Shown: positions 1 to 64,000 of the stretch, one piece after another
Layout: every line of letters begins with the position of its first letter
How positions within the stretch are numbered: position 1 is the first letter of the stretch
From: Anoxynatronum buryatiense
Lineage (GTDB): Bacteria > Bacillota > Clostridia > Peptostreptococcales > Tindalliaceae
Reading direction: 5' to 3'
DNA: 64,000 nucleotides
Assembly (NCBI RefSeq): GCF_900182905.1
Contig: NZ_FXUF01000003.1
Span: 186,001 to 250,000 of the forward strand
Program-made: the position numbers and the translations under genes
Notes under the pieces: generated by a model
What the model saw: the letters and a program-made list of their open reading frames with translations, nothing else
What the model was told of the DNA's origin: nothing
Databases searched by the model: none

Positions 1-453
1 GGAGGGCAGGTGAAAACCTGTTTCTGCTTGACATGTAATGGGTGATACGCTGACGCTGACCGCAGCACTGAATCCATTATAGTTGGTGTAGAAAGGTTCA
101 GGAATAAGAATTTCATCTCCAGCATCAGCAACAGCGATAATGGCAAACATAATTGCTTCGGAACCGCCGTTGGTGATTAAAACCTCATCATCTTCAAAAT
201 AAATGTCATTTTTTTTATAGTAGTCAATGATGGCCTTTATCAGTTCAGGAATTCCCTGGGACAGGGTGTAAGCCAATACCTTTTCATCAAACTGTTTAAT
301 GGTATCCATGAAACTGGCAGGTGTTTCGATATCAGGTTGACCAATGTTCAAATGAAACACTTTCTTACCCTTCGCTTTTGCTTGTTGTGCATAAGGCACC
401 AGTTTGCGAATGGGTGATTCCTGCATCCCGGTAATTCTTTTGGAAAACTCCAT
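1..453 (-). CDS. Class I/II PLP aminotransferase, N-terminal part (cut by window edge)
   Basis: The first 151 codons of a fold-type I aminotransferase, read on the minus strand and running off the left edge. Visible are NIGQPDIETP near residue 36, the cofactor-phosphate region NGGSEAI near residue 96, and PFYTNY near residue 120. These are typical of the aspartate/aromatic aminotransferase family, which moves an amino group between an amino acid and a 2-oxo acid through PLP. The ATG at 453 is preceded by an AGGAGG box (461-466). The catalytic lysine lies beyond the window, so the substrate cannot be inferred. The gene is divergent from tnaA. A role in amino-acid fermentation is plausible but inferred. 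Confidence 0.85.
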   Translation of the reverse strand, partial: MEFSKRITGMQESPIRKLVPYAQQAKAKGKKVFHLNIGQPDIETPASFMDTIKQFDEKVLAYTLSQGIPELIKAIIDYYKKNDIYFEDDEVLITNGGSEAIMFAIIAVADAGDEILIPEPFYTNYNGFSAAVSVSVSPITCQAETGFHLPS

Positions 454-496
454 CTGATTACCTCCTGTCATTTAAATAATTCAATTGATCACCCTG

Positions 497-502
497 ATTA
501 TA
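497..502 (-). promoter_or_regulatory. Extended -10 box for the aminotransferase gene
   Basis: On the minus strand TGTTATAAT gives an extended -10 element (TGnTATAAT) 44 bases ahead of the aminotransferase start. No convincing -35 box is seen. Confidence 0.4.
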
Positions 503-662
503 ACACATCCTCTGAAGGGTGTGGGCCTCCGTATTATTTTTTAAAACTTGCATCTATTCAGTTATCTTTGGGATTTGACATCATGTAGACAATATGTCTC
601 CAACCAATTTCACATGATACAGAAAGAAGAAACTTCTTTATCATGATAAGTGTTGAATGTTA

Positions 663-691
663 TTGCAAAAATGATATCTTTCATATAAAAT
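663..691 (+). promoter_or_regulatory. Probable tnaA promoter
   Basis: TTGCAA, a 17-base spacer and TAAAAT lie upstream of tnaA. Transcription would start near 698, so the inverted repeat at 721-761 would fall just downstream of the start. The match to consensus is moderate. The rest of the 454-815 gap shows no gene. Confidence 0.4.
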
Positions 692-720
692 GAAATAAAC
701 TAGAAGTATTTGGGCATTGT

Positions 721-761
721 TTTTTCCGCATTATGGGAATCGTTCCCACAATGCGGAAAAA
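721..761 (+). promoter_or_regulatory. 19-bp inverted repeat in the tnaA leader (candidate operator or leader hairpin)
   Basis: TTTTTCCGCATTATGGGAA, a 3-base loop, then TTCCCACAATGCGGAAAAA. The arms are complementary except for one position that would be G-U in RNA. Each arm also contains a TTCCGCAT...GGAA-type half palindrome, a style of site used by IclR-family regulators (general knowledge), and an IclR-type gene lies just past tnaA. No U tract follows, so an intrinsic terminator is unlikely. Operator function is inferred. Confidence 0.5.
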
Positions 762-815
762 TGATTGGTTTTAAATGTTGCCAGACGAAATTCAACTTAT
801 TCAGGAGGATGAAAA

Positions 816-2195
816 ATGACAAATTATTACGCTGAACCATTTAAAATTAAAATGGTTGAACCAATCAAAATACTTACCCGGGAAGAACGCGTCAGAAAGA
901 TCGAGGAAGCGCATTACAACGTTTTTGGTCTTAATTCTGACGATGTTTACATCGACCTTCTTACTGACAGTGGTACTGGGGCCATGAGTGACAAACAGTG
1001 GTCAGGAATGATGGTAGGTGACGAATCTTATTCCGGGTCTCGCAGTTTTCGTCATTTAATGGAATCGGCAAAAGACATTTTCGACTATGCTTTTTTTCAA
1101 CCGGTACATCAAGGCAGGGCTGCTGAAAAGGTAGTGATGCCGATTTTCCTGGAAGAAGGCAAGGTGGCCATTTCCAATATGCACTTCGATACCACACGAG
1201 CACATGTGGAGCTAGCCGGAGCACGGGCCGTGGATTGCGTGATACGTGAAGCGCTGGATACTGTGAGCTACCATCCCTTCAAAGGGAATATGGATACGAA
1301 GCGTATGATCAATCTGATAGAAGAGTATGGGCCTGAAAAAATTGGCATGATCATTATCACTGTGACAAATAACAGTGCAGGTGGACAACCTGTTTCAATG
1401 GCCAATATTCGAGAAACCAGCGAAATTGCCAAATCATTCGATATTCCTGTATGCATTGATGCTGCTCGTTATGCAGAAAATGCGTATTTTATTAAAAAAA
1501 GAGAAGCGGGTTATGAAGATAAATCTATCAAGGATATTGCCCGTGAAATGTTCAGCTATGCGGATTTCTTTACTATGAGCGCCAAAAAGGATGCTATCAT
1601 CAACATGGGCGGATTGATTGGCGTTAAAGATAATGAAGCATTATTTGAAACAATAAAAGCCAGAACGATACCACTGGAAGGATTTATTTCTTATGGTGGT
1701 TTGGCTGGCCGCGATATTGAAGCGATGGCCATTGGATTACAGGAGGGAACAGATTTTGATTACCTGCAATACCGAATTGGGCAGATGGAGTATTTGGCAG
1801 GAAAACTACATGATGCCGGTATTGCTTTCCAATCTCCAGTCGGTGGGCACGCGCTGTTTATTGATGCTAAAAAAATGCTTCCCCACATTCCATATCACCA
1901 ATTTCCTGCACAAACATTAGCACTTGAACTATATATTGAAGCAGGGATTCGATCTTGTGACATCGGTTCCTATATGATGGGAAATCACCCAGACAGTGGG
2001 GAACAAATTGAATCAGAATTTGAGTTTACCCGATTGGCAGTGCCCCGCCGTGTTTACACTCAGTCGCATCTGGATGTGATCGTTGAAGCGTTGAAATCGA
2101 TTCGAGAGCGTGCTGATCAACTCAAGGGATACAAAATTATCTGGGAGCCCGCCATATTGCGACACTTTACTGCAAAACTTAAGCCGCTTGATTGA
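816..2195 (+). CDS. tnaA: Tryptophanase (tryptophan indole-lyase)
   Basis: A 459-residue PLP enzyme that splits L-tryptophan into indole, pyruvate and ammonia. The protein is close in length and sequence to E. coli TnaA (471 aa). The PLP lysine is the second K of SAKKDA (K258). Tryptophanase was chosen over the sister enzyme tyrosine phenol-lyase for two reasons. The C-terminal RHFTAKL keeps the histidine (H450) that corresponds to TnaA His463, where phenol-lyases have Phe. The phenol-binding arginine is also replaced by Ile in IRSCDIGSY. The start has an AGGAGG site. A 41-base inverted repeat precedes it and an IclR-type regulator follows. I see no tnaC-like leader peptide or adjacent tryptophan permease. 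Confidence 0.92.
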
Positions 2196-2393
2196 AGTAT
2201 TTCAAAAATGACATAATATATTATCAACTGATTTGTCTGCATTCCTGTTGATGCGGCCTGTCTGTTGACAAGTTTTGCAAGGTTGAAACATTCAAGATTC
2301 ATGATGTATTGGCGCGTATCTGTTGACCTGGCATTGCGTCATCCATCCTTGCCTGCCGATATCATTTGTACATTTAAATAAAGAGAGTGTGAT

Positions 2394-3161
2394 ATGAGAG
2401 ATGATCATATGAGTACTGGCAGCATTCAATCTGTTTTAAAAGCATTGCAAATGTTGGATCTATTTGCTATTGCACCTGGATGGAATATGACAGATATTAG
2501 CAAAGAACTTAATTATCCCACAAGCACCACGCATCGTTTACTCTTGACGCTGGAAGAAGCTGGATACATTCATAGGGATATTCAATCGAAGATGTATTAC
2601 CTGACAATCAAGCCTTATCTTATTGGCAGCAAAACAGAAATAGTTAATATGTTGGAAAAACTTGCACTTGCATCCATTAGAGAGTTAGCACAAAACCTTA
2701 ATGAAAGTGTGAACGTTTCCATAGCGCTGGGTTTGAATGCGGTGACAGTTCTAAAAGCAGATGCCGAGCGGCAATTTTCAGCTGTTCCCCATGTTGGTGA
2801 TAAACGACAGTTGCATGCCACATCCGTGGGAAAATGTTTGTTGGCTTACAATAGTAATGGTTGTTATGATCATTTGATGAAATCTAATGAGTTATTAAAA
2901 TCCTATACACCAAATACCATTATCGAAAAAAAGACGATTGAAAAAATGGTGGAAATAATTCGATATCAAGGTTTTGCAACTGATCATGAAGAAGTGGAAG
3001 TGGGTCTGACTTGCATAGGAGCTCCCATTTTTGATCAACTTGGTAATTGTATCGCGGCAGTTAGTGTGTCGATGCCCACCTTTCGGATCACAGACAAGGA
3101 AGCGGTTATATCTCAAGTCATCAAAACTGCTGGAAAAATATCCTCGAAGTTTAAATTTTGA
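2394..3161 (+). CDS. IclR-family transcriptional regulator
   Basis: A 255-residue protein. It has an N-terminal winged helix-turn-helix (about residues 10-70, with MTDISKELNYPTSTTHRLL as recognition region) and a C-terminal effector-binding domain (about 85-250, with TSVGKCLLAY and the late GLTCIGAPIFDQLGN stretch). IclR proteins usually control nearby catabolic genes in response to a small ligand. This one lies 198 bases after tnaA on the same strand and ends at a strong terminator, so tnaA is the likely target (inferred). Both ATG 2394 and ATG 2409 are possible starts; the purine-rich AGAGAG box fits either. Confidence 0.85.
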   Translation: MRDDHMSTGSIQSVLKALQMLDLFAIAPGWNMTDISKELNYPTSTTHRLLLTLEEAGYIHRDIQSKMYYLTIKPYLIGSKTEIVNMLEKLALASIRELAQNLNESVNVSIALGLNAVTVLKADAERQFSAVPHVGDKRQLHATSVGKCLLAYNSNGCYDHLMKSNELLKSYTPNTIIEKKTIEKMVEIIRYQGFATDHEEVEVGLTCIGAPIFDQLGNCIAAVSVSMPTFRITDKEAVISQVIKTAGKISSKFKF

Positions 3162-3240
3162 TCTGCCGTTGTTTTATGCTTGCATCAGCATGCATTAAAA
3201 TCATTTTTTATGGGTCCGGTTGTAGAGTGGATCGATCAAA

Positions 3241-3284
3241 AAAGGACCGCGAAAGGATGTTGTTCATCTTTCGCGGTCTTTGTT
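3241..3284 (+). terminator. Intrinsic terminator after the IclR gene
   Basis: GACCGCGAAAG (3245-3255) pairs perfectly with CTTTCGCGGTC (3268-3278) across a 12-base loop, followed by TTTGTT. Confidence 0.85.
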
Positions 3285-3338
3285 GCATACAGGTAATTAA
3301 CTTGACTGACATGTTTACAATAGCTATTATAACTATGC

Positions 3339-3989
3339 TTAGAGCAATTGAAGTATAAGTGATTGAGGGGTTAATACCTGCAGTGAAGGAACTACGAGGG
3401 CGGCACCTTTTAAGTGGTCAGGAAAGCCAACACCTACTGCGGTCATGCCCGCATTCAAAGCAGCATCAATACCAGCCTGGGCATCTTCAAAAACCACACA
3501 ATTGGAGGGTGGTTCACTAAGTGCTTTTGCTCCCAACACAAACACTTCCGGATCGGGCTTTGCACGTGTTGTAATATTTCCATCCACTATAGCATCAAAA
3601 TATGGTAATAGATCGAGTTTTTTCAAAATCAACGATGCGTTCTGACTTGCTGAGCCCAGGGCTGTTTTTAAGCCAAGCTGCCGACTTTTTTTCAAAAAAT
3701 CGACAGCTCCTGGAAGTACGGCATCCTGATTGAGTGTTTCCAAATATTCGACATACCATGTGTTTTTTTGCTGTGCCAATTGAATGCGATGATTTTCGGT
3801 AAACGATAAGCCTCCGATTTCAAGAAGAATATCCAACGCCTGCATGCGGCCAACGCCTTTCAAGCGTTCATTGTCAGTTTCGTCAAATGAAAATCCCATT
3901 TCAGCAGCTAAACGCTGCCAAGCTAGATAATGATATTTTGCGGTATCAACAATCACACCGTCGAGATCAAAAATAAAGGCAGTCTTCAT
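3339..3989 (-). CDS. pgmB: Beta-phosphoglucomutase (HAD superfamily)
   Basis: A 216-residue HAD phosphatase-fold protein that likely interconverts beta-glucose 1-phosphate and glucose 6-phosphate, the step after maltose or trehalose phosphorylase. FDLDGVIVDT carries the nucleophile D8 and acid/base D10, with the Lactococcus enzyme's numbering. The cap has KGVGRMQALDILLE, motif II is GSASQNA, and motif IV is VFEDAQAGIDAA. An open frame extends upstream, but the ATG at 3989 has an AGGAGGT box at 3998-4004 and gives the usual family length (about 220 aa). No sugar phosphorylase is nearby. The gene is divergent from the MATE exporter. Confidence 0.88.
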   Translation of the reverse strand: MKTAFIFDLDGVIVDTAKYHYLAWQRLAAEMGFSFDETDNERLKGVGRMQALDILLEIGGLSFTENHRIQLAQQKNTWYVEYLETLNQDAVLPGAVDFLKKSRQLGLKTALGSASQNASLILKKLDLLPYFDAIVDGNITTRAKPDPEVFVLGAKALSEPPSNCVVFEDAQAGIDAALNAGMTAVGVGFPDHLKGAALVVPSLQVLTPQSLILQLL

Positions 3990-4041
3990 TGACAGGCACC
4001 TCCTGGTAAGCTGATAATTGATCATGGCTGTGGTATACTCA

Positions 4042-4050
4042 ATTATAGCA
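4042..4050 (-). promoter_or_regulatory. Extended -10 promoter element for pgmB
   Basis: TGCTATAAT on the minus strand (TGnTATAAT form), 53 bases ahead of pgmB. The -35 region is poor. Confidence 0.45.
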
Positions 4051-4057
4051 TATGGTT

Positions 4058-4078
4058 GCAAAGCGAGTGTCGCTTTGC
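4058..4078. repeat. Perfect 9-bp inverted repeat between pgmB and the MATE gene
   Basis: GCAAAGCGA, GTG loop, TCGCTTTGC. It lies next to the pgmB extended -10 box and in the probable leader of the MATE gene. It may be an operator or a leader hairpin; the sequence does not settle which. Confidence 0.5.
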
Positions 4079-4126
4079 TGACGAATCGATACATAATCTT
4101 ATCAAAACATATTGGAGGCACTTCTT

Positions 4127-5485
4127 GTGACATATCAATCATCTCTCAACGACCCAACTGCCTCATTAAATCAACAAATCATGGTATTGGCCGGGCCTGC
4201 AATTTTGGAAATGCTGATGCACACACTGGTGTGGACGGCTGATACTGCTATGGTGGGCCGATTAACGCCCGCAGACATTGCAGCTGTCAATCTGGGAGCA
4301 CATATGATGTTCACAATTGCAGCTATTTTCGGTGCCCTGGGTACAGGTGCAACAGCTATGGTAGCACGTGCCATTGGTGCCGATAATAGCGAAAAAGCAA
4401 CACATACCGCTTCCCAAGCCATGGGATTAAGTATTATTCTGGGTCTGGTGATTGCAACTGTGGGCATGCTGATGGCTCAGCCTATTTTTGAAAAGCTGGT
4501 GGACGACCCGCTTGTGATTGATAAAGGGTCTGAGTATATGCGGATCGTTTATATCGGTGCATATTTCTTAATTCCTCAAATGGTGGGAAATGCCATCATA
4601 AGAGGTAGTGGAAACACTTTTATACCGCTGCTTTCAGCAGTGGTAGCCAATGTTTTCAATATCGTTGCGGATTATGTGTTGATTTTTGGTAAACTCGGAT
4701 TCCCTGCCATGGGATCAAGAGGAGCTGCGATAGCAACTGGAACTGCACAAATTTTAGGAGCCTGTGTAACGTTTTACTATTTGTTTCGTGGCAGTGGAAC
4801 CATCAGGCTTTCGTTTCGAAAATTGTTCTTTTTTGAGTCAACAAGTGTTAAAAATCTGGTAAAACTTAGCATACCTGCTGGTCTTGAAGTGACAATGAAC
4901 GAAGGAAGCCGATTAGTCTCCTCTTTTTGGATCGCACAATTAGGCACTGTGTCTTACGCAGCACATTCTCTAGCGGTCGCGGGTGAATCAGTTTCATTTA
5001 TGCCAGGATACGGATTTGCAGTTGCTGCTGCAACGTTGATGGGACAGCGTTTAGGAGCGGGTAAATTGAAAGCTGCAGATGAAAGTGTGCGACGTTGCGT
5101 TTTGTTTGCTGTGATACTTATGGGGTCGGTGGGTGTCTTGTTTTTTTTCATGCCTCATCGGATCATGGGACTTCTAAGCACGAGTACTGACGCGGTTGAA
5201 TTGGCGGGTAGAAGTATTCGAATTGGTGCATTTGAACAGATTCCAATAGCAATTGCCATGGTAATTTCAGGCGCTTTAAAAGGAGCTGGCGACACCCAGG
5301 GCCCCTTTCGTATATCGCTCGTCACAAATCTATGCATACGACTTCCTCTTATTTATTTGGCAGTGTTCGTCTTTCAGCTACCGTTAACTGTTGTCTGGAT
5401 AATTTCTGTCACACAATATGTTGTTGAAGCTTTGCTTATGACTCGTCGTTACCGCAAAGGGCATTGGAAAACAATTAAAGTGTAG
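4127..5485 (+). CDS. MATE-family efflux protein
   Basis: A 452-residue multidrug/toxin exporter of the MATE family with about 12 membrane helices in two six-helix halves. It is expected to expel cationic compounds using a sodium or proton gradient. The first half shows MLMHTLVWTADTAMVGRL and the GNAIIRGSGNTFIPL stretch, and the second half repeats the pattern at GALKGAGDT. The GTG at 4127 is chosen because GGAGG (4114-4118) sits 8 bases before it; the TTG at 4112 would overlap that site. It appears to be a single-gene unit. The substrate cannot be read from sequence. Confidence 0.88.
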   Translation: MTYQSSLNDPTASLNQQIMVLAGPAILEMLMHTLVWTADTAMVGRLTPADIAAVNLGAHMMFTIAAIFGALGTGATAMVARAIGADNSEKATHTASQAMGLSIILGLVIATVGMLMAQPIFEKLVDDPLVIDKGSEYMRIVYIGAYFLIPQMVGNAIIRGSGNTFIPLLSAVVANVFNIVADYVLIFGKLGFPAMGSRGAAIATGTAQILGACVTFYYLFRGSGTIRLSFRKLFFFESTSVKNLVKLSIPAGLEVTMNEGSRLVSSFWIAQLGTVSYAAHSLAVAGESVSFMPGYGFAVAAATLMGQRLGAGKLKAADESVRRCVLFAVILMGSVGVLFFFMPHRIMGLLSTSTDAVELAGRSIRIGAFEQIPIAIAMVISGALKGAGDTQGPFRISLVTNLCIRLPLIYLAVFVFQLPLTVVWIISVTQYVVEALLMTRRYRKGHWKTIKV

Positions 5486-5824
5486 TATCCACGGTTATAA
5501 ATTAGCTTTGCTGGGTAATAATACCCAAGGAGTCAGATAGGTCAATAGACCTTGAATAGGATGAATATCATCATTTGTCAACTCACTTTGAAGGGAACAT
5601 CCTAAATATATATATATGGAATCATTTCTTCCAGGCTTGGTTCTTACAACGACAAATGGTGATACCCTTATCCGAGCCCTGTTATTTGGGGCCCGGGATT
5701 TTAATGAATGTTTTTGGTGCTTGTATAGTTGATGACATTTGCGTCATTTTTGAAGTTAAAAGCGACCACTTTTTGAAATGAATGATATTCCATGTTTGAA
5801 AAACCCATTGAAAATGGTGATTGA
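5486..5824. other. 339-base intergenic stretch before the chemosensory operon
   Basis: No credible gene. It holds two short perfect hairpins near 5513-5555 (GGGTAATAATACCC and AGGTCAATAGACCT), a (TA)n run, and a GC-rich hairpin at 5672-5696. The promoter of the operon must lie here, but no consensus vegetative box is convincing. Confidence 0.5.
5672..5704 (+). terminator. Weak candidate terminator after the MATE gene
   Basis: CCGAGCCC can pair with GGGCCCGG apart from one bulge on each side, followed by GATTTTAAT. The U tract is short. Confidence 0.35.
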
Positions 5825-6229
5825 ATGGAACAGTACCAAGTAACTTTTTTCTCCGATTTTCGTGAAGCTGATCGGTGCGCGGTGATATTGACGAATCGAT
5901 TGCAATTATATTACGGATCCAAGATGAACCCCAAGGTGAACTTTCACATTAATTTTGTGTTGCGAGAACTGCTGAATAATGCAGTTGAACATGGCAATGC
6001 TTTCGACAGGAATAAGAAAGTGATTTGCAGCATTTGCTACGGCAAACAAATAGTGGAAATCTGTGTCAGAGATGAAGGTGCGGGCTTTTCTTCAAATATG
6101 ACCGCAGCACCAGAAACTAATGGAGCAAATCAGCAACGAAGTCGAGGTCTTTGGATGATTCAACAATTAGGATTAACCCTGGATATTAAGGGAAACCAAG
6201 TTAAAGCAATTTATAATTGGAGGGTGTAG
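5825..6229 (+). CDS. RsbW/SpoIIAB-like ATP-binding serine kinase / anti-sigma-type protein
   Basis: A 134-residue single-domain GHKL ATPase of the anti-sigma kinase type. The N box is LRELLNNAVEHGN (about residues 48-60), the G1 box VRDEGAGFS (about 81-89), and a short lid RSRGLWMI follows (about 107-114). Such proteins bind and hold a target, often a sigma factor, and phosphorylate a STAS antagonist on serine. The next gene, two bases downstream, is exactly such a STAS protein, and the last gene of the operon is a PP2C phosphatase. Together they form a complete partner-switching set. The target is not in the window, so the output is unknown. The ribosome site is weak. Confidence 0.85.
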   Translation: MEQYQVTFFSDFREADRCAVILTNRLQLYYGSKMNPKVNFHINFVLRELLNNAVEHGNAFDRNKKVICSICYGKQIVEICVRDEGAGFSSNMTAAPETNGANQQRSRGLWMIQQLGLTLDIKGNQVKAIYNWRV

Positions 6230-6231
6230 AG

Positions 6232-6534
6232 ATGAAAAATATGATAAAGAAAGAAACGTTAACCATTTCATTTGACAGTAATCTTACTGCAGCATTGGTA
6301 CCCGATCTGACTCGGGAAGTCAAAGCGATTCTGGAAATGGAACCTGGATGCGAACGTGTGGTGGCAGATCTCACTGGTGTTGAATACATTGATTCCACAG
6401 GAATCACCCTGATTATTGGTATGTATCGATCCATCGATGCAGCGAACAAGAAGTTTTTGGTAAGTGGCGCGAGAGAAGAAATTAAAGATCTATTCAGTAT
6501 TATTCGGTTGGATAATATTTTTGATATTCAGTAG
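6232..6534 (+). CDS. STAS-domain anti-anti-sigma-type protein (RsbV-like)
   Basis: A 100-residue single STAS domain. YIDSTGITLI (about residues 53-62) holds the conserved serine that partner kinases phosphorylate. In the unphosphorylated state it should bind the RsbW-like protein encoded just upstream and free that protein's target. The ATG at 6232 is chosen because GGAGGG (6219-6224) lies 7 bases before it; an in-frame TTG at 6217 would overlap that site. The gene sits between the kinase and cheA in one transcription unit. RsbV-type function is inferred from family and context. Confidence 0.87.
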   Translation: MKNMIKKETLTISFDSNLTAALVPDLTREVKAILEMEPGCERVVADLTGVEYIDSTGITLIIGMYRSIDAANKKFLVSGAREEIKDLFSIIRLDNIFDIQ

Positions 6535-6560
6535 AAAATCAACGAAGCTGGGGTGATCTG

Positions 6561-9500
6561 ATGATTCAAAATGAAGAATTCATCAATGAATTTGTTGAAG
6601 AGGCAAAAAGCCATCTTGATATGATTGAAGCAGGGCTGCTAAGTATGGAAGAGGGCTGTGGCGACTCGGAAAATATAAATACAATATTCAGGTCAATTCA
6701 CAGCATTAAAGGAACTGCTGGTTTTTTTGGATTAGAAAAAATTGTTGAGCTGGCACATGTCATGGAAAATCTGTTGGGGGAAATTCGCAACCAGAAAATA
6801 GCCCCTGATTCAGTCATGATAGATCACCTGTTGCGTGGAAATGACCAATTGAAAACAATGGTAGACAATGTGACAGATAGCAATGATGTGGACGTGACAA
6901 ACTATGTGGCCATATTCACCGATTTGTTAAATCAGGAAACTGCTCCTGAGACGGCTAAAAAATTGATATTATCCAGTGCTGAGACCAATCACAAAATAAT
7001 GGAAATAGATCAGCATCAGGAAAATCAAATCAAAAAAGCACGTCAGCATGGGCACCATCTTTATAAAGTCACCATTGCAATGAATCGAGATTTGGGAAGT
7101 GAGATCAGTCCAATTAAATTTTTTAAAAAGATACAATCAGTGGGAGAGATTGTTGATTCTTTTATTGATATCAGCGACATTGACGGACTTGACTCAGTTA
7201 TGGAAGCGGACGTCGTATTTGCATTTGTTTTCACTACAGTATTGGAAAAAAACTTGTTACCCATTGCGCTGGATATTCAGGATGAGAGTATCGAAGAGCT
7301 TGATACTGAAACAGACTTATCAACGCTAAATCTTTCGAATGAAGCAAGCATTAAAAAGGCCAAACTGTCAAAGCTAACCGAGAACCAAACACCGGAAATC
7401 ATATTCAATGAAAATGAAAACAAAGAGACTCAGAGTCAAAACGGTACAGAAACCATATCCGTTGTAGCAGACGGATTGTCAGTTGTAGGGAGAAAAGAAA
7501 GCGGTTCAACGGCAGAAGACAGTGTTCGTGTGCATGTATCTCTTTTGAATGACCTTCTCAATCTGGCAAGTGAAATGGTGCTGGGCAGAAATCAACTGTT
7601 GCGCAATATTGATCAGCATCGAAAACAAATCAATGGTTTGGATTCCATTCTTCAAAACATTGATCGTGTGACAACAGAGTTGCAGGAAAAAATCATGCAA
7701 ACACGCATGCAGCCTGTGGGCAATGTGTTTAATAAAATGCCAAGAGTTATTCGGGATTTGTCCAAAAAACTAGGCAAAGAAGTTGATTTGATTATTGAGG
7801 GATCACATGTTGAGCTGGATAAATCAATCATAGAATCTCTCAGCGACCCATTAACCCATTTGATACGAAATGCTGCAGATCATGGACTTGAAATGCCTGC
7901 CGAACGCAAAAAAGCAGGCAAGCCGACAAAAGGAACTGTTTTGCTGAAAGCTTATCACGAAAGCGGATATGTTCACATTGATATTGTGGATGATGGAGCG
8001 GGAATCGATGCTGACCGTATTCGAAAGAAAGGATTGGAAAAAGGGCTGGTTTCGGAATCAGAATTGAAACATATGGGTGAGCAGGAAGTGCTACAGATTC
8101 TTATGAAGCCAGGTTTTTCAACTGCTGAGAAAATTACAGATGTTTCCGGCCGCGGTGTTGGAATGGATGTGGTGAAAACCAATATTGAAAAACTGGGAGG
8201 CACCGTCGAAATTCAAACAAAGCTTGGCGAAGGAACAACTTTTCGAATGATTTTACCCCTAACACTGGCCATTATTCCTTCCCTAATTGTAGAAGTTAAC
8301 AACTATAAGTTTGCATTACCGCAGGTAAACTTACAGGAAATGGTACGTATCAAAGCTGGTGATGAGAGTAAAAAAATTGAGCTTGTGCATCGCGCACAAG
8401 TACTGCGGCTTAGAGGAAAGCTGTTGCCGATAGTTCACTTGGGAGAAGTGTTGGGGCTGGATCAAAGGCAAACAGATTCGGAGGGAACAGCTGCCGATAT
8501 TACCCGTGTTTTAGTGCTGAAAGCAGGCTCAAAAAGATTTGGTTTAATTGTTGACCGTATTTTTGACGAAGAGGAGATATTGGTGAAGCCTCTGCCGAAA
8601 TATTTTAAGAACTGCCAAGGATACTCAGGTGTGACGATCATGGGAGATGGAAAAACAGCCATGATACTTGATCCTGAGGGAATTGTCACCAAAGCAAGCC
8701 TTCGTTTTACAGAAGACCAAATTGAAACAACACAGCTTGAACAACAAGAGCAGACAGAAGAGCTGCGAGAAGCACAAAACCTGTTGATGTTCAAATGTTC
8801 AGGTGAAGAGACTTTTGCTATCGACCTCTCGTTGGTTTCAAGAGTGGAAGAAATTCTACCCTCACAAATTGAGATTATTGGCGACAAAGAATACATCAAG
8901 CACCGAGGCGAAGCCTTGCGTGTGATTCGTCCAGAGCAATACTTGCCGGTTACCAGCAAACAAAATAATCCAGAAAAGCTATATGTTATAATTCCCAAAC
9001 TTGTTGCCAATCCCATCGGTCTCATTATTGAAAAAATTCACGATACCATGATGACCAGCATCAAATTAAATCAGGAAGATATCAAAGGTAAAGGAATTAT
9101 CGGATCAACTATTTTAAATGATAAAATTGTACTGCTGGTGAACATTTACGAAATTTTTGAAATGGTTTCGCCAGATGAATATGAGAATAAATCATTGAAA
9201 AATTCAGCCGAAGGCGCGGTCATTCTTTTAGCAGAAGATACGCCCTTTTTTTCCCGCATGACAAAAAATTATCTGGAATGGGCAGGCTATCAGGTCTATG
9301 CAGTTGAAAATGGAAAAACTGCACTCGAGCTTTTAAAAGAAAAGGCGGTGGATTTGGTGTTGAGTGACATCCAAATGCCTGTGATGGATGGGTTGGAATT
9401 GGCCAGAGAAATACGTAAAGATCCTGATTTGGCTGCATTACCCATGGTGGCGCTCACTTCGATGACTGGTGCTTTGGATCGTCAGGCTGGTTTTGAGGCG

Positions 9501-9590
9501 GGTTTTGATTTCTATGAGTTCAAGCTTGATAAAGTGACCATTCTTGAAACCCTTAAAAAAGCATTACATCTAAGGGGGAAAGCGGTATGA
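6561..9590 (+). CDS. cheA: Hybrid CheA histidine kinase with two CheW-like domains and a C-terminal receiver
   Basis: 1009 residues, much longer than a typical CheA (about 650-700). Order: Hpt domain (1-105) with phospho-site His47 in RSIHSIKGTAGF; a divergent P2/linker region (about 150-310); dimerisation helices (about 320-390); a GHKL ATPase (about 395-570) with LTHLIRNAADHG, DDGAGID and GRGVGMDVV; a CheW-like P5 domain (about 575-715); a second CheW-like domain (about 735-870); and a receiver (about 885-1009) with SDIQMPVMDG as phospho-acceptor. It should pass phosphate to its own receiver, to CheB, to the two CheYs, and perhaps to the REC-PP2C protein. The fused receiver and doubled CheW-like domain point to a non-standard chemosensory pathway. 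Confidence 0.93.
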   Translation: MIQNEEFINEFVEEAKSHLDMIEAGLLSMEEGCGDSENINTIFRSIHSIKGTAGFFGLEKIVELAHVMENLLGEIRNQKIAPDSVMIDHLLRGNDQLKTMVDNVTDSNDVDVTNYVAIFTDLLNQETAPETAKKLILSSAETNHKIMEIDQHQENQIKKARQHGHHLYKVTIAMNRDLGSEISPIKFFKKIQSVGEIVDSFIDISDIDGLDSVMEADVVFAFVFTTVLEKNLLPIALDIQDESIEELDTETDLSTLNLSNEASIKKAKLSKLTENQTPEIIFNENENKETQSQNGTETISVVADGLSVVGRKESGSTAEDSVRVHVSLLNDLLNLASEMVLGRNQLLRNIDQHRKQINGLDSILQNIDRVTTELQEKIMQTRMQPVGNVFNKMPRVIRDLSKKLGKEVDLIIEGSHVELDKSIIESLSDPLTHLIRNAADHGLEMPAERKKAGKPTKGTVLLKAYHESGYVHIDIVDDGAGIDADRIRKKGLEKGLVSESELKHMGEQEVLQILMKPGFSTAEKITDVSGRGVGMDVVKTNIEKLGGTVEIQTKLGEGTTFRMILPLTLAIIPSLIVEVNNYKFALPQVNLQEMVRIKAGDESKKIELVHRAQVLRLRGKLLPIVHLGEVLGLDQRQTDSEGTAADITRVLVLKAGSKRFGLIVDRIFDEEEILVKPLPKYFKNCQGYSGVTIMGDGKTAMILDPEGIVTKASLRFTEDQIETTQLEQQEQTEELREAQNLLMFKCSGEETFAIDLSLVSRVEEILPSQIEIIGDKEYIKHRGEALRVIRPEQYLPVTSKQNNPEKLYVIIPKLVANPIGLIIEKIHDTMMTSIKLNQEDIKGKGIIGSTILNDKIVLLVNIYEIFEMVSPDEYENKSLKNSAEGAVILLAEDTPFFSRMTKNYLEWAGYQVYAVENGKTALELLKEKAVDLVLSDIQMPVMDGLELAREIRKDPDLAALPMVALTSMTGALDRQAGFEAGFDFYEFKLDKVTILETLKKALHLRGKAV

Positions 9591-10042
9591 ACGGAAAAGT
9601 GCTGTCCTTTTACCTAAATCATAAAATGTTCGGACTTGATATTAGCTTAGTAAAAGAAATCAGCCGACGCGTGGAATATAGCCACGTGCCTGACTCAGAC
9701 CCGACAATTGTGGGTTTAATGAACCTTCGTGGACAAGTGGTGTCATTATTTGATCTGAGCCAAATTCTTGGAATTTCATCTGTGAAGCATGAATTGAGCA
9801 AAACGGAAAAACCTTCGTCAAGAAATATGGCCTGTATCATTCTTAAAGCACAGGGAAATGGGTCAAATCAAGTAGGTTTTTTGATTGATGAGTCAGGCGA
9901 TGTTTTAGACATTCAACATGACTGGTGTGAAAAAACACCCGCCAACGTTGAAGAAATACGCAGCGAATATATCAGCGAAGTGGTTAAGCTGCATGAAAAA
10001 CTGTTGTTGATATTGGATGCAGAGAGGGTCTTTGACAGATAA
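9587..10042 (+). CDS. cheW: CheW coupling protein
   Basis: 151 residues, a single CheW domain. VEYSHVPDSDPTIVGLMNLRGQVVSLFDL (in two parts, about residues 24-52) is the typical receptor/kinase coupling surface, and VGFLIDESGDV follows (about 95-105). CheW links CheA to chemoreceptors, so receptors encoded elsewhere are expected; none lies in this operon. The ATG overlaps the cheA stop by four bases (ATGA), showing translational coupling. Confidence 0.92.
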   Translation: MNGKVLSFYLNHKMFGLDISLVKEISRRVEYSHVPDSDPTIVGLMNLRGQVVSLFDLSQILGISSVKHELSKTEKPSSRNMACIILKAQGNGSNQVGFLIDESGDVLDIQHDWCEKTPANVEEIRSEYISEVVKLHEKLLLILDAERVFDR

Positions 10043-10067
10043 TATTATTTGAAGATAGGTGATACTT

Positions 10068-11183
10068 GTGGCAAAACTGAAAGCACTAGTGGTGGATGAT
10101 ACCATCATCTACCGAAAAATTCTTTCTCAGGCCGTGGAGGATACTGGATTGTGCGAGGTTTCCAAAACAGCACCAAATGGTGCTATTGCCCTTGACTGGC
10201 TGAAACAACGCCCCTTTGATGTGGTGTTGCTGGATGTCTTTATGCCGGAAATGGATGGTCTTGAAACCTTGAAGAAAATTAAAATGGATTATCCACATAT
10301 TGATGTGATTATGATCAGCAGCGACGGTAGTGAAAGTGTCAAAAACACCATGAAAGCACTGGAACTGGGTGCATTGGAATTTATTCTCAAGCCAACTGGG
10401 GGTGATGCAAACCATAATATTGCTTCCATTACTCGCATGCTTAAAATTCTCTTTGCACAAATTCAAATTAGACAAATGAGCCGGCGAACTACTGATGGGG
10501 AAAGTCATTTGAATGCAACTCGATTGTCAGAACCGCGTAAGGTGCCCCGTCAATTAGCAATACAACAACCAACCAACAATCAAAAGAGAAGTTGGAGTCA
10601 AGCAGATATGGTGTTAATTGCTTCTTCCACAGGCGGACCTGTCGCGTTGGAAAGGCTGTTGTCCAGTATACCTCATGAATTTAATATTCCGTTGTTGATT
10701 GTGCAACATATGCCGAAACACTTCACACGGGTTTTGGCTCAGACTCTCAATCACAAGACACACCTCGAAGTGATGGAAGCTGAAAATGAAATGGAAATGA
10801 ATGCTTCCAGTGCGATCATTGCTGCAGGGGGACTTCATATGAGTGTTGTGCAGTCAGGGGGGAAAAGAAAAGTACAACTCTTGGACACTGCCTATGTCAA
10901 TGGTGTTAAACCGGCTGCAGACGTGCTATTCAACTCTATTGCAGAATCCTGTCAAGGACAGCGGGTTCTGGTAATCATACTTACTGGGATGGGCAGTGAT
11001 GGCACTGCTGGCATTGCTCGGATGCAAGAAAGCTGCGAAGTTTATTGCATTACTCAGAATGAAGAGACATGTGTGGTCTACGGAATGCCCCGAAGTGTTG
11101 AAGAAGCAGGCTTTTCTGATGAAAGCTTACCCATAGATCAGATCGCAGAACGAATCGCAGCATTTGGATCGCGCAGGAGGTGA
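10068..11183 (+). CDS. cheB: CheB protein-glutamate methylesterase
   Basis: A response regulator that removes methyl groups from chemoreceptors. The N-terminal receiver (about 1-125) shows VVDDTIIYRKIL and the acceptor LLDVFMPEMDG. A linker of about 55 residues follows, then the esterase domain (about 180-370) with the catalytic triad in ASSTGGPVAL (Ser), VQHMPKHF (His) and LTGMGSDGTAGI (Asp). The GTG at 10068 has AGGTGA five bases before it; another GTG at 10059 is less well placed. Together with CheR it implies that the pathway adapts through receptor methylation, although no receptor gene is present here. Confidence 0.92.
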   Translation: MAKLKALVVDDTIIYRKILSQAVEDTGLCEVSKTAPNGAIALDWLKQRPFDVVLLDVFMPEMDGLETLKKIKMDYPHIDVIMISSDGSESVKNTMKALELGALEFILKPTGGDANHNIASITRMLKILFAQIQIRQMSRRTTDGESHLNATRLSEPRKVPRQLAIQQPTNNQKRSWSQADMVLIASSTGGPVALERLLSSIPHEFNIPLLIVQHMPKHFTRVLAQTLNHKTHLEVMEAENEMEMNASSAIIAAGGLHMSVVQSGGKRKVQLLDTAYVNGVKPAADVLFNSIAESCQGQRVLVIILTGMGSDGTAGIARMQESCEVYCITQNEETCVVYGMPRSVEEAGFSDESLPIDQIAERIAAFGSRRR

Positions 11184-11188
11184 AGCAG

Positions 11189-12034
11189 ATGGGCAGTGGG
11201 TTATCGACAAAAGCATTTTTACAGTTTCAAAAATACATCGAAGAACAATGTGGTATTGCAATTGGCAATGAGAAAGCCTACCTCATAGAGAGCCGTTTGA
11301 CAAAATTGCTGGTAGAAGCTAATTTGAACACATTTGAAGAACTATACTCGATGCTGGCTCAGAAAAAAGACCCAAAACTTTCAGAACGGGTTATCGATGC
11401 CATCACGACAAATGAGACTCTTTGGTTTCGGGATAAAACACCTTGGCAGGTTCTCGAATTGATACTAATGCCAGTGTACATTGATGAAATCAGAAAAACT
11501 GGTCGACGTATCCGTATATGGAGTGCTGCTGCCTCTTCTGGACAGGAAGCCTACTCAACGGTAATTTCAATAGACCAATATCTCAAACGCTATTCAATTA
11601 AAGATGTTAGTTTGAATGATTTTGAAGTGATTGGAACAGATATTTCCGGACCTATTCTTGAGATTGCCCGAGCGGGCCGTTATGATCCGATTTCAATTAT
11701 GCGGGGACTTGATCCAAAATATAAGGATACATATTTCAATAATGAAGGCAGGGTATGGATTGTTAAAAATGAGTTTAAACAACACGTCAAATTTCAACAA
11801 TTCAATCTACAAAACTCTTTTATTGGATTGGGAAAATTCGATGTTATATTTTGTCGTTATGTGATGATTTACTTTTCGCAGCAATTCAAACGTGAAATGA
11901 CAGAAAAGCTGGCACAGGCATTGAAATCAAAAGGTGTTCTCTTTATTGGAAATTCGGAAATCTTCCCTGACTATAAAGCCTATTTCGAACCCCGACAGCA
12001 CGAAAAAGGTGTTTATTACCAAGCAAAGGAGTGA
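11189..12034 (+). CDS. cheR: CheR chemoreceptor methyltransferase
   Basis: 281 residues. An N-terminal helical domain (about 1-75) precedes an SAM-dependent methyltransferase domain. The SAM-binding loop is IRIWSAAASSGQEAYS (classical CheR has SxGEEPYS; here Q and A replace E and P). It is followed by VIGTDISGPILEIARAGRY and FDVIFCRYVMIYF. It methylates glutamates of chemoreceptors and opposes CheB. ATG 11189 lies 8 bases after AGGAGG (11175-11180); GTG 11180 would sit inside that box. Confidence 0.9.
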   Translation: MGSGLSTKAFLQFQKYIEEQCGIAIGNEKAYLIESRLTKLLVEANLNTFEELYSMLAQKKDPKLSERVIDAITTNETLWFRDKTPWQVLELILMPVYIDEIRKTGRRIRIWSAAASSGQEAYSTVISIDQYLKRYSIKDVSLNDFEVIGTDISGPILEIARAGRYDPISIMRGLDPKYKDTYFNNEGRVWIVKNEFKQHVKFQQFNLQNSFIGLGKFDVIFCRYVMIYFSQQFKREMTEKLAQALKSKGVLFIGNSEIFPDYKAYFEPRQHEKGVYYQAKE

Positions 12035-12039
12035 CAATC

Positions 12040-12423
12040 ATGAAAATATTGTCTGTTGATGATTCCGCAATTGTCCGAAAAATAATCCGGGGTGCTGTAG
12101 AAGTTCTTGGTTATGATCTGCTGGAAGCCTCCGATGGTCTTGAAGGCATGGAAGTGCTGGAAAAAAATGTTGAAGAAATAGGACTAATCTTGCTGGACTG
12201 GAATATGCCCGGCATGAACGGTCTTGAACTCTTGGAAAAAATTAAGTCTAACAAGTTGTATAGTTACATTCCGGTAATGATGGTTACAACAGAGAGTGAG
12301 AAAGAGAATATCGTGAAGGCTATTAAAGCTGGTGCAGTTCATTATGTCGTTAAACCATTTACCATGGAAGAACTAATTAAAAAAATCATGGAATGCCTGG
12401 GAAGAGGTGAATTGCATGAGTGA
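12040..12423 (+). CDS. cheY: CheY-like single-domain response regulator (first copy)
   Basis: 127 residues forming only a receiver domain: acidic pocket VDDSAIVRK, acceptor aspartate in LLDWNMPGMNG, T in VTTES, and K in VVKPF. It has no output domain, so it acts by docking to a target or as a phosphate sink. ATG 12040 is preceded by AAGGAG at 8 bases. It is one of two CheY-like proteins in this operon and is followed directly by a CheX-type phosphatase gene that overlaps its end. Confidence 0.9.
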   Translation: MKILSVDDSAIVRKIIRGAVEVLGYDLLEASDGLEGMEVLEKNVEEIGLILLDWNMPGMNGLELLEKIKSNKLYSYIPVMMVTTESEKENIVKAIKAGAVHYVVKPFTMEELIKKIMECLGRGELHE

Positions 12424-12907
12424 TCAGGACCATCGTTATCAAGAAGCTTTTTCAATGGCTGTGAGTGACGTAATGCTTACAATGACCGGCTTTGAGATGG
12501 AAGAGGACTTGAGTTATGAAGGACAGGGATGTTGTGGGCTTGATGGGGTGCCGCAACCTTGTGAAATATCTGGGGCCATGTTTCTAGTGGGAAAAAACAG
12601 TGGAATGGCTTCTATTACCATGACTCGGCAAACGGCCCTGATACTGGTATCCTATATGACAGGGATACCCTATTATGAACTTGAAAATGAAGATCTGTAT
12701 GATGGTGTGGCTGAAATGATGAATCTCATCGCCGGCCGCTCGAAAGCAATCCTAAGAGAAACGGATTACTACTTTGAAATAACACCACCATTTACCATCG
12801 TGGGAGAAAATCATTTCATTGTTCACAAAAAACAATCGCAATTCATACAGAAACGCTTTATTAGCAGCGATTTATCCTTTATACTAAAAGTGTTTCGTAT
12901 ACGATAG
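12416..12907 (+). CDS. CheX/CheC-type CheY phosphatase-like protein (first, divergent)
   Basis: 163 residues related to the CheC/CheX/FliY phosphatases that remove phosphate from CheY. The signature E-x-x-N occurs in DGVAEMMNLIAGRSKA (about residues 102-117), the helix whose Glu and Asn act in catalysis in CheX. The N-terminal half carries an unusual cysteine cluster, GCCGLDGVPQPC (about 38-49), absent from the two paralogues downstream. The last 20 residues are basic. ATG 12416 overlaps the end of cheY by eight bases, with GAGGTGA upstream. Confident as a family member; the substrate CheY is unknown. Confidence 0.75.
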   Translation: MSDQDHRYQEAFSMAVSDVMLTMTGFEMEEDLSYEGQGCCGLDGVPQPCEISGAMFLVGKNSGMASITMTRQTALILVSYMTGIPYYELENEDLYDGVAEMMNLIAGRSKAILRETDYYFEITPPFTIVGENHFIVHKKQSQFIQKRFISSDLSFILKVFRIR

Positions 12908-12948
12908 TCACCAAACGATCAATACATTACAGATTATGGAGGGATAAA

Positions 12949-13305
12949 ATGAAACGAGTACTGATTGTTGATGATTCGCCTATTATTCATAATCTGTTGC
13001 GTAAAGTCCTTGAACGCAATGGATACGAGGTGTGCGGAGATGCCAAAAATGGCAAGGAAGGCGTTGACCTATACGCAGAGCTTAAGCCGGATCTGGTTTT
13101 CATGGATATTACAATGCCAGTGATGGAAGGTATTGATGCCGCGCGGTTTATAAAAGAAAAAGACCCTTCTGCCAAAATCATCATGCTGAGTGCAATGGGT
13201 GACGATGCCATCAAGGAAGAAGCGCATTCAATTGGTGTTGATATTTTTCTGAAAAAGCCTTTTGATGATTACAAAATTGTGAGTGCCATTGCTAAAATTG
13301 TTTAG
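12949..13305 (+). CDS. cheY: CheY-like single-domain response regulator (second copy)
   Basis: 118 residues, receiver only: LIVDDSPIIHN, acceptor in VFMDITMPVMEG, LSAMGDD, and K in FLKKPFDD. It is closest in style to the true chemotaxis CheY of Firmicutes, and differs clearly from the first copy (about 46 kb in this window has no flagellar gene to pair it with). It has its own GGAGGG site after a 41-base gap and is followed by two CheX-type phosphatase genes. Confidence 0.9.
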   Translation: MKRVLIVDDSPIIHNLLRKVLERNGYEVCGDAKNGKEGVDLYAELKPDLVFMDITMPVMEGIDAARFIKEKDPSAKIIMLSAMGDDAIKEEAHSIGVDIFLKKPFDDYKIVSAIAKIV

Positions 13306-13316
13306 GAGGGAAGGCC

Positions 13317-13796
13317 ATGAACCCGCAACTGACGAGTCCTTTTTTAGAGAGTGCAAAGAATATGATCAACCAGATGGCTTCAGTGCAGATTCAAGAAAGT
13401 GATTCGTTCCAGGAACAGCAAGATGATATTGCGTCCTATGGTGTATCTGCACTGGTTACTTTTGCAGGAGTTTTGAAAGGACGCTTGCTTCTTGACTTGG
13501 AACCATCTCTGGCAAAAGAAATTGTTCAACAGGTAATGGGTGAAACGTATGATGATATGAAAGATTCAACATTCATGGGAATGATGGGAGAATTGAGCAA
13601 CATCATCGGTGGTGACGCCCTCACTTTTTTGAATAATGAGCAGTCTTATAATCTGCGTTTGGCTTCACCGGCCGTTTTTATTGGGAAAGAAATGATCATT
13701 TCCATACCAAAAATCCAGTCTGCTACCATTCACTGCACCAGCAGGCACGGCAATATGCGCATTAATGTAGCTTTCGAAAAAGGGGGAGTAGCATAA
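13317..13796 (+). CDS. cheX: CheX-type CheY phosphatase (second)
   Basis: 159 residues, single CheX-like domain. The catalytic E-x-x-N motif is in MMGELSNIIGGDALT (about residues 98-112), preceded by the FAGVLKGRLLLDLEPSLAKE strand-helix region. CheX dephosphorylates CheY-P and ends the signal. It is tightly coupled to both neighbours: 11 bases after cheY, and its TAA shares a base with the ATG of the next gene. Confidence 0.85.
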   Translation: MNPQLTSPFLESAKNMINQMASVQIQESDSFQEQQDDIASYGVSALVTFAGVLKGRLLLDLEPSLAKEIVQQVMGETYDDMKDSTFMGMMGELSNIIGGDALTFLNNEQSYNLRLASPAVFIGKEMIISIPKIQSATIHCTSRHGNMRINVAFEKGGVA

Positions 13797-14263
13797 TGGA
13801 TGTCCAGTATATTACCCCATTTTTAGATTCTGTCAAAAGTATATTGCAACAATTTGGAATTCAAAATGTGACCAGAGGCACTATCAAAAAGAAGGAAACC
13901 ATGAGTGTCGACAAAGATATTATTTCCATTGTCGGGCTGGTGGGTGATGTGAAAGGTAATGTGAGCTATGCATTTTCTGAAGCAACAGCCAAAAATATCA
14001 TCTCTTCCATGATGATGGGGATGCCGGTCGAGCAATTGGATGGTATGGCACGTAGTGCCATGTCTGAGTTTGCCAACATGATTACAGGCACAGCCATTGG
14101 ATCGCTCTCAAGTTTGGAAGCAGTTAATGAAGTGATGCCCAGTCCCCCTTCAATTATTTATGGAAAGGACATATTCATGATCATCAGCCCAGTGGAAACG
14201 CTGGCAATAGAATTAGAAACTGATGCAGGGAAAATTGAGGTGAACATTGGCCTCGAAATGTGA
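13796..14263 (+). CDS. cheX: CheX-type CheY phosphatase (third)
   Basis: 155 residues, a paralogue of the preceding gene: same fold order, GLVGDVKGNVSYAFSEATAK region, and E-x-x-N in SEFANMITGTAIGS (about residues 90-103). CheX works as a dimer in known systems, so the adjacent pair could form a heterodimer (inferred). The start overlaps the previous stop by one base, and the stop overlaps the leader of the REC-PP2C gene. Confidence 0.85.
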   Translation: MDVQYITPFLDSVKSILQQFGIQNVTRGTIKKKETMSVDKDIISIVGLVGDVKGNVSYAFSEATAKNIISSMMMGMPVEQLDGMARSAMSEFANMITGTAIGSLSSLEAVNEVMPSPPSIIYGKDIFMIISPVETLAIELETDAGKIEVNIGLEM

Positions 14264-14274
14264 GGAGCCTGTCT

Positions 14275-15429
14275 ATGTACAATATACTGATTGTGGACGA
14301 CATGCTTGTGAATCGTAAATTGATGAAAAAGGTATTGAGCGACACCATTGCTGATATTCGCTTCGTAGATGCAGAGGACGGGTTTCAAGCTTTGGAAAGT
14401 CTTGACAAACAGGAAATTGATCTTGTGATTCTGGATTTAATGATGCCAGGAAAAGATGGATACGAAGTGCTGGCAGAGATGAAAAAAGATCAGCGCCATC
14501 AAGATATTCCCGTTATTGTTAATTCAGCGGTGACAGATATGGAGAGCATTAAGAAAACCCTTGAGCTGGGAGCCATGGATTATTTCACGAAACCCATCAC
14601 ACCCGAGCAAATGAAAGTCATTATCCCTCTTAAGGCAAACAATGCTCTGAAATTTTACGAACAACGAAAAAAATTAAAAGAAATTAACCACCGAATGAAA
14701 AATGAGTTAAAAATTGCAAGTATGTTGCAACGATCTTTAATTCGTTCAAAAGATGAGCATCAACGGGTAAAGGTATATCAAAAGTATCTGGCCTGCGATG
14801 AACTGGGTGGCGATCTCTTTGATTATGTTGAAACTCCTGATAAAGACTGGTTTATGATCGCCGATATTACTGGACATGGCGTTGCTGCTTCTTTAGTTGC
14901 ATCCATGCTAAAAGTGGTTTTCAATCATGCAATTCAGGCAAATGATGATCCGGCATCCGTATTGCAGGAAATCAATTTAACTTTCTATCATTTAATGTCT
15001 GACAGTGCCAACCTATGCTTTTCTGTTTTTGTCGGGTGCATTGCGGGGGATACCATACGATATTCCAATGCTGGTCACCCATACCCTGTGTTGATTCGCA
15101 AGAACACAGAAGACTGGCAGATGCTTGAAGTGAATGGATACTTGATAGGGCTTTTCGATGATGCCACGTACATCAATCAAGAATGCCTATGGCAGCCAGG
15201 TGAGGCAATTCTAACGTACACAGATGGTCTTTTCGAGAATCCTAGAAATCCAGAAAAAAGCAAGAGCTATCTGAGTGTGTTTCATCACGCCAAACTATTG
15301 GATAATCGGGCGCTGAACGATCCTGAACTTTTTATGGAACAACTGATGGCTTCATTTGGAAAAGTAGATAAGAATCAAATTGATGATGACATTGCCATCA
15401 TGTATATGGTGCGCCACAATCAAAAATAG
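14275..15429 (+). CDS. Response-regulator PP2C serine phosphatase (RsbU/RsbP-type output)
   Basis: 384 residues: receiver (1-122) with LIVDDMLVNRK and acceptor LDLMMPGKDG; a charged coiled linker (about 125-160); and a PP2C-type SpoIIE/RsbU phosphatase domain (about 165-384). Metal-binding motifs are LGGDLFD, ADITGHGVAAS, YTDGLFE and DDDIAIMYM. It should dephosphorylate the STAS protein encoded at the start of the operon, switched by phosphorylation of its receiver. That would join the Che kinase to the partner-switching set (inferred). ATG 14275 has TGAGGAG seven bases upstream. It is the last gene before a terminator. Confidence 0.88.
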   Translation: MYNILIVDDMLVNRKLMKKVLSDTIADIRFVDAEDGFQALESLDKQEIDLVILDLMMPGKDGYEVLAEMKKDQRHQDIPVIVNSAVTDMESIKKTLELGAMDYFTKPITPEQMKVIIPLKANNALKFYEQRKKLKEINHRMKNELKIASMLQRSLIRSKDEHQRVKVYQKYLACDELGGDLFDYVETPDKDWFMIADITGHGVAASLVASMLKVVFNHAIQANDDPASVLQEINLTFYHLMSDSANLCFSVFVGCIAGDTIRYSNAGHPYPVLIRKNTEDWQMLEVNGYLIGLFDDATYINQECLWQPGEAILTYTDGLFENPRNPEKSKSYLSVFHHAKLLDNRALNDPELFMEQLMASFGKVDKNQIDDDIAIMYMVRHNQK

Positions 15430-15442
15430 TATTATTTATAAC

Positions 15443-15484
15443 AACAAACCTTTCGTATGATATGTGACGGAAGGTTTGTTTCTT
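15443..15484 (+). terminator. Terminator at the end of the chemosensory operon
   Basis: AACAAACCTTTCG (15443-15455) pairs with CGGAAGGTTTGTT (15468-15480) with one mismatch; a short T-rich tail follows. Confidence 0.65.
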
Positions 15485-15558
15485 GTGTAGAAAACAAAAG
15501 ATGAAGATTGTCGTAGTTATAATTGAATGCATATCATATGAAAGGGGAACCATACCAA

Positions 15559-16086
15559 ATGGAGAAACGATTTTACAGATCAAGAACTGATAAAAAGCTG
15601 GCGGGTGTGTGTGCCGGTATTGCCAACTATTTTGAGATTGATCCCACGCTGGTAAGGCTAATCTGGATTGTCTTTACATTTGCAGGGGGAACCGGCATAT
15701 TAGCATATATTATTGCTGCCATTATTATGCCTGAAGAACCGTTTGATTATTTCGAAACCCGGCAGCAACAATATCAGTCGTCCAACAATCAGACAGAAAC
15801 TGCAGATGTTTATGAAGTTGATGATGAAAACACATATGAAGGTCATGAGAAGTTAGGCGAGAGTGAGCCGTTCGCCGATTCAAGGAAGCAATCTCCCCGG
15901 GATAACCATCGACATTCAAATGATCGTGAACGAAACAATATGACAGTTGGCGCCATTCTGATCCTCATCGGAGTGATGTTCTTCAGTCGAAACTTTTTCA
16001 GATGGTACTGGATTGATTTTAGCTACTTATGGCCGGCTATCTTGATTCTTATTGGTGTTGTCATGCTCGTCAATAAAAGGAAGTGA
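15559..16086 (+). CDS. PspC-domain membrane protein
   Basis: 175 residues. An N-terminal PspC domain (about 1-60) contains KKLAGVCAGIANYFEIDPTLVRL and a membrane helix (FTFAGGTGILAYIIAAIIMP). A hydrophilic, charged stretch (about 65-130) is followed by a C-terminal hydrophobic pair similar to the LiaI/DUF5668 region. PspC-like proteins take part in envelope-stress sensing. The ATG at 15559 is preceded by AAAGGGGA; it is preferred over the ATG at 15523 because it begins the PspC domain. It overlaps the leader of the next gene, a LiaF-like protein. Confidence 0.82.
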   Translation: MEKRFYRSRTDKKLAGVCAGIANYFEIDPTLVRLIWIVFTFAGGTGILAYIIAAIIMPEEPFDYFETRQQQYQSSNNQTETADVYEVDDENTYEGHEKLGESEPFADSRKQSPRDNHRHSNDRERNNMTVGAILILIGVMFFSRNFFRWYWIDFSYLWPAILILIGVVMLVNKRK

Positions 16087-16091
16087 GCATC

Positions 16092-16979
16092 ATGAATCGC
16101 CGTAAATTTACACCAGGAATCATTTTCATTGGATTGGGAAGCCTTTTACTTCTGCGTAATCTGGGATACCTCCATTGGTGGACGTTTGGGAGTCTATGGC
16201 GATTTTGGCCGCTTATTCTTGTCATTATTGGCATCAATACTATCTTTCATCGTTCAAACTTTGTCCCAGCGCTTACATGGACTCTTTTCTTTGCATTACT
16301 CATTGGTATTGGATTAACAACACCTGCACAACCATTTTGGAAACATCCTGTGCAGATAAGTGACGAAATTTTCCTGCCGGTTGAAAAAAATATTGATGAG
16401 GTTGCTCTTAATTTGAACACTGGTGCACTAAATTTTGAATTAGTGGCCACTGACCAAGCTCTGCTTCAGGTAACTGGATTTCCAGGCCGGTTGGAAAAAC
16501 GCATCGAACATGACAGAAACGGGCAGATGGTCGTTGAGATAAGTTCGAAGAATGTTTCGTGGAAAAACAGCAAATATCACATGGCGGATGGTCTCCTGGC
16601 TCTAAACAATCAAATTCTTTGGGATCTAACCTTTAAAGTGGGCGCTGCTACAGCACACATGGATCTAAAGGATATAACTTATCGTTCTCTTGATTTTTCC
16701 ATGGGAGCTGGTGAAGCCACGTTGGTTTTTGGACAACCTCAAATGGATACTGATGTAAAAATAAATACTGGTGCCAGTCATATACTGCTACGTATTCCCC
16801 GAAATGCCAATGCAATCATTCGCACCGATAATGTACTTACACAAACAGTAATGGATGATCGTTATTGGGTGCGTCGCGAAGATGAATTGTTTTCAGCTGG
16901 ATATGATCCCGAGGAGCCTACTCAAAGAATTGATATCAAAATAGGTGTTGGACGTTTGGGAATTGAGAGTGTGCAATAA
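16092..16979 (+). CDS. LiaF-like membrane protein with C-terminal toastrack domain
   Basis: 295 residues. Hydrophobic helices fill about residues 8-80 (GIIFIGLGSLLLLRNLG, then WPLILVIIGINTIF and LTWTLFFALLIGIGL). A beta-rich outer domain follows with repeated short strands such as LNLNTGALNFEL, MGAGEATLVFG and INTGASHILLRI. This resembles the LiaF/DUF4097 'toastrack' repeats of envelope-stress proteins. ATG 16092 follows AAGGAAG by 8 bases. With the PspC gene it forms a two-gene unit; no Lia-type histidine kinase is adjacent, so what it signals to is open. Confidence 0.75.
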   Translation: MNRRKFTPGIIFIGLGSLLLLRNLGYLHWWTFGSLWRFWPLILVIIGINTIFHRSNFVPALTWTLFFALLIGIGLTTPAQPFWKHPVQISDEIFLPVEKNIDEVALNLNTGALNFELVATDQALLQVTGFPGRLEKRIEHDRNGQMVVEISSKNVSWKNSKYHMADGLLALNNQILWDLTFKVGAATAHMDLKDITYRSLDFSMGAGEATLVFGQPQMDTDVKINTGASHILLRIPRNANAIIRTDNVLTQTVMDDRYWVRREDELFSAGYDPEEPTQRIDIKIGVGRLGIESVQ

Positions 16980-17016
16980 TAAAGGTATCACCTGTTCTGA
17001 CGATATCTGCTGGATG

Positions 17017-17763
17017 CTATTGTCGATTAATTTGTCTAAATAACTCGATCATTTGAAGGACGCTTTCGCCATCCAAGTTATGTTGGGTGGCTTTTTCGAT
17101 TGCTTTCGACCAACTTTCATCCAACATATATTTGTGTGACAGCATTGCCTGATAATCGTGAAGTGACGGTGGCTGTTTAATCACTTTTACCAACTTTCCA
17201 ATGATCCGATATTCTGAAGTATATGGTATATCTGGATAGAGAGGGTTTGCAGGCCGCAATAATGTTTCTCTTCCGTTTTGAATAAAAAATTTCAGAGTTG
17301 CTGCCCAATAATCATTTTCAACGCCTGCTGCCACAATATCTCCGTGTCGGGCAATTTGCTGACTTACTAATAAAGCTATATCACCTTCATAGATACCTGC
17401 CCAGCTCATCGAGTCGCCAATAACCGTCAGTGCGAAATCGGCTCCATATTCTGCCAGATTCAAAGCATCTTCCCAGTTCTCCTCTGCCAGCAGCGGAGTT
17501 CCTGCCCGAATGCTGCCAATTAAGGGGACGGTTCCGGCGTTGTTTTCTGGCCCTAAGTCATTGTTTAGTCCGATAAGATAGTCAACGCTTACTTCGAAAA
17601 ACGCTGCTAAACGCTTCAGGTTATCAATGCTTGGAACTCTTTCGCCACTTTCGTACTGAGAAATAGTGGAACTGCTGGAAAGGTTTAAGAGTTTGCGAAT
17701 ATCAGATTGATTCATTCGATGTTGCTCTCGAAGTTGCTTTAGCCGTTTACCCAATACATACAT
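17017..17763 (-). CDS. XRE-type repressor with S24 self-cleavage domain
   Basis: 248 residues. The N-terminal helix-turn-helix (about 5-62, LNLSSSSTISQYESGERVPS) is joined to an S24 LexA/CI-like protease domain (about 80-185). The pieces for autocleavage are present: A87-G88 in GSIRAGTP, the nucleophile S118 in GDSM, and the general base K158. A C-terminal tail of about 60 residues has no assignment. The ATG at 17763 has GGGAGG (17771-17776) upstream. It is divergent from a small DivIC-like membrane protein, with similar operator-like sites in both promoters, suggesting damage-relieved repression. No phage genes are near, so it is not obviously a prophage repressor. Confidence 0.87.
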   Translation of the reverse strand: MYVLGKRLKQLREQHRMNQSDIRKLLNLSSSSTISQYESGERVPSIDNLKRLAAFFEVSVDYLIGLNNDLGPENNAGTVPLIGSIRAGTPLLAEENWEDALNLAEYGADFALTVIGDSMSWAGIYEGDIALLVSQQIARHGDIVAAGVENDYWAATLKFFIQNGRETLLRPANPLYPDIPYTSEYRIIGKLVKVIKQPPSLHDYQAMLSHKYMLDESWSKAIEKATQHNLDGESVLQMIELFRQINRQ

Positions 17764-17781
17764 GTTGATCCCTCCCATTAC

Positions 17782-17809
17782 AGAATATCACATTTTGCAA
17801 AACAATCAA
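17782..17809 (-). promoter_or_regulatory. Promoter of the S24 repressor gene, with operator in the spacer
   Basis: TTGATT (17804-17809), 16-base spacer, TATTCT (17782-17787) on the minus strand. The spacer holds TTTGCAAAATGTGAT, a variant of the TTCAC-N5-GTGAA site found in the opposing promoter. Confidence 0.65.
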
Positions 17810-17814
17810 CAAAT

Positions 17815-17834
17815 TTCACAAAAAGAGAAGTGAA
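17815..17834. promoter_or_regulatory. Paired half-sites between the two promoters
   Basis: TTCAC (17815-17819) and GTGAA (17830-17834) occur here 10 bases apart instead of 5, between the divergent promoters. Confidence 0.35.
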
Positions 17835-17838
17835 ACGG

Positions 17839-17867
17839 TTGACATTCACACAACGTGAACATATAAT
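17839..17867 (+). promoter_or_regulatory. Consensus promoter with embedded operator, driving the DivIC-like gene
   Basis: TTGACA (17839-17844), exactly 17 bases, TATAAT (17862-17867). The spacer is filled by the palindrome TTCACACAACGTGAA (17845-17859), an ideal position for full repression by the divergent S24 repressor. Confidence 0.85.
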
Positions 17868-17905
17868 GGTGTTATTAGATGAATAACGAGAAAACAATCT
17901 TTAAT

Positions 17906-17920
17906 TTCACATTAAGCGAA
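17906..17920. promoter_or_regulatory. Downstream operator-like site
   Basis: TTCACATTAAGCGAA, one mismatch from TTCAC-N5-GTGAA, in the leader of the DivIC-like gene. Confidence 0.5.
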
Positions 17921-17993
17921 AAATGTCAGTCTTATCATCGAAATCAATATATGTGCGAGAGTTCACTTGAACCAGTGGAAAGGATGAACCTTC

Positions 17994-18302
17994 ATGCGAA
18001 AAAGGCATCAAAGTAAACAGCGGCACCTTCAGCAAATTGCCCGTATATTGGTACTGATAACGATACTTACTGTACCATGCAGCATTGTATTCCATCATCT
18101 TTACCAGCGTGAAGTGCAATTGCAACAAAGGCGAATAAGACTTGAAGAAATGCGTATGACTTTAATTGAAATGGAAATAGAACGCAATGAATTACTGGCG
18201 CAAATCAATGACGTTTATCAGGCAGCTCGACCTGTTGAACATCGTTCCGGTATTATTTCGGGTGAGGTCGCCAGTCTTTCTACCATCAAAGCGAACCGTT
18301 GA
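17994..18302 (+). CDS. Small DivIC/FtsL-like membrane protein with coiled coil
   Basis: 102 residues. A basic N-terminus (about 1-15) is followed by one membrane helix (about 16-36, IARILVLITILTVPCSIVFH), then a charged heptad-like coiled coil (about 38-75), and a short tail. This single-pass, outward coiled-coil plan is that of FtsL/FtsB/DivIC divisome proteins. It is not in a division gene cluster; instead a perfect promoter overlain by a palindrome drives it, next to an S24-type repressor. A DNA-damage-linked division regulator is a reasonable guess, comparable in role to YneA but without a LysM domain. Start ATG follows AAAGGATGA. Family assignment rests on topology only. Confidence 0.6.
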   Translation: MRKRHQSKQRHLQQIARILVLITILTVPCSIVFHHLYQREVQLQQRRIRLEEMRMTLIEMEIERNELLAQINDVYQAARPVEHRSGIISGEVASLSTIKANR

Positions 18303-18345
18303 TAATCGACAATTTACTCTTTGTCTTCATTGTTAGCAAATTAAA

Positions 18346-18386
18346 AAAGAAATTCGCTGATATCTGGCAGGAATTTCTTTTTTTTT
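18346..18386 (+). terminator. Intrinsic terminator after the DivIC-like gene
   Basis: AAAGAAATTC (18346-18355) pairs with GAATTTCTTT (18371-18380), followed by six more T. Confidence 0.75.
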
Positions 18387-18503
18387 GCCGAAGAAAACAG
18401 AAGATGAGAGTCGTTGAATAAGAGTGAAATGATAGCGGCATGAGAAGGTGAAATTGTTGCATGATCTTCAGGTTTAAGAGAGAATATCATTCCGAGGGGG
18501 CGT

Positions 18504-19340
18504 ATGTACATGTTGGCAGATTATCAGCATTACTTTAATCGCAATATTGGGATATTCACAGAAAACGAACAGAAACGTTTACAGCAAATAACCATCGGAA
18601 TTGCAGGAGCTGGCGGTGTGGGCGGACTACTTGCAGAACGTTTTATTCGTTTAGGTGTAGGTTGCATAAAAATTTGTGATCCCGGAAGTTTTGAACCCAG
18701 CAATATTAATAGGCAGTATGGAGCGACATGTCATACGATGAACGACAACAAAGCAGCAGTCATCCAGAAAATCCTTTGTGAAATAAACCCTGATGCCAGT
18801 ATTCATAGCGATCAAAATGGTATTACCGATGTCGCTTCAGCGGTATCTTTCGTTGAAGGGTGTGATCTGGTGATTGATGAAATGGATTATGGTGCATGGA
18901 AAGAATCTATTTTTTTACAAAGAGCCGCCAGATCAAAAGGCATTTATTATCTATTTGCTGGAGCTATTGGTTTTGGTGCGTTGGTTTCAAGCTTTGATCC
19001 CCAAGGAATAACATTGGAAGAATATAATGGGCTTAACCCTGATCAAGATCTGGACAACTTGACATCCGGTTCCATTACTTCTGAAAGGGTTATGCCTGTA
19101 ATCCCTTCATATGCTGAAAGAGCAATGACGAAAGACATGTTGAAAGAAGTTGTTGATGGGCACAGGCCAGTACCCACTTGCAGCATTGGAGTTGGTATGG
19201 CAGCTTTGTTGGCTGCAAGTGAAAGTATTAATATCATTTTAAAACGCAGAGAACCGGTTAGAGCCCCGCAATATCTGTATACTGATTTATTGGATCATCA
19301 AATGCATGTTGGCAATATGGATCATAACAATGGTAGTTGA
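18504..19340 (+). CDS. ThiF/HesA/MoeB-family adenylating (E1-like) enzyme
   Basis: 278 residues. The nucleotide-binding loop is IGIAGAGGVGGLLAERF (about 30-46), followed by CDPGSFEPSNINRQYGA (about 57-73), with D and R positions typical of E1-like enzymes that adenylate the C-terminus of a ubiquitin-like carrier or another carboxylate. No pair of CxxC zinc motifs is visible, unlike MoeB or ThiF. It stands alone: no thiamine, molybdopterin or ubiquitin-like partner is next to it, and it converges on the antiporter gene. A tRNA (t6A) dehydratase role is possible but the match is not clear. The start has GAGGGGG upstream; ATG 18510 is an alternative. Confidence 0.75.
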   Translation: MYMLADYQHYFNRNIGIFTENEQKRLQQITIGIAGAGGVGGLLAERFIRLGVGCIKICDPGSFEPSNINRQYGATCHTMNDNKAAVIQKILCEINPDASIHSDQNGITDVASAVSFVEGCDLVIDEMDYGAWKESIFLQRAARSKGIYYLFAGAIGFGALVSSFDPQGITLEEYNGLNPDQDLDNLTSGSITSERVMPVIPSYAERAMTKDMLKEVVDGHRPVPTCSIGVGMAALLAASESINIILKRREPVRAPQYLYTDLLDHQMHVGNMDHNNGS

Positions 19341-19364
19341 ATGATAATTGGAATAGGTGCAGAA

Positions 19365-20537
19365 CTACAAAAGATTTCGGCTGCCCCACTGAATTCCAAA
19401 GGCTCCCAGGGGAGCTGTAATAATGATGGACAACACTGCCAACGCAAGAATTGTATCTCCATGGATTGCCCCTGCTGCAAGCGGTAATGCGCCCGTTGCT
19501 GCCTGCACCGTTGCCTTCGGCAGATAAGCGATAATGCAAAACCCTATTTCTTTCCAGGAGTAACCTTCTCGAGACACTGAAAGGAATACACCCAGACTTC
19601 GGGCGGTCAATCCGCAGAGAATTATAAGTACCCCCCACCAACCTGCTTCGAGTGCAAGCGAAAAGTTAACGGCTGCACCCACCATGACAAAGAGCAGTAT
19701 TTCTGCAAATATCCACACCTTTGATAGTTTGTCTGAAAGAGCTTTTGCAACCTGTGGTTTTCTTTCGAGTATGAGAAAGCCAGTGAACATCACACCTAAT
19801 AGAGCGGCCATGGGAAGCCTCTCATTGAATGCATCTTCAGCAGCTGTCATTAAAATACCAGCCCCGACTAACAAGAGTACTTTTTTTGTATGTCTGATAT
19901 CATATGCATTAAAAAGCCACAAAAGCATTGTGGCTACAAGACCGCCAACGATTAAACCGTTAATGATTGACAGTGGGACAGAGGCTATTTGCCAAATCAA
20001 ATGAAAGGACTGACCGCTGAATATGCTAATGAAAGAGGAAAGTACCGTTATTGCAATGACGTCATCAAGAGAAGCACCTGCCAGAATCAGTGTGGGAATC
20101 CGTTGATTAATTTTTTTCTGATGGTTCATCAGTGCAAGCATAGCTGGCACAATGACCGCTGGTGAGACTGCTGCAACTATAAATCCCAGCATACCAGCTT
20201 CCAGAAAAGGAAATGCCAGCCAGTGCATGGCAAGCAATGTGATCACGATTCCTTCCAGCATACAGGGAAGCACACTCATTTTGAGAGCTTCGGAGCCAAC
20301 CTCATTTAAATTGTCGCGACTGATACCCAGACCTGCCCTCAGCAGAATAATGATAAGTGCTATCTTTCTTAGATCTCCGGAAATGGCTAAGGTTGTCGAA
20401 TCAATCAGATTAAATCCGTAAGGTCCTAATATGATCCCCAACAACAGCAACCCCAATAGACCAGGCAGTTTAAATTTTTGAAACACTTTATGAAACAGTA
20501 AACCAAGTAAAGTGATCAGTGCGATGCTTAATGCCAT
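19365..20537 (-). CDS. CPA-type Na+/H+ antiporter family transporter under fluoride riboswitch control
   Basis: 390 residues with about 11-12 membrane helices and the cation:proton antiporter fold. The core includes GASLDDVIAITVLSSF (about 160-175), with the paired acidic residues found in the ion-binding helix, and LPKATVQAATGALPL (about 342-356) in the last third. The gene is preceded by a fluoride riboswitch with its own terminator, so expression should rise with fluoride. Antiporters of this superfamily are known among fluoride-riboswitch genes besides CrcB and CLC-F. The true start is ATG 20537, nine bases after GGAG. Transport of fluoride itself is not shown by sequence. Confidence 0.88.
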   Translation of the reverse strand: MALSIALITLLGLLFHKVFQKFKLPGLLGLLLLGIILGPYGFNLIDSTTLAISGDLRKIALIIILLRAGLGISRDNLNEVGSEALKMSVLPCMLEGIVITLLAMHWLAFPFLEAGMLGFIVAAVSPAVIVPAMLALMNHQKKINQRIPTLILAGASLDDVIAITVLSSFISIFSGQSFHLIWQIASVPLSIINGLIVGGLVATMLLWLFNAYDIRHTKKVLLLVGAGILMTAAEDAFNERLPMAALLGVMFTGFLILERKPQVAKALSDKLSKVWIFAEILLFVMVGAAVNFSLALEAGWWGVLIILCGLTARSLGVFLSVSREGYSWKEIGFCIIAYLPKATVQAATGALPLAAGAIHGDTILALAVLSIIITAPLGAFGIQWGSRNLL

Positions 20538-20584
20538 TGAACGACACTCCTTCAAAGTAAGATAGATTAAGTGGATTTCGATGC

Positions 20585-20678
20585 AAAAAACTCCTGTAAA
20601 TGCCGGTGAAATAATTTGACGGCATTTACAGGAGTCATCATCTGCAGAGCAGCTTTTCGGGTGAACTCCATCACCTTT
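20585..20678 (-). ncRNA. Fluoride riboswitch (crcB motif) with terminator
   Basis: Minus-strand RNA beginning AGGTGATGGAGTTCACC, then an A-rich joint, a short GCTGC...GCAG helix and TGATGACTCCTG. This matches the fluoride (crcB) aptamer in order and key bases (GRUGGAGUUCNCC ... UGAUGACUCCU). The expression platform is a perfect 16-bp hairpin, ACTCCTGTAAATGCCG (minus-strand 20635-20620) with CGGCATTTACAGGAGT (20605-20590), then TTTTTT. The ACTCCTG arm also belongs to the aptamer, so fluoride binding and termination exclude each other. It opens the leader of the antiporter gene. Confidence 0.9.
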
Positions 20679-20696
20679 AGAATTTTATATGCACGC

Positions 20697-20725
20697 AGTA
20701 TATCATAGATCAGTATAGAATTCAA
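20697..20725 (-). promoter_or_regulatory. Promoter of the fluoride riboswitch-antiporter unit
   Basis: TTGAAT (20720-20725), 17-base spacer, TATACT (20697-20702) on the minus strand, placing the transcript start near 20690, a dozen bases ahead of the aptamer. Confidence 0.7.
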
Positions 20726-20782
20726 ATCAGAGATGAGCCATTCATGGAAAAGCGCAATGAAACAGCACACATACCGCAGTTA

Positions 20783-20819
20783 AATAAAAGCCGGTTCCTT
20801 TGTGGAACTGGTTTTTATT
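20783..20819. terminator. Bidirectional terminator-like hairpin between antiporter leader and idh
   Basis: AATAAAAGCCGGTTCC and GGAACTGGTTTTTATT pair with two weak positions around a 5-base loop, T-rich on both strands. No transcript clearly ends here. Confidence 0.5.
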
Positions 20820-20889
20820 ATTCAAAAAATGATTTAAGAGCGGGTTTTACTTAAGGTGCCATTGAAGGAAATGCAAGGATGAGATAGAT

Positions 20890-20931
20890 AAATTGCATAA
20901 AACGCAAAATATTATTCAATAAATGCAATTT
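20890..20931. promoter_or_regulatory. Inverted repeat upstream of the idh promoter
   Basis: AAATTGCAT (20890-20898) and ATGCAATTT (20923-20931) form a perfect interrupted palindrome just upstream of the -35 box. Similar TTGCAT bits recur at the -10 region and near 21009. A regulator site is likely (inferred). Confidence 0.5.
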
Positions 20932-20936
20932 AATGA

Positions 20937-20965
20937 TTGACAAAGAAATGGAACTTGCATATAAT
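20937..20965 (+). promoter_or_regulatory. Consensus promoter of the idh-citrate synthase operon
   Basis: TTGACA (20937-20942), exactly 17 bases, TATAAT (20960-20965). A leader of about 110 bases precedes the first start codon. Confidence 0.9.
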
Positions 20966-21083
20966 TTGATTAAAATATCCGAAAAAAGAATGTTAAGATA
21001 ATCATAATTGCATTTTATGGATATGTAGTTATCTGTAAATTTATTGTTGGCAAATAAATGGGGAGCAAGGAGAGGAGAATACA

Positions 21084-22076
21084 ATGTATAAGGTTGTTTT
21101 AATTCCAGGTGACGGCATCGGTCCTGAGGTAGCTGAAGCAACTCGTAAAATTGTTGGTGCAACAGGCGTTGAAATCGACTGGCTGGTGGTAGAGGCAGGA
21201 ACTGCAGTTCTTGATAAAACAGGTGAATTGATCCCGCAGTCTGTATTTGATGCCATTGAAGCACATCGTGTGGTTTTGAAAGGGCCAATCACCACACCAA
21301 TTGGAGGCGGCTTTAAAAGCATTAATGTACTTTTAAGGCAAAAATATGAATTGTACGCTAATATGAGACCGGTGACCAGTTACCCGGAGATTGGAAAATA
21401 TTCAGAGGTTGATTTGGTTATTTTCCGAGAAAACACTGAAGATTTATATGCGGGTCGAGAGGTACGGGTATCAGAGGATGAAGTCCATGGTATCAAGGTA
21501 ATCACACGTCAAGCTTCAGAGAATATTGTCCGCGCAGCATTCGAATATTCAAAACGGAAAAAACGTCAGAAAGTATGTGCCGTACATAAAGCAAATATCA
21601 TGAAAATGGCAGACGGACTCTTTTTGGAAGCTAGCCGGAATGTGGCCGCTGACTATCCTGATATAGAGTATTCTGAAGTTATCGTAGATAATATGTGCAT
21701 GCAGCTGGTCATGTATCCGGAAAAATTTGATGTAGTTGTTACAGAAAACCTTTATGGAGATATTCTTTCTGATTTAGCTGCTGGTTTGGTAGGTGGACTG
21801 GGTCTCATTCCCAGTGCAAATATTGGGAAAGATTGTGCCATTTTTGAAGCCGTTCACGGAAGTGCACCAGATATTGCCGGTAAGGGAATTGCTAACCCCA
21901 TAGCTCTGACATTAAGTGCAGCTATGATGCTGGATTATTTGGGAGAAACAACTGCAGCATCAAGAGTTCGCACAGCAGTTTATCGGGTATTGAAAGCAGG
22001 CATAGAATTGACACCTGATCTTGGCGGAAAAGGAACAACAAAAAAATTAACGGGGGTTGTTATTGATGCCTTATGA
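21084..22076 (+). CDS. Isocitrate dehydrogenase (NAD-type, small)
   Basis: 330 residues of the isocitrate/isopropylmalate dehydrogenase family. Features: LIPGDGIGPEV at the N-terminus, substrate loop SINVLLRQKYELYANMRP (about 75-93), FRENTEDLYAG (about 114-124), ENLYGDILSDLAAGLVGG (metal-binding aspartates, about 222-239), and EAVHGSAPDIAGKGIANP near the NAD site. The short length and pairing with citrate synthase favour isocitrate dehydrogenase over 3-isopropylmalate dehydrogenase; no leu genes are near. It likely makes 2-oxoglutarate for glutamate. The ribosome site is GGAGAGGAG. Confidence 0.83.
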   Translation: MYKVVLIPGDGIGPEVAEATRKIVGATGVEIDWLVVEAGTAVLDKTGELIPQSVFDAIEAHRVVLKGPITTPIGGGFKSINVLLRQKYELYANMRPVTSYPEIGKYSEVDLVIFRENTEDLYAGREVRVSEDEVHGIKVITRQASENIVRAAFEYSKRKKRQKVCAVHKANIMKMADGLFLEASRNVAADYPDIEYSEVIVDNMCMQLVMYPEKFDVVVTENLYGDILSDLAAGLVGGLGLIPSANIGKDCAIFEAVHGSAPDIAGKGIANPIALTLSAAMMLDYLGETTAASRVRTAVYRVLKAGIELTPDLGGKGTTKKLTGVVIDAL

Positions 22077-23514
22077 TCTAGCAACTACATCTGCAACAAC
22101 AGCAAAAAGAATCAATGTTTCTGCCGACACGCTGGCGGCAAACTTAATAAAGAGGAATGTTAAGAGCTTTCGTGAATCTGCTTCCTTTGCAACATTAACT
22201 GAAAAAGCTGCAACTAACAATGTGATTCATCCATCTTATTATGAACAGTACGAAGTGAAGCGAGGATTGCGTAACAGTAATGGAACAGGCGTTCTTGTTG
22301 GGTTGACTCAAATCGCTGATGTTCACGGTTACCTCATGAATGAGGAACGAAAAGTCCCAACGACGGGAAAACTGTATTATCGAGGCATTGACATGACAGA
22401 CTTGATGAGACGATGTCAGGAAGAGGGACGCCATGGTTTTGAAGAAGTGGCATATTTGATTCTGTTTGGCGAATTGCCGGATATGACAGCGTTGGAAGGC
22501 TTTCAGGAATTATTGGACACAAGCAGATCACTGCCCCGTGATTTTACTGAGAATATGATTTTGAAGGCTCCCAGCAAAGATATCATGAACAAGCTTCAAC
22601 GGAGTGTGCTGGCTTTCTATTCTTATGATGAAAATCCAGATGATATAGGTGTTGCTAACGTTCTCAAGCAAAGTATCGAACTGATTGCCCGGTTTCCCAC
22701 AGTTATTTCGTATGGTTACCAGGCAAAAGCACATTATTTTGATGGCAAGAGTCTTTATATTCATGCTCCAGTATCTGGTATTGGAACAGCTGAAAACATA
22801 CTTCATATGATTCGAAAAGATAATCAGTATACAAAAAATGAGGCAGAAATTTTGGATCTCTGTTTGGTGATTCATGCAGAGCATGGTGGCGGTAATAATT
22901 CTGCTTTTGCAAACAGAGTGGTTTCGTCTAGTGGTACCGATACTTACTCAGCTATTTCAACAGCTGTTGGGTCTCTAAAAGGACCAAAACACGGTGGTGC
23001 AAATAAGCAAGTGAAATCCATGGTCGATGATATTAAACAAAACTGTCACAACTGGCACAAAAGAGAGGCTCTCAAGGATTATCTGGTAAAAATACTGAAA
23101 AAAGAAGCATACAATGGAGAAGGGCTCATATATGGTATGGGTCATGCTGTGTACACCATAACAGATCCCCGTGCAGAATTATTGCGGGAGAAAGCACATG
23201 AACTAGCCAGAGAAAAAAATGCAGAAGAAATGTTTAATCTCTACTTTCACATTGAAACCATCACAAAGGAAATTCTTTGCGAAATGAAGGGGCCAGATTT
23301 TACCATTTGCGCCAATGTCGACCTCTATTCTGGATTTGTATATGAACTGCTGGGTATTCCCGAAGAGTTGTATACGCCACTTTTTGCAACTGCCCGAATA
23401 GCAGGGTGGTGTGCACATCGCATTGAACAGATCATCAGCGATAATAAAATAATGCGTCCTGCGTATAAAAGCGTTTCTCCAATTAGTGACTATGTTACAT
23501 TAAATCAGCGTTAA
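22066..23514 (+). CDS. Citrate synthase (Si-type family)
   Basis: 482 residues joining acetyl-CoA and oxaloacetate to form citrate. Conserved regions include VPTTGKLYYRGIDM, the catalytic-histidine region HAEHGGGNNSAFANRV (about 270-285), SLKGPKHGGANKQV, GMGHAVYTITDPRA, and a late active-site Asp region NVDLYSGFVYELLGI. The start ATG 22066 overlaps the idh end by 11 bases and has GGGGG upstream. With isocitrate dehydrogenase it forms a two-gene unit for 2-oxoglutarate synthesis; aconitase must be elsewhere. Confidence 0.9.
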   Translation: MPYDLATTSATTAKRINVSADTLAANLIKRNVKSFRESASFATLTEKAATNNVIHPSYYEQYEVKRGLRNSNGTGVLVGLTQIADVHGYLMNEERKVPTTGKLYYRGIDMTDLMRRCQEEGRHGFEEVAYLILFGELPDMTALEGFQELLDTSRSLPRDFTENMILKAPSKDIMNKLQRSVLAFYSYDENPDDIGVANVLKQSIELIARFPTVISYGYQAKAHYFDGKSLYIHAPVSGIGTAENILHMIRKDNQYTKNEAEILDLCLVIHAEHGGGNNSAFANRVVSSSGTDTYSAISTAVGSLKGPKHGGANKQVKSMVDDIKQNCHNWHKREALKDYLVKILKKEAYNGEGLIYGMGHAVYTITDPRAELLREKAHELAREKNAEEMFNLYFHIETITKEILCEMKGPDFTICANVDLYSGFVYELLGIPEELYTPLFATARIAGWCAHRIEQIISDNKIMRPAYKSVSPISDYVTLNQR

Positions 23515-23518
23515 AAGT

Positions 23519-23545
23519 GCTGCTCCTTCGGGAGCGGCTTTTTAT
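23519..23545 (+). terminator. Intrinsic terminator after citrate synthase
   Basis: GCTGCTCC, TTCG tetraloop, GGAGCGGC, then TTTTTATTT. One G-U pair. Confidence 0.9.
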
Positions 23546-23663
23546 TTGAACCGTATGGCATAATCACCTATAATGGTTTTAACGGATGAGAAGACTTGCA
23601 CATCAGACGGAGAAATCTATGTTAAATAAGAAGAAAATACTCTAAATGAGAGGAAGGACTGAA

Positions 23664-24848
23664 ATGGAAAAAGGGATGCAGACCTATCTGACACGCATGG
23701 GAAGCAAATTGCCAGACTCTGTCTCGAGACCCAAATCACTGCCAATCACTATGAGTTCTGTTTTTGATTTTGAAGATGTGGAAATGCTCGATCAGGTTTA
23801 TGCCGGGGATGCACCTGGCTACATCTATTCCCGTAATGGAAACCCCGTACATGATGCCCTGAAAGAAATCATGTCACAGATTGATGGTGGCGAAGCTAGC
23901 GGCGTCTATGCATCGGGTATGGCGGCAATTACTTTGTCCATCCTAGCACATGTGGAGGCGGGTGATCACATTGTTGCTGCCAATGTTCTATATGGCGGCA
24001 CCTATTCATTATTAAAAAACGAACTGAAACGCTTCAATATTGACGTCACTTTTGTGACTCCAACGATTGAATCAATTACTGAGGCTGTACGTCAGAATAC
24101 ACGCCTGCTTTATGTTGAAACAATTTCCAATCCAATGATGGATGTTGTGGACCTTGATAAAATGGTTGAAGTATGTAAGGAAAGCGGTATCAAGCTCATT
24201 GTGGACAATACATTTGCAACAGCTGTTGTTTGCAGGCCGTTAACTCTTGGAGCTGATGTCGTGGTTTATAGTGCCACTAAATACATTTGTGGACATAGTG
24301 ATGTTACCGGGGGAATCGTCGTCACTCAAAAACGAGAAGAGATGGAGAAAATTGAAGGAATCGCCGCGTTATATGGTCCGATGATGAGCCCTTTTGATGC
24401 ATGGCTGCTGGTGAGAAGTTTGAGAACACTGGAATTGAGAGTTCGACAACATTCGCATAATGCCATGCAAATGGCTTCTTATCTGGAAAAACATCCAAAA
24501 GTTGAAAAGGTTTACTATCCGGGGCTTGCCAAATCGGCTACCCATGAAATCGGGAAAAAACTATTTCAGAAGGAGTTATTTGGTGGCATGTTAAGTTTTG
24601 ACCTGATTGGTGGAGAAGCAGCCGCTTATCAACTCATTCGCGATTTGGAGAACATCAGACTTGTTCCAAGCCTCGCAGGTGTATCCACGACACTTTCATA
24701 TCCGGCGAAAACGTCTCATAGAGCTCTCGATGATCAAGAACTGAAGCAGGCAGGTATTTCGAAAGGTACACTGAGACTGTCCAGTGGACTTGAAGATTTT
24801 AATGATATCATGGCAGAATTTGAAATGGCGCTGAATAAACTTCCGTAA
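23664..24848 (+). CDS. Methionine gamma-lyase / cystathionine gamma-lyase family PLP enzyme
   Basis: 394 residues of the Cys/Met metabolism PLP family. The cofactor lysine is in VVYSATKYICGHSDVTGG (about residue 203), with YSRNGNPVHDAL (about 55-66) and SGMAAITLSILAHVEAGDHI (about 84-103) before it. Members cleave methionine, homocysteine or cystathionine, or add thiols; exact substrate needs more than sequence. Methionine gamma-lyase, giving methanethiol, 2-oxobutyrate and ammonia, fits an amino-acid fermenter. ATG 23664 was chosen because GGAAGG lies six bases before it; ATG 23646 has no good site. Monocistronic, ending at a perfect terminator. Confidence 0.85.
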   Translation: MEKGMQTYLTRMGSKLPDSVSRPKSLPITMSSVFDFEDVEMLDQVYAGDAPGYIYSRNGNPVHDALKEIMSQIDGGEASGVYASGMAAITLSILAHVEAGDHIVAANVLYGGTYSLLKNELKRFNIDVTFVTPTIESITEAVRQNTRLLYVETISNPMMDVVDLDKMVEVCKESGIKLIVDNTFATAVVCRPLTLGADVVVYSATKYICGHSDVTGGIVVTQKREEMEKIEGIAALYGPMMSPFDAWLLVRSLRTLELRVRQHSHNAMQMASYLEKHPKVEKVYYPGLAKSATHEIGKKLFQKELFGGMLSFDLIGGEAAAYQLIRDLENIRLVPSLAGVSTTLSYPAKTSHRALDDQELKQAGISKGTLRLSSGLEDFNDIMAEFEMALNKLP

Positions 24849-24869
24849 TAAAACAAGATAAAGAACATC

Positions 24870-24904
24870 AAAATGCTGACTCAAAAACAATGAGTCAGCA
24901 TTTT
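24870..24904. terminator. Bidirectional terminator between convergent genes
   Basis: AAAATGCTGACTCA and TGAGTCAGCATTTT form a perfect 14-bp stem with a 7-base loop; A/T tracts serve both strands. Confidence 0.88.
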
Positions 24905-24922
24905 GATTATGGCCTCGCATCC

Positions 24923-26986
24923 TTATGGCTGAGCAGGCGGTTGTTCATCAATGATTCCCTGCCTTGGCGGACGTTCTCCGCCAAAACCTTCTGGAGGTAC
25001 TGGAATTTCTCCATTAAAACCTTGTGGCATATTCTGAAGCTGTTCGTTGAAGCTTTCTGTTGAATCAGCAGGTCCCTGCGGTACCATTGGAGATCCGCCT
25101 CTTTGACGCCCACCACCAGGCATCATGTTTTGAGGAGCATCGGTGACACCTGATTCCGAAAGATAGGTGACGGTATTTTCAAGTGTTACACTTACTAATA
25201 GTAAGCCATCACTAATAACAGCATATTTACTTCCCATAGTCAGTTCGGGCGACGAAAAAAGCGCATATGCAGCATCCATGGATGACGTGTGTGACAATAT
25301 TTCGTTTCCCTGTGAATCCTGAAGACTGATCAATGTACCGGCTGGCTGAGCAACACTGAACTGCATATAAATCATCGGTTGAGTCAAATCACTTTCTGAC
25401 AGTCTCGACAGTGTGGCACTTCCCAGTGCAACCAGATCACCACCGCCAATTTCAAACACGCCGTCATAATCGATAGCGCCTTCCATGCCCATTGAGAGAC
25501 CATCCACACGAAGACTACCGCCAAGCATTCGAATGTCACCATTTGAGTCGATACCATCACCTCGTCCGATTACATGGATATCACCACCGTTTAAAATGAA
25601 TATACCGCCTGATTCATTGACATTGATACCATCATCATCGGCATTAATATAGATAGAACCCCCATTTATTGTTATTGAGGCACTTTCGATACCCTCGTAA
25701 GCATTAGTGATGGTAATTTCTCCGCCGTTTATAACCAATGTATCATCGGAATGGATCGCATCATCACCAGTTTCAATAAGCAAAGTACCATCATTGATCG
25801 ACAAGTGGCCATCGCTGTGGACCGCATCATCATAAGAGGAGATATCAATATAACCACCATCAATAATCAGATTGGCACCTGCTTTCAAGCCCTTTTGGCT
25901 GATGGTGCTGCTGTCAGTCTCATCATTATCGCTGTTTTCCAAAGGCGCATCAGTTGAAAGGAAGGGGGCGCCATTTCTTAAACCTTCGGGACGCATTCCA
26001 AATCGGCCTGTTTCATTTCCTGTAGTAGTGCTATGACCTGGATACCCGCCGCCAGAAATGAGATGATAACTACCATCAGCAATATAGAGGGTGTTTTCAG
26101 CTTGTATAGTATCTGCAGAGGCATCAATGGAAAATTGACCATCATAAATGATAATGTTTCCTTTAGAACTGTCTGTATCATTGGTTGAACGAATACCATC
26201 TTTTTCGGCAGTGATAGTTAAGGAACCGCCGGCAATCTGAACACTGTCTTTTCCAACAATACCATCTGCCACAGAATCAATGATCAGACTACCACCAGTG
26301 ATATACACGTCATCACGGCCATTGATAGCATCATTGTAGTTGGCGGTGATGGTAAGAGTGCCATCACCAGTGATAGAAAGATCATCTTTACTGAAAATGG
26401 TGGCACGCGGTTCATTGTTTTCATCGGGCAGCATGTGAGCCGTGTCAGCCAGACGATTTTCTGTTGCTGCTTCCAGAAGCAGAATCACTTTGGCAGCAGA
26501 TTTTACATGAATGGGTGCACTGGTTTTACTGGTAATATCAACTCCATTCAATACAAGAATGACCGGATTTTTATCCTGAGATTTATCAATGTTCACTTCA
26601 ATACTGCCATCTGCCAATGTGCCACTCACTTCATAAATCCCCGATGCTGTGATAGTGGCAATTGATCCACTGATGGAAACGCCTTCGCCATAGGAAATGA
26701 TGGTGTCTCCATCCAGTTTTAACGATGTATACACCTGTTGCTGCCAGTCGAAGGAAAAATCATCTGACGTAAAGGTGGATTCAATGCCGGCAACGTCGCT
26801 AATGACTCCCGTGAACCGGAGAAATTCATCGGACATCTGGTTTGTGAGGATGGGTTCGGGTGTTTGTGAGCTTGCCACATTACAACCGGCTATGCCGACC
26901 AATGTCAATGTGAATACCATGATCAATATGACCAAGTGATACATTTTGCCAGAAAAACTGGAATTGCTTTTTTCATGATGCGTCAT
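24923..26986 (-). CDS. Beta-helical carbohydrate-binding-domain lipoprotein (DUF4353-like)
   Basis: 687 residues. A signal peptide ends in the lipobox LVGIAGC (Cys near 35). Most of the chain (about 90-545) is a run of short imperfect repeats of the form GGxIxIxxxxDGIxSxD, for example DDAVHSDGHLSINDGTLLI and DDAIHSDDTLVINGGEITI. These predict a right-handed beta-helix as in the DUF4353 'carbohydrate-binding domain' proteins. A Gly/Pro/Gln/Met-rich C-terminal tail (about 620-687) looks disordered. It should sit on the outer face of the membrane. Start ATG 26986 has GGCGGAG upstream; GTG 26992 overlaps that box. Ligand unknown; a two-component system lies upstream. Confidence 0.82.
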   Translation of the reverse strand: MTHHEKSNSSFSGKMYHLVILIMVFTLTLVGIAGCNVASSQTPEPILTNQMSDEFLRFTGVISDVAGIESTFTSDDFSFDWQQQVYTSLKLDGDTIISYGEGVSISGSIATITASGIYEVSGTLADGSIEVNIDKSQDKNPVILVLNGVDITSKTSAPIHVKSAAKVILLLEAATENRLADTAHMLPDENNEPRATIFSKDDLSITGDGTLTITANYNDAINGRDDVYITGGSLIIDSVADGIVGKDSVQIAGGSLTITAEKDGIRSTNDTDSSKGNIIIYDGQFSIDASADTIQAENTLYIADGSYHLISGGGYPGHSTTTGNETGRFGMRPEGLRNGAPFLSTDAPLENSDNDETDSSTISQKGLKAGANLIIDGGYIDISSYDDAVHSDGHLSINDGTLLIETGDDAIHSDDTLVINGGEITITNAYEGIESASITINGGSIYINADDDGINVNESGGIFILNGGDIHVIGRGDGIDSNGDIRMLGGSLRVDGLSMGMEGAIDYDGVFEIGGGDLVALGSATLSRLSESDLTQPMIYMQFSVAQPAGTLISLQDSQGNEILSHTSSMDAAYALFSSPELTMGSKYAVISDGLLLVSVTLENTVTYLSESGVTDAPQNMMPGGGRQRGGSPMVPQGPADSTESFNEQLQNMPQGFNGEIPVPPEGFGGERPPRQGIIDEQPPAQP

Positions 26987-27015
26987 TGTCACTCCGCCTT
27001 TCGGATTTATTGACT

Positions 27016-27043
27016 AATATAAGCCAAATATTTGCCGAAGCAA
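27016..27043 (-). promoter_or_regulatory. Probable lipoprotein-gene promoter with palindrome in spacer
   Basis: TTGCTT (27038-27043), 16 bases, TATATT (27016-27021) on the minus strand. The spacer contains the perfect palindrome CAAATATTTG (27025-27034), a possible operator. Confidence 0.45.
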
Positions 27044-27235
27044 GACATATGAACGAATAGATGTCTGAGAGGCGCTTCATATGGTACTTCGGTTAATGCC
27101 AGTATAGAAGGTATAAGTGAAGATTGTCTGAAGAAGGTTCGAATGTTAAGTGAAAATGATGATATCAGCCAAGTTGTCTACCAGATCGCGTGCTGAAAAA
27201 TAGCAACTTTTTCACAACAAAGTTCATAATCCTAT

Positions 27236-27279
27236 TCAATAACAAAAGCAAGCCTCTTGTTATCTCGAGAGACTTGCTT
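27236..27279 (-). terminator. Terminator after the histidine kinase gene
   Basis: Minus-strand AAGCAAGTCTCT and AGAGGCTTGCTT form a 12-bp stem with one G-U-type position, followed by TTGTTATTG. Confidence 0.7.
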
Positions 27280-27340
27280 GATCTCAACGGTTATTGCATT
27301 TGAACTGTGGAATTAATTACTTGTGAAAGAGGCTCTTTCA

Positions 27341-28831
27341 TCAGACATTGATAAAGTGGTGAGGCAACGAAAACCAGAAAATGGTATTTTCATCAGGATG
27401 TGAAATCACGCCATACTGGCCCTGATGAAGTTCGACGATGGATTTCACAATAGACAAACCCAAACCCGTCCCCGTGACTCCTCTACGGTGATTTTCATCA
27501 ATTTTGAAATAGCGATCCCAAATATAGGGGAGCATTTCCGCTTCAATTCCTGCGCCGGTGTTCATCACTTCTATTGTCACAGAGTCATCTGTAATACGCT
27601 GAGTAACAACCACTTTTTTGTCATCGCCGGTGTAGTTGACGGCATTGATCAGTAAATTATAGAATGCTTGGGCGATTTTACTTTCATCTGCATTAATCAA
27701 AACATGATGATCGTGGTTAAAACTGATTTCATATCCATCATTTTTTAAAAGCTCATTTAATCGGTGGATAGTTTTCTGTAACTGTTCAGTTAAATCGTAG
27801 ATGGCGGGAGAGACCTGATGCATACCAGATTGAAGCTTGGAAATATCCAACAGGTCATTAACCATGGTGCTCAATCGGTTGGTTTCATCCAGGATGATCT
27901 GGGCATTTTCTGATTTCATTTCTCCAGGCAAATCCCGCATTGCCTCAGCGTAGCCGCTGATTAAAGTCAGAGGTGTTCGCAGATCGTGTGAGATATTTGC
28001 AATTAAATCCTGACGAAGTTTTTCTACTTGGGATAATTCTTTGGCAGTTTGGTTAAGCGTATCGGAAAGCTCGTTGATTTCGCGGTAGCCAGTGCCTGAA
28101 AAAATGGTTTCATAGTTTCCTTTAGCCAAGGTCTTGGCACTCTCATTGAGTTTTTCAATAGGGGTAGAAACACGTTTTGCAATAAAAAAAGCCATGAAGA
28201 TTGAGAATAAAACCATAAGAATAGTTATATAAGACAATTGCACTCTTAATGTTTGTGTAGTGGCATTTACTGGTATAATCATCGAATTAATCAACACAAC
28301 TACGATTTTTCCATGTTCATCTGTAATTATTTTTGAATAAATAATCGATTGGTTGGGATTCCTGTCAATGGGTGGAATACGGCGAAATGTATCAGACGTA
28401 GTGTCAACACTTCCCGTGGTGAGAGGAGCGCTGGGCCGCGGCAATCTATTGGAATCAGGGTTTAAATATTCCAACAGTTCACCACCACTCTCAAGCGTTT
28501 TGACAACCAAGTTTATTTTTTCATGAACCGGCATGCTGTGAATCATGCAATTTCTCGAAGCGTGAGCGGAATAGAGTTGTGTTCCACTTTCGCTTAGCAC
28601 CTCAATACAGAGATCATTATTCTCAGCAAATGCTTCAACGACTTCCTGCAGATTATCATCGTCTATTTGGCGAACAATGGTGGCTGCGGCACTTTTAACT
28701 TCACTGATTTTGATTTTTTTATAGAAGGAGTCTAGAAATATGACCTGAAACAACCAAAGGATCAACAATAGGAGGGCACAAAACCCTAAAAGAAATAAAT
28801 AGATTTTCCATTTAATGCTGATTTTATTCAT
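27341..28831 (-). CDS. Sensor histidine kinase (HAMP type)
   Basis: 496 residues. A first membrane helix (about 9-32) is followed by an outer sensor domain of about 165 residues, a second helix (about 198-218), and a HAMP linker (about 218-270). The phospho-acceptor region is ISHDLRTPLTLISGYAEAMR (His near 291), with N box NLLINAVNYT, G1 NTGAGIE, and G2 GTGLGLSIVKSIVELH. It should autophosphorylate and pass phosphate to the response regulator encoded 50 bases upstream. The signal is unknown; the outer domain is Pro/Ser-rich around residues 120-160. A GAGGTGA box lies nine bases before the ATG. Confidence 0.92.
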   Translation of the reverse strand: MNKISIKWKIYLFLLGFCALLLLILWLFQVIFLDSFYKKIKISEVKSAAATIVRQIDDDNLQEVVEAFAENNDLCIEVLSESGTQLYSAHASRNCMIHSMPVHEKINLVVKTLESGGELLEYLNPDSNRLPRPSAPLTTGSVDTTSDTFRRIPPIDRNPNQSIIYSKIITDEHGKIVVVLINSMIIPVNATTQTLRVQLSYITILMVLFSIFMAFFIAKRVSTPIEKLNESAKTLAKGNYETIFSGTGYREINELSDTLNQTAKELSQVEKLRQDLIANISHDLRTPLTLISGYAEAMRDLPGEMKSENAQIILDETNRLSTMVNDLLDISKLQSGMHQVSPAIYDLTEQLQKTIHRLNELLKNDGYEISFNHDHHVLINADESKIAQAFYNLLINAVNYTGDDKKVVVTQRITDDSVTIEVMNTGAGIEAEMLPYIWDRYFKIDENHRRGVTGTGLGLSIVKSIVELHQGQYGVISHPDENTIFWFSLPHHFINV

Positions 28832-28881
28832 CTCTTCCTGTCACCTCACTAACAGGTAAACTAATCAATTCTGTCGAAATG

Positions 28882-29553
28882 CTATCCTTCAAATCGATAT
28901 CCAACGCCTCGAAGGGTTGTAATAAACTGAGCGTATTCTCCCAATGATTTACGCAGTAATTTGATATGCGTGTCCAGCGTGCGATCATCACCACCATAGG
29001 CGTACCCCCAAACTTCTGTGATGATTTGTTCGCGTGTCAGCGCGATGGTGCGATTTTTGATCAGATAAAAAAGCAGATCATATTCTTTGGGAGAAAGATC
29101 CACAGGTTGACTGTCAATCAGAATCTTACGAGCAGTAAAATCAGCGTGAAAGCCATCCTTTTCAAATACTTCATGAACTGTAGTGCCTGTATGCCGAAAA
29201 CGTTTCATAATGGCTTCGAGCCTCATCATCAGTTCTTTAGGAGAAAATGGCTTCACCACATAATCATCAATACCCAATTCAAAACCATGAATTTTATCAT
29301 ATTCTTCCCCGCGAGCTGAGAGCATCAGCACGGGAATATCCTGGAATTTTCGAATTTCCTTTACCGAAGAAAAACCATCAAGTTCAGGCATCATGATATC
29401 CATAATAATGATATCAAATAATTGGGTGCGGCATAATTCAATGGCTGCCATACCATTGGGGGCCTCTGTGACATGGTGTCCTTCGTAAAGCGCATATTTT
29501 TTGATGAGTGCCCTGATTTTTTCTTCATCATCCACAATTAAGAGATTTGCCAT
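28882..29553 (-). CDS. OmpR/PhoB-type response regulator
   Basis: 223 residues: receiver (1-118) with IVDDEEKIR, acceptor Asp in IIIMDIMMPELDG, LSARGEEYDK and VVKPFSPKEL; and a C-terminal winged helix DNA-binding domain (about 130-223) with LSPKEYDLLFYLIKN, ALTREQIITEVWGY and DDRTLDTHIKLLRKSL. It is the partner of the kinase that follows. ATG 29553 is chosen since GGAGG lies eight bases upstream; ATG 29559 and GTG 29562 are too close to it. The nearby lipoprotein gene is a possible target (inferred). Confidence 0.93.
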   Translation of the reverse strand: MANLLIVDDEEKIRALIKKYALYEGHHVTEAPNGMAAIELCRTQLFDIIIMDIMMPELDGFSSVKEIRKFQDIPVLMLSARGEEYDKIHGFELGIDDYVVKPFSPKELMMRLEAIMKRFRHTGTTVHEVFEKDGFHADFTARKILIDSQPVDLSPKEYDLLFYLIKNRTIALTREQIITEVWGYAYGGDDRTLDTHIKLLRKSLGEYAQFITTLRGVGYRFEG

Positions 29554-29916
29554 TTTCATCACCTCCGTTACATTCGTGTTTAGTGTCAGTTAAAGCGATT
29601 GAGTTCTATGAATGACACCTGTTAACCATTTAAGTATACTTGAAAAAATGCTGAATATAAAGAAAATCTGAGCTGCATTACCTTGAAGATATCGAATATT
29701 TCTGATGTTGTACTGCCGATGCCACGATCTTACAGCATCAATGTGAACTCCATCTGAATATTACGCGAAGTATATATGAATTGTGTGCAAGCAACATCGG
29801 GTATTTCTCAGGGTTATATGTAAAGAATTCGATGCAGGCCTCAGAATGAAGAGGACTTCCGATTAAGAGTGAAATAGGGTACAATGATAAAAGATATTTG
29901 AAGGATGGTGTCCAAT
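29554..29916. other. 363-base divergent intergenic region before miaB
   Basis: No gene or recognised riboswitch. A -10-like TACAAT (29880-29885) precedes miaB with a poor -35 (TTCCGA at 17 bases). Confidence 0.45.
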
Positions 29917-31263
29917 GTGATAATGAATGAAAAGTGTTTTCATATTAAGACCTATGGGTGTCAGATGAATGAGCATGATTCTGAAAAATTAGCTGCCATG
30001 TTAGCGCAAATGAACTATTTGGAAGCCGACAGGCTTGATCAGGCAGACTTAATCATTCTTAACACCTGCTGCGTTCGTGAGAATGCAGAACTGAAGGTAT
30101 ATGGAAATTTGGGAGAAATGAAGCATTTAAAAGAAAAGAACCCTGATCTGATTCTGGCCATCTGTGGCTGCATGATGCAGCAAAATCATGTGGTGGAAAA
30201 GATTAGAAAATCTTATCCTTTTGTGGATTTAGTTTTCGGCACCCATAATCTACACCGATTTCCAGAGTTGCTGGTTAATGCCCAGTCAATGGAAGGGTTG
30301 CTGGTGGAAGTGTGGGACAACGAAGAAGAGATAGCAGAAGATCTCCCGGTGGAGCGCAAATATGTTTCAAAAGCGTTTGTTAATATCATGTATGGTTGTA
30401 ACAATTTTTGCTCTTATTGTATAGTGCCCTATACCAGAGGACGAGAACGTAGCAGAGAGCCAGAGAAGATATTGGAAGAAATTCATCAACTGGCCGCCCA
30501 GGGGACAGTGGAGGTAACATTGCTCGGTCAGAATGTCAACTCCTATGGGAAGACTTTGGGTGAGAAAGTTGATTTTGCGGATTTGCTGTATTTAATCCAT
30601 GGTGTGCCCGGCATTCAGCGAATTAGATTCATGACTTCACATCCGGCGGACTTCTCAGAAAAACTGATGGAAGCCATGGCCAATTTAAAAAAGGTCTGCA
30701 ATCATCTTCATTTGCCGGTGCAAGCGGGAAGCAATCGGATCCTGAAAGAAATGAACCGAAAATACACCCGTGAAACTTATCTTGATAAAGTTCAGAAACT
30801 CAAATCAAAGATTCCCGGTATCGCCATTACGACTGACATAATTGTGGGGTTTCCAGGAGAAACCGATGAAGATTTTGAAGATACCTTAACGCTTGTAAAA
30901 GCAGTGGGTTATGATGCAGCCTTCACCTTTCTGTACTCGGTAAGAACTGGTACACCGGCAGCGGAAATGAAAAATCAGGTGGCCGATGAAGATAAAATGC
31001 GACGGTTCAATCAATTGGTTGCAGCGGTTAATGAGATGGGACTGGCGAATAATCAACGGATTATGGGTGAAACACTTTCTGTATTGGTGGAGGGAATCAG
31101 CAAAAATAACCCTGATCGCCTTACCGGACGAACAGAAACTCATAAACTGGTTAATTTTGCAGGAAAAAAAGAATGGATTGGACGTATTGTGCCTGTAACA
31201 ATCACTGATGCGAAGACTTTTTCGTTATTGGGCGTATGCCCGTTGGAAGACGATGATGTGTAA
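29917..31263 (+). CDS. miaB: tRNA-2-methylthio-N6-dimethylallyladenosine synthase
   Basis: 448 residues. A radical-SAM methylthiotransferase that adds a methylthio group to i6A37 of tRNAs. It carries an N-terminal UPF0004 domain with the cluster cysteines in [23 protein letters not shown] and CGCMMQQ; the radical-SAM CxxxCxxC in [20 protein letters not shown] (about 153-172); and a C-terminal TRAM domain (about 375-440). The start is uncertain: GTG 29917 fits GGTG/AAGGA spacing, while ATG 29905 overlaps the ribosome box and ATG 29923 is also possible. MiaA, which makes its substrate, is encoded three genes downstream. Confidence 0.92.
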
Positions 31264-31306
31264 TCAATGCGAAAACCATTGGCATGTATCTTGAGGAGTG
31301 GTGATA

Positions 31307-34069
31307 TTGTCAGGACTAACACCGATGATGCAACAGTATCAGCAAATAAAGGAAGCATACCCGGATACGTTGTTGTTTTATCGACTGGGTGATTTTTACG
31401 AGCTTTTTTTTGAGGATGCGCAGATAGCTTCAAGAGAACTGGAAATCACCCTTACAGGGAGAAATTGTGGAAAGGAGGAGCGGGCGCCCATGTGCGGTGT
31501 TCCTCACCATTCGGCACAGGGTTACATCGATCGTTTAATTCGAAAAGGTTATAAAGTGGCTATTTGCGAGCAGACAGAGGATCCAGCCATGGCCACAGGC
31601 ATTGTTCGCCGAGAAGTCGTTCGCGTCATTACGCCCGGTACGGTGACTGATTCCAGTCTTCTTGATGAGAAACAGAATCATTATCTTGCAGCCATTACAT
31701 TAACAGGGTTAAAATGGGCATTGGCCTTTGCTGATCTTTCCACCGGTGAAATGTCTGTCATGATTCAGCCGGAAGAAAGTCCGGTTGAAACTCTCTTAAA
31801 CGAACTGGGTCGTATCAGGCCGGGAGAAATATTGGCAGATGCCGTTGATGATACTACTCTGAACAATGAAGATGGCTCATCCCCGTTGCAACGCTTTCAT
31901 AAATGGAGTCAGGAAGCAGGAATTTTTCTAACAGATGCCCGGTCTTACCGGGAAATGGCCCTATCTGACAGAACCTATGAGCGATTGTATCGACAATTTC
32001 AGCGGCCTGAGACAAAAGCTGTTTTAGAACAGTTATCTGATACAGCCATGGAGACGTTGGCAGTGCTTTATGAATATATTGAAAGCACTCAGAAACGAAC
32101 ATTGGAGCATTTTACTCACATTCAGCTTTTAGAACATCAGAAAACCATGGTATTAGATCTTCATACCCGCCAAAATCTCGAACTGACAGAAACGCTACGG
32201 GATAAACAGCGAAAAGGGACACTTCTATGGGTGCTGGACAAAACCAAAACAGCAATGGGTGGACGAATGTTGAGGAGATGGGTGGAAGAGCCCTTACTTG
32301 ATGCTACTGCCATTAATCAACGATTGGATGCGGTCACTTACTTTCTGGATCATCCATTGATCCGCCAGGACATCCGAAAGTTGCTTCAATCAGTCTATGA
32401 TCTGGAAAGACTCATCGGGAAAATATCCTTCCAAACTGCCAACCCAAGAGATCTTTTGGCACTGAAACAAACGCTGATGAACATTGAAGAAGTTCAAAAT
32501 CGCCTTGGCAGCAACACTGGCAGCCAACTGATTGACCAGCAGATGGGCCTTGTGGATCCGAAAGAGATATTAATCGATTTGCTGGATAAATCGATCCATG
32601 AAGAGGCTCCGCTGCAAATCAAAGACGGTGGTGTTATTAAAGAAGGCTATCATCAGGAAATTGATGAATTGCGAAATGCTGCGAAAGAAGGGAAACAATG
32701 GATAGCCACCTATGAAAAAAATGAACGGGAAGCAACAGGCATTAAAAACCTGAAAACCGGATTTAACCGAGTATTTGGCTACTATATTGAAGTGACCAAG
32801 TCTAATGTTCAACTAATACCAGACCATTACCAGCGTAAGCAAACACTGGCCAACTGTGAACGGTATATTACAGATCCGCTGAAGGATCTTGAGGCCAAGA
32901 TTTTAGGCGCAGAAGAAAAAGCCTTTTTGCTTGAATCCAGGGTATTTTCTGAAATTCGAGATGTGCTTAAGACTCATATTGCTGATCTTCAGAAAACAGG
33001 TCGAGCCATTTCCACGATTGATGCCATAGCAGCGCTTGCAGAAACGGCCTTTCAAAACCGATATCAATGCCCGAAGGTGGGGAATCACAGTGGCATTTCT
33101 ATTCGAAACGGACGTCATCCGGTGGTTGAAAAAACCCTTCAGCATCACCAGTTTGTTCCTAATGATACCACGATCAATCAACAGCAACAGTTTATTCACC
33201 TCATTACAGGCCCCAATATGGCTGGCAAATCGACTTACATGCGTCAGGTGGCACTGATTGTTCTCATGGCTCAGATGGGATCCTACGTGCCTGCTGATAC
33301 TGCCCATATTGGTGTGGTGGATAGAGTTTTCACCCGAATTGGTGCCAGTGATGATCTATCCCAGGGACAAAGTACATTTATGGTTGAAATGAGTGAGGTA
33401 TCATCTATATTGCGATCAGCTACGCACCGAAGTCTGATCATTCTTGATGAAGTGGGAAGAGGTACCAGTACTTATGATGGTTTGAGTATCGCATGGTCAG
33501 TGATTGATTACTTGCACGAAAATATTGGTGCCAAAACACTGTTTTCCACACATTACCATGAACTAACTGAACTGGAAGAAACCTTCGCCGGGGTGGCGAA
33601 CTATCGGGTGGCTGTCAAAGAAAAGTCTCATGAAGTCATTTTTTTGCGCAAAGTGATCGTAGGAACGAGCGATAAAAGCTATGGGATTCAAGTTGCCAAG
33701 CTGGCGGGTCTGCCGGAAGAGGTTCTGGAAGAAGCGAAAGCCATTTTACATGTACTGGAAAATCGGTTTGATGCTTCACAGCCTCCCATTTCCATCTTTG
33801 AGAAAAGACAGCAACGCATCAGCTCAAAAGCGCCGGCTTCCCAGATACTTCCGCAGGTTCATCCACTCCCCCAGCATACCCGAAAATTGCAAATTCACTA
33901 CCAGAAACTGAAGAATTACTTTGGATCAATACAGGAACTGGATGTGATGACAATGACACCGTTAGAAGCGCTTAATAAACTGTATGAACTGCAAAAAGAA
34001 TCGATGGATCTGTTGGAAAGTACCTTTTCAGATCAAGATGAAAAGAATAACTCAATCAGAATTCCGTAG
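31307..34069 (+). CDS. mutS: DNA mismatch repair protein MutS
   Basis: 920 residues. It finds mismatches and recruits MutL. The mismatch-reading motif is FYRLGDFYELFF near residue 25 (Phe-x-Glu). Later come the connector and clamp domains, then the ATPase domain with Walker A GPNMAGKSTYMRQ (about 642-654), DDLSQGQSTFMVEMSEV, Walker B LIILDEVGRGTSTYDG and STHYHELTEL. The C-terminal segment (about 815-920) carries the usual tail. TTG 31307 is the likely start: GAGGAG ends eight bases before it, and the resulting MSGLTPMMQQY matches the family N-terminus; two GTGs upstream lie inside the ribosome site. Confidence 0.95.
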   Translation: MSGLTPMMQQYQQIKEAYPDTLLFYRLGDFYELFFEDAQIASRELEITLTGRNCGKEERAPMCGVPHHSAQGYIDRLIRKGYKVAICEQTEDPAMATGIVRREVVRVITPGTVTDSSLLDEKQNHYLAAITLTGLKWALAFADLSTGEMSVMIQPEESPVETLLNELGRIRPGEILADAVDDTTLNNEDGSSPLQRFHKWSQEAGIFLTDARSYREMALSDRTYERLYRQFQRPETKAVLEQLSDTAMETLAVLYEYIESTQKRTLEHFTHIQLLEHQKTMVLDLHTRQNLELTETLRDKQRKGTLLWVLDKTKTAMGGRMLRRWVEEPLLDATAINQRLDAVTYFLDHPLIRQDIRKLLQSVYDLERLIGKISFQTANPRDLLALKQTLMNIEEVQNRLGSNTGSQLIDQQMGLVDPKEILIDLLDKSIHEEAPLQIKDGGVIKEGYHQEIDELRNAAKEGKQWIATYEKNEREATGIKNLKTGFNRVFGYYIEVTKSNVQLIPDHYQRKQTLANCERYITDPLKDLEAKILGAEEKAFLLESRVFSEIRDVLKTHIADLQKTGRAISTIDAIAALAETAFQNRYQCPKVGNHSGISIRNGRHPVVEKTLQHHQFVPNDTTINQQQQFIHLITGPNMAGKSTYMRQVALIVLMAQMGSYVPADTAHIGVVDRVFTRIGASDDLSQGQSTFMVEMSEVSSILRSATHRSLIILDEVGRGTSTYDGLSIAWSVIDYLHENIGAKTLFSTHYHELTELEETFAGVANYRVAVKEKSHEVIFLRKVIVGTSDKSYGIQVAKLAGLPEEVLEEAKAILHVLENRFDASQPPISIFEKRQQRISSKAPASQILPQVHPLPQHTRKLQIHYQKLKNYFGSIQELDVMTMTPLEALNKLYELQKESMDLLESTFSDQDEKNNSIRIP

Positions 34070-34130
34070 TATCTATATATGTTGAAGTTATCCGTATTAT
34101 AATCTGAGTCAACGTGGGAGGTGCGTTCAG

Positions 34131-36092
34131 GTGACACACAGCATTCGGCAGTTGGATACCCATATGATTAATCAAATCGCGGCGGGAGAAGTAATTGAAG
34201 GTCCTTTTTCCGTGGTTAAAGAATTAATGGAAAATGCCATTGATGCTGGAGCAACGATTATTCAGGTTGAAATAGAGCATGGAGGGAAAAGCAGCATTGC
34301 GGTTACCGACAATGGGGCAGGTATTCCGGGCGATGAAATTGAAATTGCCTTTAAGTCACATACCACTTCTAAACTGCGCACTATTGATGATCTGCAGCAT
34401 TTGCATACACTGGGGTTCAGAGGAGAAGCACTGGCAAGCATAGCGGCAGTTTCAAGAGTGGAAATCACCACAAAGCAACCATCTCGCGTGAGCGGGTACA
34501 GGGCCATCTTTGAAAGTGGTCAGATGATGTCACTGGAAGAAATAGGTTGCCCGGATGGAACCCGGATCATCGTCCGGGATCTTTTTTATCAAACACCAGC
34601 ACGCCTTAAGTTCATGAAAAGCGATGGTGCAGAATCAGCACGTATATCCGAGTTGATCACGCGATTAGCGCTGAGCAGACCAGATATTGCTTTTCAATAC
34701 ATTAACAATAATAACATTACGTTAACTACCCGAGGCGAAAATACGCTTTCACCTGCTGTTTTGTCGATATTTCCAGAAGACATTGGTCGAAATATGTTCG
34801 AAACAGCTCAGACAACATACTCACTTGAAAACTATCGTTTGACAATCAGCGGCTTGCTGAGCCAACCCCATTTCTCAAGAGGAAATCGGCAGTATCAGTT
34901 CTATTATGTGAATGGCAGAAGTGTACGCAGTGAAGTGCTGACACAGGGGCTTGAACGCGCTTATGAAGGTGCTTTGATGGTAAATCGTTTCCCTCTATGT
35001 GTACTCTATATTGACATTACGCCAGAACTATTGGATGTTAACGTTCATCCGTCAAAAGTGGCCATTAAATTTCAGTATCCACAATGGATCGTTGAGTCAC
35101 TTAGCGATTACGTTAAGAAGGCACTTCAAACACAAACTACCATGGTTCACTCAGAACCATCCAGAAGCTACGGCTTGGCCCATACGCATGCATACGGCAA
35201 ATCTCTTTCAGGAGAACAAATTCATTTGCATAGTTTGCAGCGAAGGTCTGACAAGGTTGAAACAATAGACAAGGCATTGTCTGAATCTCAACAGGAAAAA
35301 AATGATGATTCATTGAATATGAAAGCTGATTCAATGCCGCAAATAGAGCAACATGGTGCGTTTAAGCCTGAAAACAGAGAAGTTGAGACATCTTCTCAAT
35401 TTGAAGTCAGACAAACTGAAGTGAATTATGCTGCATCACATGTAAATGTCTTGCCTCCCACGTCACCAATCAATCCCGCACTACAATCACAACAACAATT
35501 TCTGGATGAAGTGCTGACAAACCGTCAATATCATCTTTTGGGGCAGGCTTTTAAGACATATATTGTGCTTGAGTCGGGTGAGTATCTCTATTTAATTGAT
35601 CAGCATGCCGCACATGAACGCATCATGTATGAATCATTGTTAAGCGAGGCCCGTCAACAGGGTGTGGCAATCCAAGAATTAATGGAAGGACCCATCATTG
35701 ATTTATCGATCTCAGAAATGGATTGGGTTATGGCTCATAACAGTATGTTTAAACAGATGGGCTTCATTCTTGAATCATTTGGGCACCAATCTATTCGAAT
35801 TACCGGTGTTCCATATCAAATGGGATTACCGGCAGAGACCAACTTTTTGAAGAGTCTGATTGATGAGTTTATGAGAGAAGATTGGCAGCATCAGCCGCTA
35901 CCTCTGGAAAAACTAATCAGACATGCTTGCCGACTTGCCATTAAAGCACGCGATTCATTGAACCGCATGGAAATGACGGCACTTTTAGACCAGATGATTC
36001 GTCTTCCGATTCCGCTTACATGTCCACACGGACGTCCAATCGTTTTAAAAATGCGGGAATACGATCTTGAAAAACTCTTTAAGAGAGTTTAA
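34131..36092 (+). CDS. mutL: DNA mismatch repair protein MutL (endonuclease type)
   Basis: 653 residues. The N-terminal GHKL ATPase (about 1-330) has KELMENAIDAGAT, DNGAGIP and GFRGEALASIAAVSRVE. A low-complexity polar linker (about 340-450) follows, then the C-terminal domain. That domain has DQHAAHERIMYE (about 491-502), ACRLAIKARD and CPHGRP, the metal-site motifs of MutL endonucleases in bacteria without MutH. The GTG start follows GGGAGGT by eight bases. It lies 61 bases after mutS. Confidence 0.95.
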   Translation: MTHSIRQLDTHMINQIAAGEVIEGPFSVVKELMENAIDAGATIIQVEIEHGGKSSIAVTDNGAGIPGDEIEIAFKSHTTSKLRTIDDLQHLHTLGFRGEALASIAAVSRVEITTKQPSRVSGYRAIFESGQMMSLEEIGCPDGTRIIVRDLFYQTPARLKFMKSDGAESARISELITRLALSRPDIAFQYINNNNITLTTRGENTLSPAVLSIFPEDIGRNMFETAQTTYSLENYRLTISGLLSQPHFSRGNRQYQFYYVNGRSVRSEVLTQGLERAYEGALMVNRFPLCVLYIDITPELLDVNVHPSKVAIKFQYPQWIVESLSDYVKKALQTQTTMVHSEPSRSYGLAHTHAYGKSLSGEQIHLHSLQRRSDKVETIDKALSESQQEKNDDSLNMKADSMPQIEQHGAFKPENREVETSSQFEVRQTEVNYAASHVNVLPPTSPINPALQSQQQFLDEVLTNRQYHLLGQAFKTYIVLESGEYLYLIDQHAAHERIMYESLLSEARQQGVAIQELMEGPIIDLSISEMDWVMAHNSMFKQMGFILESFGHQSIRITGVPYQMGLPAETNFLKSLIDEFMREDWQHQPLPLEKLIRHACRLAIKARDSLNRMEMTALLDQMIRLPIPLTCPHGRPIVLKMREYDLEKLFKRV

Positions 36093-36249
36093 GGAATGGA
36101 TACATGGGTCTTAAGACGTGTTTATGACTTGTGGATATTGAAATAGTAGACAGATACATTGGAATAATGGAAGATGATAACAAGCCTTCTGACAAAGTGA
36201 TGACAGTTAGCAAAGGGAACTTCCTCCAATTGTGAAAGGACGCATATTT

Positions 36250-37215
36250 ATGGCAACTTCGGAACAACGACCTTTGGTTGTAATTATTACAGGCCCAACA
36301 GCAGTAGGCAAAACACATGTCAGCATTCTATTGGCACATCTCATCCGCGGAGAAATTATATCTGCCGATTCCATGCAAATCTATCAACACATGGATATTG
36401 GAACGGCAAAGTCAAGTAAAGAAGAACAAATGGGTATTCCACATCATTTGATTAATTTGGTTAGTCCTGATCAACGTTTTACAGTAGCTGACTTTCAGCA
36501 GATTGCATTGCGAAAAATTGATGAAATTCATCAGCTGGGTGCTGTTCCAATTGTGGTTGGGGGTACTGGCTTGTATCTACATTCTTTATTATATCAGATG
36601 GATTTTTCCAGGGTGAACGGTGCGTCAAAGATTCGTCAACAGTTGGAAGCTGTAGCTGCACAGAAAGGCAGTCACGTACTTCATCAACGGCTGCAAACAC
36701 TTGACCCTACAGCAGCTCAACGCATTCATCCACACAATGTCAAAAGAGTGGTTCGGGCGCTCGAAATAGTAATGGAATCGAATGAGGGCATCAATGATTT
36801 TTCAAGTGAACTCAACCGAAATGAGACGTATCGATATCTGACCTTTGTTATCAATGAAGATCGGCAGGCTCTTTATCAACGAATTAATCACCGGGTGGAT
36901 ATGATGTTGAAACAGGGGCTTGAAAAGGAAGTGCGTCATTTGCTGGATAATGGCTTTTCAGCCAAATCACCTGCCTTACTGGGTGTCGGCTATAAAGAAA
37001 TAATTCGTTATTTTGAAGGTGAAATTGGGTATGAAGAAGCCGTAGAAATGATTAAGCGAAACAGTCGACGATATGCCAAACGACAATTGACCTGGTTTAA
37101 GAAGCTTCCTGAAGCCACATGGCTTTCCATTGATTCAGGAGAAGAGAGGCAAACTGCGATGCATCGAATGGCAGACATCATCAGCCACCAAATCAGACTA
37201 ACGATGGAAAGTTAA
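36250..37215 (+). CDS. miaA: tRNA dimethylallyltransferase
   Basis: 321 residues. It transfers a dimethylallyl group to A37 of tRNAs reading UNN codons, making the substrate for MiaB. Visible are the P-loop [13 protein letters not shown] (about 13-25), [17 protein letters not shown] (about 40-56), [16 protein letters not shown] and the C-terminal [19 protein letters not shown] 36250 is preceded by GAAAGGA; an earlier in-frame GTG at 36232 lacks a ribosome site. Order mutL-miaA-hfq is conserved in Clostridia. Confidence 0.95.
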
Positions 37216-37270
37216 ACAGGGAAAAAACCCTGATCCAGCTGAAAAAAACACAGAGAGGGGCAACATAATA

Positions 37271-37519
37271 ATGAAAAACAGCATTAATCTACAGGATGTA
37301 TTTTTAAATCAGGTGAGAAAAGAAAACACTCCCATTACTATTTTTCTGATGAATGGTTTTCAATTGAGAGGACATGTGAAAGGCTTTGACAATTACACCA
37401 TCGTGCTGGACAGCGAAGGAAAGCAGCAAATGATTTACAAACATGCCATCTCGACTATCATTCCTGCAAAAGCAGTAAACTTTTATCAGGCGCAACAGGA
37501 TCCTGTGGAATCACTCTAG
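37271..37519 (+). CDS. hfq: RNA chaperone Hfq
   Basis: 82 residues, normal for Hfq. The Sm1 region includes [20 protein letters not shown] and the Sm2 motif [11 protein letters not shown]. It forms a hexamer that helps small RNAs pair with mRNAs. The ribosome site is GAGAGGGG. A small CAGGG-A6-CCCTG hairpin (37217-37232) lies between miaA and hfq. Its usual neighbour miaA is upstream. Confidence 0.95.
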
Positions 37520-37538
37520 TTGAAGGGAGTCATCACAT

Positions 37539-38813
37539 ATGCAGGAAACCGAAGAGATTCTTCAGCAACTGGGGATCAGTTCGCAGGTTATTCGCTTGGT
37601 GAAAGCCGCTGAAGAAGCAGTAGATCCACTTTTTCGTAATAGAGAGAGCATTAAGGAATACAATCAGTATAAAGTATTGAAAGCCATGCAAAAGGCTCAG
37701 TTGAGTGACCATCATTTCCAATGGTACACCGGGTACGGCTACAATGATCCGGGAAGAGAAAAAACGGAGGAGATATTTGCCTCCGTTTTTGGTGCGGAAG
37801 ACGCATTGGTCAGACCAAATATTGTTAATGGCACACATGCTCTAAGCCTGGCGCTTGCAGGAAATTTGTTTGCAGAAGACTCATTATTGTGTGTCACAGG
37901 CGCGCCATATGATACGTTGCACCAATTAATCGGACTCGCGGGTGAGTATCCGGGAAGCTTAATTAAATCGGGCGTCCACTACCGTCAAATTAATCTAAAA
38001 CCAGACAATTCTTTGGATCAACAGGCAATCAATCAGGCTATCCTGGAAAAAAAACCGACGATGGTGTATTTTCAGCGATCTACAGGGTATTCATTTCGCC
38101 CTGCATTATCATTGACAGACCTCGAAAGTCAGATTCAACAGATAAAACTTCGCTGGCCAGAAATCATCATTATGGTAGATAACTGCTATGGAGAATTTTT
38201 AGACTTGAAAGAACCTCTTGAAATGGGTGCAGATATCATTGCTGGTTCTTTGATTAAAAATCCTGGAGGCGGAATTGCATTAACAGGCGGGTATGTGGCC
38301 GGAAAAGCTGAACTGGTAGAGCGTGCTGCCAGCAGACTAACTGCGCCAGGAATTGGAAAAGAATGCGGTTTGACTTTTGGAACAACTCGCACTGTATTAC
38401 AAGGACTATTTTTGGCGCCCATGATTGTGTGTGAGGCAGTTAAGGGAGCTATTCTTGCAGCAAAAGTATTTGAAAGTGCCGGCTATCAGGTTCAACCCAC
38501 TTGGAATGCTTCTCGTAGCGACATTATACAAGGTGTCCAGTTGAATACTCCTGAAGCTGTGAAAGCATTTTGTAGGGGCGTTCAGGCTGCTGCCCCAGTG
38601 GATCATCACGTGACACCTGTAGCGTGGGATATGCCAGGTTATCAGGATCCTGTCATTATGGCGGCTGGTGCCTTTATCCAGGGTTCATCTATAGAGCTAA
38701 GTGCCGACGGACCCATGCGCCCCCCATACCAGGTATATTTTCAGGGAGGACTCACCTACCCCCATGCAAAATTTGGAGTGATGAAAGCTCTTGATGCAGT
38801 GATCAATTTATAA
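37539..38813 (+). CDS. Methionine gamma-lyase-family PLP protein ('aluminium resistance' family, YnbB-like)
   Basis: 424 residues. A fold-type I PLP protein of the family annotated as aluminium resistance or methionine gamma-lyase-like, commonly found after hfq in Firmicutes. Motifs: YTGYGYNDPGREKTEEIFA (about 63-81), NGTHALSLALAGNL, VDNCYGEFLD (cofactor Asp), and the lysine in GSLIKNPGGGIALTGGYVA (about residue 238). The biochemical role is not settled for this family. It starts 20 bases after hfq with GAAGGGAG, so it is co-transcribed, and ends at a strong terminator. Confidence 0.87.
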   Translation: MQETEEILQQLGISSQVIRLVKAAEEAVDPLFRNRESIKEYNQYKVLKAMQKAQLSDHHFQWYTGYGYNDPGREKTEEIFASVFGAEDALVRPNIVNGTHALSLALAGNLFAEDSLLCVTGAPYDTLHQLIGLAGEYPGSLIKSGVHYRQINLKPDNSLDQQAINQAILEKKPTMVYFQRSTGYSFRPALSLTDLESQIQQIKLRWPEIIIMVDNCYGEFLDLKEPLEMGADIIAGSLIKNPGGGIALTGGYVAGKAELVERAASRLTAPGIGKECGLTFGTTRTVLQGLFLAPMIVCEAVKGAILAAKVFESAGYQVQPTWNASRSDIIQGVQLNTPEAVKAFCRGVQAAAPVDHHVTPVAWDMPGYQDPVIMAAGAFIQGSSIELSADGPMRPPYQVYFQGGLTYPHAKFGVMKALDAVINL

Positions 38814-38832
38814 CAAATTGAATCATCTTGAA

Positions 38833-38891
38833 AAAAACACTGGGTCACAGTAACCATTCAACTACGAATAGTTACTGTGACCCAGCGTTTT
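38833..38891. terminator. Strong bidirectional terminator between the PLP gene and lexA
   Basis: CTGGGTCACAGTAAC (38840-38854) and GTTACTGTGACCCAG (38871-38885) pair perfectly over 15 bp. Plus strand continues CGTTTT; minus strand continues TGTTTTTTTC. Confidence 0.9.
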
Positions 38892-38917
38892 GATGGTGAT
38901 TACCATTTAAGTACTCA

Positions 38918-39538
38918 TCAGTAGCGTCGTAACAGACCGATCACTTTGCCAATAATAGCGACTTCATGTACAATAATAGGCTCCATTTCAGGATTCTCAG
39001 GTTGGAGGCGATAATAGTCTTTTTCTTTAAAGAAACGTTTAACGGTTGCTTCATCATCCAACATGGCAACGACGATATCACCGTTGACTGCATTTGATTG
39101 TTTCTGAACCATTACGAAGTCATCACTCATAATACCGGCCGATATCATACTGTTTCCTTTAACTTTCAGAAGAAAAATCTCCTCATCGGAGTTAACAAAA
39201 TGGTGAGGCAAAGAGAAGTACTCTTCAATATTTTCCACAGCCAGTATAGGTTCGCCCGCAGTTACAGTTCCGACAAGGGGAATATTTAACGGATTTCTGA
39301 CGGCAGTTTCATTTCTGAAAGGTGCATCAAATATTTCTATTGCCCGTGGTTTTGTTGAGTCGCGTTTAATGTACCCTTTTTTCTCAAGGTTGATCAGGTG
39401 GTTATGGACAGTGGAAGTGGAGCGAAGATTCACAGCCCGTCCAATCTCCCTGACTGAAGGGGGGTATCCCTTTTCCCGCAGAGTTTGCTTCATATATTGA
39501 ATGACTTCCCGCTGTTTAAGCGTTAGATCTTCATACAT
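38918..39538 (-). CDS. lexA: LexA repressor
   Basis: 206 residues, the SOS repressor. The N-terminal winged helix (1-65) has PPSVREIGRAVNLRSTSTVHNHL. The S24 domain has cleavage site A94-G95 in GTVTAGEP, nucleophile S130 in GNSM, and base K167 in ATVKRFF. The ATG at 39538 with AAGGAG seven bases before it is chosen over a longer in-frame start. A LexA-box-like site overlaps its own promoter, so it is probably autoregulated. Confidence 0.95.
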   Translation of the reverse strand: MYEDLTLKQREVIQYMKQTLREKGYPPSVREIGRAVNLRSTSTVHNHLINLEKKGYIKRDSTKPRAIEIFDAPFRNETAVRNPLNIPLVGTVTAGEPILAVENIEEYFSLPHHFVNSDEEIFLLKVKGNSMISAGIMSDDFVMVQKQSNAVNGDIVVAMLDDEATVKRFFKEKDYYRLQPENPEMEPIIVHEVAIIGKVIGLLRRY

Positions 39539-39590
39539 GGGATGGCTCCTTTCTATCAACCTATCAACAAGGATTGATTCACATAATATG

Positions 39591-39619
39591 ATTATAGCAT
39601 AATTATTAGTGTAGTTCAA
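39591..39619 (-). promoter_or_regulatory. lexA promoter
   Basis: TTGAAC (39614-39619), 17-base spacer, TATAAT (39591-39596) on the minus strand. Confidence 0.7.
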
Positions 39620-39630
39620 ACAAACGTTCT
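39617..39630. promoter_or_regulatory. LexA box over the lexA -35 region
   Basis: CAAACAAACGTTCT is one base from the Gram-positive SOS box (CGAAC-N4-GTTCG core, GAAC/GTTC halves) and overlaps the -35 hexamer. Confidence 0.6.
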
Positions 39631-39675
39631 TCCAGCTGGTAATTTGATTTTGATATACATATGAGAATTGGTTGT

Positions 39676-40851
39676 CTATGATTGATCGATATCATTGGAT
39701 TCATCGTCCAGCCATTCAAAGTTTTTTACTATCTCTCGTTTAACATCTTTTTTATGGGCGGCATATAGCTGTGTTGTCGTTACGTTATCATGGTCCAGTA
39801 AATTTTGAACATCAAAGATCGAGAATCCCTGTTGAATAAGAGAAGTAGCAGCAGTAGCCCTAAGCTTGTGTGGACTGTATCCGTTTTTGGCAGTAGTGCC
39901 CAGAACAAGTGCCGTATATTTTTTCACCAGATTTTGTATGGTGCGTATCGTCATTCGTTTCTTTTGAAGTGACAGAAACAGCGCATCACGGTGCTCTTCA
40001 TCCACGATTTCATCTGAAGGACGTTCTTTATTGAGATAATCCCGGATGACGCGTTCGCAGGATTGATTGATAGGCATCAGAGATTCTTTGCCCCTTTTTC
40101 GATAAATCTTAAATTCACCTCTACTAAAGTTAAAAGATGAAATATTCAGCTGGTGAAGTTCGGTGACGCGAAGACCATATGTTAAGAAAAGCACTAAAAT
40201 AGCACGATCACGGAACCTTGTTCTTTCCCAGTATTTTTTTTCTTTAGCTGACAATTGCACACCCGTTTCCACAAGATCAAGCAAATGAACCACTTCATCA
40301 ATATCCAACCGCTTAATGGCATCAGGTTGAGGCTTGGGAAGCTGAATGGGATTAAAACCGTCTGTGATATTCACTTGAAGCCATCCATCCCTATAAAGGT
40401 TTTTAAACAACACAGAAAGAGAAGATTTTTTTCGTGCCAGTGCACGTTGATGGTTTTCCATGACCCGAATCTGATGAGTTTCTTGAATGGTATAGCGTTG
40501 ACAGTATTGACCGATGAAATAATTGATATCCCGAGCAGTAATGGATCTAAACTCATCGAGCAAAATGTCCTGGACGCTTGCAGCCTGGGTAAGTGTTGTT
40601 TCATCCACCAGATACTGGCAAAAAAAGACGATATCTTCCAGATATGCAAGCCGGGTCGATGGTGCCACAGCATTTCGTAAGTACAGAAAAAAATCCTGCA
40701 TAAATGTCGGTAGCTTTTGCTCCGTTTCCAGACTTCGTTGAATCATGCTCTGTTCTCGAAATACAATGTGATCAGGTTTATCAGATTTATTGTGAACATG
40801 AAGCTGCCGTTTTATTGTTGGTTTTGTTGATGTGGATATTTTACGTTTCAT
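39676..40851 (-). CDS. Tyrosine recombinase (XerS/phage-integrase family)
   Basis: 391 residues. An N-terminal SAM-like core-binding domain (about 45-155) precedes the catalytic domain, which has the full set: Arg in YGLRVTELHQL, Lys in YRKRGKESLMP, PHKLRATAATSL (His, Arg), LLDHDNVTTTQLYAA (His and nucleophile Tyr). It is longer than XerC/XerD (about 300) and starts with about 40 extra basic residues. No attachment sites, excisionase or phage genes surround it, and it sits in a housekeeping cluster beside lexA. It is therefore likely a resident recombinase, in the style of XerS, and not a phage integrase (inferred). Start ATG 40851 follows GGGAG. Confidence 0.85.
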   Translation of the reverse strand: MKRKISTSTKPTIKRQLHVHNKSDKPDHIVFREQSMIQRSLETEQKLPTFMQDFFLYLRNAVAPSTRLAYLEDIVFFCQYLVDETTLTQAASVQDILLDEFRSITARDINYFIGQYCQRYTIQETHQIRVMENHQRALARKKSSLSVLFKNLYRDGWLQVNITDGFNPIQLPKPQPDAIKRLDIDEVVHLLDLVETGVQLSAKEKKYWERTRFRDRAILVLFLTYGLRVTELHQLNISSFNFSRGEFKIYRKRGKESLMPINQSCERVIRDYLNKERPSDEIVDEEHRDALFLSLQKKRMTIRTIQNLVKKYTALVLGTTAKNGYSPHKLRATAATSLIQQGFSIFDVQNLLDHDNVTTTQLYAAHKKDVKREIVKNFEWLDDESNDIDQS

Positions 40852-40944
40852 GGAAATCACTCCCATAGAAAATTACCATTGAACTATTCGCTAAATACGC
40901 ATTTAAAGAATAGTACCGAAGAGCAGTTTTTTTATCACTAGCGA

Positions 40945-41511
40945 TCAATCGATGCTTTGTTGGAGTTCTTCACCACTAACACATTTTTCATCACTCTTGA
41001 GAAACGCATTTGTATCCGGCAGTTCACTCAGGGATGTGAAACCAAAAGTTTTTAAAAAATGTGACGTTGTTCCATATATGATTGGACGACCAATTTTTTC
41101 CAGCCTTCCCTTGTCTTCAATCAGGTGCTTCTCAAGTAGTGTGCGTATCGCCTGGTCGCATTTAACACCACGTATATCTTCGATTTCAGCCTTTGTAATG
41201 GGTTGCTTATAGGCAATGATGGCAAGTGCTTCCAGAGAAGCCTGAGAAAGCGTCTTATAACTTCGGGGGGTGATGAGTTTTTCCAGGTACGTAACATAAA
41301 CCGGGTTGGTGGCCAACTGATAGTCATCTTCCATTTGCAGCAGAATCATGCCCCGGTGATAAAAAGCATAATCTGCACGCAGTTCGCTAAGGAGCTCTCT
41401 GGTTTCTTTAAGCGAGAAGCCCGTGGCTTTGGATAGTTCTGGTGCGCTGATGGGCTCAGAATAAGCAAAAAGGAGTGCTTCCAGAACAGCTTTTTGTTTT
41501 TCTCTTTCCAA
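40945..41511 (-). CDS. scpB: Segregation and condensation protein B
   Basis: 188 residues with two winged-helix domains. ScpB binds ScpA and SMC to organise and separate chromosomes. Diagnostic stretches are KAVLEALLFAYSEPI at the N-terminus, SQASLEALAIIAYKQPITKAEIEDIRG (two parts, about 105-131) and GRPIIYGTTSHFLKTFG. The start is uncertain: TTG 41511 gives a typical N-terminus with AGAGGTGA about 11 bases upstream; a GTG 12 bases further up overlaps that site. It lies downstream of scpA in the same transcription unit. Confidence 0.92.
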   Translation of the reverse strand: MEREKQKAVLEALLFAYSEPISAPELSKATGFSLKETRELLSELRADYAFYHRGMILLQMEDDYQLATNPVYVTYLEKLITPRSYKTLSQASLEALAIIAYKQPITKAEIEDIRGVKCDQAIRTLLEKHLIEDKGRLEKIGRPIIYGTTSHFLKTFGFTSLSELPDTNAFLKSDEKCVSGEELQQSID

Positions 41512-41576
41512 AATATGATTCACCTCTTTACATAATCCACAGCAAAACAATCATTTCTGGCGATGATCATAGACTG

Positions 41577-42365
41577 TCAGTGACTGCCTCGATGGGATGA
41601 ATACCTTGAAACAATGATCAAGTCGTGACCTTTGGGATTTGTTGTCACCATCACCTGATTGGTACGCATTAATTCCAGCAAACTTAAAAAAGTGACAATG
41701 ATCTTTTCTCTGTGATTGAGTGATAGAAAAAAAGTTGTGAAATGAAGGACCCGTTCTTTTTTTAATTGGTCAAGCACATATTCGTTTTGCTGTGCAATGG
41801 TAAATTGTTCCCGGGCCATCGTGATAGGTTGTTGCTTCTCTTCTCCTCTGCTGTTGAGATATATTCTCATTAAATCACAAAAGGTACTAGCCAATACCTC
41901 GGGACCAGCGATATCAAGTATTTCGGGTTCAGCTGGTTCGGGAGATGATAAGGATTGGACAAACGCGTAGAGATCCTCGGGTGGTTTGAAATAATGGGGT
42001 TGTCCATTCTCAAAAGTTTTTAAAAATGCCGCAGCTTGCTGAAATTGTTGATATTCAAGTAATTGCCTAACTAATTCTTCACGAGGATCGTGGGATTCCT
42101 CTTCTTCTCCTGCTGCTGCAGCTGAACGGTTTGCCGGCAAAAGAGTTCGGGATTTGATTTCCATCAATGTTGCCGCCATGACTAAAAATTCACTGGCCAC
42201 TTCCATCTGAAAAGACTGCAGTTCATTTAGATAGGCCATGTATTGATGAGTAATCTCTGTGATGGGAATATCATAGATATCAATTTCGTTTACCTGTATC
42301 AAATGACAAAGGAGGTCAAGCGGTCCCTCAAAAACCTTCAGTTTTAGGTTCAAGTCGGCGCTCAT
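41577..42365 (-). CDS. scpA: Segregation and condensation protein A (kleisin)
   Basis: 262 residues. The kleisin of the SMC-ScpAB complex. The N-terminal motif LKVFEGPLDLLCHLIQVNEIDIYDIPI (in two parts, about 9-35) binds SMC, and the C-terminal winged helix (about 185-262) includes VTFLSLLELMRTNQV. The middle is acidic and glutamate-rich. ATG 42365 is preceded by GGGGAG at six bases. It follows the site-2 protease gene with a 13-base gap. Confidence 0.95.
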   Translation of the reverse strand: MSADLNLKLKVFEGPLDLLCHLIQVNEIDIYDIPITEITHQYMAYLNELQSFQMEVASEFLVMAATLMEIKSRTLLPANRSAAAAGEEEESHDPREELVRQLLEYQQFQQAAAFLKTFENGQPHYFKPPEDLYAFVQSLSSPEPAEPEILDIAGPEVLASTFCDLMRIYLNSRGEEKQQPITMAREQFTIAQQNEYVLDQLKKERVLHFTTFFLSLNHREKIIVTFLSLLELMRTNQVMVTTNPKGHDLIIVSRYSSHRGSH

Positions 42366-42378
42366 TGGAGACTCCCCT

Positions 42379-43008
42379 TCATACAATCATCATCAGCAGC
42401 ATCATGAGACCATTAAACAGCACATTAACAATGGGAAACAGAATGCGTCTGATGACACCCAGAAACAATAACAGAATCAGAATAATGTAGGTGTATCGCT
42501 CCAACTCATAAAATGCATGTTCAAATCTTGAGGGAAATAGCGATATAAGAATTTTTGAGCCATCCAGCGGCGGTATTGGAAAAAGGTTAAAAACTGCCAG
42601 CACCAGGTTGATTGAAATAGCTGAGAAGAATAATTGCTGCACGAGTAGACCAGGCCCTCCGGTGATCCGAATGACCATTCCAAGAATCACTGTCAGCAGG
42701 GTTGCCGTCACGATATTTGAAACCGGACCGGCCAGTGATACCAGCAATGTTCCTCTGCGCCGGTCACCGGTAAAATAATAGGGGTTAACCGGGACGGGTT
42801 TTGCCCAGCCAAATCCTGCAAACAGGAGCATTAAAAATCCAAAAGGATCTATGTGAGCAATAGGATTCAGGGTCAGTCTGCCATTATTTTTTGCTGTGGG
42901 ATCTCCTAATCGGTAAGCCATGTAACCATGAGAAAACTCGTGAATGGTTAAACCCAGTAATATACCAGGCAAAATCATGATGATTCGGTTTAAGTCAAAA
43001 TTAAGCAT
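42379..43008 (-). CDS. Site-2 protease family membrane metalloprotease (M50)
   Basis: 209 residues, about five to six membrane helices. The zinc site HEFSH (H23-H27) is in the first helix, and the second metal motif is FNLFPIPPLDGSK (about 140-152). This is the short rhomboid-size M50 group often found beside scpAB in Clostridia; the substrate is unknown. The start overlaps the end of the upstream fusion gene by eight bases and has AAGGAGG seven bases away. Confidence 0.9.
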   Translation of the reverse strand: MLNFDLNRIIMILPGILLGLTIHEFSHGYMAYRLGDPTAKNNGRLTLNPIAHIDPFGFLMLLFAGFGWAKPVPVNPYYFTGDRRRGTLLVSLAGPVSNIVTATLLTVILGMVIRITGGPGLLVQQLFFSAISINLVLAVFNLFPIPPLDGSKILISLFPSRFEHAFYELERYTYIILILLLFLGVIRRILFPIVNVLFNGLMMLLMMIV

Positions 43009-45628
43009 GTGGTGCCTCCTTCAGTCTGTTATATAAGTTTTCAGCGTATTTCAGTTCACCATCATGATCATAAATGGTGCCAAGCACCTTTGCTTTCAGC
43101 ACATTATCCAAGATGCGACGATAAATTGGACCTGGATTGATTCCCAGTGATTTGAGATCATTACCTGAAATGGTCAGCTGAATATGTCTCAGTTTAAGCA
43201 AATAAAAAGCAATGTAATGCCGGATATATGGATCATCGGAGTCATTGTAGAAAAACATAAGCGCCTCTTCGGTGTGTGGTCGAAGCAATTGATATATAGT
43301 AAAGCGATCTACCTCGTCTTCTTTCAGAATATGATAAATGGTGTCTCGTTGGTTCATTGACTTCATCATTTGCTGAATGAGTGTTTGGTTGGCAACTAAA
43401 ATTTGGCATACTTCTTCCAAATATGCCGGCGGTACTTCAGACATAATTTGCATCAACATGACAACTGTTTGATTGAAGGATGATGGCGATAATTGTCTGA
43501 AACCCTCCATTGCAAAACGAATACCCTTCAGACGTTCCAGTGTGTGGGACTGTACAATGAAGCCAGAATGTAGGGCCTGGAAAACACCCAGTTCTTTCAT
43601 CAGCGTCATGCTGTGATGAAAGGATTCCTGCTCTCTAATCATATGAAGAAACTCTTCACGGATACGGTCATGACTGAGGCGCCGAATCATATCGTTTTGT
43701 AGTGCCTGTTGTAAAAATTGACGTGTAGAAACCTCCAAGTGAAAACCAAGTCGAGCTGCAAAACGTATAGCTCTAAAAATGCGTGTCGGATCTTCAATAA
43801 AACTTAAATTATAAAGTACGCGAATAGACTTGTTTTGAAGGTCTTTCATGCCGCCAAAATAGTCGCTCATATCTCCAAAAGAAGACTGATTCAAACAGAT
43901 GGCCATACAATTAATGGTAAAATCACGTCGAAATAAGTCGCTCCATATGTTGCTCTTTTCCACTTTTGGCAATGCGGCAGGATACTCGTAGTATTCCCTT
44001 CGCGCCGTGACAACATCCAGTGTAATATGACTGGATAAACGAATGACAGCGGTTTCAAACTGTGGATGGACGGTGAGTTTGCCGCCCACCGCCTGGTGAA
44101 GGGCTTTTGCAAAGACGATACCGTCACCTTCAGTGACGAAGTCAATGTCCCAGTTGTCGGTTTTCAGCATGAGATCTCTGACAAAACCGCCCACCACATA
44201 GACATTCTGATTGAGTTCATCACCGACAGTTCCCGCTGTTCGCAGCAATTCAAAGATATTGCTTGACAGTTGTTCCAATGCTTGGCGGCAGTTAAAGGTT
44301 TCGACATCAGGGTCAAGAAATATTTTCTGATACCAGTAAGAAGCATGACTTCCGTGTAGATATTTAAGCAGATCAGTTCTTGTGACAATGCCAATAATCT
44401 GATCATCTTCCATCACCGGCAGCCGCCCGATGTTGTGAGTTACCAATAATTCATTTATGTCACCCACGGAGGTGTCGGCAGAAATACTGATAACTTCATG
44501 ACTCATAAAGGCCTTTACCGGTGCGTGACCCAAGTGATGATTCATGGCTTTCTCGATGTCGGTTCTAGAAATAATTCCACAAATTTGTTGCTGCTCATTG
44601 ATCACAGGCATGCCTGTGTGACCGTACCGCAACAGAATTTTGTTCGCTTCTTCTATCGAAAGGCCGGATTGAATGGTTTTAACCGGGCGGCTCATTATTT
44701 CACGGGCCACCACCTGGGGTTTGATTCGTTCTTTCAATGAGGTCAGCAACTGCGGTTTCAATTGAAAAGGAAGACCATCCTTGATAGTGGCTGAAGCAGC
44801 CCGAGGATGTCCCGCACCGCCAAAAGGTTCCAGTACGAAAGGAATATTAACGTTGTTTTCCATGCTTCTGCCAATGATATAGCAACGTGATTCCATGCGA
44901 ACAATCATAAATACTGCATCTGCCCGAAGAACTTCCAGCATTTTATTGGCAATAATACCGATTTCATTGACAAATGTATCACTTTCGTACGTGGCAATGC
45001 CAATTCTGAAGTGATTGATCTCATGGGTTTCGGCATTGTTAAGCAATGTGGAAAAAATGTGTTCATGATCATGGCTCCAGGCATCCCGTACGTACTCATT
45101 GACAATCTCAAGATTTGCTTCCATTTCCAAAAGCCAGGCTAATGCTTTTGCATCATTGCTGGTGGTATTGTTAAAAGTGAGGCAGTTGGTGTCGGCGTAA
45201 ATCCCAAGAGTAAATAATGTCGCTTCAAAGGGGTTAACAGGAATTTTCGCCGCCATGAGCTTTTCTATCAGAAGCGTGACGGTTGCGCCATAGGGCTTCA
45301 TATCCAGCTGCGCTCCTTCAATGGCTTTGTCTGCTGGAAAGTGATGATCATAGATGGTGACCGGAACGTGATTGATGATCTCACTGAATTTTCCGATACG
45401 ATCAGAGGTGTGAATATCCACCAGAATCAGCTCTTTCACCATTTCAAGGCGAATCTTATTGGAATATTTGATGGGCAGCACATTTTTATAGAAACTATAA
45501 AAACGTTTCACTTCCTGCTCCAAATTGCCAGAAAAAGCCATTAAGGCATCGGCATGCAACTTTGAACAAGCCACCATGCTGGCCAGTCCGTCGAAATCCA
45601 GATTTTGATGGCTGGTAATGAGTTTCAT
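43001..45628 (-). CDS. DHH-CBS-tRNA nucleotidyltransferase fusion (A-adding/CCA enzyme type)
   Basis: 875 residues. Order: DHH/DHHA1 phosphoesterase (about 1-305; SHQNLDFDGLASM, TIYDHHFPAD, and the GGAGHPRAAS motif); two CBS domains (about 312-430; GHTGMPVINEQQQICGIISR, NIGRLPVMEDDQIIGIVTR); and a class II nucleotidyltransferase head (about 450-600) with VVGGFVRDLML, the metal-binding DIDFV and RRDFTINCMA, then RNA-binding helices. Related fusions in Aquifex and clostridia add the terminal A, or CCA, to tRNA. The DHH part may degrade short oligonucleotides, and CBS could sense adenine nucleotides (inferred). ATG 45628 follows GGAGG by seven bases. Confidence 0.9.
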   Translation of the reverse strand: MKLITSHQNLDFDGLASMVACSKLHADALMAFSGNLEQEVKRFYSFYKNVLPIKYSNKIRLEMVKELILVDIHTSDRIGKFSEIINHVPVTIYDHHFPADKAIEGAQLDMKPYGATVTLLIEKLMAAKIPVNPFEATLFTLGIYADTNCLTFNNTTSNDAKALAWLLEMEANLEIVNEYVRDAWSHDHEHIFSTLLNNAETHEINHFRIGIATYESDTFVNEIGIIANKMLEVLRADAVFMIVRMESRCYIIGRSMENNVNIPFVLEPFGGAGHPRAASATIKDGLPFQLKPQLLTSLKERIKPQVVAREIMSRPVKTIQSGLSIEEANKILLRYGHTGMPVINEQQQICGIISRTDIEKAMNHHLGHAPVKAFMSHEVISISADTSVGDINELLVTHNIGRLPVMEDDQIIGIVTRTDLLKYLHGSHASYWYQKIFLDPDVETFNCRQALEQLSSNIFELLRTAGTVGDELNQNVYVVGGFVRDLMLKTDNWDIDFVTEGDGIVFAKALHQAVGGKLTVHPQFETAVIRLSSHITLDVVTARREYYEYPAALPKVEKSNIWSDLFRRDFTINCMAICLNQSSFGDMSDYFGGMKDLQNKSIRVLYNLSFIEDPTRIFRAIRFAARLGFHLEVSTRQFLQQALQNDMIRRLSHDRIREEFLHMIREQESFHHSMTLMKELGVFQALHSGFIVQSHTLERLKGIRFAMEGFRQLSPSSFNQTVVMLMQIMSEVPPAYLEEVCQILVANQTLIQQMMKSMNQRDTIYHILKEDEVDRFTIYQLLRPHTEEALMFFYNDSDDPYIRHYIAFYLLKLRHIQLTISGNDLKSLGINPGPIYRRILDNVLKAKVLGTIYDHDGELKYAENLYNRLKEAPHA

Positions 45629-45687
45629 GAAGCTGCCTCCTTGCCACAAACGGCTTTTCCAATTAAGTGACTCAATGAAATGACATT

Positions 45688-46995
45688 TTAGGCTTGAATA
45701 ACTGCATAAATCAATGGGTTTGGTTCAGGTGCCTGTTCTCCAATGAGGTATGATGCCAGCAAGATCAATTCTGATTCTTCAACCTTTGAAAGGTCATTCA
45801 CATGAAGTGTTGCTATTGATTCACCCAATGCAACCTCATCACCCACTTTTTTATTCAGAACAATGCCGACTGCCAGGTCAATCTGACTGTCCTTTTGTTC
45901 CCGGCCGGCTCCCAATACCAGAGCAGCACGACCGATTCCTTCCGCATCAATATGCGTTACAATACCGCTTCCAGGTGAGGTAACTTCAATTAAATAGCTG
46001 GCAGAGTCAAACAAAGAAGGATCATCCACATATCGGGGATCACCGCCTTGGCTGGCAATAAATTGGCGCATGCTTTCAAGCGCACTGCCAGAAGTAATAC
46101 TTTTTTTCATTGCTGCTTTACCCTCATCCAAATCAGCGGCACATTCGCCAAGTACCAACATCCATGCGCCCAGCTGTATGCATAATTCAGTAATGTCTTT
46201 TGGTCCCTGACCTTTCAGAACATCAATGGCTTCTTTCACTTCAAGTATATTGCCCACAGATTTTCCAAGAGGCTGGTCCATGTCTGTCACTAATGCGACG
46301 GTCTTTCTTCCCATATGTTTTCCGATTTCCACCATTGTGCGGGCCAAATTGACTGCTTCTTCTTTTGTTTTCATAAAAGCACCGCTACCGGTTTTGACAT
46401 CCAATACAATGGCATCAGCACCACTAGCCAATTTTTTCGACATGACACTGCTGGCAATTAGAGAAACATTTTCCACTGTGCCGGTGACATCTCTTAAAGC
46501 GTATAGTTTTTTATCAGCCGGTGCAAGGTTGGCAGTCTGGCCGGCTACAGCCAGTTTGATTTCATTGACCTGATTCATGAATTGCCTGATGGGAAGTGCT
46601 GTTTGAAATCCTTTAAATGACTCCAGTTTATCGATGGTGCCTCCTGTATGGCCCAGACCCCGACCTGACATTTTGGCAACTGGAATACCGCAGGCGGCAA
46701 CCATGGGTCCCAGCGCAATGGTTGTTTTGTCGCCTACTCCGCCGGTACTGTGCTTGTCAACTTTCACTCCGTGAATCTCAGAGAGATCAATGGTATCTCC
46801 AGAATACATCATAGCTTCAGTTAATGCGGATGTTTCCTGTGGCGTCATGCCCTGAAAGCAAACAGCCATGAGAAAAGCAGCCGTCTGATAGTCGGGGATG
46901 GTGTCGTGGGTTACTCCCTGAATAAAAAACTGAATTTCTGCTTTTGATAAAGTGCCGCCATTTTTCTTTTTCAATATTAGATCCAACATACGCAC
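45688..46995 (-). CDS. pdp: Pyrimidine-nucleoside phosphorylase
   Basis: 435 residues. It splits uridine or thymidine with phosphate to give base and (deoxy)ribose 1-phosphate. The signature is the SGRGLGHTGGTIDKLES region (about 109-125), with KVDKHSTGGVGDKTT (about 79-93) binding phosphate and DVKTGSGAFMKT later. The GTG start has GGAGG eight bases before it. It is the last nucleoside gene in a deoB-pnp-pnp-pdp series that feeds pentose phosphates. Confidence 0.94.
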   Translation of the reverse strand: MRMLDLILKKKNGGTLSKAEIQFFIQGVTHDTIPDYQTAAFLMAVCFQGMTPQETSALTEAMMYSGDTIDLSEIHGVKVDKHSTGGVGDKTTIALGPMVAACGIPVAKMSGRGLGHTGGTIDKLESFKGFQTALPIRQFMNQVNEIKLAVAGQTANLAPADKKLYALRDVTGTVENVSLIASSVMSKKLASGADAIVLDVKTGSGAFMKTKEEAVNLARTMVEIGKHMGRKTVALVTDMDQPLGKSVGNILEVKEAIDVLKGQGPKDITELCIQLGAWMLVLGECAADLDEGKAAMKKSITSGSALESMRQFIASQGGDPRYVDDPSLFDSASYLIEVTSPGSGIVTHIDAEGIGRAALVLGAGREQKDSQIDLAVGIVLNKKVGDEVALGESIATLHVNDLSKVEESELILLASYLIGEQAPEPNPLIYAVIQA

Positions 46996-47008
46996 GGTGG
47001 TATCCTCC

Positions 47009-47833
47009 CTAAAAGGCTTCTTCGATAATTTGCTTAACCAGCTTGATAAAAGTGGGTTTCGTTTTTTCAGCCACAGCCATCACTTCTTCATGGCTGATGG
47101 ATACCAGCGAATCAGGAATTGCCATATCCGTGATGCAGGAAATACCCAGCACCCGAATTTCTGCATGATTGGCCACGATGACTTCAGGTGCGGTTGACAT
47201 CCCTACAACATCAGCTCCCAAATAAGTTAACATAGCAAGCTCTGCTCTGGCCATGTAGTTTGGGCCGCTGATAGATGCATAGACGCCTTCGAATAGATCG
47301 ATATTCAACTGCTGGGCAATCGCGCCGGCTTTTTTTCGGAGACTTGCATCATAAGCATTGGAAAGATCTGGAAAACGGGGGCCCCATTCATTCACATTTG
47401 CACCGATGAGAGGGTTGTCTCCAGTCAGATTCAAATGATCGGAAATCAACATCAAACCACCGGCATGAAAACTGGGATTCAAACCACCACAGGCATTAGT
47501 AACGATGAGTGAGGAAATACCCAGTGCCTTCATAACCCTTATTGGATAAGTTACTGCTTGCATCGAGTAACCTTCATAATAGTGGAATCGACCTTTCATT
47601 ATTGCAACAGATTTACCTCCCAAAGATCCAACAACCAAATGTCCAGCATGGCCTTCCACCGTAGATACCGGAAAATGCGGGATAGTTTCATAAGGAATCA
47701 CCACAGCCTCTGTCATGTGGTCTGCCAAATCACCTAAGCCTGAACCTAAAATGCAGCCAATCGTCGGCTTTAATTTGATTTTTTCATTCAAAAAAGCAGT
47801 TGATTCTGCAACCATTTGTAATGGTGTCATCAT
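47009..47833 (-). CDS. Purine-nucleoside phosphorylase (second copy)
   Basis: 274 residues of the trimeric PNP family. Motifs: GCILGSGLGDLADH, STVEGHAGHLVVG, MKGRFHYYEGYSMQAVTYP, NACGGLNPSF and the base-binding GPNYMARAELAMLTYLGADVVGMST. It cleaves purine nucleosides such as inosine and guanosine. ATG 47833 has AGGAGG six bases upstream; a longer frame has no such site. Directly follows a paralogue of equal size, separated by 11 bases. Confidence 0.92.
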   Translation of the reverse strand: MMTPLQMVAESTAFLNEKIKLKPTIGCILGSGLGDLADHMTEAVVIPYETIPHFPVSTVEGHAGHLVVGSLGGKSVAIMKGRFHYYEGYSMQAVTYPIRVMKALGISSLIVTNACGGLNPSFHAGGLMLISDHLNLTGDNPLIGANVNEWGPRFPDLSNAYDASLRKKAGAIAQQLNIDLFEGVYASISGPNYMARAELAMLTYLGADVVGMSTAPEVIVANHAEIRVLGISCITDMAIPDSLVSISHEEVMAVAEKTKPTFIKLVKQIIEEAF

Positions 47834-47844
47834 GACAGGCCTCC

Positions 47845-48663
47845 TTAGAGCGTTTGAAGAATATCGCGAATCAGTTGTTTGAAAGCTTTTTCCACCTGTT
47901 GAGCTGTCTCCATCACTTCGTGATGGTTCAATGGCTGATCGAGAATACCTGCCGCCATATTGGTGATGCAAGATATACCAAGTACTTTTAGTCCACTGTG
48001 GACTGCCACCAGTACTTCGGGAACAGTGGACATTCCCACGGCATCAGCTCCAAGTTTTCGCAGCATGCGAATTTCTGCAGGAGTTTCATAGTTTGGCCCT
48101 GTCATCCAGGCATACACTCCTTCGCGAAGTAGTAAATCCTGCTTTTTCGCAGATTCTTTAGCAATCTCCCGAAGATCAAGGTCATACGCATTCGACATAT
48201 CAGGAAAACGGGGGCCCAGGCGATCATCATTTTTTCCTATTAAAGGATTAGTACCTGCCACATTCAGATGGTCTGTTATCAACATTAAGTCACCGGGAGA
48301 AAATGACTCATTGACGCCACCTGCAGCATTGGTAACAAACAGCTGATGAATGCCCAAAGCTGCCAGTACCCTGATAGGGAAAGCAATGAGAGAAGGATGA
48401 TAACCTTCATAAAGATGGAAACGCCCCTTCATCATAACAACAGGCTTTCCGCTTAAGGTGCCAACCACCAGTTCGCCGGCATGCCCTTCAACAGTTGAGA
48501 GTGGAAAGTGTGGAATATCAGCATACGGTATGCAGACCGGCATTTCGACTTCATCTGCCATAACGCCAAGGCCTGATCCGAGAATCAGTCCAACAGATGG
48601 TTTAATTGAGCATCGTTCTTGGATGGCGCTTGCAGCTTCATGAATCATTTCCTGAGAAATCAT
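47845..48663 (-). CDS. Purine-nucleoside phosphorylase (first copy)
   Basis: 272 residues, same motifs as its neighbour (LILGSGLGVMADEV, STVEGHAGELVVG, MKGRFHLYEGYHPSLIAFP, NAAGGVNESF, GPNYETPAEIRMLRKLGADAVGMST). Here the base site reads ETPAEIR, the usual form; the second copy has MARAELA. This substitution suggests the two enzymes differ in substrate (inferred). ATG 48663 lies eight bases after AGGAG; ATG 48666 is also possible. Confidence 0.92.
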   Translation of the reverse strand: MISQEMIHEAASAIQERCSIKPSVGLILGSGLGVMADEVEMPVCIPYADIPHFPLSTVEGHAGELVVGTLSGKPVVMMKGRFHLYEGYHPSLIAFPIRVLAALGIHQLFVTNAAGGVNESFSPGDLMLITDHLNVAGTNPLIGKNDDRLGPRFPDMSNAYDLDLREIAKESAKKQDLLLREGVYAWMTGPNYETPAEIRMLRKLGADAVGMSTVPEVLVAVHSGLKVLGISCITNMAAGILDQPLNHHEVMETAQQVEKAFKQLIRDILQTL

Positions 48664-48717
48664 CATTATCACTCCTGTCAGAATATGGTGATTAACAAGT
48701 ACTCACGATATAAGGAA

Positions 48718-48749
48718 ATGAATGCCGACAGTGTACTGACGGCATTCAT
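48718..48749 (-). repeat. Intercistronic hairpin between deoB and the first pnp gene
   Basis: ATGAATGCCG and CGGCATTCAT pair perfectly around a 12-base loop; only TTTCC follows on the minus strand, so a partial terminator or mRNA-stabilising stem. Confidence 0.5.
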
Positions 48750-48767
48750 AGGGGAGACTGATGGCGG

Positions 48768-49946
48768 CTATACTTTGTCAAAAAGTTCAGCTGCAAAACT
48801 TGATCCCACACCTGTGTCTTTTGTTTTCAGTACTTCAGAAACAGTGCTGGAAATGTCGGCAAAGGTTCTTCGGGTACCCAAATCAGTTCCTTTTCTTACC
48901 AGATCACCGGCTGCCAGAATCGGCACATATTCCCGCGTGTGGTCACTGCCTTTGAAAGTTGGGTCGTTGCCATGATCCGCAGTGATGATTAATAAATCAT
49001 GCGGTAACATTCGAGACAAAATCTCCGGCAATCGGGCATCGGCCTCTTCAAGTGCTTTTCGATAACCACTGGAATCACGGCGATGACCATATTTCATATC
49101 GAAATCTACAAGATTAGTGAAAATCAGTCCGGTAGGGAATGCTTCCATCATTTTAAGTGTTTGATCGATACCATCCATGTTATTCTCTGTGTGGACAGCG
49201 TGGGTGATGCCTTTACCATTGAAGATATCTTCGATTTTTCCAACTGCAACCACCTCATATCCCGCTTCTGCAGCATAGTCCAGCATGGTTTTACCTGTGG
49301 GATCAAGGGAGTAGTCTTTGCGGCGGTGGGTGCGTGAAAAACTGCCGGGTTCTCCTGTGAAAGGACGTGCAATAATCCGAGCCAGCGCATAGTCGCCACG
49401 CATGATTTCTCTTGCGATGACGCACATTTGGTAAAGTTCATCGATAGAAATCACTGATTCGTGGGCAGCAACCTGAAACACACTGTCGGCAGAGGTGTAT
49501 ACGATGGGCTTGCCCGTTGCCATATGTTCGGCTCCCAGTTCTTCTATGATAGCCGTGCCAGATGCTGCGTAATTTCCAAGGGTTCCCCGGCCAATTGCTT
49601 TCTCAAACCTTGTCATAATTTCCTTGGGAAACCCATCGGGGAAAGTTTTAAATGGTTCTTTAATATGAAGCCCTGCTATTTCCCAGTGGCCTGTAGTGGT
49701 GTCTTTTCCGCTGGAAATTTCTGCAGAACGACCATAAGCACCCTGGGGAAGGGTAACGGCATCAATTCCTTCGATTCCCTCGATATTTCCAAGGCCGAGG
49801 GCCTGCATATGAGGGAGGGCAATACCACCGGTACTCTTGATGATATTTCCCAGTGTATTGGCTCCCACATCTCCAAAATCATGGGCATCTGGCAGAGCAC
49901 CGATACCGACACTATCCAGAATCAGTAGAATGACTCGATTAATCAT
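48768..49946 (-). CDS. deoB: Phosphopentomutase
   Basis: 392 residues. It converts (deoxy)ribose 1-phosphate to the 5-phosphate, linking nucleoside phosphorylases to central metabolism. It is an alkaline-phosphatase-superfamily metalloenzyme: LLILDSVGIGALPDA holds the first metal aspartate, SSGKDTTTGHWEIAG holds the phospho-threonine site, and ITADHGNDPTFKGSDHTRE holds later metal ligands. ATG 49946 follows AAAGGAG by eight bases. Confidence 0.95.
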   Translation of the reverse strand: MINRVILLILDSVGIGALPDAHDFGDVGANTLGNIIKSTGGIALPHMQALGLGNIEGIEGIDAVTLPQGAYGRSAEISSGKDTTTGHWEIAGLHIKEPFKTFPDGFPKEIMTRFEKAIGRGTLGNYAASGTAIIEELGAEHMATGKPIVYTSADSVFQVAAHESVISIDELYQMCVIAREIMRGDYALARIIARPFTGEPGSFSRTHRRKDYSLDPTGKTMLDYAAEAGYEVVAVGKIEDIFNGKGITHAVHTENNMDGIDQTLKMMEAFPTGLIFTNLVDFDMKYGHRRDSSGYRKALEEADARLPEILSRMLPHDLLIITADHGNDPTFKGSDHTREYVPILAAGDLVRKGTDLGTRRTFADISSTVSEVLKTKDTGVGSSFAAELFDKV

Positions 49947-50015
49947 GGGCAAAACTCCTTTCATTGTCCTGTACAGCAAAAATAACATTGCGGAACAGGC
50001 ACTGATATGCAACGA

Positions 50016-50891
50016 TTATGCCCGGGGATGAGCTTTGTTGTAGACATCTTTAATCCGGCTATGAATCATTTGAGCATAAACTTGGGTGGTGGAAATGTCT
50101 GAGTGCCCCATCATTTCTTGAACAGCTTGGAGATCCGCCCCATTTTGAAGCAGATGAGTTGCAAAAGAATGCCTTAGTGTATGCGGTGTGATGGGCTTAT
50201 CAATACCGGCTTTGACTGCATAAGATTTGACTATTTTCCAAAATCCTTGACGCGTCAATGGCTTTCCCTGCACATTAAGAAACAAGAGTGTCTGATCACT
50301 ATGTGGCCGATATTTTTCCAGATATCTGCGAACAGATTCAATTGCTTTAGAACCCAGTGGAATAATTCGTTCGCGGGAACGTTCCTGACAACAGCGTACA
50401 AATCCCAATGAAAGGTCCACATCTTTTAAATGCAACGAGATCAACTCAGAAACCCGGATACCCGTTGCATACAGAAGCTCAAGCATCGCCTTGTCTCGGT
50501 AAGCTTTAAATCCTTTGCCGGAGGGTTGGTGTAAGAGTTTTTCAACTTCGTCAAAAGAAAGTATGCTGGGAAGACGCTTTTGACTTCTGGGAGATTCCAG
50601 TTGTTCTGCCGGATTTTGCCGGATCATCTGTTGTTGCAGAAGATAATGATAAAAGCAGCGTAATGAGGCAACATTGCGTGCTATTGTTGAAGGTGCCCGG
50701 CCCTTATGCTCCATCGAAAGACAGTAACCGATCAGCGTTGTTTGGCTGGCATCGCGCGGATGAGGTACACCCTGTTCGCCCAGATATACGAAAAATTGCT
50801 GCAAATCTCGCTGATAAGATTCCAGCGTGTTGGATGACAGCTTCCGATCTTTTACCAGATAAGTTCTGTACTGCTGCATCAAAGCTTCCAT
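50016..50891 (-). CDS. xerD: Site-specific tyrosine recombinase XerD
   Basis: 291 residues, standard length. It resolves chromosome dimers at dif. Catalytic set: R in YATGIRVSELISL, the K-position strand ERSRERIIPLG, TPHTLRHSFATHLL (His, Arg), MMGHSDISTTQVYAQM (His, Tyr). It lies between nudF and deoB, where Clostridia usually place spoIIM-xerD; spoIIM is missing here. ATG has GTAAGGAG upstream. Confidence 0.93.
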   Translation of the reverse strand: MEALMQQYRTYLVKDRKLSSNTLESYQRDLQQFFVYLGEQGVPHPRDASQTTLIGYCLSMEHKGRAPSTIARNVASLRCFYHYLLQQQMIRQNPAEQLESPRSQKRLPSILSFDEVEKLLHQPSGKGFKAYRDKAMLELLYATGIRVSELISLHLKDVDLSLGFVRCCQERSRERIIPLGSKAIESVRRYLEKYRPHSDQTLLFLNVQGKPLTRQGFWKIVKSYAVKAGIDKPITPHTLRHSFATHLLQNGADLQAVQEMMGHSDISTTQVYAQMIHSRIKDVYNKAHPRA

Positions 50892-50915
50892 GACAGTCTC
50901 CTTACTGTTTTATTG

Positions 50916-51440
50916 TCACACCCTGCTGGCAGCCATCAACAATCCAATGATGGTTTTACTATCCTGTATTGATCCGTTATGAACCATCGTCAGTGCTTCA
51001 GACAATGGAATCTTAGTGATTTCCAGATATTCATCTTCATCAGGCTGTGCTTGACCTTCTGTCAGATCTCTTGCCAGGTAGAGATGAATTACTTCGTTGG
51101 AGAAACCTGGACTGGAATAATAGGCTGTCAGTTTGTCCAGTTGCCCTGCCCGATAACCAGTCTCTTCCAACAGTTCCCGGAAAGCACAATTATCTGCTGA
51201 TTCCTTGGTTTCAAGTCTACCTGCTGGTATTTCGAGCAAAACGTCTTCCACTGGTTTGCGAAATTGCTTAACCAGAATAACATCACCTTCCTGGGTGATG
51301 GGAACCACCGCTGCTGCACCGGAATGTTCGACGATTTCCCGCTTAGAATACTTCTGATCAGGAAGTTCAACTGTATCGACCCGCACATTGATTATTTTTC
51401 CTTCATAAATTCGTGCCGACTTCAGAGTCTTCTCATACAT
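50916..51440 (-). CDS. nudF: ADP-ribose pyrophosphatase (Nudix)
   Basis: 174 residues. It hydrolyses ADP-ribose to AMP and ribose 5-phosphate. A complete Nudix box (GX5EX7REUXEEXGU) lies at about residues 74-96: it opens with GRLETKE and ends with RELLEETGY. The N-terminal beta domain and the following YYSSPGFSNEVIHLYLA are typical of the NudF group. First gene of the nudF-xerD-deoB series; divergent from recX. Confidence 0.92.
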   Translation of the reverse strand: MYEKTLKSARIYEGKIINVRVDTVELPDQKYSKREIVEHSGAAAVVPITQEGDVILVKQFRKPVEDVLLEIPAGRLETKESADNCAFRELLEETGYRAGQLDKLTAYYSSPGFSNEVIHLYLARDLTEGQAQPDEDEYLEITKIPLSEALTMVHNGSIQDSKTIIGLLMAASRV

Positions 51441-51516
51441 TTACTCCAACGGCTCCTTTCAGAATCACCCTTTGCAACATTCTTCAGTGACTTCATCATA
51501 CCTTTTTTGAAGATGA

Positions 51517-51544
51517 TTGACAAGTTGTTCAGTTTCGGTACAAT
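51517..51544 (+). promoter_or_regulatory. recX promoter
   Basis: TTGACA (51517-51522), 16-base spacer, TACAAT (51539-51544), 44 bases ahead of the recX start. Confidence 0.75.
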
Positions 51545-51587
51545 GAGAGTAATCAAAATGATGTGCTCATTAAGGGAGGTGCGCCTC

Positions 51588-52268
51588 ATGAAAAAAAAGC
51601 CCGAAGCAATATCAGCCGCTCTAAACTACTTATCCTATCAGTCACGTACTCGACAGGAAATGGAAAAATATCTAAAAATAAAGGAATATACTCCAAAAGA
51701 AATTACTGAAACCTTGAGCAGACTATCTGATTATGGATATATAAATGATGAAAGTTTCACTCGACGGGTGTCGGAGATGACAATGCAGCATCCTTTAAAA
51801 GGAAAAAACAGTCTGCCCGGAAAACTGGCTCGTAAAGGAATTGATGACGAACTGATTCAGCAGGCCATGGAAGTTTATGATGAAAAGGAAGACGAGAAAA
51901 AGGCTTTGGCGCTGGCTCGGAAATTCATGCTTTCAGCACTGGACATGCCACTTAGAAAAAATCTGGACCAATTGACACGCAAACTTTTCAGTCGTGGTTT
52001 TACGAGTGACGTGATTTATCGTGTGATCAAGGAAATGGAAAGAGATGAATCGTTAGTAAAAGCACGTGAAGATGCTGAACCCGCACTCTACGATCATGCA
52101 CTGGCCTTGGCAGAAAAAACCCTTCAACGCTGGGAGGCGAAAGAACCGGAGGAACCCATGCTACGACGCCGAATGATGCAATCTCTTTATCAACGTGGGT
52201 ATGAAACAGACATAAGTCGTCGGGCCGTTGAGGACGTTTTAAGCTCCTGGTTGAAAAAACGGTACTAA
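51588..52268 (+). CDS. recX: Regulatory protein RecX
   Basis: 226 residues, all helical, with three-helix repeats (for example SRTRQEMEKYLKIKEYTPKE, then LSRLSDYGYINDESFTRR near 42-59). RecX binds RecA filaments and limits their activity. The ATG at 51588 follows GGGAGG by eight bases; a long upstream frame extension overlaps nudF and is not used. Its last four bases overlap the end of recN on the other strand, so the two repair genes converge. No recA is in the window. Confidence 0.88.
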   Translation: MKKKPEAISAALNYLSYQSRTRQEMEKYLKIKEYTPKEITETLSRLSDYGYINDESFTRRVSEMTMQHPLKGKNSLPGKLARKGIDDELIQQAMEVYDEKEDEKKALALARKFMLSALDMPLRKNLDQLTRKLFSRGFTSDVIYRVIKEMERDESLVKAREDAEPALYDHALALAEKTLQRWEAKEPEEPMLRRRMMQSLYQRGYETDISRRAVEDVLSSWLKKRY

Positions 52269-53980
52269 GAACGTTGTTGTTTTTTTGTAACTTGAGTAGC
52301 TTTCTGACGCATTTCACGGGCATGAGTTAAAGTTATTTCCGATATATTCCCATCCATTAGTCTTCCCAGCTCATAGAGTCGTTCTTCTTCAGAAAGGTAC
52401 CTGACGTGGACTTGTGTTCTCTCATCCATCACCTGTTTTTCAATATACAGGTGGTGATCTGCCAGAGCAGCAATCTGTGGTAAATGTGTGATACATATGA
52501 CTTGGTGATGACCTGCGACAAATGACATCTTTTCGCCAACAACCTGAGCGGCACGTCCGCTGATTCCAGCGTCAATTTCATCAAAAATGAGTGTTGGAAT
52601 TGCATCGATGCGGGCAAAAATAGTTTTGAAGGCCAACATAATTCTGGACATTTCTCCACCAGAAGCAATTTTGGAAAGTGGTTTAACAGGCTCCCCTGGA
52701 TTAGTAGAAATCAGGAAAGCAACAACATCAATGCCATTTTCATCTAAAGAGCTACTCTCAGAAATAGTGTGGGCGATCTTAAAAATAGTTTTACCCATTT
52801 TTAAATCATGCAACACTGCTATCATTTCCTCTTCCAGTTTAGATGCAATGATTTTACGCTGTCGGCTTAATTTTTGTGCCAGTTCCAAAGTTTTGCCCTG
52901 ATGTTCACTTAAATCGGCCATTATTTTCTGATAATACGTTTCACTGTTAATTAAAGATTCATATTTTTGCTGAAGTTGTTTTTGAAAGGCAAGTATGTCA
53001 ACTACAGAAGCACCATACTTTCGCTTTAAATTATGAATAAGGTCCAAACGCACCTGAATGCGTGTGATTTCTTCAGGGTCAAACTCAATGGATTCAAGAT
53101 ATCGTTTCAACTCCTGGGACAAATCCTGAAGTCTGATCTGGAGCTCTTCTGCCTGACTTGCAAAATCCCCCAGTTCAGGACTGTAGCCAGAAACGGTCCA
53201 AAGTGCTTTGGTATTCTTGCTCAAGGTATCAAGTACCGTCGATCCCATGGACCCTTCATAGATTTCTTCATGAAAAGTACCCAATGCGGTGGTGATTTGC
53301 TGAGCATGGCGAAGCAGATCATTTTTTTTATTCAGCATCTCTTCTTCGTCAGGCTGAAGCTGGGCTTCCTCTATCTCCTGAATCTGAAACGATACAAAAT
53401 CCAGTTCACGTGCGCGTTCAGTTTCGCTGGATCCTAACTGGTGTAAATTTTGGCGCAGGCGACAAAGCGCTTGGTAACATTGAAGATATTCCTCCTTAAT
53501 CTCCTGAAGAGTATCTCCTCCAAAGCTATCCAGCAAACTCAAGTGGCTTTCCTGCTGAAGCAGTGACTGATGTTCATGTTGACCATGAAGGTCTGCCACA
53601 TGCTGCATCACTTGTCTTAATAACTGTTGGGTAACAATAATACCGTTGATTCTACTGACACTTCTACCGGTAGCATGAATTTCTCGGCTGACAATCAACT
53701 GATGTATATCTTCGCCGACAACACCAGCTTCTTGAAGTAGTCTGGCATGGGTTGCCTCCGGTTGCCAGTCAACCTCGAAAACTGACTGAATATGTGCTTT
53801 TGCGGCACCGCTCTTAACCAGATCCCGGTCTGCGCGTCCGCCAAGACACATACTGACAGCGTCCACCACAATGGATTTACCAGCACCAGTTTCTCCGGAT
53901 AACACAGTTAATCCGGGACTGAAAGATAGCTGCAAATCATCAATCAAAGCAAAATCGTTGATTTTCAGTTCCAGCAGCAT
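52265..53980 (-). CDS. recN: DNA repair protein RecN
   Basis: 571 residues, an SMC-like ATPase for double-strand-break repair. Walker A is LSGETGAGKSIVVDAV (about 28-43), a long coiled coil runs about 155-370, ABC signature KIASGGEMSRIMLAFK (about 437-452), Walker B TLIFDEIDAGISG, and the switch region CITHLPQIAALADHHL. The ATG follows GGGGGATA. In spore-forming Clostridia recN is followed by spoIVB and spo0A; here recX comes next on the opposite strand. Confidence 0.95.
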   Translation of the reverse strand: MLLELKINDFALIDDLQLSFSPGLTVLSGETGAGKSIVVDAVSMCLGGRADRDLVKSGAAKAHIQSVFEVDWQPEATHARLLQEAGVVGEDIHQLIVSREIHATGRSVSRINGIIVTQQLLRQVMQHVADLHGQHEHQSLLQQESHLSLLDSFGGDTLQEIKEEYLQCYQALCRLRQNLHQLGSSETERARELDFVSFQIQEIEEAQLQPDEEEMLNKKNDLLRHAQQITTALGTFHEEIYEGSMGSTVLDTLSKNTKALWTVSGYSPELGDFASQAEELQIRLQDLSQELKRYLESIEFDPEEITRIQVRLDLIHNLKRKYGASVVDILAFQKQLQQKYESLINSETYYQKIMADLSEHQGKTLELAQKLSRQRKIIASKLEEEMIAVLHDLKMGKTIFKIAHTISESSSLDENGIDVVAFLISTNPGEPVKPLSKIASGGEMSRIMLAFKTIFARIDAIPTLIFDEIDAGISGRAAQVVGEKMSFVAGHHQVICITHLPQIAALADHHLYIEKQVMDERTQVHVRYLSEEERLYELGRLMDGNISEITLTHAREMRQKATQVTKKQQRS

Positions 53981-54003
53981 AGATATCCCCCAATATTCAA
54001 ATC

Positions 54004-54453
54004 CTATTCTGTCAATTTTCTGAACCGTTCTTTGACTTCATCCACATCTTCGGCCTGACGTATAAGCACAAAAATAGTATCATCTCCTGCTATGGTACCA
54101 ACCACCTCATCAAACCCGGCAGCATCAATGGCAGAAGCTGCTGCCTGAGCGGCGGCGGGGATGGTGCGCAACACAAGAATGTTGCCGGCATGATCCAACG
54201 ATACAATGGATTCTTTAAACAGGCGCACCAAGCGATCAGTCAGCATCGATTCCTGACTTGCCAGGGAAGCATACTTGTACCGTCCGTTTCGAGACATTTG
54301 TTTGATTAGCCGCAGTTCTTTTATATCCCGTGAAACAGTTGCCTGCGTCACGTTCATACCCAATTCCTTCAGAGCGCGTGTGAGCTCCTCCTGAGTCTCA
54401 ATATCACGTTGGTTAATGATTTCAAGAATTTTTGCGTGTCGTAAATATTTCAT
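54004..54453 (-). CDS. argR: Arginine repressor
   Basis: 149 residues. The winged helix-turn-helix (1-65) includes TQEELTRALKELGMNVTQAT and VSRDIKELRLIK; the C-terminal oligomerisation and arginine-binding domain (about 75-149) contains GTIAGDDTIFVLIR. It controls arginine genes when arginine is bound. ATG 54453 follows GAAGGAGG. The argR-recN pair is conserved in Firmicutes; the nadK gene often found before argR is missing here. Confidence 0.95.
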   Translation of the reverse strand: MKYLRHAKILEIINQRDIETQEELTRALKELGMNVTQATVSRDIKELRLIKQMSRNGRYKYASLASQESMLTDRLVRLFKESIVSLDHAGNILVLRTIPAAAQAAASAIDAAGFDEVVGTIAGDDTIFVLIRQAEDVDEVKERFRKLTE

Positions 54454-54493
54454 AATTTCCTCCTTCTCTGACCAGCATCTCAAAAATGACCAG

Positions 54494-55303
54494 TCACCAT
54501 TGATGTTGATGAGCTTTGAGAACAACCGCTTTCACTTTTTCAAGTGATGCAACAGTTTCTGAGGAAATAGAATTTTTTGACAGAAGCGTCAGAAATTCCA
54601 CATTTCCTTTTGGGCCACGAATAGGGGAAAAATCAAGTTCTTCAACAGAAAATCCCACTGATGTGGCAAAGCTGGCAACCTCTGTGATGACATGCTCATG
54701 GATGATGGCATCACGCACGACACCGTTTTTACCCACTTGACTTTTCCCTGCTTCAAACTGTGGCTTAATGAGTGCGACAACCACACCGCCAGACTTTAAC
54801 AAATGATATGCTACAGGCAATACCAGTTTGAGCGATATGAATGAAACATCAATGGAAATCATATCCATGGCTTCATTTAAATCTTCGGGTGTGACATAAC
54901 GAATATTAGTGCGCTCCATGACCACCACTCGCGGGTCATTACGTAGGTTCCAGTCCAACTGACCGTAACCCACATCGACGGCATAAACTCTTGAAGCACC
55001 ATGTTGAAGCATACAGTCAGTAAATCCTCCGGTGGAGGCACCGATGTCCATGCATACCTTTTCCTTCAGGGATAGGTGAAATTGTTCAATAGCCTTTTCC
55101 AGTTTTAAGCCACCTCTGCTGACAAAAGCAAGAGGCTTTCCTTTAATTTCAATGATTGCATCTAAATGCACCTGGGTGCCGGCTTTGTCAATCCGTTCTC
55201 TGTCAGCAAGAATCTGCCCAGCCATAATGGCGGCCCGAGCTTTCTCTCTGCTGGAGAACAGACCTTTCTCAACCAACAACAGGTCAATTCGCTGTTTTGC
55301 CAT
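54494..55303 (-). CDS. tlyA: TlyA-family rRNA methyltransferase (S4 + FtsJ domains)
   Basis: 269 residues. An N-terminal S4 RNA-binding domain (about 3-62, RIDLLLVEKGLFSSREKARAAI in two parts) is joined to an FtsJ-like SAM methyltransferase with MDIGASTGGFTDCMLQHGA (about 80-98), AVDVGYGQLDW, and the catalytic-type residues later (ISIDVSFISLK). Known relatives 2'-O-methylate 16S and 23S rRNA; some are annotated as hemolysins. The start overlaps the dxs end by 20 bases, showing coupling. Confidence 0.93.
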   Translation of the reverse strand: MAKQRIDLLLVEKGLFSSREKARAAIMAGQILADRERIDKAGTQVHLDAIIEIKGKPLAFVSRGGLKLEKAIEQFHLSLKEKVCMDIGASTGGFTDCMLQHGASRVYAVDVGYGQLDWNLRNDPRVVVMERTNIRYVTPEDLNEAMDMISIDVSFISLKLVLPVAYHLLKSGGVVVALIKPQFEAGKSQVGKNGVVRDAIIHEHVITEVASFATSVGFSVEELDFSPIRGPKGNVEFLTLLSKNSISSETVASLEKVKAVVLKAHQHQW

Positions 55304-57221
55304 AGGATCGTTTCTCCGTTAAATTCATTGAAACCACTTTGTGTGGTTGTCGGGATGTTTGGGAACTATCTTTATGAATGCGCTGTACCAATTTTTCAAC
55401 AGTTAATTCAAGATGCTGATATAAATGGTTCATATCTCCCTGGGGCGTGAAGTTGTCTGGAAGCCCCAGAGTGTGAACCGGGCAAGTGAGTTGATTTTCC
55501 TGATAGAGTGCCTGCACTTGTCGTCCTAAACCGCCAATCTGCTGGTTCTCCTCAAGTACGTATACCTGCCGAACTTGTTGGCCATGGCGAAGCAGTAAAG
55601 TGTGATCCAGCGGTTTGACAAACCGGGGATTAATGATTTGACCAAAGAGTCCGTCTTTTGCTGTTTGATTAAGTACTTCCAAAGCTCTGTGAACCATGGT
55701 GCCCAGCGCTATGATCAGATAATCATTACCATCCACCTGCAGCACCGAGCCTTTGCCATATTGAATGGGTTCTCTCTTGACAGTAAGCGCGTGCGCTTCT
55801 CCTCTTGGATAACGAATCAAAACAGGACTATTCAGTTCAAGGGAGTACCGCATCATATCAGAGAGTTCTGTACCGTCTGCTGGTGATAGAATTGTCAAAT
55901 TGGGAATGGCAGAAAGACATGAAATATCAAAAACGCCGTGATGAGTTTCGCCGTCATTTCCCACCAGCCCTGCACGATCTACCAAGAAAGTGACGGGTAA
56001 ATTCTGCAAGCAAACATCATGAATCAATTGATCATAGCCTCTTTGTAAAAAAGAAGAATAAACTGCAAAAAATGGTCGCAAGCCTGCTGCTGCCTGTCCT
56101 GCAGCAAATGTTACCGCATGTTGTTCTGCGATGCCAACATCAAAAAAACGGTGGGGAAAGCGGTGCTCAAAATTGGTTAAGCCAGTTCCGTCAGGCATGG
56201 CGGCGGTAATGGCAACCACTCTCGGGTCACTCTCTGCCAGTGACTCCAAAGTGCTTCCTGCAATTTGCGAAAACGAGGGAGTCCGCGTCAATAAAGGTGT
56301 TTTACCTGTTTCAGGGTCAAAAGTGCCAATGCCATGAAACTTGGCAGGAAACTTTTCAGCAGGTCCATAACCCTTTCCTTTAACAGTCATCACATGAACC
56401 AGTTTAGGACCTCCAATGCGCCGGGCGAGACGAAAAGCTTCCTTCAGATCATGTATCTGATGTCCATCAATCGGGCCTATATAAGTAAAGCCTAATTCTT
56501 CGAAAAGGACTCCTGGAACAAAGAAGTATTTAATGGAATCTTTTGCTTTTTCTGCAGTTCGATAGAAAGATTTTCCTATGGCAAAGTGGTCCATTAAATG
56601 TTCAAGGTCTTCTTTTAGTCTGGAATAAACCGGCATTGTACGAATGCGAGTGAGATAATTGGATAAACCACCCACATTTCTGGCTATCGACATTTTGTTA
56701 TCGTTGAGTACAACAGTCAGATCCAAATGGCTCTGACCAGCGTGGTTCAATGCTTCAAAGGCCATTCCACCTGTCATGGCACCGTCACCTATGACTGCAG
56801 CGATCTGATGTTTTTCGCCTTTTAAGTCACGGGCTGTAGCCATGCCTAAAGCAGCAGATATAGAGGTGGCACTGTGGCCGGTGTTAAAATGGTCATGAAG
56901 ACTTTCATGTCTTTTGGGGAATCCACTTATGCCACCATATTGTCTCAATGTATGAAACGTTTGTAATCGTCCTGTCAGCAACTTATGAACATAAGTCTGA
57001 TGTCCAACATCCCAAATGATTTTATCCTGAAAGGTATCATAGACCTGATGCAGTGCCAGTGTTAACTCAACAACACCCAGGTTGGAAGCTAAGTGGCCAC
57101 CAGTTTTAGAAACGCTGGTAACCAGAAATTGTCTAATTTCTTGAGCCAGCATTGTCAGTTCTTTTTCGTTAAGTGCCTGGAGATCCTTTGGTGACTGAAT
57201 CTGTTCCAGTAAAGAAGTCAT
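55284..57221 (-). CDS. dxs: 1-deoxy-D-xylulose-5-phosphate synthase
   Basis: 645 residues, the thiamine-diphosphate enzyme that opens the MEP isoprenoid pathway by joining pyruvate and glyceraldehyde 3-phosphate. SNLGVVELTLALH and DVGHQTYVHKLLTGR are near the N-terminus; the ThDP motif starts at GDGAMTGGMAFEALNHAG (about 146-163) and ends in NDNKMSI; the transketolase half has DVGIAEQHAVTFAAG. It has its own promoter, after a terminator that ends the oapA message. ispA lies upstream in the same cluster. The start has GAGAGGA. Confidence 0.96.
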   Translation of the reverse strand: MTSLLEQIQSPKDLQALNEKELTMLAQEIRQFLVTSVSKTGGHLASNLGVVELTLALHQVYDTFQDKIIWDVGHQTYVHKLLTGRLQTFHTLRQYGGISGFPKRHESLHDHFNTGHSATSISAALGMATARDLKGEKHQIAAVIGDGAMTGGMAFEALNHAGQSHLDLTVVLNDNKMSIARNVGGLSNYLTRIRTMPVYSRLKEDLEHLMDHFAIGKSFYRTAEKAKDSIKYFFVPGVLFEELGFTYIGPIDGHQIHDLKEAFRLARRIGGPKLVHVMTVKGKGYGPAEKFPAKFHGIGTFDPETGKTPLLTRTPSFSQIAGSTLESLAESDPRVVAITAAMPDGTGLTNFEHRFPHRFFDVGIAEQHAVTFAAGQAAAGLRPFFAVYSSFLQRGYDQLIHDVCLQNLPVTFLVDRAGLVGNDGETHHGVFDISCLSAIPNLTILSPADGTELSDMMRYSLELNSPVLIRYPRGEAHALTVKREPIQYGKGSVLQVDGNDYLIIALGTMVHRALEVLNQTAKDGLFGQIINPRFVKPLDHTLLLRHGQQVRQVYVLEENQQIGGLGRQVQALYQENQLTCPVHTLGLPDNFTPQGDMNHLYQHLELTVEKLVQRIHKDSSQTSRQPHKVVSMNLTEKRSYGKTAN

Positions 57222-57280
57222 GAAATCCTCTCTCTTTCCATTACCATCATAAATATTTCAGTTTGAACCATTATGAGTTC

Positions 57281-57309
57281 ATTGTAACCCTTGTGCCGGT
57301 TAGAATCAA
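57281..57309 (-). promoter_or_regulatory. dxs promoter
   Basis: TTGATT (57304-57309), 17-base spacer, TACAAT (57281-57286) on the minus strand, placed between the oapA terminator and the dxs start. Confidence 0.75.
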
Positions 57310-57330
57310 TCATTTGAGGAGATTTTATTG

Positions 57331-57360
57331 AAAAACAGCCTTTCTATATAGTAAAGGCTG
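57331..57360 (-). terminator. Terminator after oapA
   Basis: Minus strand CAGCCTTT, nine-base loop, AAAGGCTG, then TTTTTC. Confidence 0.8.
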
Positions 57361-57387
57361 CGTTGAAGTTCGCTGAAAAACGAGAAA

Positions 57388-57984
57388 TTAATTTGTCGAA
57401 CGTGTGAATACCCATGAAATTTTTGCAACCGCATGAACAATTTCATGGGATTTTTCAAGGGCAATATTTTTTCCAATGGCTTTACCTCCCACAGTTAAGG
57501 ACGCAACAAAGCCTCCCAGAACCAGGGTCACCAGTAATTGATGAAGCATCGGCATTTGCGGCACAATTTTAAGCAAAATGGTGGCAGCTGCGACACCGCT
57601 GATGATACCGCAAATGTCGCCAACGACGTCATTACAGATATTGGAGACTACCCCCGCATTTTTGAGCAGACGGATGGCGGCCCGGGCAGAAGGTACTTTA
57701 TCTGCGGCCATGGCGTGAAAGGGCTTTTCTGAAGCGACGGCCACAGCAATTCCCACCATATCAAAAAAAACACCTAACAAGATAATGCTGATGAGAATGA
57801 AAAAAGAAGCAACAATCTCAGCACGAATCAGTAACTGTTCCGATAGATAGTTGAATAACGCAGCCAAGAAAAAAGTCCATATCGAAACGGTAACAACCCA
57901 TTTGATATTATATTTTTTGAACAGTTCTTCAATATGTCCCTGCTCACCACGCCCGTTTCGGGGTGGTTTTTTAAATTTTGCCAC
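57388..57984 (-). CDS. oapA: OLE-associated membrane protein OapA
   Basis: 198 residues with four likely membrane helices (about 28-48, 58-85, 120-145, 153-170) and a basic N-terminus (KFKKPPRNGRGEQGH). The conserved DxxxD is seen as NDVVGDICG (D119 and D123), the motif reported for OapA, which carries OLE RNA to the membrane and is linked to magnesium and alcohol tolerance. Its place directly downstream of the OLE RNA and upstream of dxs is the known OLE neighbourhood. Similar proteins are loosely annotated as CorB-like magnesium transporters. GTG 57984 is chosen because GGAGG lies eight bases before it. Confidence 0.85.
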   Translation of the reverse strand: MAKFKKPPRNGRGEQGHIEELFKKYNIKWVVTVSIWTFFLAALFNYLSEQLLIRAEIVASFFILISIILLGVFFDMVGIAVAVASEKPFHAMAADKVPSARAAIRLLKNAGVVSNICNDVVGDICGIISGVAAATILLKIVPQMPMLHQLLVTLVLGGFVASLTVGGKAIGKNIALEKSHEIVHAVAKISWVFTRSTN

Positions 57985-58039
57985 ATTCCGTTCCTCCAGA
58001 TTCAAAATAACAGAGCCAGTTTACCGGGACCTAAAGTCA

Positions 58040-58073
58040 AAAAGGAAAACTGATAGCATGACTCAGCTATCAG
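58040..58073 (-). terminator. Terminator at the 3' end of OLE RNA
   Basis: Minus strand CTGATAGC (58073-58066), eight-base loop, GCTATCAG (58057-58050), then TTTTCCTTTT. It lies about 55 bases before oapA, so oapA would need read-through or a second start. Confidence 0.8.
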
Positions 58074-58662
58074 CAGAACCCACAGTGGTAACCCGTCAGG
58101 TAAATTTTACGGCTTAGGTCCAGTAAGTTTTCCCAGACTTCTACTGCGTGTCGCCAGCACAGCGGTTTCCCTTTAAAGATGTCCCTGCCTTGTCGCCAAT
58201 AGCAGAACTGGATTGCCACTTAGTCCGCACTGTAATCCCTGAAAGGTCTCTTGCGAACAGTCTAGGAGATTTCCTCTACAATACTGCCGGTTCTTAGCCT
58301 CTTTTGCAGCATAAGTTTCAGGTGGCAATAATCCCCTTTACCGGGCCCTGGCTCAGAGAACCTGATCCACCTATCTGCTTACCCCACTCAAGGCAGGCTA
58401 CGCTGTGCGCTACGCTGTCTCTCAAGACGCCTGCACAGGTTTCTACCTTCTCAGTCTGCACTGAATAAGGCCTCCACGAAGCGAGGGTCAACGCCCGCAT
58501 GCCATTGCGGATCGCCCCCATCTTCTTACTCCCAGAAAGGACCCACGACTGGGCGTCGCAAGCCGAAACCAGGAACTTCATCGATGTGCCCTTTGACGGA
58601 TTTTTAGGCCCGCCCTCAGCAACCGGCAGAACTGACTAGAATACTGCACCACTGCAGTTTCT
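58040..58662 (-). ncRNA. ole: OLE RNA (ornate large extremophilic RNA)
   Basis: A non-coding stretch of about 620 bases, more GC-rich than its surroundings and full of paired segments (for example ACTGCA/TGCAGT at the 5' end). It has its own promoter and an intrinsic terminator. No frame in it has a ribosome site or recognisable protein. Position and length match OLE RNA (about 610 bases), which in Bacillus halodurans and many anaerobes or alkaliphiles lies in the ispA-dxs isoprenoid cluster next to the oapA membrane-protein gene; both neighbours are here. OLE RNA forms a membrane ribonucleoprotein complex with OapA and partners. Assignment rests on context, length and structure, not on a covariance-model search. 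Confidence 0.87.
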
Positions 58663-58668
58663 GACTAT

Positions 58669-58697
58669 ATTATACCATAATGCAGGCGTATCATCAA
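58669..58697 (-). promoter_or_regulatory. Promoter of OLE RNA
   Basis: TTGATG (58692-58697), 17-base spacer, TATAAT (58669-58674) on the minus strand, overlapping the stop codon of the DUF212 gene. The predicted first base is near 58662. Confidence 0.75.
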
Positions 58698-59146
58698 ACC
58701 AGCCACCATGCGATGGCAATTCCAAGTACAGCACCAGCAAACACTTCATAGGGTGTATGTCCCACTAATTCTTTCAATCGATTTTCAGTGAGCTTTTTAT
58801 CTTTTCGATGATGATGAAAATCTTCAATGATTTGATTTAGAATCACTGCCTGGCGTCCAACAGCATATCGAACACCTGCTGCATCGTACATCACTACTAA
58901 AGCAAATACCAGTGACAGCGCAAAGATCGATGAATCCCATCCATGTAGTTTTCCAACACCAGTTGCAAGACTCATGACAAACGACGAATGTGAACTTGGC
59001 ATACCTCCAGAACCGACAAGGCGCAATAAGTTTAAATGCTTATCCATTAAAAGAGTGGTTATGACTTTTAAGACCTGGGCAATAAACCAGGCAATAATAG
59101 TGATCCAGAGAATGCGATTATTTCCGATTCCTGCCAGAATGTCCAT
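58694..59146 (-). CDS. Divergent PAP2 family membrane protein (DUF212)
   Basis: 150 residues with about four to five membrane helices. The phosphatase-like signature is GSGGMPSSHSSFVMSLATG (about 44-62), followed by YDAAGVRYAVGRQA and LKELVGHTPYEVFAGAVLG. These echo the acid-phosphatase (PAP2) motifs in changed form. The family often lies beside ispA and dxs in Clostridia, hinting at a role with prenyl diphosphates (inferred). ATG 59146 follows GGGGTGA; a longer frame has no ribosome site. Confidence 0.88.
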   Translation of the reverse strand: MDILAGIGNNRILWITIIAWFIAQVLKVITTLLMDKHLNLLRLVGSGGMPSSHSSFVMSLATGVGKLHGWDSSIFALSLVFALVVMYDAAGVRYAVGRQAVILNQIIEDFHHHRKDKKLTENRLKELVGHTPYEVFAGAVLGIAIAWWLV

Positions 59147-59214
59147 GGCATCACCCCTTTTTTTAGAATTACCCCAATCGTAATTTGATACGCAGATTGG
59201 ATTTTCATCAATCA

Positions 59215-60102
59215 TCAAGAGCGACGATTAACAAGATAACGGGCCAGTGACTGTAGGAATTCTGATGATTCTCCATATGACTTAAAAGTTGCAAGCGTTT
59301 TATTTGTCAAAGATTTCACCTGTTTTCGAGAATCGTCAATGCCATAAAGAGAAGGAAAGGTGGCTTTATTATTGCGCAAGTCGCTGCCAATTGGCTTTCC
59401 CAATTCTTCAGCACTGCCATCCAAATCAAGCAGATCATCTTGAATTTGAAATGCCATACCCAAAGCGTGACCTGCTGCTGCTAATTCTGACGCAGTCTGT
59501 TCATCGGCTTCGGCCGCATAGGCACCTGCTGTGAGAGAGGCTGACAACAAGGCACCTGTTTTTTGTTGATGAATGTAGGTCAGTGTCTCGGCAGTTACCG
59601 ATTTTCCTTCATTTATCAGATCGGCGGTTTGGCCGCCAATCATTCCTCTTACTCCCGCAGCATTGCCGATACACTTCATGGCGCGAATAAACGAATCGGG
59701 ATTTTTCTTCAGGAGTAAATCCTGCAGCATTATTTCATAAGCAAGATTCAACAAACCATCTCCCGCCAGGATGGCAACCCCATCACCAAATATTTTATGA
59801 TTAGTAGGCTTTCCCCGCCTGAAATCATCATTATCCATGGCAGGTAAGTCATCATGAATCAATGAATACGTATGTATCATTTCAAGTGCGCAGGCGTACG
59901 GCATCGCTTTCTCCACTGTCCCATTCAGCATTTCAGTAACGGCCAGTGTCAACACCGGGCGAAGTCTCTTTCCGCCGGCAAATAAACTGTACTGCATGGC
60001 TTCAACAACCAAATGATTTCTTTCATCACCAATATTCGTATATTCACGCAATGAGTGGTTTATCATTTCGATGTAATGATTCAGCTGATCGCGCCATTCC
60101 AT
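59215..60102 (-). CDS. ispA: Farnesyl/geranyl diphosphate synthase
   Basis: 295 residues, a trans-prenyltransferase that builds C10-C15 diphosphates from IPP and DMAPP. The first aspartate-rich motif is DDLPAMDNDDFRRG (about 85-98), the second DDLLDLDGS (about 222-230), with the GGKRLRPVL (about 43-51) IPP-binding region before. One base is shared with the xseB stop codon. Part of the xseA-xseB-ispA run. Confidence 0.95.
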   Translation of the reverse strand: MEWRDQLNHYIEMINHSLREYTNIGDERNHLVVEAMQYSLFAGGKRLRPVLTLAVTEMLNGTVEKAMPYACALEMIHTYSLIHDDLPAMDNDDFRRGKPTNHKIFGDGVAILAGDGLLNLAYEIMLQDLLLKKNPDSFIRAMKCIGNAAGVRGMIGGQTADLINEGKSVTAETLTYIHQQKTGALLSASLTAGAYAAEADEQTASELAAAGHALGMAFQIQDDLLDLDGSAEELGKPIGSDLRNNKATFPSLYGIDDSRKQVKSLTNKTLATFKSYGESSEFLQSLARYLVNRRS

Positions 60103-60341
60103 CAGGCATCCTCCATTTCATTCTGGAATGATTTGGTGGTCTCGAGATCTGATTCTGACAGAACGACGGTAAGCGTTTCTTCTGCCTTTGTCAGCTTCTC
60201 ATGACACTGACGATAAAGTTGAATTCCCTCTTGAAAGAGGGATAAAGATTCCTCCAGACCCAAGGATTGATTTTCAAGTTTATCGGTAATTTCTTCCAGT
60301 CGTTTAAAGGCAGTTTCATAAGTTTTTTTTCGGGCGGCCAT
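60102..60341 (-). CDS. xseB: Exodeoxyribonuclease VII small subunit
   Basis: 79 residues, a two-helix coiled protein (YETAFKRLEEITDKLENQSL at 8-27, then the GLEESLSLFQEGIQLYRQC region). It joins XseA to form the single-strand-specific exonuclease VII. Stop and start codons overlap with the flanking genes on both sides. Confidence 0.93.
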   Translation of the reverse strand: MAARKKTYETAFKRLEEITDKLENQSLGLEESLSLFQEGIQLYRQCHEKLTKAEETLTVVLSESDLETTKSFQNEMEDA

Positions 60342-61594
60342 TAATTGCTTCCTCCTTCAACAGCGCATTTCTTGCCTGTTTTTTCCACATCGGTTACCTG
60401 TGCCTGAAAGTGACCATCCTGTAACTGGACGCAAACAGTGTCGCCAGTGTTAACTTGCTGTATGGCAGCAATCATATTGTCTGACTGGTCCCTGACGAAA
60501 GCATACCCCCTGCCAAGAACGTTCAAAGGGCTTAGTTGATTCAATTGTTCTCCTTTGTGTTGAAGAATCATTCGTTGCTCTCGAAGTTTTGTTTGCATTC
60601 GAGTGATTATCCGATGTTGTAACATGTCCAGTGCTTGTTGCCGTTCTTCAAGAAAACTGCGTGGGGAACGAAGCGGCGTGCTACGATACAAACTGTTTAG
60701 CTGATACCTGTGACGTTCAATTCGTTCACTGGTACTGCGTCTCAAACGAATAAAAAGTTGATTCAGCTGACGCTCAAGCAAGACATGATCCGGGACTGCT
60801 AATTCTGCTGCGGCAGTAGGAGTATTAGCTCGTTGATCTGCTACAAAATCAGCAATTGTAAAATCGGTTTCATGACCAATGCCGGTCACAACAGGAATGG
60901 GCGATCGTGCAATGGCATATGCCAGAGATTCGCTGTTAAATGCCCACAGCTCTTCGACTGATCCGCCTCCCCGGCCTAATAAGATCAAATCGAGGGGATG
61001 GGTAGCTGCTTTGTTCATAGCTTCCGTGAGTGAAGATGACGCCTGTTCACCCTGAACCTGTGCCGGAAAAAGATACAGCTTCGCAATTGGCCAGCGACGT
61101 TTTAAAACTGTTAAAAAATCCTGTAATGCAGCACTTGATTCAGATGTAATGATGCCAATATTCTCAGGAAAAGGGGGCAGCGTCTTTTTTTGAGATTCGT
61201 CCATCAGTCCTTCTTTTTTCAGCTTCTCTTTTAATTGTTGGAAAGCGAGAAACCAGTCTCCCAAACCTGTTTCTTCTACACGTGCGGCTATAATCTGGTA
61301 TTGGCCATCGCGTTCGTAAAGTGAAACAGCTCCTGAAACAGTCACCCGCATCCCATCTTTCATGCGAAAAGACAGAAGCTGTACCTGTTGACGGAACATG
61401 ACACACCTTACCCGGCTGTTTTCATCTTTAAGTGAAAAGTAGACATGTCCACTACTGTGATAAGTACAGTTGGAAACTTCGCCTGCTACCTGTGCCATAT
61501 GTAAAATAGGGTCTGCCTGAATGAGTCGTTTAATATAAAGATTCAGCTGTGAGACAGACAGTGTTTTGATGCGAATGACAATCAACTCCTCCAC
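60341..61594 (-). CDS. xseA: Exodeoxyribonuclease VII large subunit
   Basis: 417 residues. An N-terminal OB-fold (about 20-110; VAGEVSNCTYHSSGHVYFSL) is followed by the catalytic domain with IGIITSESSAALQDFLTVL and the GRGGGSVEELWAFNSE motif (about 208-223), then a long coiled region (about 275-380). The start is doubtful. The frame opens at GTG 61594 without a ribosome site, and TTG 61585 abuts GGAGGAG. A family-like N-terminus (RIKTLSVSQL) with good spacing would begin at an ATT codon at 61576. Confidence 0.93.
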   Translation of the reverse strand: MEELIVIRIKTLSVSQLNLYIKRLIQADPILHMAQVAGEVSNCTYHSSGHVYFSLKDENSRVRCVMFRQQVQLLSFRMKDGMRVTVSGAVSLYERDGQYQIIAARVEETGLGDWFLAFQQLKEKLKKEGLMDESQKKTLPPFPENIGIITSESSAALQDFLTVLKRRWPIAKLYLFPAQVQGEQASSSLTEAMNKAATHPLDLILLGRGGGSVEELWAFNSESLAYAIARSPIPVVTGIGHETDFTIADFVADQRANTPTAAAELAVPDHVLLERQLNQLFIRLRRSTSERIERHRYQLNSLYRSTPLRSPRSFLEERQQALDMLQHRIITRMQTKLREQRMILQHKGEQLNQLSPLNVLGRGYAFVRDQSDNMIAAIQQVNTGDTVCVQLQDGHFQAQVTDVEKTGKKCAVEGGSN

Positions 61595-61606
61595 CAGAAA
61601 TAATAA

Positions 61607-62614
61607 CTATTGGTTTGTAAATATCTGGTTGATATGGGCAGCTGTTAATACAGCAGTTCCTGCAGCGTTATCACTGCAAAATTCCTGCTGGGCATGGTGG
61701 ATGGTTAATGGAAGTTTTTTTAGAAAAGTTTCCATCGTTTCACGCACCAGACAGTTCGATGCTACTCCCCCAACAGTGAGTAGTGAAGTAAGTGGTTCCA
61801 AAGTCCATGCCTTCTTCATCAATTTTCCCAATAAAATACCGGAAAAATGAAAAATACTGGCAGCCAGTTGTTCATTGGAATGCATGCCTGATTGCAGGCA
61901 TCGTTGTAAAAATGTTTCCGGACCTGAAAGACTTAACTCCAGGTGACAACCATGTTTTTGGCTGTTCTGATTTTGATGGATAGAGAAAGGAATTTCAATC
62001 AAGGGAAGTTCATTCTTTTGAGCTAATTTTTCCAAGGCAGGTCCTGCAGGGAAAGACAAACCCATGGCAACACCAAGGCGGTCAATGAGCTGCCCCAAGC
62101 TGATATCGCTGGTTTGTGCCACAACAACGGCAGTATATCCCACTTCACGCGTTGGTGCCACGCGCAGTAATTCTGTTGTTCCGCCGGAAAGGTGAAGTGC
62201 ATAAAATGGGCGGTTCATTTCAAGCCCTAAAGACCAAAGTCCAGCTGCCAGATGACCTTCCTGATGACTGTAAGAAAAGCAGGGAACCTGATGGATGACA
62301 GCCACAGACCTGGCCAGGGATTCACCCGCCAGAAAAACAGGCATGTAAGAACCTTCAATATCACGTGGTCGATTGCTGTACCCCACTGCTTTTAAACATA
62401 CCTGACTTAAAGCACTTTCCATGGATTTCAACAGAACCGGTAATTCCCGAACATGCTGAAAAAGGGCTTCAGATTGTCTGAGGCCCCGTTTTCCTTCTGT
62501 TACAGTTAACAATTGACGTCGTTGATCCAAGAGCTGATAGGAAGTATCCATTAAAGCAATTGAGGTGGTATAATTACTGGTATCAAAAGCTAAAACTGCT
62601 TCAGGGAGTTGCAT
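61607..62614 (-). CDS. TsaD/Gcp-like ASKHA-family protein
   Basis: 335 residues related to the t6A enzyme TsaD. It has AFDTSNYTTSIAL at the N-terminus, the metal-site HQEGHLAAG (HxxxH form, about residue 117), the nucleotide-binding LHLSGGTTELL, and a late GGVASNCLVRE. Clostridia commonly have this second Gcp-like gene between nusB and xseA in addition to true tsaD. It lacks part of the usual TsaD length and several signature positions, so a separate role is likely. It overlaps nusB by 14 bases; ribosome site GGGGGGAAG. Confidence 0.82.
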   Translation of the reverse strand: MQLPEAVLAFDTSNYTTSIALMDTSYQLLDQRRQLLTVTEGKRGLRQSEALFQHVRELPVLLKSMESALSQVCLKAVGYSNRPRDIEGSYMPVFLAGESLARSVAVIHQVPCFSYSHQEGHLAAGLWSLGLEMNRPFYALHLSGGTTELLRVAPTREVGYTAVVVAQTSDISLGQLIDRLGVAMGLSFPAGPALEKLAQKNELPLIEIPFSIHQNQNSQKHGCHLELSLSGPETFLQRCLQSGMHSNEQLAASIFHFSGILLGKLMKKAWTLEPLTSLLTVGGVASNCLVRETMETFLKKLPLTIHHAQQEFCSDNAAGTAVLTAAHINQIFTNQ

Positions 62615-63023
62615 GACGATCTTCCCCCCGGTCTTTCAGGTAGGTGCCCAAAATGCCATTAACAAAGGCTGATGAATTTTCGGTACTAAACTTTTTTGCC
62701 ATCTCAATTGCTTCATTCACAGAGACATAACTGGGAATGTCATCTAAATCCAGTAATTCCGCAATTGAAACACGAAGAATTGCCAGATCCACCCGGGCAA
62801 TACGTTCCATCTGCCAGTCAATGGCATAAGATCGAATCATTTGGTCAACTTCATCATGACGTTCAATCACAGAGGTAAGCACCTGTCTAATGTAAACATC
62901 CTGATCAGGACTTTCAGGGGCGTCCTCAAGAAAATGTTGATACCCCGCCAAACTAAACTCATTCTTGATGATCATTTCGTATACTAACTGCATACACAGT
63001 TCTCTGGCTTCTTTACGCTTCAT
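62601..63023 (-). CDS. nusB: Transcription antitermination factor NusB
   Basis: 140 residues, all helical. RKEARELCMQLVYEM starts the RNA-binding part, and the C-terminal half has ARVDLAILRVSIAELL and YVSVNEAIEMAKKFSTENSSAFVNGILG (two parts, about 100-127). With NusE it prevents early termination in rRNA operons. ATG 63023 lies eight bases after GGAGG; a longer frame starts inside that site. Confidence 0.94.
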   Translation of the reverse strand: MKRKEARELCMQLVYEMIIKNEFSLAGYQHFLEDAPESPDQDVYIRQVLTSVIERHDEVDQMIRSYAIDWQMERIARVDLAILRVSIAELLDLDDIPSYVSVNEAIEMAKKFSTENSSAFVNGILGTYLKDRGEDRHATP

Positions 63024-63045
63024 GCAGGGTACCTCCACTCACAGG

Positions 63046-63426
63046 TTAAGACGATTCACGGGCAGTATCAATGCTTTCTTCGGGAAACCGCACTGCCTGC
63101 ACATGAATGTCTACAGCACCTACTTTCAGCGCTGTCATGGTTTCAACCATAGTTTTGACTTTATCCTGAATTTCCCAGGCTATATCAGGGATGGCAATGC
63201 CGTATTCCAGTACCAAATTTAAATGAAGATAGACCACCTGATTTTTCACTTCGACTTTAACACCTTTAGAAAGGTTTTTTTTGCCCAAAACATCGGCAAT
63301 ACCGCCGGTAAGGCCGCCGCTCATACCAGCAACGCCCTTCACATCAGTGGCACTTAAACTGGCAATTGTGGCAATCACATCTTCAGCAATGTGAATTTCT
63401 CCACTGCGATGCTCTTCCATAACCAT
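63046..63426 (-). CDS. Asp23/Gls24 family protein (AmaP-partner type)
   Basis: 126 residues of the alkaline-shock-protein 23 family, with GEIHIAEDVIATIASLSATDVKGV near the N-terminus and VYLHLNLVLEYGIAIPDIAWEIQDKVKTMVETMTALKV (in parts, about 65-102). Asp23 proteins sit at the membrane face and affect the cell envelope. In spore formers the gene follows spoIIIAH; here a zinc-ribbon protein gene is immediately upstream. Two in-frame ATGs; GGAGG favours the first (63426). Confidence 0.9.
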   Translation of the reverse strand: MVMEEHRSGEIHIAEDVIATIASLSATDVKGVAGMSGGLTGGIADVLGKKNLSKGVKVEVKNQVVYLHLNLVLEYGIAIPDIAWEIQDKVKTMVETMTALKVGAVDIHVQAVRFPEESIDTARESS

Positions 63427-63500
63427 TTAGCATCCTCCTTAACAAAGAAAATCCCATGAGTGATCAAAGGATTTTCTTTCGCCAACACATGTTTTCAGCA

Positions 63501-63986
63501 CTATTCCTGTTGATGATCCTCTGCGACAACTTCTTCTTCTTCGTCATCATGGCAATCGCCACCGCAGCAGCAACCCTCTTCACAGAAGTCATCATCAGCA
63601 AATTCGATGAGCTCATGGCATTGTGGGCACAGTATTTCTGCATCCTCATCATACAAAATATCCTCATCAAGATAGATGGCTTCACCACACTTTGGACACT
63701 CGATTTCCATGAAGTCAATTTCTTCATCTTCATAATCATCATCATCATCATTTTCGTCAAAGTCGTCAGAAATAAGTGATTCAGCTTCTGCCAAATCATC
63801 ATCCAGCGCTTCAACATAATCAGCAAGATCTTCCTGTTCTTCCTGTAATTCTTCCATCGATGCAACGATTTCTTCCAGGGTGTCCAAAATCCCCAGCAGC
63901 AGTTTTCCTTCTTTTGATGACTCTTTAATGTTTAAGCCTTCTGCCAGTCCTTTGAGGTAAGCCACATTTTCAAAAAGATGGTTCAT
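63501..63986 (-). CDS. Acidic zinc-ribbon protein (CD1247 N-terminal-domain family)
   Basis: 161 residues. The N-terminal helical part (1-60, MNHLFENVAYLKGLAEGL...) is typical of the CD1247 family in Clostridia, followed by a very acidic stretch (about 62-92, runs of D and E), a zinc ribbon with CPKC (about 95) and CPQC (about 119), and a cysteine-rich segment EEGCCCGGDC near the end. Function unknown. Start ATG follows AAGGAGG by seven bases. It usually stands just before the spoIIIA operon, which is absent here. Confidence 0.8.
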   Translation of the reverse strand: MNHLFENVAYLKGLAEGLNIKESSKEGKLLLGILDTLEEIVASMEELQEEQEDLADYVEALDDDLAEAESLISDDFDENDDDDDYEDEEIDFMEIECPKCGEAIYLDEDILYDEDAEILCPQCHELIEFADDDFCEEGCCCGGDCHDDEEEEVVAEDHQQE

Positions 63987-64000
63987 ATTACGCCTCCTTG

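Follow-up and report, generated by a model that had tools for sequence, protein, structure and literature searches.

A near-invariant predicted terminator stem between the OLE RNA gene and oapA in Anoxynatronum buryatiense and other Clostridia

In the 64,000-nucleotide stretch of Anoxynatronum buryatiense DNA analysed here (the window), the OLE RNA gene is followed by a predicted intrinsic terminator whose stem sequence is kept in several clostridial orders, across at least seven groups of family level. The OLE/OapA system at this locus is complete and of the standard type, and OLE itself is already known. The part worth following is the sequence-constrained stem; the OLE literature searched does not describe it, and the terminator may be mentioned in older papers (2006, 2011, 2012, 2018).

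Results

Few conserved bacterial RNAs of unknown biochemical function are as large as OLE. An earlier note on this DNA had placed an OLE gene between ispA/DUF212 and oapA, ahead of dxs, and had proposed a covariance-model search of the minus strand. That search returned a full-length match to Rfam OLE (RF01071, model positions 1–616) at 58668–58069 on the minus strand, scoring 470.1 bits (E = 7.9e-135) against a gathering score of 50. The gene order was also as claimed: xseA-xseB-ispA-DUF212-OLE-oapA-dxs, then a TlyA-type methyltransferase gene, with the ispA-type polyprenyl synthase gene at 59215..60102, the gene for DUF212 (divergent PAP2) immediately before OLE at 58694..59146, oapA at 57388..57984 and dxs downstream of it at 55284..57221, all on the minus strand. 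The transcript is predicted to run from about 58662 to about 58040, or roughly 620 nt from promoter to T-tract; OLE RNAs are characterised by abundance, stability and a length of about 600–630 nt. Its terminal helix is formed by CAGUGGU (58648..58654) and ACCACUG (58083..58089), both on the minus strand, and in relatives both partners of this helix change, for example AGUAGUGGC/GCCACUACU. An open reading frame of 87 codons (58581–58318) lies inside the region and could point to a translated protein instead of a structured RNA, but the covariance match of 470 bits over the full length refutes the protein-coding reading, the compensated helices and conserved single-stranded OLE blocks argue against it as well, and we give it practically no probability. 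A second Rfam scan of the OLE region alone produced no further match of weight.

A search of the whole genome (4.16 Mb, 99.8% complete) found a single OLE copy, that of the window. Elsewhere, one genome (G370) carried three OLE genes (L205, L206, L207), the copies being 73–82% identical, with one linked to oapA and at least one standing alone with its own terminator; another (G326) had two (L190, L191), a pair that could be a strain mixture. Sub-threshold OLE matches of 22–23 bits, spanning only 70 bases, occurred at L213 (G387) and L366 (G547) and are possibly deletion remnants. The window also contains a fluoride riboswitch (RF01734, 44.7 bits) at 20622–20684 (minus strand), directly upstream of a gene for a cation/proton-antiporter-like membrane protein (20555–19365).

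What defines OapA is that it binds OLE RNA and takes the RNA to the membrane. The window's oapA encodes 198 amino acids with a pI of 9.7, four hydrophobic segments and one DxxxD motif at residues 119–123 (D119 and D123), which bears out the previous identification of a four-helix membrane protein with DxxxD as OapA. Its start is most likely the GTG at 57984, which lies 55 nt past the T-tract described below and behind a GGAGG ribosome binding site (57993..57997, minus strand) 8 nt before the GTG. OapA homologues encoded downstream of OLE elsewhere were about 38–81% identical to that of the window; the nearest loci were in MAGs listed as Clostridiaceae (80–81%) and in Tindallia (74–75%). The window's OapA resembles them in being encoded immediately downstream, in its four hydrophobic helices, in its basic pI and in the DxxxD motif, which was present in 187 of 189 homologues encoded behind OLE. 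There was no notable difference between them; the window's gene begins with GTG.

Homologues of OapB and OapC are also encoded in the genome. The OapB homologue is a 98-amino-acid KOW protein between map and infA that matches PDB 7k9b, 'OLE-associated protein B', with E = 6e-11; the OapC homologue is a 96-amino-acid L7Ae protein between rpoC and rpsL that matches YbxF (E = 3e-11) and is separate from the genome's other L7Ae protein, YlxQ, in the nusA operon. We found no MpfA-type CNNM transporter in the genome, where the only CNNM match was OapA itself. This resemblance to the CNNM/CorC/MpfA magnesium transporters is a weak match to the CNNM membrane domain (PF01595, E = 7e-4); OapA differs from them in falling below the family cut-off and in being without the cytoplasmic CBS part. 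OLE and MpfA are anticorrelated and OapA is structurally related to MpfA (PMC11332333), so a CNNM match limited to OapA is to be expected. With OapB and OapC homologues present and MpfA absent, the gene set for an OLE RNP of the H. halodurans type is complete in this genome. The OLE of the window is likewise similar to those of Halalkalibacterium halodurans and Clostridium acetobutylicum in matching the full model, in its gene neighbours, in its own (here predicted) promoter, in having oapA directly downstream, and in the OapB and OapC homologues of its genome.

The promoter-like site TTGATG-17 nt-TATAAT, previously proposed at the DUF212 stop codon, is present at 58669..58697 (minus strand); a TG precedes its −10, and its −35 overlaps the DUF212 TGA stop. 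Consensus scans alone were barely above chance, both for promoters (8 found, 4.1 expected) and for terminators (3 found, 2.5 expected), and we therefore gathered 193 distinct OLE loci for comparison, mostly from Clostridia and 18 from Bacilli, through an OapA search and class-wide and order-wide genome searches. Sigma-70 type promoters with at least 9 of 12 matches, within 70 nt before OLE, were found at 150 of 190 loci, compared with 39.6 in shuffled sequences and 7 of 184 in segments 300 nt further up. The position class of the window's site is thus kept, the −10 usually lying 7–21 nt ahead of the conserved GUGGUGCAG block in the loci compared. B. halodurans ole is likewise reported to have a promoter of its own (PMC9723947).

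Downstream of OLE, the hairpin GCTGATAGC-tgagtcat-GCTATCAGT (58049..58074, minus strand; core CTGATAG/CTATCAG) is followed directly by the T-tract TTTTCCTTTTT (58039..58049, minus strand). It has the form CTGATAGC-loop-GCTATCAG-TTTT and a folding energy of −16.3 kcal/mol; a stable hairpin with a T-tract directly after it is a predicted intrinsic terminator, and this was the sole strand-correct candidate in the OLE-oapA interval. The earlier note had located a terminator here, 55 nt before oapA, and comparison across loci upholds its presence, while the sequence conservation of the stem had been missed. The hairpin sequence occurs once in the 4.16 Mb genome, and a stock terminator used genome-wide was rejected on that ground. 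Matches to it away from OLE within the order were sporadic, and mostly about as rare as those of a reversed-pattern control.

Strong intergenic terminators followed OLE at 60 of the 193 loci, compared with 1.7 in shuffles, and 47 of these 60 were of the CTGATAG type. CTGATAG-loop-CTATCAG followed by T's was present at every unique locus of the window's family, at 15/15 loci of another family in the same order, at 4/4 loci of a family in another order, at 5/6 loci of one more family, as well as in many Tissierellales, and in nearly all cases it started 44–52 nt past the GACCUAAG block with which the OLE 3' end is marked. Across 54 loci, most hairpins lay within 41–52 nt of that block, and the stem paired in every one; the 5' arm was exact in 44, and the variants in the remaining ten kept the pairing, including a two-sided change, CTGATGG/CCATCAG. 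Two genomes scored as OLE-lacking (G302 and G327; L286 and L287) had an OLE 3' end and hairpin cut by the contig end, so the absence of OLE there is an assembly artefact.

Among 23 non-redundant loci (OLE sequences less than 85% identical to one another), which had been picked by the stem pattern, the 14 stem bases were 96% identical, compared with a mean of 74% for OLE. The loop, the 13 nt upstream and the 20 nt downstream were 31–32% identical in the same loci. A pattern-free scan of the OLE-oapA intergenic region in groups f1, f5, f25 and f75 recovered the same hairpin and no other terminator type; the hairpin was therefore not created by the search pattern. As a control within the same genomes, at least six of the seven stem bases were common to 99% of OLE terminator pairs, compared with 22–25% for the terminators of tmRNA and 6S. 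Because the stem was kept where the tmRNA and 6S terminators had diverged, and because it is not a stock terminator, a constraint on pairing alone does not explain it.

The arrangement differed in Bacilli. In a class-wide sample of 67 OLE loci, oapA lay behind OLE in 60, and an intergenic terminator was found in 1 of these 60. This agrees with the operon view in the literature, and makes the window's arrangement lineage-specific, that is, clostridial. In contrast, where dxs took the place of oapA (L308, L331, L352, L354, L356, L359, L360), terminators of the ordinary intrinsic kind were found immediately behind OLE at 5 of 7 loci (Fisher p = 1e-5 v 1/60); a terminator can therefore be where OLE ends. 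A TACATA motif often stood shortly after the terminal OLE helix in Bacilli, at the position of the hairpin in Clostridia (L044, L051, L068, L074, L077).

A group of Bacillaceae carried a different terminator-like hairpin, GCCGTTATCAC-N4-GTG(T/C)TAGCGGC followed by T's (arms GCCGTTATCAC/GTGTTAGCGGC), inside oapA codons 16–27 (L044, L051, L052, L057, L061, L068, L074–L079, L082–L085, L300, L301, L334, L336). It was found at 17 of 18 loci collected by OapA similarity and at 8 of 67 class-wide, four of those eight with a weaker T-tract; confined as it is to this group, it was rejected as a general feature of Bacilli. Synonymous identity was 76% over the hairpin codons and 41% in the rest of oapA, the highest of 186 windows, and the two synonymous sites that varied most inside the hairpin were in the loop and at the internal mismatch. 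The sequence was the only such copy in those genomes. This hairpin may end OLE transcripts, or may couple oapA transcription to ribosome entry.

Between the terminator and oapA, promoters were found at 3 of 53 loci where 2.8 were expected. This is chance level, and an oapA promoter of its own after the terminator was accordingly rejected. With no sigma-70 type promoter signal above chance there, oapA would depend on read-through by polymerases that started at the OLE promoter or in the operon upstream, in agreement with the dosage idea of the earlier note.

Discussion

Comparison across loci supports well a model in which OLE is a separate transcript, as had been suggested; promoters precede OLE at most loci, and the predicted terminator is present at every locus of the window's family. 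We consider it highly likely that the window holds an intact OLE gene and oapA, with OLE mostly ending at the conserved hairpin, oapA expressed by read-through and the RNP assembled. RNA polymerase would start about 7 nt past TATAAT, near 58662, and would mostly stop at the hairpin and T-tract (58074–58039). The resulting RNA of about 620 nt would fit the B. halodurans OLE RNA of about 630 nt (PMC9723947), which we counted in favour of this model. The oapA mRNA would come from the smaller share of polymerases that read through, or from read-through of transcripts begun further up in the isoprenoid operon, and OLE would be in excess of OapA, not cut out of a long mRNA. OLE, OapA, OapB and OapC would then assemble a membrane RNP, as has been shown for H. 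halodurans. Since the hairpin after OLE is nearly unchanged among many relatives, OLE RNA and OapA are probably produced separately.

Published work on B. halodurans describes ole as having a promoter of its own inside a large operon, and presumes that the RNA is processed (PMC9723947); the window differs in having a sequence-conserved terminator between OLE and oapA. If processing prevailed here, OLE would mainly be part of a long xseB-ispA-DUF212-OLE-oapA-dxs transcript and be cut out of it, and the hairpin would be no terminator, instead protecting the 3' end or serving as an RNP-binding element. The hairpin keeps a near-fixed distance from the OLE 3' helix, which would also fit an RNA element forming part of OLE. 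We nevertheless regard this as unlikely, given the T-tract directly after the hairpin, the promoters ahead of OLE in most loci, and the ordinary terminators of those Bacilli in which dxs directly follows OLE. It is similarly improbable that the hairpin is an ordinary terminator whose sequence is free of selection and has simply been inherited from a common ancestor. Its core does recur now and then in terminators away from OLE (L288, L289, L297), but a stem at 96% identity beside loop and flanks at about 31%, over OLE sequences 65–85% alike, is not what descent alone would leave, and the diverged tmRNA and 6S terminators of the same genomes speak against it too.

The palindrome could also act as DNA, with a repressor or other protein binding CTGATAGC-N-GCTATCAG as an operator and controlling oapA. 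The arms are exactly palindromic, conserved in sequence and single-copy in the genome. However, the loop length is free (about 4 to 10 nt), unlike that of a typical dimer operator, and G-U wobbles keep the RNA pairing while breaking the DNA palindrome (CTGATGG/CTATCAG, CTGATAG/CTGTCAG). A T-tract is present, and one site per genome would make for little of a regulon; we judge an operator very improbable. The locus resembles leader attenuators in having a terminator between the promoter and oapA, with oapA needing read-through, but differs in that OLE offers no consistent anti-terminator partner and in that the 'leader' is a functional RNA. An attenuator with its anti-terminator strand in OLE was rejected, as no complementary segment of at least 7 pairs recurs across loci. 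The invariant CUAGUCAG at the OLE 5' end could pair with the 5' arm of the hairpin with one base bulged; since genomes that lack the hairpin have it just as often, it is no evidence for an anti-terminator.

As the stem is constrained in sequence beyond its pairing, we infer that the stem has a recogniser, for which candidates would be a protein or RNA that governs read-through, or a partner in the RNP. We tentatively propose, at somewhat less than an even chance, that in much of the Clostridia the stem of the OLE 3' hairpin (CUGAUAGC/GCUAUCAG) is selected for recognition as well as termination. The hairpin would then set the ratio of OLE to OapA, either as a terminator under regulation or as a 3' element of the OLE RNP not listed until now, and some Bacillaceae would exert the same control via a different terminator hidden in the first oapA codons. 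How the ends of OLE are made, and the dose of OLE relative to OapA, have so far only been presumed, and a stem unchanged beside a randomised loop and flanks points to a recognition event that has apparently not been looked for before.
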